From NCBI GenBank assembly GCA_017440545.1, contig JAFSGZ010000016.1, forward strand, positions 1 through 33,413: DNA of 33,413 nt. The letters are read 5' to 3'. The position numbers and the translations under genes are program-made. Of the stretch, positions 1 through 33,413 are shown in pieces. The notes below the pieces were generated by a model, which did no database searches, was not told where the DNA came from, and saw nothing but the letters and a program-made list of their open reading frames with translations. Every line of letters starts with the position of its first letter. The stretch's first letter is position 1. Source of the DNA: Oscillospiraceae bacterium. GTDB taxonomy: Bacteria; Bacillota; Clostridia; Oscillospirales; Ruminococcaceae.

Positions 1-741
1 GGCACTTCTGTCCTTATATACACCTAAAGGATAATAAGGAAGCATATTATCATCTATCCACTTGAGCGCTTCTTTAGGAGTCATACCCCAGTTGGTAGGA
101 CAGCTTGAAACAACTTCAATAAGTGAAAATCCTTTTTTATCAATTTGATTTTGGAAAGCTTTTTTAATTGCTTTTTTAGCGTTTCTTACATTTTTAACAC
201 TATTTACAGTTACACGCTCTAAATACTCAGGTCCCTCGAGCTGTGAAAGCATTTCGCAAACCTTAACGGGATAGCCGCAGTGATTTACATCTCTTCCGTA
301 GGGGGAGGTTTGTGTAACCTGACCGGGAAGTGAGGTGGGAGCCATTTGGCCGCCCGTCATACCGTAAATTGCATTGTTAATGAAGATAATGGTGATATTC
401 TCGTTTCTTGCGGCGGCGTGAACTGTTTCAGCCATACCGATTGAAGCTAAGTCGCCATCGCCTTGATATGTAAAGACGATATGCTCATCGGGGTTTGCTC
501 TTTTAACGCCGGTTGCAACGGCGGGAGCTCTACCGTGAGCTGCCTCAATCATATCACAGTTAAAATAATTATATGCCATAACAGCACAGCCAACAGGGGC
601 TACGCCGATGGTTTTTCCCTCAATGCCGAGCTCGTCGATAACCTCGGCTACTAAACGGTGAACAATTCCGTGGGTACAACCGGGGCAATAATGAAGTGGC
701 ACATCTGCTAATGCGTGGGGTTTATCAAATACTACTGCCAT
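1..741 (-). CDS. 2-oxoacid:ferredoxin oxidoreductase, beta (TPP-binding) subunit, partial at window edge
   Basis: The reading frame stays open from the ATG at 741 to the left edge (247 codons), so the C-terminus, probably only a few tens of residues, lies outside the window. The translation starts MAVVFDKPHALADVPLHYC and contains CPGCTHG, GDGDLASIGMAE and INNAIYGMTGGQ. These are the thiamine-pyrophosphate and Mg-binding signatures of the beta subunits of KorB/VorA-type oxidoreductases. In this family the subunit carries TPP and a 4Fe-4S cluster and decarboxylates, or reductively carboxylates, a 2-oxoacid using ferredoxin. The start codon shares one base with the alpha-subunit stop (TAATG), so the two are translationally coupled. 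A gamma subunit would be expected just beyond the edge. Branched-chain specificity is inferred from the alpha-subunit family and the valine T-box upstream. Confidence 0.93.
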   Translation of the reverse strand, partial: MAVVFDKPHALADVPLHYCPGCTHGIVHRLVAEVIDELGIEGKTIGVAPVGCAVMAYNYFNCDMIEAAHGRAPAVATGVKRANPDEHIVFTYQGDGDLASIGMAETVHAAARNENITIIFINNAIYGMTGGQMAPTSLPGQVTQTSPYGRDVNHCGYPVKVCEMLSQLEGPEYLERVTVNSVKNVRNAKKAIKKAFQNQIDKKGFSLIEVVSSCPTNWGMTPKEALKWIDDNMLPYYPLGVYKDRSA

Positions 742-1808
742 TATTTTGCACCTCCGTTTTGATTTGCTTTAATGATAGCCTCTAAAACCTGCTCGGGAGA
801 GGGTATCATACCGCCTACTCTATTGCAAAGGGTTACAGGAACCTTGCAGCTTGTAGCTAAGCGTACATCTTCTATCATCTGTCCCATTGAAAGCTCAACA
901 GAAATAAACTCTTTTACCTTATCAGCCGCCTTTTCATAGGGAGCCTTGGGGAAGGGCCAGAGGGTGATAGGTCTTATAAGACCAACCTTGATACCCATTT
1001 TTCTTGCCTCATTAACGGCATTTTTAGAAACACGAGCGGCAATACCGAATGCAGTTACGCAAATTTCGGCATCGTCCATCATATATTCCTCATACATTGC
1101 CTCGGTTTCTTCGATTTTCTTATAGCGCTCAAATCTTTCGATATTGAATTTTTCAAGCTCTTCGGGAACGAGCGAAAGCGAGTTTACAATGTTGTGCTCT
1201 CTTTGCATTTTAGTACCGGTGGTTGCCCAAGGCTTTGCGGGTGCGGGTTTTACATCAAAATCGAGTGAAACCGGTTCCATCATCTGTCCCATAGTACCAT
1301 CGGCTAAAATCATAGAGGTCATTCTGTATGTATCAGCAAGCTCAAAGCCCTTAACGGTGAGCTCTGCCATTTCCTGAACAGAAGCAGGGGCTAAAACTAT
1401 CATCTTAAAGTCGCCGTGTCCGCCTGCGCGTGTTGCCTGAAAATAATCAGACTGGCTGGGCTGAATACCGCCAAGACCGGGGCCGCCACGCTGAACGTTT
1501 ACAACGAGTGCCGGTAAATCCGAGCCTGCCATATAGGAAAGGCCCTCGCTCTTTAATGCGATTCCGGGGCTTGATGATGAGGTCATAACTCTATAACCTG
1601 CAGAAGCTACTCCGTATACCATATTAATTGCGGCAATTTCACTTTCTGCCTGCAAAAAGCATCCGCCGATTTTAGGCATTTTCTTTGCCATATAAGCAGC
1701 AATTTCGGTTTGCGGGGTGATAGGATAGCCGAAATAATGACGGCATCCGGCAATTATGGCAGCTTCGGCAATAGCCTCGTTGCCTTTCATTAATACCTTA
1801 TCTGACAT
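741..1808 (-). CDS. vorB: 2-oxoacid:ferredoxin oxidoreductase alpha subunit (VorB family, 3-methyl-2-oxobutanoate type)
   Basis: This 355-residue protein has the length and layout of the alpha subunit of four-subunit 2-oxoacid:ferredoxin oxidoreductases. The N-terminal pyrimidine-binding TPP domain shows KGNEAIAEAAIIAGC, YPITPQTE, QAESEIAAINM, and SSSSPGIALKSEGLSYMAG (about residues 8-95). A C-terminal transketolase-like domain follows. The protein resembles the family usually annotated VorB, which acts on 2-oxoisovalerate and other branched-chain 2-oxoacids, but a 2-oxoglutarate (KorA) or broad specificity cannot be excluded from sequence. An SD-like GTGAG precedes the ATG. The gene is 9 bp behind the ferredoxin subunit and overlaps the beta subunit by one base. 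It sits in an operon led by a valine T-box, which favours the branched-chain reading. Confidence 0.92.
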   Translation of the reverse strand: MSDKVLMKGNEAIAEAAIIAGCRHYFGYPITPQTEIAAYMAKKMPKIGGCFLQAESEIAAINMVYGVASAGYRVMTSSSSPGIALKSEGLSYMAGSDLPALVVNVQRGGPGLGGIQPSQSDYFQATRAGGHGDFKMIVLAPASVQEMAELTVKGFELADTYRMTSMILADGTMGQMMEPVSLDFDVKPAPAKPWATTGTKMQREHNIVNSLSLVPEELEKFNIERFERYKKIEETEAMYEEYMMDDAEICVTAFGIAARVSKNAVNEARKMGIKVGLIRPITLWPFPKAPYEKAADKVKEFISVELSMGQMIEDVRLATSCKVPVTLCNRVGGMIPSPEQVLEAIIKANQNGGAK

Positions 1809-1817
1809 TTATCTCAC

Positions 1818-2024
1818 TTACCTTTCTACCTTAATTATGCAGTCGGGGCACATAATTGCGCAAGAAGCACAACCTATGCAAGCCGCCTCATCTGTTAATT
1901 CTGCAGGGTGGTGTCCCTTTTTGTTGATTTTGTCGGGTGAAAGCCTTAAAAGATTTTTAGGGCAAGCATCAATACAAAGTCCACAGCCCTTGCAGTTGTC
2001 GATTTTAAAAATCAATTTTGCCAT
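1818..2024 (-). CDS. 2-oxoacid:ferredoxin oxidoreductase delta subunit (2x[4Fe-4S] ferredoxin)
   Basis: This 68-residue ferredoxin-like protein has two complete 4Fe-4S motifs: CKGCGLCIDACP near residues 13-24 and CIGCASCAIMCP near residues 50-61. Small bicluster ferredoxin subunits of this size are the delta subunit of four-subunit KOR/VOR complexes, where they carry electrons between the catalytic core and free ferredoxin. GGGAGA precedes the ATG. It lies 29 bp after the P-loop ATPase gene and 9 bp before the alpha subunit, in the usual delta-alpha-beta order. A free-standing ferredoxin is the alternative, but the operon position makes that unlikely. Confidence 0.93.
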   Translation of the reverse strand: MAKLIFKIDNCKGCGLCIDACPKNLLRLSPDKINKKGHHPAELTDEAACIGCASCAIMCPDCIIKVER

Positions 2025-2053
2025 TTTCTTTAATCTCCCTTTATTAAAAAATC

Positions 2054-2719
2054 TTAAATAACATTATTATTTTGAAGAGTTAATGGATACAGATTTTCTA
2101 TTTTTCCGTTAAGCTCTGCAAATAGCTTTTGATTTACGGTGGTTAAAACTACAGGAAGGTTTAAGAGCTTTGAACATTCCTGCGCAAATTTTACAGAATA
2201 AAGCACATCAGCGCTCTCTGTTTCTCTGCCTAAATTTGAGTTGTTAATAAGTCCCGTAAATTTAATTTTACCTGCTACCTCAATTTCACGCATAACCTCT
2301 AAAACATCGTTTGGAGTTTTTGTTAGCGGTCTAAAGCAGTTTATAACCATAAACATATTATAGTTGTTTTCCTCATTTATCGAAGGGGCAAGTCTGCCTA
2401 AGGCGAGTGCGCCTCTATCGTCGCCACCAACGTCTATAACGGCATTAGCACTTTTATCGTCGATAACGGCATACATTTCCTGCGGAAGTGCCGGAATATC
2501 TACATTACTGTTAGCGTACTGCGAAGCAATTAGCTTTATACCGTTTTGAGAAAAGGTGTCGGCACTGTCCTTTGTTCTGAAATAAGGGTTTACTATATCA
2601 AGGTCGAGCGCCAATACATTATTTTTTTGTTTTGAAAGCTCTACGGCTAAATTTACAGCAATATTGGTTTTACCGCTGCCATAGTGACCGCAGAGAATAG
2701 TTATTCTTTTAAATTCCAT
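2054..2719 (-). CDS. P-loop ATPase of the MinD/ParA/CobQ type in the vor operon
   Basis: This 221-residue protein has an N-terminal Walker A GHYGSGKTNIAVNLA (about residues 11-25), followed by LALDLDIVNPYFRTKD, the MinD/ParA-like Walker A' / switch region. AVIDVGGDDRGA near residue 95 looks like the Walker B/switch II segment. No DNA-binding domain or partner-binding extension is visible. The start has AAGGAA upstream and lies 8 bp after the ligase stop, so it is co-transcribed with the T-box-controlled ligase and the oxidoreductase. Its function is not known to me. MinD-type ATPases include the Mrp/NBP35 iron-sulfur cluster carriers, so a role in maturing or activating the Fe-S oxidoreductase is one possible inference; nothing in the sequence proves it. 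Confidence 0.85.
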   Translation of the reverse strand: MEFKRITILCGHYGSGKTNIAVNLAVELSKQKNNVLALDLDIVNPYFRTKDSADTFSQNGIKLIASQYANSNVDIPALPQEMYAVIDDKSANAVIDVGGDDRGALALGRLAPSINEENNYNMFMVINCFRPLTKTPNDVLEVMREIEVAGKIKFTGLINNSNLGRETESADVLYSVKFAQECSKLLNLPVVLTTVNQKLFAELNGKIENLYPLTLQNNNVI

Positions 2720-2727
2720 ATTTTTCC

Positions 2728-5016
2728 TTAAAGCATATTACGCTTAATTTTTCCGCTTGTGGTTTTAGGAAGGCTTTCCTTAAACACAACAACTCTTGGA
2801 TATTTATAAGGAGCTGTGTGCTCTTTTACATAGTTTTGAATTTCCTTTACAAGCTCGGGTGAGGGGACAGCGTCCTTTGTTAAGACAATGCTTGCCTTTA
2901 CAATTTGACCTCTGACCTCATCAGGAACGGCAGAAACGCCGCACTCGAGCACATAAGGAAGCTCCATAATAACGCTTTCAATTTCAAAGGGTCCTATACG
3001 ATAGCCCGAGGACTTAATTACATCGTCAACTCTGCCGACATACCAATAATAGCCGTCCTCATCGCACCAAGCCATATCTCCGGTGTGGTAATAACCGTCG
3101 TGCATAACCTCTTTTGTTTTTTCCTCGTCGCCATAGTAGCCTGTAAACAAGCCGCACGGTGCGCCGTCTTTAATATTAATAACAATTTCGCCATGCTCAC
3201 CGGTGGGAACGCTTTTGCCTTCGCTGTCCATAAGCTCAACCTTATAGATAGGTGCAGGCTTACCCATTGAGCCAACCTTATGGGCTGCGCCGCGCATATT
3301 ACCTATAATCATAGTGCTTTCGGTTTGGCCAAAGCCTTCCATAATTTGAAGACCGGTTGCTTTTTCAAACTGCTTATAAACCTCAGGATTTAGCGCCTCT
3401 CCTGCTGTTGTCATATGTTTAACCGAGGATAAATCGTATTTTGAAATATCCTGCTTAATCATCATTCTAAGCATTGTGGGGGGAGCGCAGAAGGTTGTTA
3501 TATTATACTTTTTAAACATGGGCAGAATGTCTGCAGCGTCAAACCTATCAAAGTCATAAACAAAGGTTGCAGCTTCGCTGAGCCATTGACCGTAGAATTT
3601 GCCCCACATAGATTTTGCCCAGCCTGTGTCAGAAATTGTGAAGTGAAGTCCGTCGGGGCGTACATTATGCCAATATTTTGCTGTGTGGAAGTGTCCGAGC
3701 GCATACTTATAATTATGTGCAGCAAGCTTGGGATATCCCGAAGTGCCCGAGGTAAAGAACATAAGCATTGTATCATCGCCGCCGGGGGCATCATCGGGTC
3801 TGTCGTAATGTCTGCTGAACAGAGGATATTCCTCATCAAAATTTCGCCAGCCATCGCGTGTTCCGTTTACAATAAGCTTATTTTTCATTCCGTCATAGCT
3901 ATTAAGAGCTATATCAACCTCTTTGGCTGTTTCGCCGTCGGCTGTGCATATTATTGTACTTACTCCTGCAGTTTTAAAGCGATACTCAAAATCGTGTGCT
4001 AAAAGCTGATTTGTTGCAGGGATACCAATAGCGCCAAGCTTATTTAAGCCGAGCATTGCTATCCAGAACTGATAGTGACGCTTTAATACAAGCATAACCT
4101 TATCGCCCTTTTTAATTCCGAGCGATTTAAAATAGTTAGCGCACTGCGAGGAAGTGTGTCTTAAATCTGTAAAAGTAAAACGGCGTTCCTCTTTTTCTTT
4201 TGAAATGTAAAGCATAGCAAGCTTATCTGGCTCGCGGTGCGACAGTTCATCAACTAAATCAAAAGCAAAGTTGAAGTTCTCTGTGTTTTTAAACTCTATC
4301 TTAACAGGGGTGCCGTTTTCGTTTTTCTCAACGGTAACATATTTTCTGTAAATACGCTCGTGAGTATCGTCGGGGATAATGTTTTTATCGGCAATTTCAG
4401 GTGCCTTTGTAAGCTCGGGAATAGGCTCGCCTGTAGGATTTAATACGATTGCATAGAACACGCAATCCTTGCCGCCGACAGCTATCATACCGTGAGGCGC
4501 CGAGCTGTCGAAATATATACTGTCTCCAGGGCCTAAAATTTCCTTATGCTCGCCTATTTGAACAAGCAAATTACCCTCAACTACAATATCACATTCCTGA
4601 CCCGAGTGGGTTGTGAGCTCAATTTCTTTAGTTTGAGCGTTTTCATCAAAAACACTTCTTACATAAAGAGGCTCGGCAATTCTGTTTTGGAATGCGTAAG
4701 CTAAGTTATAGTACGTCATACCGTGGGCTTTACCCGTTTCCTGACCCTCACCTGTTCTTGTAACTGTATAAGAGCGAAGATTAGGGCTGTAACCCTCAAT
4801 AATATCGGTTACATTTACGCCAAATGCTCCCGCACAACGATAAATAAAGGCAAAGTTTAAATCCCTTTCACCGTTTTCGCAAAGGAGATATTCCTCTGGC
4901 GAAACGTCGGTTTTGCTTGCCATTTCGTTTATAGAAAGGCCTATAACCTCTCTAAGCTCGCGTATACGGGAAGCGATTTCCTTAATTTTGTTGTCAATCT
5001 CAACAATTTGCTTCAT
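2728..5016 (-). CDS. HTH-cupin-acyl-CoA ligase fusion 1 (valine T-box controlled; predicted isobutyrate activating)
   Basis: This 762-residue, three-part protein begins with an XRE-type helix-turn-helix (about residues 10-68, RIRELREVIGLSINEMA). A small cupin follows (about 130-195), with THSGQE and PHGM standing for the two metal/ligand motifs. The rest is a complete AMP-forming ANL ligase of the acetyl/medium-chain acyl-CoA synthetase group. Its signatures are TSGTSGYPK (about 422), GFGQTES (about 560), YHTGDMAW, GRVDDVIKSSGYR (about 665), and PKTTSGKIKR with the catalytic lysine (about 752). The ATG at 5016 is chosen because GGAGGA lies 4 bases upstream; longer in-frame extensions run into the T-box terminator. 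The reaction expected is acid + ATP + CoA to acyl-CoA + AMP + PPi. Isobutyrate as substrate is inferred from the Val T-box and the following vor genes. The architecture is unusual for a ligase. Confidence 0.93.
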   Translation of the reverse strand: MKQIVEIDNKIKEIASRIRELREVIGLSINEMASKTDVSPEEYLLCENGERDLNFAFIYRCAGAFGVNVTDIIEGYSPNLRSYTVTRTGEGQETGKAHGMTYYNLAYAFQNRIAEPLYVRSVFDENAQTKEIELTTHSGQECDIVVEGNLLVQIGEHKEILGPGDSIYFDSSAPHGMIAVGGKDCVFYAIVLNPTGEPIPELTKAPEIADKNIIPDDTHERIYRKYVTVEKNENGTPVKIEFKNTENFNFAFDLVDELSHREPDKLAMLYISKEKEERRFTFTDLRHTSSQCANYFKSLGIKKGDKVMLVLKRHYQFWIAMLGLNKLGAIGIPATNQLLAHDFEYRFKTAGVSTIICTADGETAKEVDIALNSYDGMKNKLIVNGTRDGWRNFDEEYPLFSRHYDRPDDAPGGDDTMLMFFTSGTSGYPKLAAHNYKYALGHFHTAKYWHNVRPDGLHFTISDTGWAKSMWGKFYGQWLSEAATFVYDFDRFDAADILPMFKKYNITTFCAPPTMLRMMIKQDISKYDLSSVKHMTTAGEALNPEVYKQFEKATGLQIMEGFGQTESTMIIGNMRGAAHKVGSMGKPAPIYKVELMDSEGKSVPTGEHGEIVINIKDGAPCGLFTGYYGDEEKTKEVMHDGYYHTGDMAWCDEDGYYWYVGRVDDVIKSSGYRIGPFEIESVIMELPYVLECGVSAVPDEVRGQIVKASIVLTKDAVPSPELVKEIQNYVKEHTAPYKYPRVVVFKESLPKTTSGKIKRNML

Positions 5017-5036
5017 TTTTTCCTCCGTATCGGGAC

Positions 5037-5078
5037 AAAAAAACACTCGTCCCAAAGTTTGTTACTTTGAGACGAGCG
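5037..5078 (-). terminator. T-box attenuator terminator of the valine leader
   Basis: On the minus strand a hairpin forms between CGCTCGTC and GACGAGTG, extended by CAAAGT/ACTTTG around the apex, with one internal mismatch. It is followed by seven consecutive U (5043 down to 5037). The CUCAAA of its 5' arm can instead pair with the UUUGAG just before the T-box core at 5100, which is the standard antiterminator alternative. The U-run ends about 20 bases before the ligase start codon. Confidence 0.9.
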
Positions 5079-5315
5079 TATATATACACCCGTGGTACCA
5101 CTCAAATTGCAAGCCTCAGGCTTACCACTCAGGGTCTATCAACCCTTATGCCTTTACGCAGCAATCACGGAAGGGTTCTACTAATCTGAAAAGATTTTCT
5201 TCCCTTCGGCTCAGAAGCTACAAACACAAAAACCGCTTTTAACGGACTTTCACCAAACGCCGTCTCTCTGTAACAGAAGTTATTTATGCACTCTTCGTCA
5301 ATGCCTTTAAATTTA
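5037..5315 (-). promoter_or_regulatory. T-box leader, specifier GUA (valine)
   Basis: This transcribed leader of about 280 nt holds all T-box hallmarks on the minus strand. Stem I contains the AGAGA bulge (near 5265) and a GGUGAAAG distal loop. The specifier loop has GUA at 5221-5219, followed by a purine, then CUUCUGAGCC. Next come a stem II region with UUGCUGCGUAAAGG, and the T-box core UGGUACCACG at 5100-5091. An attenuator terminator closes the leader. The specifier register is fixed by the six bases between codon and GAGC, as in the B. subtilis glyQS leader (GGC, then AUUCUU, then GAGC); here it is GUA, GCUUCU, GAGC. Uncharged tRNA-Val would stabilise the antiterminator and switch on the ligase and vor genes. 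The stretch 5017-5365 between the two ligases contains this leader and its promoter and nothing else I can identify. Confidence 0.9.
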
Positions 5316-5321
5316 TAATTT

Positions 5322-5350
5322 AGTATAGCACAACTTTGGATATATGTCAA
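5322..5350 (-). promoter_or_regulatory. Sigma-A promoter of the valine T-box operon
   Basis: A -35 TTGACA (5350-5345) and -10 TATACT (5327-5322) are separated by exactly 17 bases on the minus strand. The predicted start of transcription is near 5315, just before stem I. The -35 begins 16 bases after the stop codon of the upstream ligase gene, leaving no room for a conventional terminator except a weak all-A/T palindrome (5350-5369). Confidence 0.85.
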
Positions 5351-5365
5351 TAAAATTATTAAATT

Positions 5366-7633
5366 TTATAGTTGATTTCGCTGAATTTTGCCACTTATTG
5401 TTTTAGGAAGGCTATCTCTGAAGACAACTATTCTGGGATACTTATACGGAGCTGTGTGTTCCTTAACATAGTTTTGGATTTCCTTTTTAAGCTCTTCTGT
5501 AGGCTCGGTTCCCTTTGTTAAGACAATGCTTGCCTTAACAACCTGACCTCTGACCTCATCGGGCGCAGCCGAAACTCCGCACTCGAGCACATAAGGAAGC
5601 TCCATAATAACGCTTTCAATTTCAAAGGGTCCTATACGGTAGCCCGACGACTTAATAACATCGTCAACCCTACCGACATACCAGAAAAATCCGTCCTCAT
5701 CGCGCCAAGCGGTGTCGCCTGTGTGATAATATCCATCATGCCAAACCTGCTTTGTTTTGTCCTCATCCTGATAGTATTCAAGGAAGAGACCGCAGGGCAC
5801 CTTATCCTTTGTTTTAACAACAATTTCGCCTGTTTCACCATCGGGGACGCTGTTTCCTTCGCTGTCAACAATATCAACATCGTAAAGAGGTGTGGGTTTA
5901 CCCATTGAGCCAAGTCTGTGTGTATCACCCATAAGGTTTGCAATACATAATGTGAGCTCTGTTTGACCAAAACCTTCCATTATCTGAAGACCTGTTGCCT
6001 TTTCAAATTGCTTATAAACCTCGGGGTTCAGTGCCTCTCCTGCTGTTGTCATATGTCTTACAGATGACAAATCATATTTAGAAATATCCTGCTTAATCAT
6101 CATTCTGAGCATTGTTGGGGGAGCGCAGAAGGTTGTTATATTATACTTTTTAAACATAGGCAGAATGTCTGTAGCATCAAACCTATCAAAGTCGTATGTA
6201 AACACAGCTCCCTCACAAAGCCACTGACCGTAGAGCTTACCCCAAAGAGCCTTACCCCAACCGGTGTCGGAAATTGTAAAGTGGAGTCCGTCCTCGCTTA
6301 CGCCGTGCCAATATTTTGCTGTTATATAATGGCCGAGCGGATAGGTGTAACTATGTAATGCAATTTTAGGATAACCTGTTGTTCCCGAAGTAAAGAACAT
6401 AAGCATGGGCTCATTACCGCAGGGGGATTCCTCGTTTCTGTAAAAATGTGTGCTGTAGAGCGAGTATTCGCTGTCAAAATCTCTCCAGCCCTCACGAGCC
6501 CCACCAACTATAATTTTATTTTTAAGTGCGCCGACAGTTTTTTCGGCGATATCAACCTGATTTGCTACATCTCCATCGTTTGTACAAACGATAGCTGACA
6601 CGCCGGCAGCCTTGAAGCGATATTCAAAATCGTGTGCCAATAACTGATTTGTTGCGGGGATTACAATTGCACCAATTTTGTGAAGTGCCAAAATTGAGAA
6701 CCAGAACTGATAGTGACGCTTTAGAACAAGAAGCACTCTATCACCTTTTTTAATACCAAGTGATTTAAAATAGTTTGCACACTGGTTAGATGCGCGTTTC
6801 ATATCATTAAAGGTGAAGCGGCGTTCCTCTTTTTCCCTTGAAATATGAATCATTGCAAGCTTGTTGGGATTCTTTTTAGCAATAGCGTCTACAACATCAA
6901 ATGCAAAGTTAAAGCTGTCCTCATTTTTAAAGTTAATCTCTTTTAAGAGGCCCTTTTCATCTTCCTTAGTTTCGATGAAAGCGTCGCAAACATTTTTCTT
7001 TTCGCTTACTCTACCTGCAATTAAGGTGTCACGAATTTCGGTTTCCTTTTGCTCCTCACCGGGAAGAACAACCGCCAAGAACAGACATTCTCTACCATCA
7101 ACAGCTATCATTCCGTGAGGTGTTGAGCTGTTATAGTAGATGCTGTCACCCTCGGATAAATACTCGATATTGTCACCAATCTGAATTTTAAGACGACCGC
7201 TTACGATAAAGTCAAATTCCTGTCCCGAGTGGGTGGTTAAATGAATAGGTTTATTTTGAAGCTCTTCATTGTAATCGTATTTAACATAATAAGGCTCAGA
7301 AATCTTTTTTCTGAAATTAGGTGCGAGGTTTTGAATGAAAATGCCGTCTTCCTTTGCAGTTTGAGCGCCCTCGCCCTTTCTTGTAACTGTATAAGACGAA
7401 AGCCTTGCACTTTTACCTTCCAAAAGGTCGCCCATATCAATTCCAAAAGCAAGTGAGCATTTATGTATAAATGTAAACGGAAGGTCAACCTTACCATCTT
7501 CATAGGCTTTATAGTCCTCAACCGAAGTTTCGGTTTTAAGAGCCATTTCCTCAACGGTTAGGTCAACTATTTCACGCATCTCACGAATTCGCTGGGCTAT
7601 CTCCGTAATTTTTTTTGCTACCTCTGTAACCAT
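5366..7633 (-). CDS. HTH-cupin-acyl-CoA ligase fusion 2 (isoleucine T-box controlled; predicted 2-methylbutyrate activating)
   Basis: This 755-residue paralogue of the ligase at 2728-5016 has the same three parts. An XRE-like HTH (about residues 8-65, RIREMREIVDLTVEEMA) is followed by a cupin (about 130-195, THSGQEFDF and TPHGM). Then comes a complete ANL ligase with TSGTTGYPK, GFGQTELT, YHTGDTAW, GRVDDVIKSSGYR, and PKTISGKIQR carrying the catalytic lysine. The start is supported by GGAGAGAG upstream. Long blocks of the ligase half are identical in both proteins, for example KYNITTFCAPPTMLRMM, while the HTH and cupin halves have diverged more. Differences near DTGWGKALWG (DTGWAKSMWG in the other) could affect the acyl pocket. 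It appears monocistronic before the next T-box. The substrate is inferred from the AUC specifier of its leader. Confidence 0.93.
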   Translation of the reverse strand: MVTEVAKKITEIAQRIREMREIVDLTVEEMALKTETSVEDYKAYEDGKVDLPFTFIHKCSLAFGIDMGDLLEGKSARLSSYTVTRKGEGAQTAKEDGIFIQNLAPNFRKKISEPYYVKYDYNEELQNKPIHLTTHSGQEFDFIVSGRLKIQIGDNIEYLSEGDSIYYNSSTPHGMIAVDGRECLFLAVVLPGEEQKETEIRDTLIAGRVSEKKNVCDAFIETKEDEKGLLKEINFKNEDSFNFAFDVVDAIAKKNPNKLAMIHISREKEERRFTFNDMKRASNQCANYFKSLGIKKGDRVLLVLKRHYQFWFSILALHKIGAIVIPATNQLLAHDFEYRFKAAGVSAIVCTNDGDVANQVDIAEKTVGALKNKIIVGGAREGWRDFDSEYSLYSTHFYRNEESPCGNEPMLMFFTSGTTGYPKIALHSYTYPLGHYITAKYWHGVSEDGLHFTISDTGWGKALWGKLYGQWLCEGAVFTYDFDRFDATDILPMFKKYNITTFCAPPTMLRMMIKQDISKYDLSSVRHMTTAGEALNPEVYKQFEKATGLQIMEGFGQTELTLCIANLMGDTHRLGSMGKPTPLYDVDIVDSEGNSVPDGETGEIVVKTKDKVPCGLFLEYYQDEDKTKQVWHDGYYHTGDTAWRDEDGFFWYVGRVDDVIKSSGYRIGPFEIESVIMELPYVLECGVSAAPDEVRGQVVKASIVLTKGTEPTEELKKEIQNYVKEHTAPYKYPRIVVFRDSLPKTISGKIQRNQL

Positions 7634-7659
7634 TTGGTCTCTCTCCTTTTTTCTATAAA

Positions 7660-7703
7660 TTTAAAAAATAAAACCCGTCTCAAAGAAATTCTTTGAGACG
7701 GGT
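7660..7703 (-). terminator. T-box attenuator terminator of the isoleucine leader
   Basis: A perfect 13-bp hairpin on the minus strand has arms ACCCGTCTCAAAG (7673-7685) and CTTTGAGACGGGT (7691-7703) and a 5-base loop. It is followed by the T-rich run TTTATTTTTT. CUCAAA in the 5' arm of the transcript can pair instead with UUUGAG just before the T-box core, giving the antiterminator. Confidence 0.92.
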
Positions 7704-7938
7704 GAAATTTCATCCGCGGTACCACTCAAATTGCAGCTTTAGCTGCCACCTCATAGGAGTCTATCAACCCCCTTGCCTTTACGCAGCAATCACGGGAAAC
7801 GTCTACTAACCATAAGGTTTTCGGGCTTCCGGCTCAGAAGTGATAGGCATTTTAAGGTTTAGCTACTGATTTTCACCATCCATCAGCTCTCTGAAAGCTA
7901 AAAGCTTAAGCCGTCTTCGTCACAGCCTTTAAAAATAT
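7660..7938 (-). promoter_or_regulatory. T-box leader, specifier AUC (isoleucine)
   Basis: This is a second complete T-box leader on the minus strand. The stem I base pairs GGCU with AGCC. It has AGAGAG at the internal bulge, a GGUGAAAA distal loop, specifier AUC at 7844-7842 followed by A, and then CUUCUGAGCC. UUGCUGCGUAAAGG marks stem II, the T-box core is UGGUACCGCGG at 7724-7714, and the attenuator hairpin follows. The register is the same as in the valine leader (specifier, six bases, GAGC), so AUC, an isoleucine codon, is the only reading that fits both leaders and the purine rule. UAU would be followed by C and CUA by U. Uncharged tRNA-Ile should induce the following ligase. The gap 7634-7981 holds only this leader and its promoter. 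Confidence 0.9.
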
Positions 7939-7944
7939 ACATAT

Positions 7945-7973
7945 ATAATATCACTTGTTTTTTTATATGTCAA
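7945..7973 (-). promoter_or_regulatory. Sigma-A promoter of the isoleucine T-box leader
   Basis: TTGACA (7973-7968) and TATTAT (7950-7945) are separated by 17 bases on the minus strand. The -35 starts only 8 bases after the end of argF, and no terminator hairpin fits between them. Confidence 0.85.
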
Positions 7974-7981
7974 GCATTTTT

Positions 7982-8974
7982 TTATTTTAAAGTTGAGAAA
8001 ATTACAGCTTTTATGGTGTGCATACGGTTTTCAGCTTCATCAAACACAATAGAAGCCTCACTTTCAAACACGTCATCTGTAACCTCTAAGCCGTTTAGAT
8101 TAAACTTATCGAATATATCCTTACCGATAGTTGTTTTAAGGTCGTGGAAGGCGGGCAGGCAGTGCATAAATTTGCATTTTTCTCCTGCCATTTTCATAAC
8201 CTCACTATTAACCTGATAGGGAGATAATTTTTCTATTCTCTCTGCCCAAACCTCATAAGGCTCTCCCATTGATACCCAGACATCTGTGTAAATTACATCG
8301 GCATCCTTAACGGCATCTTTTACACACTCGTTAAATTCGAGTACAGCGCCCGACTGTTTCGCAATTTCCTCGCAGGTGTTTATGAGCTCTTTATCAGGGA
8401 AGAACTCTTTATTTGTGCAGGCAACAAAGTGCATGCCCATTTTTGCGCAGCCTACCATTAATGAGTTGCCCATATTGTATCTTGCGTCACCCATATAAAC
8501 AAGCTTTTTACCCTTAAGGTCACCACAATGCTCCTTAATGGTTAAAAAGTCAGCAAGAATTTGTGTGGGGTGAAACTCATTTGTAAGTCCGTTATACACA
8601 GGCACGCCTGCATATTTAGAAAGCTCCTCAACAATATCCTGACCAAAACCACGATATTCAATAGCATCAAACATTCTACCAAGAACCCTTGCTGTGTCGG
8701 CAATACTTTCTTTCTTACCAATCTGCGAGCCGCTGGGTCCAATATAAACAGCATTTGCGCCAAGGTCGGCACAAGCGACCTCAAATGCACAGCGTGTTCT
8801 TGTACTGTCCTTTTCAAAAACAAGAGCAACATTTTTGCCCTCTAAACACTTTTGATTAACGCCGTTTTTCTTTTCTTCTTTAAGCTTGGCGGCTAAATCT
8901 ATAAGCTCGCCTATTTGCTCTCCCGATAAATCGAGTAATTTTAAAAAGCTCTTACCTTTTAAATTTAAGCTCAT
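7982..8974 (-). CDS. argF: Ornithine carbamoyltransferase
   Basis: This cytosolic enzyme of 331 residues, the family's usual length, makes citrulline from ornithine and carbamoyl phosphate, the sixth step of arginine synthesis. Diagnostic motifs are the carbamoyl-phosphate loop STRTRCAFE (about residues 56-64), FHPTQILAD (about 133-141), DVWVSMGEP, and HCLPAFHD with the catalytic cysteine near residue 271. The ATG at 8974 is preceded by AGGAGGA, which overlaps the argD stop; a start 8 codons further upstream lacks a ribosome binding site. It is the last gene of argCJBDF. An anabolic role is inferred from the operon; no arginine deiminase genes are nearby. Confidence 0.97.
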
Positions 8975-8985
8975 AATTTTTCCTC

Positions 8986-10152
8986 CTAATTTGCACAAAC
9001 GCTTTTTATTATATCCAACGCTTCTTTTAATACTTCTACACTTATATTAAGTGCAGGAAGAAGTCTTACCTTATCCTTTGCAGTCAGGCATAAAACACCT
9101 TTTTCATTACATTCCTTTACTACATCTAATGCATTTTTTGTGGTTTTTATGCCTATCATAAGTCCCATTCCGCTGACGCTTTCTATGCCTTTTTCGTTTT
9201 CAAGGCTTTCAAAAACAAGCTTGCTTTTTTGTTTTACTTCATCTAAAAACTTATCATCAAGTCGCGAAATTATGCTTATTGCACCTGCACAGCAAACGGG
9301 GTTTCCGCCAAAGGTTGAGCCGTGCTCACCCTTTTTAAGTGTATCCTTACACTTATCTGAGAACAATATTGCTCCAAGTGGAAGTCCACCACCAAGTCCC
9401 TTTGCGGTTGTAACTATATCGGGGTTTATGCCATAGTTCATATAAGCATAAAGCTTACCAGTTCTGCCGTTACCTGTTTGCACCTCATCTATAATTAACA
9501 GAATATCGTTGTCAGTGCAATACTGTGCGGTTTTATTTACAAAATCCTCATTCAGAGCAATAACGCCGCCCTCGCCCTGCACAATTTCCATCATAACAGC
9601 AGCGGTTTTATTTTTTTCTATTACCTTTACAAGTCCCTCAAAATCATTAGCATCGGCATAGTCAAAGCCCTCTGTTAAAGGCATAAAATGCTCGTGGAAT
9701 TTATCCTGACCTGTTGCCGAGAGAGTTGTTATTGTTCTGCCGTGGAAGCTGTTTTTAAGAGTAATTATGGTGCTATACTCACTTCCCTTTTTTTCTGCAG
9801 CATATTTTCTTGCAGTTTTAATGGCACACTCGTTTGCCTCTGCACCCGAGTTACAGAAAAACACTTTTTTCATTCCGGTTTTATTACACAGAAGCTTGGC
9901 AAGCTGTGCACACGGCTCGGTGTAATAAAGATTTGACATATGCTGAAGTGTGTTTAGCTGTGCACTTACAGCCTCTGTCCATTCTTTATCGCAAATGCCA
10001 AAAACAGTAACGCCTATACCAGAACCCATATCAATATAGCGCTTGCCGTTTACATCGTAAACCTCACTACCGCTACCCCGTGCTATTTCAACATCAAATC
10101 TGCCGTAAGTTCCGAGCACATATTCATTATCTATATCCTTAAAGCTATTCAT
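8986..10152 (-). CDS. argD: Acetylornithine aminotransferase
   Basis: This PLP enzyme of 388 residues transfers the amino group from glutamate to N-acetylglutamate semialdehyde. Visible are [54 protein letters not shown], and [14 protein letters not shown] with the PLP lysine. [17 protein letters not shown] follows. The ATG at 10152 has GGAGG five bases upstream and overlaps the end of argB by 8 bases (ATGAATAG). An upstream in-frame start would extend far into argB. In many bacteria the same enzyme also serves succinyl-diaminopimelate transamination; that cannot be judged here. Confidence 0.97.
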
Positions 10153-11017
10153 GTTTACCTCCGACAACCATTGTACCTGCACCCTCATCGGTTAAAAGCT
10201 CCATTAAAATTGAGTGTGGCACTCTGCCGTCCATTATAATAACATTTTTAACACCCTCACTTATTGCCTTAACACAGCAATCAACCTTGGGAATCATACC
10301 GCCCGAAATTACACCCTCATCAGAAAGCTTTTTAATATCGTCGACTGTTACCTCTGGGATAAGTGTATCAGGGTCGTCTTTATTATATAAAAGGCCTGCA
10401 ATATCGGTCATCATAATTAATCTTTCAGCGTTTAAAGCTCCTGCTATATGGGCAGCAGCGGTGTCACCGTTTATATTATAGGTATTACCCTGTTTATCAC
10501 AACCAACTGTGGAAATTACAGGAATATAATTCTTTTCAAGCAAATCCTTTACAGGCGCAATATGAATTTTCTTAATTTCGCCCACAAAGCCGAGGCGCTC
10601 GTCCTTTGGCTCAGCCTCAATTAGTCTGCCGTCCATACCCGAAATTCCCATAGCCTTGCCGCCCTTCATTTCAAGAAGATTTACAAGGGTTTTATTAACC
10701 TTGCCTGCAAGCACCATTTGAACAATATCAACGGTTTCCTTATCGGTTACTCTGAGTCCATCAACAAACTCGGGCTTTTTGCCGAGCTTTGACATAATAT
10801 CGCTAATCTCGGGGCCACCACCGTGCACAAGCACAATTTTAACACCGATAAGCCATAAAAGCACTATATCTTCCATAACCTGTTGTTTTAAATTTTCATC
10901 TATCATAGCATTTCCGCCGTATTTTACAACAACGATTTTGCCGTTATAGCGTTTAATATAAGGAAGCGCTTGGGTTAAAACCTCGGCACGCTCAAGATTT
11001 GAAAAAATGTTTTCCAT
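10145..11017 (-). CDS. argB: Acetylglutamate kinase
   Basis: This amino acid kinase fold enzyme of 290 residues phosphorylates N-acetylglutamate, the usual feedback-controlled step. KIVVVKYGGNAM (about residues 26-37) is the ATP phosphate-binding lysine-glycine segment, LVHGGGPEIS (about 63-72) the glycine-rich acetylglutamate/phosphate loop, and NINGDTAAAHIAGAL the C-terminal nucleotide-binding region. MIPKVDCCVKAI is also typical. An N-terminal helix before the kinase fold (ENIFSNLERAEVLTQALPYI) is present, as in arginine-inhibitable hexameric enzymes, so feedback inhibition by arginine is plausible but inferred. GGGGAGA precedes the ATG; argJ ends 13 bases upstream. Confidence 0.97.
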   Translation of the reverse strand: MENIFSNLERAEVLTQALPYIKRYNGKIVVVKYGGNAMIDENLKQQVMEDIVLLWLIGVKIVLVHGGGPEISDIMSKLGKKPEFVDGLRVTDKETVDIVQMVLAGKVNKTLVNLLEMKGGKAMGISGMDGRLIEAEPKDERLGFVGEIKKIHIAPVKDLLEKNYIPVISTVGCDKQGNTYNINGDTAAAHIAGALNAERLIMMTDIAGLLYNKDDPDTLIPEVTVDDIKKLSDEGVISGGMIPKVDCCVKAISEGVKNVIIMDGRVPHSILMELLTDEGAGTMVVGGKHE

Positions 11018-11030
11018 TTTTATCTCCCCT

Positions 11031-12245
11031 TTAGGTACGGTAGTCTCCGTTAATTTTTACATAATCATAGGTAAGGTCACAGCCCCATGCGGTTGCCTTG
11101 CCGTCCTTATCGTTTAATGAAATTAAAATTTCAATTTCTTTTTCAAGCAGTATTTGCTTTGCCTTTTCCTCGGAGAAATCAACTCCTGCGCCGTTTTTGC
11201 AAACGAGAATTTCGCCCTTGCAGCTTTTAAAGCTGACATCAACCTTTTCAACATCGACATCGGCGCCGCTATAGCCTATTGCACATAAAATTCTGCCCCA
11301 GTTTGCATCAGCGCCAAACATTGCCGCCTTTAAAAGACTTGAACAGATAACGCTTTTAGCAACAATCTTTGCAGTTTTATCGTCTTTTGCGCCTGACACC
11401 TTACATTCCAAAAGCTTTGTTGCTCCCTCACCGTCACCTGCAATCATTTTACAAAGATAAACGGTTACTGTATTAAGTGCCTTCATAAATTTATCAAAAG
11501 CTTTACCCTCAGAGGTTATTTCACTATTATCTGCCATACCATTTGCAAGAATACAAACCATATCATTTGTAGATGTGTCGCCATCAACGCTTACCATATT
11601 AAATGTATTTTGAATATCGCTCGAGAGCGCTTTTTTTATCATTTCTGGCGAAATTTTGACGTCGGTTGTAATAAACACAAGCATTGTTGCCATATTGGGA
11701 TGTATCATTCCGCTTCCCTTTGCGATGCCACCCATACGGCAAGTTTTACCATCTATTTCAAACTCTATTGCAATCTCCTTTTTAACTGTATCGGTTGTCA
11801 TTATACCCTCGGCGGCATTATCACTTCCATTTTTATTAAGACCTGCAACAAGCTCTTTCATACCGTTTTTTATAGGGTCAATAACAAGAGGCTGACCAAT
11901 TACGCCTGTTGAGGCAACAATTACATCTTCCTCCTTTATATTTGCCTCGTCTGCAACAATCTGGCACATCTCTTTAGCAATTTCTATGCCGTTTGCGTTG
12001 CAGGTGTTAGCATTTCCGCTGTTACAGACAACTGCCCGAGCAATACCGTTTAAAAGATTAGCTCTTGTGACCTTTAAGGGCGCGCCCTTTACTAAATTAG
12101 TTGTATAAACTGCGGCAGAGGATGCCGGAACCTCGCTTAAAATCAAAGATAAATCTCTTTTTGTTTTATTTTTACGAATACCCGCATGTATTCCATTTGC
12201 AGTAAATCCCTTTGCGGCGCAAACTCCGCCCTCAATTATTTTCAT
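11031..12245 (-). CDS. argJ: Bifunctional ornithine acetyltransferase / N-acetylglutamate synthase
   Basis: This 404-residue enzyme recycles the acetyl group from N-acetylornithine to glutamate and, in bifunctional forms, also makes N-acetylglutamate from acetyl-CoA. The self-cleavage site is visible as KGSGMIHPNMATML, with cleavage expected between Ala and the nucleophilic Thr (about residue 188). VCNSGNANTCN, STGVIGQPL, and VDGDTSTNDMV are the other family signatures. The start at 12245 follows GGAGGAATAAAA; 13 extra in-frame codons upstream overlap the argC end. No separate argA is present in the window, so this gene may supply both activities. Confidence 0.97.
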   Translation of the reverse strand: MKIIEGGVCAAKGFTANGIHAGIRKNKTKRDLSLILSEVPASSAAVYTTNLVKGAPLKVTRANLLNGIARAVVCNSGNANTCNANGIEIAKEMCQIVADEANIKEEDVIVASTGVIGQPLVIDPIKNGMKELVAGLNKNGSDNAAEGIMTTDTVKKEIAIEFEIDGKTCRMGGIAKGSGMIHPNMATMLVFITTDVKISPEMIKKALSSDIQNTFNMVSVDGDTSTNDMVCILANGMADNSEITSEGKAFDKFMKALNTVTVYLCKMIAGDGEGATKLLECKVSGAKDDKTAKIVAKSVICSSLLKAAMFGADANWGRILCAIGYSGADVDVEKVDVSFKSCKGEILVCKNGAGVDFSEEKAKQILLEKEIEILISLNDKDGKATAWGCDLTYDYVKINGDYRT

Positions 12246-12258
12246 TTTTATTCCTCCG

Positions 12259-13182
12259 TTATATATTAAGCCCTGTTTTTTCATCTAAACCGAGCAGAAT
12301 ATTCATATTTTGAATTGCGGCGCCGCTTGCGCCTTTGCCTAAATTATCAAAACGGCTTACAAGCACTATGCGCTCGTCATTACCCAAAACCGAAATTTCC
12401 ATATCATCACGAAGGCTCATTTTAGAAGCCGACATAAAGCCGTTTTCATCTCCGCCTTCTACAAATTTTACAAGTCCGTTTTGATAGTATTCTTTATAAA
12501 GCTCTTTAATTTCATTAAGGCTTATATTTACGTCCTCTTTAAAAAGCGGAACTGTTACCTGCATTCCGCTATAAAACGAAGAAACAATAGGGCAAAAAAT
12601 CGGCTGCGATTTAAGTCCGCTTATTATTGCCATTTCCTTCAGATGCTTATGCTGCTGTGAAAGAGCATACATACGCGGTGCTAAAAGTGCTTTAGCATTT
12701 TCTTCATTTTCATAATCAGCTATCATATTTTTCCCGCCACCCGAATAACCTGTGAGCGAAGTACAGCTAAGGCGAGCATCCTTTGAAAGCACACCTTTTT
12801 CAACAAGCGGCGAAACAAGTGCAACAAATCCGCTTGCGTGGCATCCAGGATTAGCAATTCTTTTGGATTTTTTAATCTTTTGTCTTAACCCTGCTATCTC
12901 GGCAAAGCCATAGGTCCAGTCAGGATTTGTTCTGTGTGCTGTAGATGTGTCGATTACAACCGTTTTATCATTTTCTATAAGCTCAACTGCTTCAACAGCC
13001 GCTGCATCAGGCAGACACAAAAATGCTACATCGCATTTATTTAATGCATCGCGTCTTGCATTAGTATCCTTTCTAAGCTCCTCGGGAAGCTTTATAAGCT
13101 CTAAATCAGCTCTATCAGAAAGGCGCTCATATATTCTAAGTCCCGTTGTTCCGGCACTTCCATCAATAAAAACCTTGGTCAT
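12259..13182 (-). CDS. argC: N-acetyl-gamma-glutamyl-phosphate reductase, short (type 2) form
   Basis: This 307-residue NADP-dependent dehydrogenase converts N-acetylglutamyl phosphate to the semialdehyde. FIDGSAGTTGLRIYERL is the N-terminal nucleotide-binding segment, and NPGCHASGFVAL (near residue 112) carries the catalytic cysteine. The length and the GSAGTTG start match the short AGPR type 2 family rather than the longer type 1. ATG at 13182 is preferred over the ATG two codons upstream because GAGGA lies 7 bases before it but only one base before the other. First gene of argCJBDF, with its own consensus promoter and candidate ArgR sites upstream. Confidence 0.96.
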   Translation of the reverse strand: MTKVFIDGSAGTTGLRIYERLSDRADLELIKLPEELRKDTNARRDALNKCDVAFLCLPDAAAVEAVELIENDKTVVIDTSTAHRTNPDWTYGFAEIAGLRQKIKKSKRIANPGCHASGFVALVSPLVEKGVLSKDARLSCTSLTGYSGGGKNMIADYENEENAKALLAPRMYALSQQHKHLKEMAIISGLKSQPIFCPIVSSFYSGMQVTVPLFKEDVNISLNEIKELYKEYYQNGLVKFVEGGDENGFMSASKMSLRDDMEISVLGNDERIVLVSRFDNLGKGASGAAIQNMNILLGLDEKTGLNI

Positions 13183-13197
13183 AACCATTCCTCGTCA

Positions 13198-13215
13198 AAC
13201 TAATTTTTATTCATT
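13198..13215 (-). promoter_or_regulatory. Candidate ARG box (ArgR/AhrC operator) in the argC leader
   Basis: On the minus strand AATGAATAAAAATTAGTT matches 14 of 18 positions of the B. subtilis AhrC consensus as I recall it (CATGAATAAAAATKCAAK). It lies directly downstream of the predicted start of transcription and before the argC ribosome binding site, a position suited to repression. The right half-site is poor. No argR gene is in the window. Confidence 0.6.
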
Positions 13216-13241
13216 TTAATTTTAAACAAACAATATGGATA

Positions 13242-13270
13242 ATTATACAGCATTTTGGTTTTTATGTCAA
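13242..13270 (-). promoter_or_regulatory. Consensus sigma-A promoter of the arginine operon
   Basis: TTGACA (13270-13265) and TATAAT (13247-13242) are exactly 17 bases apart on the minus strand, a perfect consensus. The predicted start near 13235 gives a leader of about 50 bases before argC. Confidence 0.9.
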
Positions 13271-13330
13271 GAAATTACACTGTATTTTTGGTAATATTTT
13301 TAAATTTTACTTATTTAACAACATTGTATT

Positions 13331-13367
13331 TGAATAATTAGAATATTTATTCATTTTTTATGAATAA
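13331..13367. promoter_or_regulatory. Cluster of TGAATA/TATTCA inverted repeats, possible upstream ARG box
   Basis: TGAATA at 13331 pairs with TATTCA ending at 13353, and TTATTCA (13347-13353) is mirrored by TGAATAA (13361-13367). On the minus strand 13338-13355 matches 14 of 18 positions of the AhrC consensus, with both half-sites recognisable. It lies about 100 bases upstream of the arg transcription start, so it could be a second operator for co-operative or looped binding. The region is very A/T rich, so chance matches are possible. Confidence 0.45.
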
Positions 13368-13376
13368 ATGCATAAA

Positions 13377-13409
13377 AATAAGACGCATCGCTATGCGATG
13401 CGTCTTATT
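13377..13409 (-). terminator. Terminator of the giant secreted protein gene
   Basis: A perfect 15-bp inverted repeat (AATAAGACGCATCGC at 13377-13391, mirrored at 13395-13409) with a 3-base loop begins 11 bases after the stop codon. On the minus strand the stem is followed by TTTTATG after the terminal TTATT, a usable U-tract. The near symmetry may also let it act on the other strand, but no gene ends there. Confidence 0.85.
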
Positions 13410-13419
13410 AATTTAGATT

Positions 13420-16400
13420 TTAGTGATTAGGTGTTGTACCTGTGTTGGTGTGCCATACAGCATCTATCATTTCATAGTTGCCCTGATAGAATGCAATGTC
13501 ATCAACATTGATTGTTGTTCCGCCGATTGATACATAGTCTTCGGTGTTGAAATAGAAAGTGAAGTAATCAATTTCATCGGGAGTTCCAAGTACACCATCT
13601 ATGTAATCTGAATAATCTTCGTCGAATCTGAAGTTTTCAAACGGAATGATAACTGTTCCATCAAAGCCCTTCTCGAATTCGAGATAACCGTATACTAAGT
13701 ATACCTTATCGTCTTCTACTACATAGTAGGTCTGGCTGTAGTCATACATAAAGTACTCAGCCTCTTCATGCTCAACAACCTCTAAGTCGAGTCCTACTGT
13801 CATAGGAGCGTTATCGGGAACTGATACCTTGAATGAGATACCTGTTGAAGACATTAATTGCTCGTACTCTTCGTCAGAAATATCTTCCCAACGTGTTGCA
13901 TTTGTATGGTTAATGAATGATACCTTTGTTTGACCCTCACCAATTGTGATGTTAACGCTTGCATCTGTCTTATCCTTGTTTTCGATAACCTTGAGCTCAA
14001 CGCCGTCAACAGCGTAGATACCCTTGTCGTCATCGATGTTTGTGCAGTCGTTAGCCATCAAACGAGGATAGTCAGGATTAAGGTCGATACGATAGTTGGG
14101 TTTAATCTCTTCAATCTCGTAGAAGCCTGATACGCCTTGAGCTTTCATCATATAGTCAATATATGTTGAGTAGCCTTGGTACATCATAAAGTCGTCAACG
14201 ATGAATTTAGCGTTTGCACCCTTACCATCAAATGTAATACCAAAGTGCTTAATTGTATCAACGTTATATAGGATACCGTCAACAATCTTAGATACAGCTG
14301 TGTCAAACTCAAAGCTGTTAAACGGAATCATTACTGTTCCCTTGAAGCCGGGTTCAAACTTGAGAGCACCATAAATCTTTTTAGCTTCGCCGTTAGAAAC
14401 GGTGTAGTAGAACTTATCTGAATTATATCTATAGTACTCAACAACCTGCTCACAAATTTCAACTGAGAATTCAACATTGTCGCTTGCTTGAGGAATTTCA
14501 AGCCAGAATGCAACGCCTGTTGAGTCGAGAACCTGCCACTCATGGTCCTGAGTGATAACATCAAGGTTCATAGCGTCGTTTGTAAAGATGATTTCGCCTT
14601 CTTTTGCAGGAGCTGAGAATGAAATTGCTTCACTCTTAGCTTCGTAAGGCTTATTGGTTGTTTCTACAATTGTAGGTCTGATATTAGTAAGCTTTTCAAG
14701 TCCGTTGTAGATATCAATTCCGGTACAGTCATTAGACATTACACCGGGGATATCAGCAACAGTTACCTTGTTATGAGGCTCAGGAACAACCGGTTTCTCG
14801 GTGTTAGGAGCCTTGTCTTTAACAAACTTGTTAATATCATGTACAAGAACTACGTCACCTACATAGATGTTTGTGTTCTTCCACGAAGAGTTGTTCCAAT
14901 AAGTTTGGTTGATACCTCTTGTAAAGATTGAAACTGAATTCCAGCCATCTTGGAAATGGTCTCTGTTAGCTGCGCCGTTTGAGCCGTATGAGAATACAGA
15001 AAGTATGAGCCAGCCATCAAAGCCATTTATAAAGTCGGGCGATTCAAGAGCAGCAACTTCTTCCCAAGTGCCTGCGTTTTTATCAACGAGATAATAAGTA
15101 GCGCCTGTAGGATAACGAATATCTTTCTGAGTTGAACCAGAATAGCATGATGCATAAAGCTGTGTAGCTCTTTGTGTGTAATCATTTGTGCCAGGTTCAA
15201 TCTTAAGTCTGATTGCAAAACCAAAGGTGTTTAAAATATCAATATCCTCAGGGAATCCAAGCATTTTACCGCCATAAGTGTATTTACCATTAAATGAGAA
15301 TATACCACCATTATCGTTGTAGCCTGTGTACTTAATCATTCTTTCGCCATCAACTTCAACGATATTAGCATAACCGCCTGATGAGCTATCCTTACCTTCA
15401 ACTGCAGATAAGTTAGTATGTACATAAGTGTGTCTGTACTCATCTGTATCGGTAGGAACCATCATAAAGTTACTTGTATATCCATCTGCATTTAAGTAGC
15501 TATTTACAGGAGCGGGTGTTTTGGTTGTTAGAATACCTGAATAAGTACCTGTTGTGTCACCCTTAACCTGAGCAAAGATCTTATACTCGGTGCTGGGTTT
15601 AAGGTCTGTAAATAAACCTGTTTCATTTGAAATGTTTGTTCCATCGAGGTAGTAAACTAAGCCGGGAACTACATTTACCTGAATAGATTTTGCAGTAGCA
15701 CTCTTGAGTGTGGGTGTTGTAAGTTCAGGGTTAGCCATATCTGTGCTGATTGTGAAGGGCTCAGAAATTGCTGTACCTGCTGTGTACTTAGCTAAAAATG
15801 TATACTCTGTATTTTCTGTAAGTCCGTTGAATGTCGGTGTGAGAGTCCATGTTGAACCGTTATCTATTGAATACTCAACTCCCTCAACAGCCTTAAGTGT
15901 GATAGAGGTTGTATCCTTAGATTCGAGTTCAGGCATATCAGCTGCTGCGTGTACGCCTAAGAATTTGTTAACATCTGTAACAAACATGCTGCTACCGATA
16001 TAGAGCTTCTGGTCAGCCCATTTACCAACGGTTGCATGTATACATTTACCTAAGTGGAGATTTACTGTTAAGCCGTTAAAGCTTGAGTTAATCCATGAAG
16101 GAGTAGCCTTTTCATAGCCATCAAGAGGAAGAACAAGCCAACCATCAAAGTCGGTGTTAAATACCATTGTTCCGCCGTTGATAGCAGGAGCAACTTCGCC
16201 TGTTGCAGCATCAATAGTAAAGGGTTTAGCTACTGCTGAAGATGTATTGCTGTCAAGCCAGAGGCTGAAGAATGCGGGGTCTTTTGTCATACCCTGTGTC
16301 TTAATTCTTATAGCCATAGCCTGAAGGTCTTTAGCATCAAAAATTGAAGGAAGACCGACAGCACCATAGAGGTAAGATGAATCGAAACGGATTGTAGCTT

Positions 16401-19400
16401 CGTCGTGAGCAGCAGCAAGAGCGGCTGTAGTTCCGATTTCAACAAACTTCTCACCGTTTTGAGTTACAACATTTAAGTAACCGCCGCCAACACCGGGATT
16501 ACCTTCTGCATCTAAACCGATGGCTGCTGAAGGAGTACCGTAGTTTGTGTTGTCAATCTTGGTCATACCGTCCTCAATCTTGAAGAAGTAAATACCTGAG
16601 TCTTTATTATCTGTAGCGTAAGGGTTAGGATATGCAAGAGTTGAAGTAATTGTGAATTCAGGACCAATCTCCGTTGTGCCCTTAATTCTTACATATACTC
16701 TATACTCTTTATCAGCCTCAAGGCCTGTGATGATACCTTCTTCTGTCCAATTAACCTGGTCAACACTGTGCTCAAGGCTAGGAACTGCCTGAACTGTAAT
16801 GGTTGTTTGGGTTGTGCCTAAAATAACAGGCTTAACAAGTGAAGGTGTGCTTGTATCTGTAAACCAAGTAAACGAAATTACGGGGATACCGCCTATAAAT
16901 CTTGCGAATACAGTGTAAGGGGTATTTTCTGTAAGTCCTGTAAACTCACCGGTGGTGTTCCAAGTAATCTGGTCGAGTGAATACTCAACACCACCTACAG
17001 GTCTAACATAGATTGAGTTTTTATCCTTTGATAAAAGTTCAGGTCTCTCAGGAGCACTGTTCTTCTTAGCAAAAGCATTAACATCTGTAACAAATAAGCT
17101 GTCGCCTACATAAAGCTTTTTGCCATTCCAATCACTCCATGCAGCATCGTGGAGTACACAATCTGCACCGTGCATATCGATGGTAAAGCCTGTATATTCT
17201 AACTTAAGCTTATTTGTAGCTCTTGTAGGATAGTTTTCAATGGGGATAAGAAGCCAACCATTGAGCTCGCCTACGAGCTTAAGTGCGCTATCATACTCAA
17301 TTTCTCTCTTTTCGCCTGTTACAGCGTCAATATAAAGAATTTGACTTAAATTATCTACAGAGGTTCTGTCGTTAAAGAACTTAAAGTCAACTGCAGAAGG
17401 TGTATTAGAAGCGCCGCCCTCAACAATTATTCTGAAAGCAACACCCTTGATGTTCTCAGCACCGATAGAATCGGGGATACCGATACCACCATAAAGCTTT
17501 TCAGCAGCATCAATAGTAACAGAGCCTTCTTTATTATCGGTTAAAGAAAGTTCGAGGAAGTTTTTAGAATTCTTAACAACAGTGTTAACTGTCATATTGC
17601 TGGGAGTATTATCGCTCTCGCCTACCTTAAACATAAAGTTACCGGTATCGCCGCTACCCGAAGAATACTCGTTGTCAGCTGTGTAGATGATTGTTGCAGC
17701 AGAATTTGTGGTTGTGCCAACAATTCTTGCAACAATTTCATAACCTGTTCCTGATAAGAGGCCTTTGAATACGCCCTTTTCTGTCCAGGTTGCGCCACCA
17801 TCGATTGAATACTCGTGGTCGGGCTCTACAACAACCTTAATGCTGTTAAATGTAATGCTGTCCATTACGGGAGCTTTAAGGTTTGTTTCTTCATATCTTG
17901 TGCTGTAGTTAAAGTTGATAACTGCGGTTTTACCAACATATCTTGCCTGGAAGTTGTACTGTGTTCCGGGGGTAAGATTTGTAAAGTTACCATTTGTTAC
18001 CCATGTAGCACCGTTGTCATTTGAATATTCAACATTAGCTTGTGAAGCAAGCTTAATGGATGTTTTGGTTATCTCAGCAGTGGGAATAGCAGGAGTTGAA
18101 CGTGCTGTGAGGAAGGTTTCCTCGCCCTGCATAAAGAGGACATTACCTAAATAGAAGGTTCTGTCATTCCATCTGCTTAAATGAGAGTTATCTGCGCATC
18201 CCTTACCGTGTAAAACAACATTGATATTGCCGTATGATGTTTTAAGTTCGGAAGCTGTGATAGCTGCAGTACCATTTGTAATATTAGTGAAGGGAACAAT
18301 GAGCCAACCATCGATAGCGTCAGCTACTTTAAAGCCGTATTCATTTTTAAGTGTTGTAACTTCGCCTGTTGCAGCATCAATGAATTTGTATTCTCCGTCA
18401 ACAGTTGTTTTATCTCCGAATTGGAAATCAAAAGCAGAATACTTACCTACAATGCCAGCTGAAGTTTTAACTCTGAATACAAAAGCGGTGAATGCGCTGG
18501 GAGGAAGTTCTTCGGGAATACCAGCGTCAATACCATAGGTTATCTTTGCACCGTTAACAGCAGGTACAGCCTCATTTTCATCGCTTACATTAATCTCGAT
18601 GAATTTTTCGGTTCCAAAGTTCTTAACGTGTAAGAAAGAACCTGCATCTGTATCATCTTCATTTCTGCCTACGTTTGAAGGAGCAGTTACAAAGCTGCTG
18701 TTATACTTTGTTGTAAGGTCGTCTATCTGGAGTGCATAGTAAGCCTTATCGCCAATACCTGTTGCATAAGGATAGTCTGCACTCTTTGTTACTGTAGATT
18801 TAATCTTTTCAGGGTCGGTGTTACCAACTGCCTGTGTATAGATGGTATATTCGGTTCCAGCGTCAACTAAGAATTGACCGGTGGTTGACCAAGTTGTTTT
18901 ATTGAGCGAATACTCTTGACCATCTACTACTTCAACTGTAATAAGGTTTGTTGTTGCAGATATTACCTTAGGTGCAACAAGACCCTTAGTTGCAATTTCA
19001 GCAGTTGAAACAAATTGACCGCCATCATATTTTGCTTTGAAGGTGTAATATGTACCTTCATTAAGTCCTGTAAAGGTTGCATTTGAAGAGAACTCACCAT
19101 CGCCGATTGCATATAAAACGCCGGGTACAGCATTGAGTGTAATTGAATTTTCAGTTACAGCACTTGCTGTGGGAGCCTCAGGAGCTGCGTGAACCTTTTT
19201 AAAGTTGTCTAAATTGGTGATAAAGAAAGCGTCACCAAAAAGAAGTGCTTTGCTTCCACCCCAAGGTTCAGAAGTACCAGGATTTGTACCATCTAATTTT
19301 ATATTCTGATATCCATTAGAGCTTGTTCCTTTAAGGTCATTTAATGCAACACCGAAATCGTCAATATCAACTACGATATAACCGTCTGTTGCACCAGTTA

Positions 19401-19971
19401 ACTCAAAGCCATTATTAGTAACATAATTAATATTAGAAGTTACACCTGTTGCCTTATCAATAAAGGTGTATGCTCCAGCAGGAAGTTCCTTACTGTTATT
19501 AATTCTGAGTCTAACATACTTTTTCTCTGATGCAGCAACGCCGCTAACCTTAACCCTAAATGCCATATTTGTAATGGTGCCGCTATTAGTGATATCAGCA
19601 GGGATACCTTTAGCAGTATTGTAGGTCATGTAGGTCGTAACAATCGCCGCATTACCTGATGTAGCGTTTTTAAAGGATAATTTTAGGAACTTCTCGGTTC
19701 CTACTGTTGTGATATGAAAGTACCTATTATTACCTGATGTTACATAATCAGTATCATCTGCATTTCTGAAGATGTTACCATTTACCCATTTTGTTGTTGA
19801 AGTGGGTTGGTTATACTGAATATAAGCCTGATTAGGCACTTTCATTGCGTAGCTTGCTGAATCATTCATACCAGAGTCATAGGCATTTTCAGCTAATGAG
19901 AAAACACTGAGCTGGGTTATTGCCATTGCTACTGTAAGAATGACCGCTACAATCTTTTTAGAAAGTTTCAT
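13420..19971 (-). CDS. Giant secreted modular protein with Fn3-like and beta-sandwich-like repeats, function unknown
   Basis: This 2183-residue protein starts with a clear Sec signal peptide (MKLSKKIVAVILTVAMA, cleavage probably after SLA near residue 28). Four tandem cassettes follow, each of about 350 residues. Each cassette is one module of about 200-240 residues ending in a LYVGDSLFVTDVN-like strand, plus two Fn3-like repeats of about 70 residues with the pattern EYS.D...W...G.F.GL...T.Y. The long modules start near residues 30, 399, 769 and 1119. A fifth long module (about 1490-1720) is followed by two of another type (about 1744-1957 and 1970-2183), starting with NDCT.ID and containing GTVMIPF. 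The GWLI.PF and GF.GTV.IPF segments recall CBM11/galactose-binding-like sandwiches. No catalytic domain, LPXTG, SLH or dockerin is visible. The start at 19971 follows AAGGAAAAGGG and gives the signal peptide at the terminus. Surface or polysaccharide binding is inference. Confidence 0.88.
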   Translation of the reverse strand: MKLSKKIVAVILTVAMAITQLSVFSLAENAYDSGMNDSASYAMKVPNQAYIQYNQPTSTTKWVNGNIFRNADDTDYVTSGNNRYFHITTVGTEKFLKLSFKNATSGNAAIVTTYMTYNTAKGIPADITNSGTITNMAFRVKVSGVAASEKKYVRLRINNSKELPAGAYTFIDKATGVTSNINYVTNNGFELTGATDGYIVVDIDDFGVALNDLKGTSSNGYQNIKLDGTNPGTSEPWGGSKALLFGDAFFITNLDNFKKVHAAPEAPTASAVTENSITLNAVPGVLYAIGDGEFSSNATFTGLNEGTYYTFKAKYDGGQFVSTAEIATKGLVAPKVISATTNLITVEVVDGQEYSLNKTTWSTTGQFLVDAGTEYTIYTQAVGNTDPEKIKSTVTKSADYPYATGIGDKAYYALQIDDLTTKYNSSFVTAPSNVGRNEDDTDAGSFLHVKNFGTEKFIEINVSDENEAVPAVNGAKITYGIDAGIPEELPPSAFTAFVFRVKTSAGIVGKYSAFDFQFGDKTTVDGEYKFIDAATGEVTTLKNEYGFKVADAIDGWLIVPFTNITNGTAAITASELKTSYGNINVVLHGKGCADNSHLSRWNDRTFYLGNVLFMQGEETFLTARSTPAIPTAEITKTSIKLASQANVEYSNDNGATWVTNGNFTNLTPGTQYNFQARYVGKTAVINFNYSTRYEETNLKAPVMDSITFNSIKVVVEPDHEYSIDGGATWTEKGVFKGLLSGTGYEIVARIVGTTTNSAATIIYTADNEYSSGSGDTGNFMFKVGESDNTPSNMTVNTVVKNSKNFLELSLTDNKEGSVTIDAAEKLYGGIGIPDSIGAENIKGVAFRIIVEGGASNTPSAVDFKFFNDRTSVDNLSQILYIDAVTGEKREIEYDSALKLVGELNGWLLIPIENYPTRATNKLKLEYTGFTIDMHGADCVLHDAAWSDWNGKKLYVGDSLFVTDVNAFAKKNSAPERPELLSKDKNSIYVRPVGGVEYSLDQITWNTTGEFTGLTENTPYTVFARFIGGIPVISFTWFTDTSTPSLVKPVILGTTQTTITVQAVPSLEHSVDQVNWTEEGIITGLEADKEYRVYVRIKGTTEIGPEFTITSTLAYPNPYATDNKDSGIYFFKIEDGMTKIDNTNYGTPSAAIGLDAEGNPGVGGGYLNVVTQNGEKFVEIGTTAALAAAHDEATIRFDSSYLYGAVGLPSIFDAKDLQAMAIRIKTQGMTKDPAFFSLWLDSNTSSAVAKPFTIDAATGEVAPAINGGTMVFNTDFDGWLVLPLDGYEKATPSWINSSFNGLTVNLHLGKCIHATVGKWADQKLYIGSSMFVTDVNKFLGVHAAADMPELESKDTTSITLKAVEGVEYSIDNGSTWTLTPTFNGLTENTEYTFLAKYTAGTAISEPFTISTDMANPELTTPTLKSATAKSIQVNVVPGLVYYLDGTNISNETGLFTDLKPSTEYKIFAQVKGDTTGTYSGILTTKTPAPVNSYLNADGYTSNFMMVPTDTDEYRHTYVHTNLSAVEGKDSSSGGYANIVEVDGERMIKYTGYNDNGGIFSFNGKYTYGGKMLGFPEDIDILNTFGFAIRLKIEPGTNDYTQRATQLYASCYSGSTQKDIRYPTGATYYLVDKNAGTWEEVAALESPDFINGFDGWLILSVFSYGSNGAANRDHFQDGWNSVSIFTRGINQTYWNNSSWKNTNIYVGDVVLVHDINKFVKDKAPNTEKPVVPEPHNKVTVADIPGVMSNDCTGIDIYNGLEKLTNIRPTIVETTNKPYEAKSEAISFSAPAKEGEIIFTNDAMNLDVITQDHEWQVLDSTGVAFWLEIPQASDNVEFSVEICEQVVEYYRYNSDKFYYTVSNGEAKKIYGALKFEPGFKGTVMIPFNSFEFDTAVSKIVDGILYNVDTIKHFGITFDGKGANAKFIVDDFMMYQGYSTYIDYMMKAQGVSGFYEIEEIKPNYRIDLNPDYPRLMANDCTNIDDDKGIYAVDGVELKVIENKDKTDASVNITIGEGQTKVSFINHTNATRWEDISDEEYEQLMSSTGISFKVSVPDNAPMTVGLDLEVVEHEEAEYFMYDYSQTYYVVEDDKVYLVYGYLEFEKGFDGTVIIPFENFRFDEDYSDYIDGVLGTPDEIDYFTFYFNTEDYVSIGGTTINVDDIAFYQGNYEMIDAVWHTNTGTTPNH

Positions 19972-20069
19972 TTTTCCCTTTTCCTTTCTTATTTGGTATA
20001 TATAATCGATTTCTGTTTTTGCACAGATTATGGACTGCAAATTATTTAACAGTATCGATATCCATCGTT

Positions 20070-20098
20070 AGAATAACATATCCAAAATCAGATGTAAA
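20070..20098 (-). promoter_or_regulatory. Promoter of the giant protein gene
   Basis: TTTACA (20098-20093) and TATTCT (20075-20070) are 17 bases apart on the minus strand, with TG one base before the -10 (extended -10). The leader would be about 90 bases. The 274-bp gap 19972-20245 is A/T rich, shows no terminator for the upstream mreB-like gene, and contains nothing else I can support. Confidence 0.6.
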
Positions 20099-20245
20099 TA
20101 ATACTGCTAAATTTTTTTTATTAAAAAGCACATTTTCGTTATTTTTACCAATGAAAAAACTTTTTATTTGTGCAATTTTAAGCTTGACAAATCATTATAT
20201 TAATATCTTAAAAATATTTATGATTTTTAAACGGTTTATATACAT

Positions 20246-21244
20246 TTACAGTTTTCTCTCACTCATAAGCCCGTCTTGAAGCTTACCTAAAAACTCAAAT
20301 GCCCTGCCTGCGCCCATAACAACGCATTTATCCGGATGCTCCGGGAATATGGTTTTTATTCCTGTGCGCTTTTCAATAAGCTCGCTAAGTCCACACACAA
20401 GTGCACCGCCGCCCGTTAAATAAATTCCGTTTTCAGATATATCAGAAACAAGCTCGGGAGGGGTTTTGTCTATTACGCCGACAAGAGCATCAACAATTGT
20501 GTTAAAGTTTTCGTCAAAATATCCTTTAACTTCAATGGGGTCAACCTCTATCATTTCAGGAAGACCTGTGAGGGCATTTTTGCCCTTTACGCTTATCTTT
20601 TCATTTTGTGCTATGGCATCGGGAAGTGAAATTTTAATCTTTTCTGCCATACGGCTTCCGATAATAAGGGCATATTTAGCTCTGATGGCTTTGATAATTG
20701 TATCATCAAAGGTGTTACCTGCAATTTTAAGTGAAACCGACTTGGAAATTCCCCCAAGGGTTATAACGGCAATATCTGCAGTGCCACCGCCGATATCAAG
20801 AACTAAATTTCCGTCAGGCTTTAAAACATCTATACCCGCGCCGATAGCCGCTGCCATAGGCTCTTCTATAGTGATAACGTTTTTAGCACCTGCGGCATCG
20901 GCAGCTTCGACAACCGCCTGACGCTCAACCTCAGTGATTTCTGTTGGAATACAGATTGCAACCCTTGGTCTTAAAATGCGGTTACTGCACGCCTTTTCAA
21001 CAAAATACTTAATCATTTTCTGACAGCTTTTAATTTCGGCAATAACTCCGTTTTCAAGCGGCTTTATTGCAACTATATGGGAAGGAGTTCTTCCAATCAT
21101 TGTTTGTGCTTCGTTTCCTACAGCCACAATACTGCCGTCTCTTTTATTTATAGCTATAACCGAAGGCTCGCTTAACACTATTTTACCGCCCGTAAAGACC
21201 TGAACGGTTGCTGTTCCTAAATCAATTCCGATATCGAGTGCCAT
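20246..21244 (-). CDS. mreB: MreB/Mbl-family actin-like cell-shape protein
   Basis: This 332-residue bacterial actin has the phosphate-1 motif GIDLGTATVQV (residues 6-16), EEPMAAAIGAG (about 131-141), the phosphate-2 loop LVLDIGGGTADIAVI (about 150-164), and the adenosine motif YLTGGGALVCGL (about 276-287). It polymerises under the membrane and guides elongation-type peptidoglycan synthesis. AAAGGAGAA precedes the ATG. It follows comF by 19 bases and is the last gene of a long housekeeping operon; mreC and mreD are not next to it. That isolation suggests an Mbl- or MreBH-like paralogue rather than the mreBCD copy, which the sequence alone cannot settle. Confidence 0.92.
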   Translation of the reverse strand: MALDIGIDLGTATVQVFTGGKIVLSEPSVIAINKRDGSIVAVGNEAQTMIGRTPSHIVAIKPLENGVIAEIKSCQKMIKYFVEKACSNRILRPRVAICIPTEITEVERQAVVEAADAAGAKNVITIEEPMAAAIGAGIDVLKPDGNLVLDIGGGTADIAVITLGGISKSVSLKIAGNTFDDTIIKAIRAKYALIIGSRMAEKIKISLPDAIAQNEKISVKGKNALTGLPEMIEVDPIEVKGYFDENFNTIVDALVGVIDKTPPELVSDISENGIYLTGGGALVCGLSELIEKRTGIKTIFPEHPDKCVVMGAGRAFEFLGKLQDGLMSERKL

Positions 21245-21263
21245 TTATATTTCTCCTTTAAAC

Positions 21264-21971
21264 TTATTTATATCCTTTCGATGTTGAAGCGGTAATGCAG
21301 TAGACCTTTTTAGCACCTGCCTTTTTCAAAAGCCTTGCACAGCTTTTGAGTGTACTGCCTGTTGTCATTACATCATCTACCAAAAGTACGTTGCCGTAAA
21401 TACTGCCGCCTCTTTTTAATATGTAGCTTTTATTTGCATTATCATTTCTTTTTTTCTTATCCATCGTCTTTTGCTGTCCCATATTAACTCTTTTAATGGG
21501 AGAGCGTTTGTATTTTATACCAGAAAGTCGTGAAAGCTCTTTTGCCAAAAGATAGGCGTGGTCGAAGCCTTTACGCCTTTTCTTTTTAGAGGTCGAAGGA
21601 ACTTCTGTTACAAAATCAAAGCTTATATTTTTATACTCGCTATTAATCTTTCTATACATTAATGCACAAAGATAATTGCAAACCTCTTTATTGCCGCGGC
21701 TTTTAAGCTTATATATAAGCGCCGAAGTCACCTTGTTTTCAAACACAAGAGGCGAAATGCTTTTTACATAATACCTCGAGCCCAAAATTTTGCAAACACA
21801 TCTCTCAATGGGCTTGCCGCAAATTTTACAGACATTCTCCTCGTTTAATTTAATTTCTTTTTCGCAGCTTTTACACAATGCGCCGTCATAGGTTATTTCT
21901 CTGCAAGAGGCACATTTATTTGCAAACAGTGTGCGAAATATTATTTTAGAAACCGAATTTTTCGTATTCAT
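21264..21971 (-). CDS. comF: ComF-family phosphoribosyltransferase-like protein
   Basis: This 235-residue protein has an N-terminal zinc-ribbon region (CASC, CKSC, CKICGKPIERCVC; residues about 17-60) and a C-terminal type I phosphoribosyltransferase fold. The PRPP motif is VLLVDDVMTTGSTL near residue 200. ComF/GntX proteins are needed for DNA uptake in competent bacteria, but their biochemical role is unsettled. The ATG lies inside the recD2 end (26-base overlap), with GAGGG five bases upstream. The link with RecD2, a DNA helicase, fits a DNA-processing pair. The overlap is seen; a shared function is inferred. Confidence 0.92.
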   Translation of the reverse strand: MNTKNSVSKIIFRTLFANKCASCREITYDGALCKSCEKEIKLNEENVCKICGKPIERCVCKILGSRYYVKSISPLVFENKVTSALIYKLKSRGNKEVCNYLCALMYRKINSEYKNISFDFVTEVPSTSKKKRRKGFDHAYLLAKELSRLSGIKYKRSPIKRVNMGQQKTMDKKKRNDNANKSYILKRGGSIYGNVLLVDDVMTTGSTLKSCARLLKKAGAKKVYCITASTSKGYK

Positions 21972-24183
21972 CTATACCCTCTTTTAGAAAAAACCAAAGG
22001 GCAGTATATCTATCGGTTTTTCTATTATTCATTACCATTTTTTTAACTGCTTGCTCGTCACCCACAATAACTAATATTTCCTTTGCCCTTGTTACCGCAG
22101 TGTATAAAAGATTTCTGAAATAAAGCTTATCAAAATATTTATAAAGCGGAAGCACAACAGCCTTATACTCGCTACCCTGACTTTTATGCACGGTTACAGC
22201 ATAGGCGTGTTCAAGCTCGGACAGAAGGTCGAAGGGATAATCTACCTCGCGGTCGTCAAAACGTATTCTTAAAAGCGAGGAATAACGGTTTACTTCCTTT
22301 ATAATTCCTATATCGCCGTTATAAACCCCAAGCCCGTTTTCGCCCGAATCCTTTATCCACATTATATCATAATTATTTTTTATCTGCATAACCCTGTCAC
22401 CCACCCTAAAGGTGACCGCGCCGAACTTAAACTCATTTTTGTTTTTATCAGGAGGATTTAATACACTTTGCAATTTAGCATTAAGCTCAAAGGTGCCGTT
22501 TTCGCCCTTTCTTCCCGGGCAAAGCACCTGAATATCGCGCATAGCATCAAACGAATAGGCTTTGGGAAGCCTTTTTGCCAAAAGATTTACCACCGTGTCG
22601 GCGGTGTCCTGCGCGTTTTCTCTTTTTATAAAGAAAAAGTCGTTTTGTTTGTTTGTAAGCTCGGGAAGCTCGCCCTTTACTATGAGGTGGGCGTTTGTGA
22701 CAATAAGACTTCTTGCTGCTTGTCTGAACACCTCTGTTAAGCGTACTATGGGAACAATATCGTCAACGCTTAAATCCCGAAGTATTCTTCCTGCGCCAAC
22801 CGATGGTAGCTGATCGCTGTCACCAACCATTATAAGCCTACACCCTTTTGGCATTGCTTTTAATAGGCTTGAAAACAAAATGACATCAACCATTGAAATT
22901 TCGTCGATTATTACAACATCAGCTTTAAGCGGATTATCCTGATTTTTTTGAAAGTTGGGAATGTCATTTTCACTATAAGTCACTTCAAGCATTCTATGAA
23001 TGGTTTTAGCTTCTCTGTGGGTTACCTCACTCATTCTCTGTGCCGCTCTTCCCGTTGGAGCTGCAAGCAGCACCCTCATATTCTGCCTTTCAAAAAGCGA
23101 AATCATAGCATTTAAGGTTGTGGTTTTTCCTGTTCCGGGGCCACCTGTTAAAATCATTATATTTTGCTTAAGCGCCTGACTTATTGCAGTTTTTTGAAGT
23201 CTTGCATATTCTATGCCTGTAAGTTTTTCTTCATTTTCTATAAGCTCATCTATATTTTCTATGCTCTCGGTTTCAAGCTGAAGCATATCTACTATTCTTT
23301 TGGCAATATAGCTTTCGCTTATATAATATATAGGAAGAAAGGCGGCGCGTTTACCGTCGACCTCTGCTTCTATTAACATATTACTTAAGCACAGCCACTC
23401 TATATTTTCCTCAAAATCGGCATCGGGCAGATTCAAAAAGCCCGCTGTTATATCAACAAGCTTTTGCATAGGCAGATAGGTATGCCCGTTTTTTGCGTTA
23501 TGACGCATTACATGCAAAAGTCCTGCCCTTATTCTATCGGGGTTATCCTCTAAAAAGCCAAGCTTTAGCGCAAGCTCGTCGGCGCCCTCAAAGCTGAGGC
23601 CTATTTCCTCACCGCACAAAAGGTATGGGTTTTGGCGCACAAGCTCTGCCGCTCTATCGCCAAATTTTTTATAGGCGCGCACGCTCTCTCCTGCGCCGAC
23701 CCCTATTTCAGAAAGTGCCTTCATAACACTTCGTGAGCCGAAAATACGCTTAAACTCGCGTCCGATATCCTCGGCGCGAGCTTCTGAAATGCCTTTGATT
23801 GCCTTTAATTTATGCGGCTCGTTTTCTATAACATTCAGTGTGCTGTTTCCAAAGTGGTTTACTATTGCAGAGGCGGTTTTGGAGCCTATGCCCTTTACAA
23901 TTCCTGAAGCGAGATATTTATAAATATTATCAGCGTCCTCAGGCAGACTTCTTTCACAAAACTCTGCTCTGAACTGAGTCCCATAGGTTTGGTGCGAAAC
24001 AAATTTGCCGCTCAGCTTTAATCTTTCGCCCTCGTAAACTCTGCCAAGCTCGCCGACAACAGTTAAAAGTCCTTCATTTGTTTCAACCTCAAGCACATTA
24101 TATCCGGTTTGGTCGTTTTGAAAAACAATTTCCTCAACGGTGCCTTCAATAATTTCAAATTCATTGTTTTCCAAAACGCTCAC
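21946..24183 (-). CDS. recD2: RecD2-type SF1B ATP-dependent DNA helicase
   Basis: This 745-residue helicase has an N-terminal OB-like region, tandem helix-hairpin-helix motifs (GIVKGIGSKTASAIVNHFG, IKGISEARAEDIG; about residues 90-130), and a RecA-like core. Walker A is LTGGPGTGKTTTLNA (about 345), Walker B is VVIIDEISMVDV (about 425), and then come GDSDQLPSVGAGRIL, TVHKSQGSEYKAVVLP (about 665), and LYTAVTRAKE. RecD2 is a 5'-3' helicase found in bacteria where it is not part of RecBCD, and acts in repair and replication-fork processing. The start codon is GTG at 24183, with AAAGGTGAG just upstream and 7 bases after trmD. The 26-base overlap with comF couples the two. Confidence 0.95.
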   Translation of the reverse strand: MSVLENNEFEIIEGTVEEIVFQNDQTGYNVLEVETNEGLLTVVGELGRVYEGERLKLSGKFVSHQTYGTQFRAEFCERSLPEDADNIYKYLASGIVKGIGSKTASAIVNHFGNSTLNVIENEPHKLKAIKGISEARAEDIGREFKRIFGSRSVMKALSEIGVGAGESVRAYKKFGDRAAELVRQNPYLLCGEEIGLSFEGADELALKLGFLEDNPDRIRAGLLHVMRHNAKNGHTYLPMQKLVDITAGFLNLPDADFEENIEWLCLSNMLIEAEVDGKRAAFLPIYYISESYIAKRIVDMLQLETESIENIDELIENEEKLTGIEYARLQKTAISQALKQNIMILTGGPGTGKTTTLNAMISLFERQNMRVLLAAPTGRAAQRMSEVTHREAKTIHRMLEVTYSENDIPNFQKNQDNPLKADVVIIDEISMVDVILFSSLLKAMPKGCRLIMVGDSDQLPSVGAGRILRDLSVDDIVPIVRLTEVFRQAARSLIVTNAHLIVKGELPELTNKQNDFFFIKRENAQDTADTVVNLLAKRLPKAYSFDAMRDIQVLCPGRKGENGTFELNAKLQSVLNPPDKNKNEFKFGAVTFRVGDRVMQIKNNYDIMWIKDSGENGLGVYNGDIGIIKEVNRYSSLLRIRFDDREVDYPFDLLSELEHAYAVTVHKSQGSEYKAVVLPLYKYFDKLYFRNLLYTAVTRAKEILVIVGDEQAVKKMVMNNRKTDRYTALWFFLKEGIDEYEKFGF

Positions 24184-24190
24184 CTCACCT

Positions 24191-24988
24191 TTAATCTTCT
24201 TTTTGCTCTTGTAATTGCTTTAGTTTTAAATCATCAAACTCTTTTTCTTTTTTTCTTACGGGTTTTCTTTTCTTTTTGGGTTTTAAAAGTTCTTCATTTT
24301 CGGCACAGAACTTTTCATACATATCAGGCCGCATTTTTTTAGTCATTTCAAGCGAATTTTCAAAGCGCCATTTTTTTATATTTTCGTGATGTCCGCTTTG
24401 AAGCACAAGCGGCACCTCTTTGCCGTGCCAAACGGGCGGCCTTGTATAGTGCGGGCACTCGAGCAAGCCGTTATAATGGCTTTCCTCTTCAAAGCAAACA
24501 TTTTCGGAAAGTACGCCCTCGCACATTCTAAGCATACAGTCGCAAAGAATTAAAGCAGGTAGCTCACCGCCGGTTACGACAAAATCGCCTATTGAGATTT
24601 CCTCATCAACAATTTCCTCTATAACCCTCTCATCAACACCTTCATAGTGTCCGCAAAGGATAACTATATGCTCTTTATCTAAAAGCTCTTTTGCTTTGCT
24701 TTGATTTAGGGTTTTGCCTCTCGGCGACATATAAATGACATAAGGCTTTGTTTGACTTTTGCTTTCTATATCCTTATAGCAGTTATATATAGGCTCTGCC
24801 TGAAGCAACATACCCATTCCGCCGCCATACAAAATATGGTCTACCCTATTGTGCTTATTTCCTGCAAAGTCGCGAAAATTTACGCATTCAACCTCAAAAA
24901 GATTTTTCTTTCTGGCTCTGCCGATTATGCTTTCGTTTAAAACGCTTTCGCACATTTCGGGAAAGAGCGTCATAATACTAATCTTCAT
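24191..24988 (-). CDS. trmD: tRNA (guanine(37)-N1)-methyltransferase with basic C-terminal tail
   Basis: TrmD methylates G37 next to the anticodon and prevents +1 frameshifting. The trefoil-knot SPOUT fold is recognisable by YGGGMGMLLQAEP, YMSPRGKTLNQ, ILCGHYEGVDERV, and ISIGDFVVTGGELPA. At 265 residues it is longer than the usual 230-250: after residue about 235 it carries a lysine/arginine-rich tail (KPKKKRKPVRKKEKEF) ending in a charged helix, which may add RNA or ribosome contact (inference). ATG at 24988 is chosen over a TTG two codons upstream, with AAGGAC as the ribosome binding site; it overlaps the rimM end by 11 bases. Confidence 0.96.
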   Translation of the reverse strand: MKISIMTLFPEMCESVLNESIIGRARKKNLFEVECVNFRDFAGNKHNRVDHILYGGGMGMLLQAEPIYNCYKDIESKSQTKPYVIYMSPRGKTLNQSKAKELLDKEHIVILCGHYEGVDERVIEEIVDEEISIGDFVVTGGELPALILCDCMLRMCEGVLSENVCFEEESHYNGLLECPHYTRPPVWHGKEVPLVLQSGHHENIKKWRFENSLEMTKKMRPDMYEKFCAENEELLKPKKKRKPVRKKEKEFDDLKLKQLQEQKED

Positions 24989-25493
24989 CGTCAAACAGTC
25001 CTTTTAGAGCGGTGATTTCAATTATTCCCTTATCAACATCGGTGTTTTTAACAACATCGGGGATAGCGGGGAACAAAAGGGTTTTGCCGCTTTCTGTCTT
25101 TATATGATAAACATCATTTGCGCCTGTTTTTGTTACATCGCAAAGCTTACCATAGCTTTTTTTAGTTTCAAAGTCCAAAACCTCAAGCCCGATAAGGTCG
25201 CGCACCAAATAGGTGCCTTTAGGGAGCTTTAAGCTTTTTCTTTCAATATATATTACATAGTTTCGAAGAGCCTGTGCCTCTTCTACGCTATTTATTTCCT
25301 TAAATTTAATTACGACAACATTTTTCTGAACTCTTGACGAAACAACCTCAAGCTTTTTTTCGCCCTTTAAAACATAAAATGCCTTAAAGTCTAAAAGAAA
25401 GTCGGGGCTGTCGCACCACGGCTGAACCCTAACCTCGCCCTTGATGCCTTGGGTTGTTACAATTTTGCCGCATTCAATAAATTTATTTTTCAT
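24978..25493 (-). CDS. rimM: 16S rRNA processing / 30S maturation protein RimM
   Basis: This 171-residue protein has the two RimM beta-barrel domains. The N-terminal one contains CGKIVTTQGIKGEVRVQPW (residues 8-26), and the C-terminal PRC barrel contains YLVRDLIGLEVLD (about residues 95-107). RimM binds S19 and helps mature the 30S head. AGAGGAGAA precedes the ATG. Gene order khpA-rimM-trmD is conserved in Clostridia. A 76-bp gap with a stable hairpin separates it from khpA; it overlaps trmD by 11 bases. Confidence 0.95.
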   Translation of the reverse strand: MKNKFIECGKIVTTQGIKGEVRVQPWCDSPDFLLDFKAFYVLKGEKKLEVVSSRVQKNVVVIKFKEINSVEEAQALRNYVIYIERKSLKLPKGTYLVRDLIGLEVLDFETKKSYGKLCDVTKTGANDVYHIKTESGKTLLFPAIPDVVKNTDVDKGIIEITALKGLFDDED

Positions 25494-25524
25494 TTTTTCT
25501 CCTCTTGCTTTTTTAAACTTAAAC

Positions 25525-25552
25525 GGGGAAAAGCGCCAAGACGCCTTTCCCC
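25525..25552 (-). other. Stable hairpin between khpA and rimM
   Basis: Arms GGGGAAAAGCG and CGCCTTTCCCC form 10 pairs with one mismatch and a 6-base loop. On the minus strand it begins 18 bases after the khpA stop and is followed by GTTTAAG, not by a U-run, so it does not look like an intrinsic terminator. It may mark an RNA-processing or 3'-end protecting site that sets different levels for rpsP-khpA and rimM-trmD. Confidence 0.6.
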
Positions 25553-25569
25553 TTTAGTTTCTGAATAAA

Positions 25570-25803
25570 TCAGTCTATTTCAACCGAAATGCGTTGATTG
25601 GAGCGGACAGAAGCGGCTCTCATAACCGTTCTTATAGCTTTTGCTATTCTACCCTGCTTGCCGATAACTCTACCCATATCCTCGGGGGCTACCTGTATAT
25701 GATATACAATAACTCCCTCGCTGTCGGGCTCAGAAACGGTGATTTCGATAGCGTCCTTGTCCTCAACCAAGCCGGCCACTATAGTTGTAAGCAACTGCTT
25801 CAT
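25570..25803 (-). CDS. khpA: KH-domain RNA-binding protein KhpA
   Basis: This single KH domain of 77 residues contains the RNA-binding GXXG loop in MGRVIGKQGRIAKAIRTVMRA (GKQG at about residues 50-53). KhpA (YlqC) forms a dimer or heterodimer with KhpB/Jag and affects cell elongation and division through RNA binding in other Bacillota. The gene sits between rpsP and rimM, its usual place. The ATG follows AGGAGG. Confidence 0.95.
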   Translation of the reverse strand: MKQLLTTIVAGLVEDKDAIEITVSEPDSEGVIVYHIQVAPEDMGRVIGKQGRIAKAIRTVMRAASVRSNQRISVEID

Positions 25804-25851
25804 AACCGAAGCCTCCTTTTAGGATGTAAGAGTTTTAAGGAAACGGTAAGC

Positions 25852-26094
25852 TTATGCAATACCGTTATCCTTAAGAATCTTCTTAACTGTGTCGGTGGGC
25901 TGTGCTCCGTTTTTAATCCAAGTTTGAGCCTTTTCAGCGTCAATCTTTACAACAGAGGGCTCTTTTGTGGGGTCATAGTAACCGATTTCCTCGATAAATC
26001 TACCATCGCGGGGATATCTTGAATCTGCTACTACGATACGATAGAAAGGAGCCTTTTTAGCACCGAGTCTGCGAAGTCTGATTTTTACTGCCAT
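25852..26094 (-). CDS. rpsP: 30S ribosomal protein S16
   Basis: This 80-residue protein is a typical S16: it begins [20 protein letters not shown] and continues [21 protein letters not shown]. It binds 16S rRNA in the body of the small subunit and is needed for its assembly. GGAGGTG precedes the ATG. It lies 54 bases after ffh and 48 bases before khpA. Confidence 0.98.
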
Positions 26095-26148
26095 TTTGTT
26101 TCACCTCCAAGTGAAATATTTATTGTATCTCAAATTTCTTTTACGAAA

Positions 26149-27495
26149 TTAGAAACCGAAAGGATTTCTCATACCCATTCCCATAGGCATAGAGGGCATA
26201 CCGTTTTTGCCTTTTTTGTTAAACTGCTTAAACATTTTTTGCATCTGCTCATACTGCTTAAGAAGTCTGTTTACATCCTCTACTCTAAGCCCTGCGCCTG
26301 CAGCTATTCGCTTTTTGCGAGAGGGGTTTATAATAGAGGGCTTTTGTCTTTCTTTTTTGGTCATTGACGAGATAAGTGCCTCAATGTAAACCATTTGCTT
26401 TTCGTCAATGTCCTCATCTTTTATCTTATTTGCTCCGGGGAGCATACCGATAATCTGCTTTAAAGAACCCACCTTTTTAATCTGCTGCATTTGGTCTAAA
26501 AGGTCCTCTAAATCGAATTTATTTTCAGAGAGCTTTTTTTCAAGCTCCTCGGCTTTTTTCTCGTCAAACTCGGTTTGTGCCTTTTCAATAAGCGAAAGCA
26601 CATCACCCATACCGAGAATTCTTGATGCCATTCTGTCGGGATAGAAGGGCTCTAAATCGCCAAGCTTTTCACCTACACCCACAAACTTTATGGGCTTACC
26701 TGTTACTGCTCTGATTGACAGTGCCGCACCGCCTCGGGTGTCGCCATCAAGCTTTGTTAAAATAACGCCGTTTATATCTAAAAGCTCGTCAAACGATTTT
26801 GAGATGTTTACTGCATCCTGACCCGTCATAGCATCGACAACAAACAAAATTTCGTTAGGAGTTACTTCCTTTTTAATGTTTGAAAGCTCTGCCATTAATT
26901 CTTCATCAATGTGAAGGCGGCCCGCAGTGTCGAGAATTACTAAATCGTTTCCGTAGTCCTTAGCGTGCTTTAGCGCTTCTTTTGCAATCTTTACAGGATT
27001 TTGATTACCCATTTCAAAAACAGGAACCCCAACCTTTTGACCGACAACTTTAAGCTGGTCAATAGCGGCGGGTCTGTAAACGTCGCAGGCTACAAGCAAG
27101 GGGCGTTTGCCCTGATTTTTGTAGTAAAGCGCAAGCTTTGCGCTGTGGGTTGTTTTACCGCTTCCCTGAAGACCGCACATCATAACAACGGTTGGGCCCT
27201 TTGAAGCGTAATTTATTTTTGAAACGCTTTCTCCCATTAGAGAGATAAGCTCTTCATTAACTATTTTTATAACCTGCTGTGCAGGGGTGAGGCTTGCCAT
27301 AACATCGGCACCGATGCAATGCTCCTCAACACTTTTTGTAAAGTCCTTTGCAACCTTATAGTTAACATCTGCCTCCAAAAGAGCAAGGCGGACTTCACGC
27401 ATAACATCTTTTATATCTTTTTCGTTTAGCTTACCGCGTGAGCGAAGCTTTTTAAAAACCGCGGAAAGCTTATCCGAAAGACCTTCAAATGCCAT
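26149..27495 (-). CDS. ffh: Signal recognition particle GTPase Ffh
   Basis: This 448-residue protein has the N domain (helical bundle, residues 1-90), the G domain with GLQGSGKTTHSAKL (G1, about 108), DTAGRLHID (G3, about 190), and TKLDGDTRGGA (G4 and closing loop, about 247), and the M domain from about residue 300. The M domain contains the RNA-binding helices (KKRIAAGAGLRVEDVNRLL) and ends in a Met/Gly-rich tail, MPSMPMGMGMRNPFGF. It binds signal sequences and SRP RNA and delivers ribosomes to FtsY. The 17-base gap to ylxM is the usual arrangement. No SRP RNA gene is seen nearby. Confidence 0.98.
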   Translation of the reverse strand: MAFEGLSDKLSAVFKKLRSRGKLNEKDIKDVMREVRLALLEADVNYKVAKDFTKSVEEHCIGADVMASLTPAQQVIKIVNEELISLMGESVSKINYASKGPTVVMMCGLQGSGKTTHSAKLALYYKNQGKRPLLVACDVYRPAAIDQLKVVGQKVGVPVFEMGNQNPVKIAKEALKHAKDYGNDLVILDTAGRLHIDEELMAELSNIKKEVTPNEILFVVDAMTGQDAVNISKSFDELLDINGVILTKLDGDTRGGAALSIRAVTGKPIKFVGVGEKLGDLEPFYPDRMASRILGMGDVLSLIEKAQTEFDEKKAEELEKKLSENKFDLEDLLDQMQQIKKVGSLKQIIGMLPGANKIKDEDIDEKQMVYIEALISSMTKKERQKPSIINPSRKKRIAAGAGLRVEDVNRLLKQYEQMQKMFKQFNKKGKNGMPSMPMGMGMRNPFGF

Positions 27496-27512
27496 TATTT
27501 CACGCCCTAAAA

Positions 27513-27878
27513 TCAGTTTTGGTTAAAGTCTTGAGCAAGTTTTCTGATTTCCATTGCCTTTGACTCGATAAGACCGACATTGTTCTGCTTACGGTTTATC
27601 ATAATAATATCTTCTGCAAGCGCTGTTACGCTTTCTGTTAATCTCTGCATATTACGATAATTTCTTAAAAAGCCGAGTCTGTCCTCCATCTCGAAAAGTG
27701 AGGCTTCTCCGCGCTTTATACTATCTCTGACGCCCTGCCTTGAAATGCCGACATCTTCTCCTATTTCGGCAAGTGAAAGGTCCTGATTATAATACAAATC
27801 AAGAACATCTCTCTGTTTTTCGGTTAGCATATCTCCGTAAAAATCAAGAAGAAGGCAAATTTCTAAATTTTTCCCCAT
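27513..27878 (-). CDS. ylxM: YlxM/p13-like DNA-binding protein (UPF0122), SRP operon
   Basis: This 121-residue protein has a sigma-70 region 4-like helix-turn-helix: LTEKQRDVLDLYYNQDLSL followed by AEIGEDVGISRQGVRDSIKRG (about residues 17-58). A helical C-terminus follows. YlxM is encoded before ffh across Bacillota and stimulates SRP function in Streptococcus; its molecular role is only partly known. ATG at 27878 is preferred; an in-frame TTG six codons upstream lies inside the AAAGGA ribosome binding site region. First gene of a nine-gene operon ending with mreB. Confidence 0.93.
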   Translation of the reverse strand: MGKNLEICLLLDFYGDMLTEKQRDVLDLYYNQDLSLAEIGEDVGISRQGVRDSIKRGEASLFEMEDRLGFLRNYRNMQRLTESVTALAEDIIMINRKQNNVGLIESKAMEIRKLAQDFNQN

Positions 27879-27894
27879 GCCGAAACATCCTTTC

Positions 27895-27939
27895 AAAAAA
27901 TTGGCACCAAAAACCGCAAAATTCGAGCATTTTTTGGTG
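27895..27939 (-). terminator. Terminator-like hairpin in the ylxM-ffh leader (possible attenuator)
   Basis: On the minus strand CACCAAAAA (27939-27931) pairs with TTTTTGGTG (27913-27905) around a 17-base loop. It is followed by CCAA and six U, ending immediately before the AAAGGA of ylxM. A second possible hairpin (GTGTAAA with TTTACAC, about 27943-27966) lies upstream. The arrangement would permit premature termination or masking of the ribosome binding site. No known riboswitch is recognised. Confidence 0.5.
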
Positions 27940-27968
27940 TCCGTGTAAAAGTTTTGACCTTTACACTT

Positions 27969-27996
27969 ATTATACCATATTATTTCCCATTGTCAA
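27969..27996 (-). promoter_or_regulatory. Promoter of the ylxM-ffh-rpsP operon
   Basis: TTGACA (27996-27991) and TATAAT (27974-27969) are 16 bases apart on the minus strand. The predicted start near 27962 gives an 84-base leader with two hairpins. Confidence 0.85.
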
Positions 27997-28010
27997 GCCT
28001 TTTTTAACAA

Positions 28011-28039
28011 AAAAATGCCGTTTTTAAGACGGCATTTTT
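28011..28039 (-). terminator. Terminator after rpiB
   Basis: AAAAATGCCGT and ACGGCATTTTT form an 11-bp stem with a 7-base loop. On the minus strand the stem ends in a run of seven U. It separates tsaE-tsaB-rpiB from the ylxM promoter, which starts 15 bases further on. The mirror-image A/U tails make it potentially bidirectional. Confidence 0.88.
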
Positions 28040-28072
28040 GTCTGTTTTTATGCATATTTCCGAGAGCTTATT

Positions 28073-28516
28073 TTACTTCTGATTTTGCTCAATTTCAGCA
28101 ATTTTATTAAGACGTAAAACATGTCTTTCGCCTTCAAATTCGGTTTCAAGGAACACGCGGACAAGCTCAAGTGCAAGTCCCTCTCCCACAACCCTTTGAC
28201 CGAGGCAAAGAACGTTAGCGTCATTGTGGAGTCTTGTGCATCTGGCACTGAAATAATCAGAGCATACAGCTGCTCTTATGCCGTTTACCTTGTTTGCTGA
28301 AATTGCCATACCGATACCGGTGCCGCAAACAAAAATGCCTCTTTTACATTCGCCGTTTTTGATTGAATTAGCTGCCATTTCAGAAAAATCTGCATAGTTG
28401 CAGCTTTCCTCGCTGTTACAGCCAAAATCCTTATAGCTATATCCGTTTTGTTCTAAATATTTTATAATGGCAAGCTTTAATTTATAGCCGCCGTGGTCGC
28501 TTGCAAGTGCTATCAT
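28073..28516 (-). CDS. rpiB: Ribose-5-phosphate isomerase B
   Basis: This 147-residue RpiB/LacAB-family sugar isomerase interconverts ribose 5-phosphate and ribulose 5-phosphate. ASDHGGYKLK (residues 4-13) is the phosphate-binding start, and FVCGTGIGMAISANK (about 63-77) holds the catalytic cysteine and the anion hole. RLHNDANVLCLGQRVVG completes the active site of the dimer. Allose-6-phosphate or galactose-6-phosphate isomerases belong to the same family, but its solo setting favours RpiB. It overlaps tsaB by the four bases ATGA. Confidence 0.95.
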   Translation of the reverse strand: MIALASDHGGYKLKLAIIKYLEQNGYSYKDFGCNSEESCNYADFSEMAANSIKNGECKRGIFVCGTGIGMAISANKVNGIRAAVCSDYFSARCTRLHNDANVLCLGQRVVGEGLALELVRVFLETEFEGERHVLRLNKIAEIEQNQK

Positions 28517-29223
28517 TTTTTATCTCCCTTTCTCTTGTTAAGTTCTCTTTCTGCCTGTGGAAGTCGCAGATAAACGGGAACAAGCTCGTTTTTATTAAAA
28601 GGCTCTTTGCCGTTTTTTATATCCTCAAAGGCAGCAGCACAAACACCGCTTGCCCTTTGATACCTTAAGTCGTCATTATTTATTGTAGCATTTTTTATTT
28701 CGATATTTTGCACAGCTTTATAAAAAAGCTCTGCCCCGTCACCAACCAACAAAACAGGTTCGCTTATATTTTTTATTTCCTCTAAAAGCTCGTCTATCAA
28801 AACCGCTCTGTCATCGCAAAGCCTTAAAACCTTGCCGTTTTGTATTTTAAACAGCGCATTATAGAGCTGATTACAACGAGCATCCATACAAGCGCAAACT
28901 ATACCCTCGAAATCTCTATGACTATACGCCATAGCCTTTAGGGTTGAAACGCCGAGGCATTTTGCACCTGCCGACGCCATTCCTTTTGCTGTGGCTATAC
29001 CTATTCTAAGACCTGTAAACGAGCCTGGGCCGTGGCTTATTGCCACCACATCAATTTGCTTTGGCAAAACCTTTGCCTCGTTTAAGGTTTTTTCTATCAT
29101 AGGAAGAAGCGTCACCGAGTGGGTAAGCCCATTATTTTCAAAGCTTTCAAAAACAAGCTTATCATCCTTATACACAGCCGCTGACGCAACCGTTGCCGAG
29201 CTGTCAATTCCCAAAATTATCAT
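28513..29223 (-). CDS. tsaB: tRNA threonylcarbamoyladenosine biosynthesis protein TsaB
   Basis: This 236-residue ASKHA-fold protein begins IILGIDSSATVASAAVYKD and contains GPGSFTGLRIGIATAKGMA (about residues 66-84), both standard TsaB signatures. TsaB is the scaffold partner of TsaD in making the universal t6A modification at position 37 of ANN-decoding tRNAs. It overlaps tsaE by 20 bases. tsaD and rimI, often adjacent, are absent here; rpiB follows instead. Confidence 0.95.
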   Translation of the reverse strand: MIILGIDSSATVASAAVYKDDKLVFESFENNGLTHSVTLLPMIEKTLNEAKVLPKQIDVVAISHGPGSFTGLRIGIATAKGMASAGAKCLGVSTLKAMAYSHRDFEGIVCACMDARCNQLYNALFKIQNGKVLRLCDDRAVLIDELLEEIKNISEPVLLVGDGAELFYKAVQNIEIKNATINNDDLRYQRASGVCAAAFEDIKNGKEPFNKNELVPVYLRLPQAERELNKRKGDKK

Positions 29224-29644
29224 ATTCGTCCTCCGAGAAAATTATTATTTCTCTCTCATTTTGGTCTATTCTGTTTATTTTTATATATATAGTGTTTTGA
29301 GGCAGAGCCGACAAAATATTTTCGCTCCACTCAACTGCACAAACACCGCCTCTGTCGAGATATTCAAAAAAGCCTATTGAATAAAGCTCCTCTATTGAAG
29401 CTATACGGTACATATCAAAGTGAAAAAGCATAGTTTCGCCATAATATTCATTAACTATTGCAAAGGTGGGGCTTGAAACATCATCCTCACATTTAAGACC
29501 ACGGGCAAGTCCTCTTGTAAAGGCAGTTTTACCTGCACCAAGTCCACCCAAGAAAGCAATGACATCGCCCTTATTTAAGGTTTTAGCAAAATTTTCTGCA
29601 AAACCTTCAGTGTCTTTTTCGCTTTTTGATACAAACCTTTCCAT
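29204..29644 (-). CDS. tsaE: tRNA threonylcarbamoyladenosine biosynthesis ATPase TsaE
   Basis: This small P-loop ATPase of 146 residues has Walker A FLGGLGAGKTAFTRGLARG (about residues 31-49) and the family motifs SSPTFAIVNEY and LFHFDMYRI. TsaE drives turnover of the TsaB-TsaD complex. ATG at 29644 has GAAAGGAAAAG upstream; a possible longer form with 14 more residues starts with a weak codon and no ribosome binding site. tsaE-tsaB-rpiB form one transcription unit, divergent from the rodA-like gene. Confidence 0.95.
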   Translation of the reverse strand: MERFVSKSEKDTEGFAENFAKTLNKGDVIAFLGGLGAGKTAFTRGLARGLKCEDDVSSPTFAIVNEYYGETMLFHFDMYRIASIEELYSIGFFEYLDRGGVCAVEWSENILSALPQNTIYIKINRIDQNEREIIIFSEDEYDNFGN

Positions 29645-29676
29645 ACTTTTCCTTTCAAAATCTAACATTATTTTAT

Positions 29677-29682
29677 ATTCTA
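29677..29682 (-). promoter_or_regulatory. Possible -10 element for tsaE-tsaB-rpiB
   Basis: TAGAAT on the minus strand is preceded by TGA, giving an extended -10 (TGn). No good -35 is found at 16-18 bases. The distance to the tsaE start (about 33 bases) suits a short leader. Confidence 0.4.
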
Positions 29683-29713
29683 TCACACTTTTTTGAGATT
29701 TAAAAGGTTTATA

Positions 29714-29742
29714 TTGAAATTTTTAAAGCAAAATTGTATAAT
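29714..29742 (+). promoter_or_regulatory. Promoter of the rodA-like gene
   Basis: TTGAAA (29714-29719) and TATAAT (29737-29742) are exactly 17 bases apart on the plus strand. The start of transcription would lie about 27 bases before the TTG start codon. It is divergent from tsaE. Confidence 0.82.
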
Positions 29743-29775
29743 ACTATTAAAATAACAGAAAGGCAGGTGTGATTT

Positions 29776-30915
29776 TTGAAAAGCTCAAGGTTTTTAAAAA
29801 GCGTTAAAGACTACTTTACCTTTTCGGATAAGGTTATGCTATGCTTTTGCATTTTAACCTCTGCCTTTGGTGTTTTTATGGTTTATAAATGCACAACCTA
29901 TTTTTTTGACACAATGAGCTACACCGTCACACAGCTTATTGCCTCGCTTTTAGGTCTTTCATTTGCAGTTTTAATCTCGATGATAGATTACAGAGCGCTT
30001 GCGCGGCTTTGGGAGATACACGCGACTATTGCTGTTATTTTAGTTATACTTACATTCTTTTTCGGACTAAAGCGCACAGGAGCCGACGACCGAGCCTGGC
30101 TCGAAATTCCCTTTACCTCGCTTAGCTTTCAGCCGTCCGAAATTTTAAAGCTTTCGTTTATACTTACCTTTTCACTTCATTTAGAGGCTGTGGGCGATAA
30201 AATAAACGATTTTTCGCAGGTTTTAATGCTCTGCATACACGGTGCCATTCCCACCCTTTTAATTGTAATGCAGGGTGACGACGGAAGCGCGCTTATATTC
30301 TTATTTATATTTGTATTTATGATGTTTGCAGCAGGGCTTTCTTGGAAATATATACTTCCTCCCCTCGCGGCATTACCTGCAATTATTTTTGTTTTATGGA
30401 ATTACATTATGACCCCCGACCAAAAGGCGAGATTTGAGGTTGTGTTTAACCCCGAAGCCTATCCCTTAACAGTTGGCGTTCAGCCAAAGCAGGGCAAAAT
30501 TGCACTTGGCTCGGGAATGTTTTTCGGCAAAGGCTTTGACGGAAATTTAAGAAAGGTTCCGGCAGTGCAAAGCGACTATATTTTTGCATTTATCGGAGAA
30601 ACACTCGGATTTTTAGGCTGCCTTTTGGTTTTGGCACTTCTCGGCGGCATCTGCTTCAGAGCAATTTACAACTCAATGAAATCCGACGACGATTTAGGAA
30701 AATACATTTGCATAGGCGTTTTTGCTATGCTTGCATCTCAAACTGTTATTAATCTCGGTATGGTTTTGGCACTTCTCCCCGTAATTGGCGTAACGCTCCC
30801 CTTTTTCAGTGCAGGCGGCACCTCGGTTGCCGTTACTTATGTAGGAATAGGGCTTGTTTTAAGCGTTGCATTTCATAATAGGCGACGAAACCAGGTTAAT
30901 AGGTTTAAATTTTAG
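29776..30915 (+). CDS. rodA: SEDS-family peptidoglycan polymerase (RodA/FtsW/SpoVE type)
   Basis: This 379-residue polytopic membrane protein has about ten hydrophobic segments and the SEDS signatures FQPSEILKLSFILTFSLHL (near residue 117), MQGDDGSAL (near 163), VQSDYIFAFIGE (near 272, containing the conserved periplasmic-loop Asp), and LPFFSAGGTSV (near 342). SEDS proteins polymerise lipid II with a class B PBP partner, RodA in elongation and FtsW in division. RodA is preferred here from the general look of the protein, but FtsW or SpoVE cannot be excluded, and no PBP2 gene is adjacent. Translation starts at TTG, because an in-frame stop lies two codons upstream and the next ATG (codon 21) would cut into the first membrane segment. 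GGCAGGTG is the ribosome binding site. Confidence 0.9.
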   Translation: MKSSRFLKSVKDYFTFSDKVMLCFCILTSAFGVFMVYKCTTYFFDTMSYTVTQLIASLLGLSFAVLISMIDYRALARLWEIHATIAVILVILTFFFGLKRTGADDRAWLEIPFTSLSFQPSEILKLSFILTFSLHLEAVGDKINDFSQVLMLCIHGAIPTLLIVMQGDDGSALIFLFIFVFMMFAAGLSWKYILPPLAALPAIIFVLWNYIMTPDQKARFEVVFNPEAYPLTVGVQPKQGKIALGSGMFFGKGFDGNLRKVPAVQSDYIFAFIGETLGFLGCLLVLALLGGICFRAIYNSMKSDDDLGKYICIGVFAMLASQTVINLGMVLALLPVIGVTLPFFSAGGTSVAVTYVGIGLVLSVAFHNRRRNQVNRFKF

Positions 30916-30935
30916 GAAAATTTTAATTTTTGTTA

Positions 30936-30964
30936 TTGACAAATTGATTTACTATTTATATAAT
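30936..30964 (+). promoter_or_regulatory. Consensus promoter of yceD-rpmF
   Basis: TTGACA (30936-30941) and TATAAT (30959-30964) are exactly 17 bases apart. Upstream, only a weak all-A/T hairpin (30906-30922, overlapping the rodA stop) could terminate the preceding gene, so some read-through is likely. Confidence 0.9.
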
Positions 30965-30968
30965 AATT

Positions 30969-31043
30969 GGGTATGGATATAAATATCCGTCGCTTCGGCC
31001 GCATCACGCCGATGTACCCCCTAAGTTCACGGTGTGTGAGGTG
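30969..31043 (+). promoter_or_regulatory. Structured 5' leader of yceD-rpmF
   Basis: GGGTA (30969-30973) can pair with TACCC (31015-31019), closing a domain that holds a GGATAT/ATATCC hairpin (30975-30988), a possible C(UUCG)G tetraloop (30993-30998), and an alternative CGGC/GCCG stem (30996-31011). Downstream, TCAC (31027-31030) can pair with GTGA (31036-31039), which covers part of the GAGGTG ribosome binding site. The region is richer in G/C than its surroundings. It may be a ribosomal-protein-type autoregulatory leader. I do not recognise it as a named RNA family. Confidence 0.5.
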
Positions 31044-31048
31044 TTGCT

Positions 31049-31546
31049 ATGAAAATCAATGTAACAAGATTTTTCGAGCTTGTAGGTGAAAAGCAGGACT
31101 TTGAGTTTCCGCTTGATATGTCGGATGCTGAGGTTTGGGGTAAAAATCCCATCTGCTCACCCGTTACTGTAAAAGGATGTATTCAAAACAGAAGCAGCAT
31201 TGTAACTCTGGCATACAGTGCCTCTGTCAAGATACAAACCCTTTGTGACAGGTGCCTTTGCGAGATTGACCGTACGCTTGATTTTCAGTTTGAATATACC
31301 CTTGTCAAAGAGCTTCAGGACACTGACCTTGACGGTTATATTTTGGTAGAAGGCGACACACTTGATTTAAGCGAGCTTTGCTATTCCGACGTCATTTTAA
31401 ATTTGCCACTCAAATTTTTATGCAAGGAAGACTGCAAAGGTTTATGCGAGGTCTGCGGAAAAAACAAAAATCTTTTTGACTGCGATTGTCTTAACAGTCA
31501 GATAGACCCGAGGCTTGCAGCGCTAAAGGCGCTTTTAAAAGAGTAA
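31049..31546 (+). CDS. yceD: YceD/DUF177 family protein
   Basis: This 165-residue DUF177 protein has the family core SVKIQTLCDRCLCEI and a C-terminal cysteine block (CKEDCKGLCEVCGKNKNLFDCDC, given here as three consecutive CxxxC/CxxC units, about residues 127-151) that probably binds zinc. DUF177 proteins are encoded directly before rpmF in most bacteria and are needed for normal 23S rRNA levels in E. coli and plants; the exact mechanism is open. GAGGTG precedes the ATG. The 40-base gap to rpmF indicates co-transcription. Confidence 0.92.
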   Translation: MKINVTRFFELVGEKQDFEFPLDMSDAEVWGKNPICSPVTVKGCIQNRSSIVTLAYSASVKIQTLCDRCLCEIDRTLDFQFEYTLVKELQDTDLDGYILVEGDTLDLSELCYSDVILNLPLKFLCKEDCKGLCEVCGKNKNLFDCDCLNSQIDPRLAALKALLKE

Positions 31547-31586
31547 TTTTTAAAAATTTTGTATAATATTTAGAGGAGGTATAGTC

Positions 31587-31769
31587 ATGGCCGTTCCTAA
31601 GAGAAGAGTATCAAAAGCTCGCCGTGATAAAAGAAGGTCTAACGTTTGGAAGCTTACAGCTCCCGCATTTTCAACCTGTCCCCAGTGTGGCGCTTTAAAG
31701 CTGCCCCACAGAGTTTGCAAAAGCTGCGGATATTATAAGGGCAAAGAAATCATTAAGATTGAAGACTAA
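31587..31769 (+). CDS. rpmF: 50S ribosomal protein L32
   Basis: This 60-residue protein begins [19 protein letters not shown], as L32 does, and has four zinc-binding cysteines (CPQCG and CKSCG), so it is the zinc-containing C+ form. GGAGGT lies before the ATG. It ends the yceD-rpmF unit, followed by a terminator. Confidence 0.98.
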
Positions 31770-31788
31770 TTTTATTTAAGTGAAACGG

Positions 31789-31819
31789 TAGAGGAGGAAG
31801 GGATTTCTCCTCTATTTTT
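31789..31819 (+). terminator. Terminator after rpmF
   Basis: TAGAGGAG (31789-31796) pairs with CTCCTCTA (31807-31814) around a 10-base loop and is followed by TTTTTC. It begins 20 bases after the rpmF stop and ends only 17 bases before the next start codon, so the DUF512 gene depends on read-through or on a promoter I cannot see. Confidence 0.82.
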
Positions 31820-31835
31820 CGTCTATGGAGTTTTT

Positions 31836-33164
31836 ATGAGTGTTATTATTTCGGGCATCGTGCCTAAAAGTCCTGCAGATAAGGCAAAAATTAAAAAGGG
31901 CGATACACTGCTTACAATTAATCAAAACAGAATAGACGATGTTTTGGACTTTCGCTTTTATGAGCTTGAGTCAAGGCTTACATTACAGCTTGCCGACAAA
32001 AACGGCAGGCTTAAAACCGTTAAAATAAAAAAGGATGAGTTTGAAGATTTAGGACTTTTGTTTGAAACCTATCTTATGGACAAACAGCATAGCTGCAAAA
32101 ACAAATGCATTTTTTGCTTTGTTGACCAGCTTCCAAAAAATATGCGCTCTTCCCTTTATTTTAAGGACGACGACTCTCGCCTTTCCTTTTTATTCGGAAA
32201 TTATATTACACTCACAAATATTACCGAGCACGAGATTGAACGCATTATAAAAATGCACATAAGCCCCATTAATGTTTCGGTTCATACAACAAACCCCGAG
32301 CTTAGAGTTAAAATGATGGCAAACCCAAGAGCACGCGAGGTTATGGAGATTTTAAAGCGCTTTGCAGATGCCGACATTTCCATTAACTGTCAGCTTGTTT
32401 TATGCCCTGAAATCAACGACGGCGACGAGCTTGTTCGTAGCCTTACCGATTTAAAAACACTTTTGCCGAGTCTTAACAGCATAGCACTCGTTCCTGTGGG
32501 ACTCACAAAGCATAGAGAGGGGCTCTTTCCTTTAAAACCTTACACCAAAGAGGGTGCAAGAGCTGTTATAGAAACTGCCGAAAAGTTCGGAAACGAGCTT
32601 TTAAATGAGTATGGAACAAGGGTTGTATACCCTTCGGACGAATTTTACCTAAAGGCAGAGCTCCCGCTTCCCGATTTTGATTTTTACGAGGATTTCCCTC
32701 AAATTGAAAACGGAGTGGGGCTTATAAGAGATTTTGAAAAGGGTGCCGATTGCTCTATTGAGGATATAGAAAATTTACCCTCAAAACAGCTCTCTATATC
32801 ATTTGCAACCGGCGTTGACGCCGCACCCATTATTAAAGATGCGCTTTTAAAATTAGAAAACAAACTGCCGAGCTTAAATGCCTCGGTTTATGCTATACAA
32901 AACGACTTTTTCGGCCACAGCATTACAGTTGCAGGGCTTGTCACTGCAACCGATATAATCGCACAGCTTAAAAACAAAGATTTAGGCGCGGCGCTTGTAC
33001 TCCCTGATGTTATGCTAAGGCACGAAAACGACAAATTTTTAGACGACCTTACAGTTGAAGATATAGAAACCGCTTTAAACATTCCCGTCTATATAACCGC
33101 CTCAAGCGGAGAGGGACTTGTTGATACGGTTTTAAAAATCATAGAGGAAAAGGAGGCAAAATAA
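31836..33164 (+). CDS. PDZ-radical SAM-DUF512 protein of unknown function, upstream of der
   Basis: This 442-residue protein has three parts: an N-terminal PDZ-like domain (residues 1-70, GIVPKSPADKAKIKKGDTLLTIN), a radical-SAM-like region with cysteines 87, 91 and 94 in CKNKCIFCF, and a C-terminal DUF512 domain (about residues 215-435). The CxxxCxxC motif should bind a 4Fe-4S cluster and S-adenosylmethionine. The substrate is unknown. The gene is next to der in many Clostridia, suggesting a link with ribosome assembly, but that is inference from position. A short ATGGAG ribosome binding site lies just before the start. The stop is directly followed by the der start codon. Confidence 0.9.
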   Translation: MSVIISGIVPKSPADKAKIKKGDTLLTINQNRIDDVLDFRFYELESRLTLQLADKNGRLKTVKIKKDEFEDLGLLFETYLMDKQHSCKNKCIFCFVDQLPKNMRSSLYFKDDDSRLSFLFGNYITLTNITEHEIERIIKMHISPINVSVHTTNPELRVKMMANPRAREVMEILKRFADADISINCQLVLCPEINDGDELVRSLTDLKTLLPSLNSIALVPVGLTKHREGLFPLKPYTKEGARAVIETAEKFGNELLNEYGTRVVYPSDEFYLKAELPLPDFDFYEDFPQIENGVGLIRDFEKGADCSIEDIENLPSKQLSISFATGVDAAPIIKDALLKLENKLPSLNASVYAIQNDFFGHSITVAGLVTATDIIAQLKNKDLGAALVLPDVMLRHENDKFLDDLTVEDIETALNIPVYITASSGEGLVDTVLKIIEEKEAK

Positions 33165-33413
33165 ATGGCGCTACCTACAGTTGCAGTGGTTGGCCGCCCA
33201 AACGTTGGCAAATCCACATTATTTAATAAACTTGCAGGCGCCCGTCTTTCAATAGTTGAGGACACCCCCGGAGTTACAAGAGATAGAATTTATGCAAAAA
33301 TTGAATGGCAGAACCGTTTTGCCACCCTTATTGACACCGGCGGTATTGAAATGTTTTCAACCGACATTATTCTTTCGCAAATGCGCCGCCAAGCTGAAAT
33401 CGCCATTGAAACC
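33165..33413 (+). CDS. der: Ribosome biogenesis GTPase Der, N-terminal part (cut by window edge)
   Basis: An ATG immediately after the preceding TAA, with AGGAGG 8 bases upstream, opens a frame that runs to the window end (83 codons). It starts [19 protein letters not shown] with the G1 motif, followed by DTPGVTRDR (G2) and LIDTGGIE (G3). This is the first GTPase domain of Der (EngA), the double-GTPase factor needed for 50S assembly. The rest, including the second GTPase and KH-like domains, is outside. Confidence 0.95.

Follow-up and report, generated by a model that had tools for sequence, protein, structure and literature searches.

A giant secreted protein of repeated CBM11-like modules as a candidate glycan-binding surface protein of an Oscillospiraceae bacterium

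The carbohydrate-binding module CBM11, presumably Pfam PF03425, is a beta-sandwich known from Lic26A-Cel5E of Clostridium thermocellum (CtCBM11; 6r31, 6r3m, 1v0a), whose cleft binds beta-1,3-1,4-glucan. CBM37 of Ruminococcus albus is described as a lineage-private family that occurs in many copies, in enzymes and non-catalytic proteins alike, in tandem and rarely with dockerins, and both ligand and wall binding are reported for it (PMC4081043). Fn3 domains (PF00041) serve as spacers in bacterial extracellular enzymes. A 33,413-nucleotide stretch of DNA from an Oscillospiraceae bacterium (the window) encodes a 2183-residue protein built of two types of long module, here called M and N, and of Fn3-like repeats, F. 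The predicted beta-sandwich is shared with CBM11, which is the best solved match of N and lies within the ties of M. In contrast to CBM11, the M and N modules are roughly 30-60 residues longer and are repeated within one non-catalytic chain, and none of those scanned matches the Pfam CBM_11 model. M resembles CBM37 by pattern of use alone, and the F repeats reach Pfam fn3 but are shorter and paired. Unlike cellulosomal proteins, the window protein has neither dockerin nor cohesin in a Pfam scan. A surface protein from another genus of the family (G107/L061; open frame of 1315 aa) carries several N-like modules (five of the six matches in that genome), as well as a C-terminal transmembrane (TM) segment and basic tail; it differs in overall architecture, and no M modules were found in that genome.

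The secreted protein of 2183 residues proposed by the first-pass annotation is borne out by a minus-strand reading frame running from an ATG at 19971 to a stop ending at 13420, and by a hydrophobic, signal-peptide-like N-terminus (KD 2.18). The plus strand across 13420-19971 is full of stops. An alternative in-frame TTG at 20040 is possible, and AAGAAAGGAAAAGGG lies immediately 5' of the ATG. Profiles recovered the seven long modules of two types that had been described, namely five M (about 205-235 aa) and two C-terminal N (about 205 aa). The eight Fn3-like repeats in M-F-F order were likewise found, since each of the four M-M linkers (137-143 aa) can be read by eye as two of them. The repeats are short (about 65-72 aa) and always paired between M modules; one stretch passes the Pfam fn3 cut-off (26.5 bits against 25), the remaining repeats being weaker, and part of the F repeats matches Pur_ac_phosph_N (31.1 bits, cut-off 30). 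The window copy also proved, as had been stated, to be devoid of a catalytic domain, dockerin, LPXTG motif or TM segment in Pfam and NCBIfam scans and on inspection of its C-terminus.

Table 1. Features of the giant-protein locus (positions in the window)
Feature	Position	Strand	Basis
MreB-like gene, directly upstream	20246..21244	-	~78% identical and adjacent in orthologous loci compared
2183-aa secreted modular protein (M-F-F x4, M, N, N)	13420..19971	-	ORF
Signal peptide, aa 1-28	19888..19971	-	Hydrophobic N-terminus, boundary by eye
M1 module, aa 29-262	19186..19887	-	HMM; nearest to M1 of orthologues
F1-F2, two Fn3-like repeats	18775..19185	-	Pfam, by eye
M2 module, aa 400-628, AlphaFold2-modelled	18088..18774	-	pLDDT 90.3, pTM 0.90
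F3-F4, two Fn3-like repeats	17674..18087	-	Best Pfam stretch, aa 630-687
M3 module, aa 767-973	17053..17673	-	HMM
F5-F6, two Fn3-like repeats	16630..17052	-	Linker reading
M4 module, aa 1115-1345, without positional counterpart in three orthologues	15937..16629	-	HMM
F7-F8, two Fn3-like repeats	15508..15936	-	Linker reading
M5 module, aa 1489-1723, counterpart of orthologue M4	14803..15507	-	HMM
N1 module, aa 1738-1942	14146..14760	-	Profile match
N2 module, aa 1965-2172, CBM11-like model	13456..14079	-	pLDDT 83, pTM 0.84
C-terminal end, last 11 residues and stop; orthologues run on into membrane helix and basic tail	13420..13455	-	
Intrinsic terminator, 15-pair stem, readable either way	13377..13409	.	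Stem found

Profile searches with the individual modules gave no clear match of M or N to any curated, characterised family; only the Fn3 repeats reached Pfam models. No CBM family of Pfam passed its cut-off for the window protein or the M and N modules scanned, and CBM_11 was absent from the matches of the whole protein and eight N modules (threshold E 10) and from those of 44 M modules (threshold E 1). The window protein was also unmatched in PADLOC and NCBIfam, and in Pfam it matched reelin subrepeat B weakly, below cut-off (E 7.8e-4). Matches to PDB sequences were dismissed as chance for the whole protein (titin-type, E 0.017 and worse) and for one N in a separate search (E 0.53), and those of M (designed Pizza proteins and WelO5, E 0.014 and worse) were not believable; N and T, a domain that accompanies M in other proteins, gave nothing up to E 1. 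A whole-protein search of genome contigs found nothing, a C-terminal profile search of them led to three loci, and viral contigs yielded no match.

One module of each type was modelled with AlphaFold, M at pLDDT 90 and N at pLDDT 83, and both came out as beta-sandwiches resembling CBMs. The N model aligns with CBM11 (6r3m) in Foldseek at E 1.6e-6 (probability 1.00, TM 0.54/0.62) and in VIA at Z 13.2 over 152-155 residues, with an rmsd of 3.3-4.0 and 17-18% identity. The M model reaches Z 10.1-10.4 against CBM11 at 12% identity, its best value being tied with other folds, followed by CBM30 (Z 9.6-10.0), CBM27 (9.4), CBM29 (9.0) and CBM28 (8.9). CIA30/NDUFAF1, which does not bind sugars, is level with CBM11, scoring Z 10.6 for M and 12.7 for N; further neighbours include reelin repeats and the turret of a tailed virus. 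Glycan-binding modules are the commonest solved neighbours of both models. Comparison of the M and N profiles gave a probability of 94 (E 1.5e-7, 130 columns), or 81 with a wider M set, whereas control comparisons against T, which is unrelated, stayed at 0.1. By computation, then, M and N as modelled have diverged from one another on a common CBM11-like beta-sandwich fold. The earlier suggestion that the segments GWLI.PF and GF.GTV.IPF belong to carbohydrate-binding sandwiches holds at the level of fold, where CBM11/30/27/29-type modules lie nearest to the models, but finds no counterpart in a curated CBM family by sequence. Counting against a glycan reading of the modules are a fold common to non-sugar binders, the missing CBM sequence match and the low Foldseek TM of the M model (mostly 0.3-0.4).

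M was found only in this genus, with matches in 3 of 297 genomes of the family and 1 of 398 of the phylum, and occurs there in some 20 secreted proteins. From the genus, 22 M-bearing ORFs were taken, orthologues and fragments included; the M alignment comprised 44 rows after removal of those with iE 1e-14 or worse or with fewer than about 140 model positions. The domains accompanying M are Dockerin_1 with Big_3, LamG with a metallophosphatase, GDSL lipase with CE2_N, and LRR_5. In eight ORFs M stands beside T, a domain likewise found only in the genus, with an invariant WDEP motif. T appears TIM-barrel-like to the authors' eye, a reading of its sequence, as a Pfam scan of seven T domains returned only scattered weak matches to single members. 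The T alignment held those seven of eight selected rows, the partial L047 11711-12418 being left out. Here M is not part of a carbohydrate-active enzyme; elsewhere it lies alongside the CE2_N/GDSL esterase pair and T. No cohesin was found in the window genome, which is 84% complete.

The first-pass annotation left open how the protein stays on the cell. In all three orthologues the chain closes with a membrane helix followed by a basic tail, without PxTG, whereas the window copy has no such helix and does not carry the sortase-type combination of LPXTG-like motif, TM segment and basic tail. Each orthologue has four M modules; the window copy thus has one M-F-F cassette more, and it adjoins a synteny break. 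A frameshift hiding the anchor was rejected, as the three frames past the stop hold no trace of the orthologue tail and the terminator follows directly. Relocation of the anchor together with ispE was also discarded: the genome's own ispE lies amid other genes on contig C84, and reading this contig's 6970 bases by eye revealed neither the giant protein nor an anchor remnant. The best reading is that of an ancestrally membrane-anchored surface protein which lost its anchor in the window copy. Setting the anchored orthologues against this anchorless copy makes cell retention a testable question.

CBM-like folds, the kinship of M and N, the domains that accompany M and the C-terminal TM segment of the orthologues together suggest, with moderate confidence, that the protein is a multivalent glycan-binding protein of the cell surface. 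It would form a flexible rod projecting from the cell envelope, along which the M and N modules, each of which has diverged according to its place in the chain, may hold polysaccharide near the cell. The captured material could be plant fibre, or glycan of mucosal or microbial origin, in a ruminant gut; roe deer colon and rectum appear in the titles of two orthologue records. It might then be processed by separate proteins in which M accompanies a putative hydrolase or esterase domain. The window species would release the protein or retain it through the binding of one of its own modules to wall glycan.

As a reading of its own, wall attachment through M or N, which would keep the anchorless copy on the cell, appears quite improbable. 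CBM37 is reported to link enzymes to bacterial wall carbohydrates (PMC4081043), and of the 18 M proteins whose C-terminus is intact, seven have no recognised anchor. However, the other 11 carry M and another attachment device (five PxTG with TM, five TM alone, one dockerin), which would be superfluous if M bound the wall. This tally covers 18 of the 22 ORFs: L016, L047 11582, L052 and L054 1-1287 were left out for their cut ends, L044/L045 and L067/L066 denote one set of genes, counted once, and L053 and L055, whose N-terminus is missing, were included for their C-terminus. A structural envelope or surface-layer protein, whose sandwiches pack on one another or on a wall polymer in the service of surface architecture and not of nutrient capture, is unlikely. 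One chain of many large beta modules would suit it, as would the MreB-like gene ahead of the giant-protein gene in the window and the three orthologous loci, with murT/gatD-like genes (named by eye) nearby in those three; the window flanks differ otherwise. M recurs, however, in many proteins that bear enzyme-like domains and differ in their anchors, and is thus ill suited to a single lattice protein. Further, the MreB-like gene is common in the family (at E 1e-60 it occurs in 96 of 119 genomes, mostly with two matches) but M modules are not.

It is somewhat more doubtful that the modules keep the sandwich fold and bind proteins, of the host or of other bacteria, as in Fn3-spaced adhesins or reelin-type repeats. 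The non-sugar binders among the fold relatives (reelin, CIA30), the weak reelin match under cut-off and the strong divergence of the M copies (18-28% identity) are consistent with such an adhesin. The prevalence of glycan-binding modules among the solved neighbours argues against it, as does the co-occurrence of M with carbohydrate-esterase, LamG and dockerin domains.

If the glycan-binding reading is extended to the genus, a private kit can be tentatively proposed in which CBM-like M and TIM-barrel-like T expanded side by side. The M-F-F giant would be its non-catalytic capture rod, an invention parallel to CBM37, and the lost anchor and gained cassette a natural switch from a cell-bound to a released or wall-retained form. 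M adds a sequence-unassigned, genus-restricted family, with its natural contexts, to the CBM-like sandwiches. Should M bind glycan and T be a hydrolase, they would represent a new lineage-specific strategy for fibre or mucin in the ruminant gut.

Against the glycan-capture reading, the MreB-like neighbour points to the envelope no less than to feeding. At 28 MreB loci of other genera, 25 gave downstream ORFs (L078 and L080 had no MreB ORF call and L099 no downstream ORF); these were varied, the two longest per locus showing no trace of the 2183-aa protein, and signal-peptide-like starts were occasional (e.g. L079, L095). The giant-protein gene had also been credited with its own promoter and terminator. 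A promoter of its own is not established, because the best candidate (20098-20070) matches at only 9 of 12 positions and the region holds five promoter-like sites against 2.1 +/- 1.4 expected. The terminator stands, with two terminator-like sites observed against 0.1 expected.

The giant secreted protein is real, and the first-pass annotation described it well. Its 2183-aa frame runs on the minus strand, and the plus strand is not open over the same coordinates. Profile searches recover five M and two N modules, and each of the four M–M linkers (137–143 aa) reads as two Fn3-like repeats (F), so that the architecture is signal peptide, (M-F-F)x4, M, N, N, the module count and order already proposed. 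The claim that the gene has its own transcription signals stands for the terminator, a 15-pair stem directly 3' of the giant, and not for the promoter: upstream matches are weak, and their number does not clearly exceed chance (5 found vs 2.1 +/- 1.4 expected).

The modules combine new sequences with a familiar fold. NCBIfam and PADLOC scans of the giant gave no match, PDB sequence searches gave no believable one, and Pfam matches to BNR and reelin subrepeat B fell below the cut-off; the F repeats barely exceed it for fn3 and Pur_ac_phosph_N. When 8 N and 44 M modules were scanned singly against Pfam, the per-module search that the first-pass annotation had proposed, no consistent family emerged, CBM96 being matched weakly by two M members (best E 0.017). 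By profile, M and N are distant relatives of one another (prob 94, or 81 with the wider M set; controls 0.1), and another genus has a TM-anchored surface protein whose modules are also related to N (prob 91).

Single modules were modelled with AlphaFold2: M2 (pLDDT 90.3, pTM 0.90; 17 aligned M modules as input) and N2 (pLDDT 83.0, pTM 0.84; 8 N modules). In Foldseek searches of the PDB, the N model is closest to CBM11 (6r3m, E 1.6e-6, prob 1.00, TM 0.54/0.62); in VIA, CBM11 scores Z 13.2 (rmsd 3.3–4.0 over 152–155 residues), tied within 1 Z by exo-agarase N-terminal domains (12.8) and CIA30, a non-CBM relative of the fold (12.7). The M model has poorer Foldseek matches, led by FlaA1 and xylanase 10B (E 8.5e-5 and worse, TM low), and its VIA scores tie CIA30 (10.6), CBM11 (10.4), exo-agarase (10.3) and CBM30 (10.0), followed by CBM27, 29, 28 and 4. 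Given these ties, the models support a CBM-type sandwich for M and N, which bears out the earlier guess at the level of fold, and do not support membership in CBM11.

Beyond the earlier reading, the M family and T, a domain of about 350 aa found beside it, appear private to the genus and expanded together. The first M profile matched 3/297 family genomes, all three from the genus itself (12, 13 and 27 matches) and together every genus genome covered, and a wider profile of 44 rows matched only the own genome (1.2 Mb, 84% complete) among 398 drawn from the phylum. T matched 3/197 family genomes, again all of the genus (7, 10 and 11 matches, part of them short frames standing alone). It is common to eight ORFs, carries a WDEP motif invariant across 7 aligned rows, and found no match in a Pfam scan. 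The N profile reached 5/297 family genomes, strongly in the three of the genus and less so in two others (E 1.3e-5 and 3e-4), and 6/297 once three modules from G107, a genome of another genus, were added.

M is present in many secreted proteins across the genus. The own genome encodes a 1157-aa M-T protein downstream of a GH2-like beta-galactosidase, with a GH20-like gene a few genes beyond (ORFs read by eye). Where the C-terminus of an M protein is intact (18 proteins), attachment is by PxTG plus TM in 5, TM alone in 5 and dockerin in 1, with none in 7. A cohesin match lies in the same genome as the dockerin-bearing protein (G186); the two remaining genus genomes gave none. In deployment, M resembles CBM37 of Ruminococcus albus, a species-private module of which each strain has 51–102 copies. 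CBM37 occurs both in enzymes and in non-catalytic proteins, is arranged in tandem, seldom accompanies a dockerin, and can fix enzymes to carbohydrate of the bacterial wall (PMC4081043); the likeness says nothing on membership.

How the giant might be held at the surface is partly illuminated by three orthologues, each with 4 M and 2 N modules; the window protein is 39% identical to each of two aligned whole. All three end in a C-terminal membrane helix (VSGLALLxA...) and a basic RKK tail. This anchor, a point beyond the first-pass annotation, is absent from the window copy, which ends about ten residues after its similarity to the orthologues does; the tail is not encoded in any frame beyond the stop. 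An MreB-like gene immediately precedes each orthologue; it is 78% identical between the window and the two loci compared, and the MreB-like/giant pair is the sole neighbourhood conserved over the four loci. Both flanks differ: by-eye names give an ispE-like gene next after the giant and murT/gatD-like and HAD-like genes upstream in all three orthologous loci, whereas the window has an arg operon downstream and comF/recD-like genes further upstream of the MreB-like gene.

Window M1, M2, M3 and M5 pair with orthologue M1, M2, M3 and M4 (28–38% for matching pairs). M4 has no counterpart (20–28% to all modules), so one M-F-F cassette was gained in the window copy or lost in the orthologues. The secretion signal, repeated predicted CBM-type sandwiches, Fn3 spacers and a membrane helix in orthologues only are consistent with a long multivalent polysaccharide binder that would act on or near the cell. 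Since most M positions retain their own identity between species, each module may have its own task and not be an interchangeable repeat.

Locations of the giant, related loci and other features
Feature	Location	Strand	Details
Window	contig C64 of own genome, 1-33413		
Giant ORF	window 19971-13420	minus	ATG to stop
MreB-like gene	window 20246-21244		
Orthologue locus	SVOZ01000002.1		Oscillospiraceae SIG578
Orthologue locus	JAFTYW010000033.1		RGIG4275, roe deer colon
Orthologue locus	JAFUPX010000014.1		RGIG4718, roe deer rectum
M protein	L046:1786-4872		M-T with Dockerin_1 + Big_3
Cohesin match	G186 C37:13563-13916		
M protein	L048		LamG + metallophosphatase
M protein	L049		GDSL lipase + CE2_N
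M protein	L052 (G186 C19)		4609-aa open frame; M in 4077-aa stretch with LRR_5 repeats; SdrD/CarboxypepD_reg-like domains
T, among rows of alignment A6	L015:10606-11655		
T, among rows of A6	L016:12743-13786		
T, among rows of A6	L046:1855-2892		
T, among rows of A6	L047		
T, among rows of A6	L050		
T, example run of adjacent short ORFs	G186 C15 29281-35462		
T, example run of adjacent short ORFs	G105 C5 133588-142044		
Synthetase-like tandem paralogues	window 2728-5055, 5366-7633	minus	HTH + cupin + AMP-binding acyl-CoA synthetase per chain (by eye)
T-box leader RF00230	window 5065-5310	minus	93.5 bits vs gathering 93
Sigma-70 promoter match	window 13242-13270	minus	TTGACA-17-TATAAT, 12/12

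Elsewhere in the window, the T-box leader sits between both synthetase-like genes and would lead the one at 2728-5055, and the perfect sigma-70 match precedes an argC-like gene.
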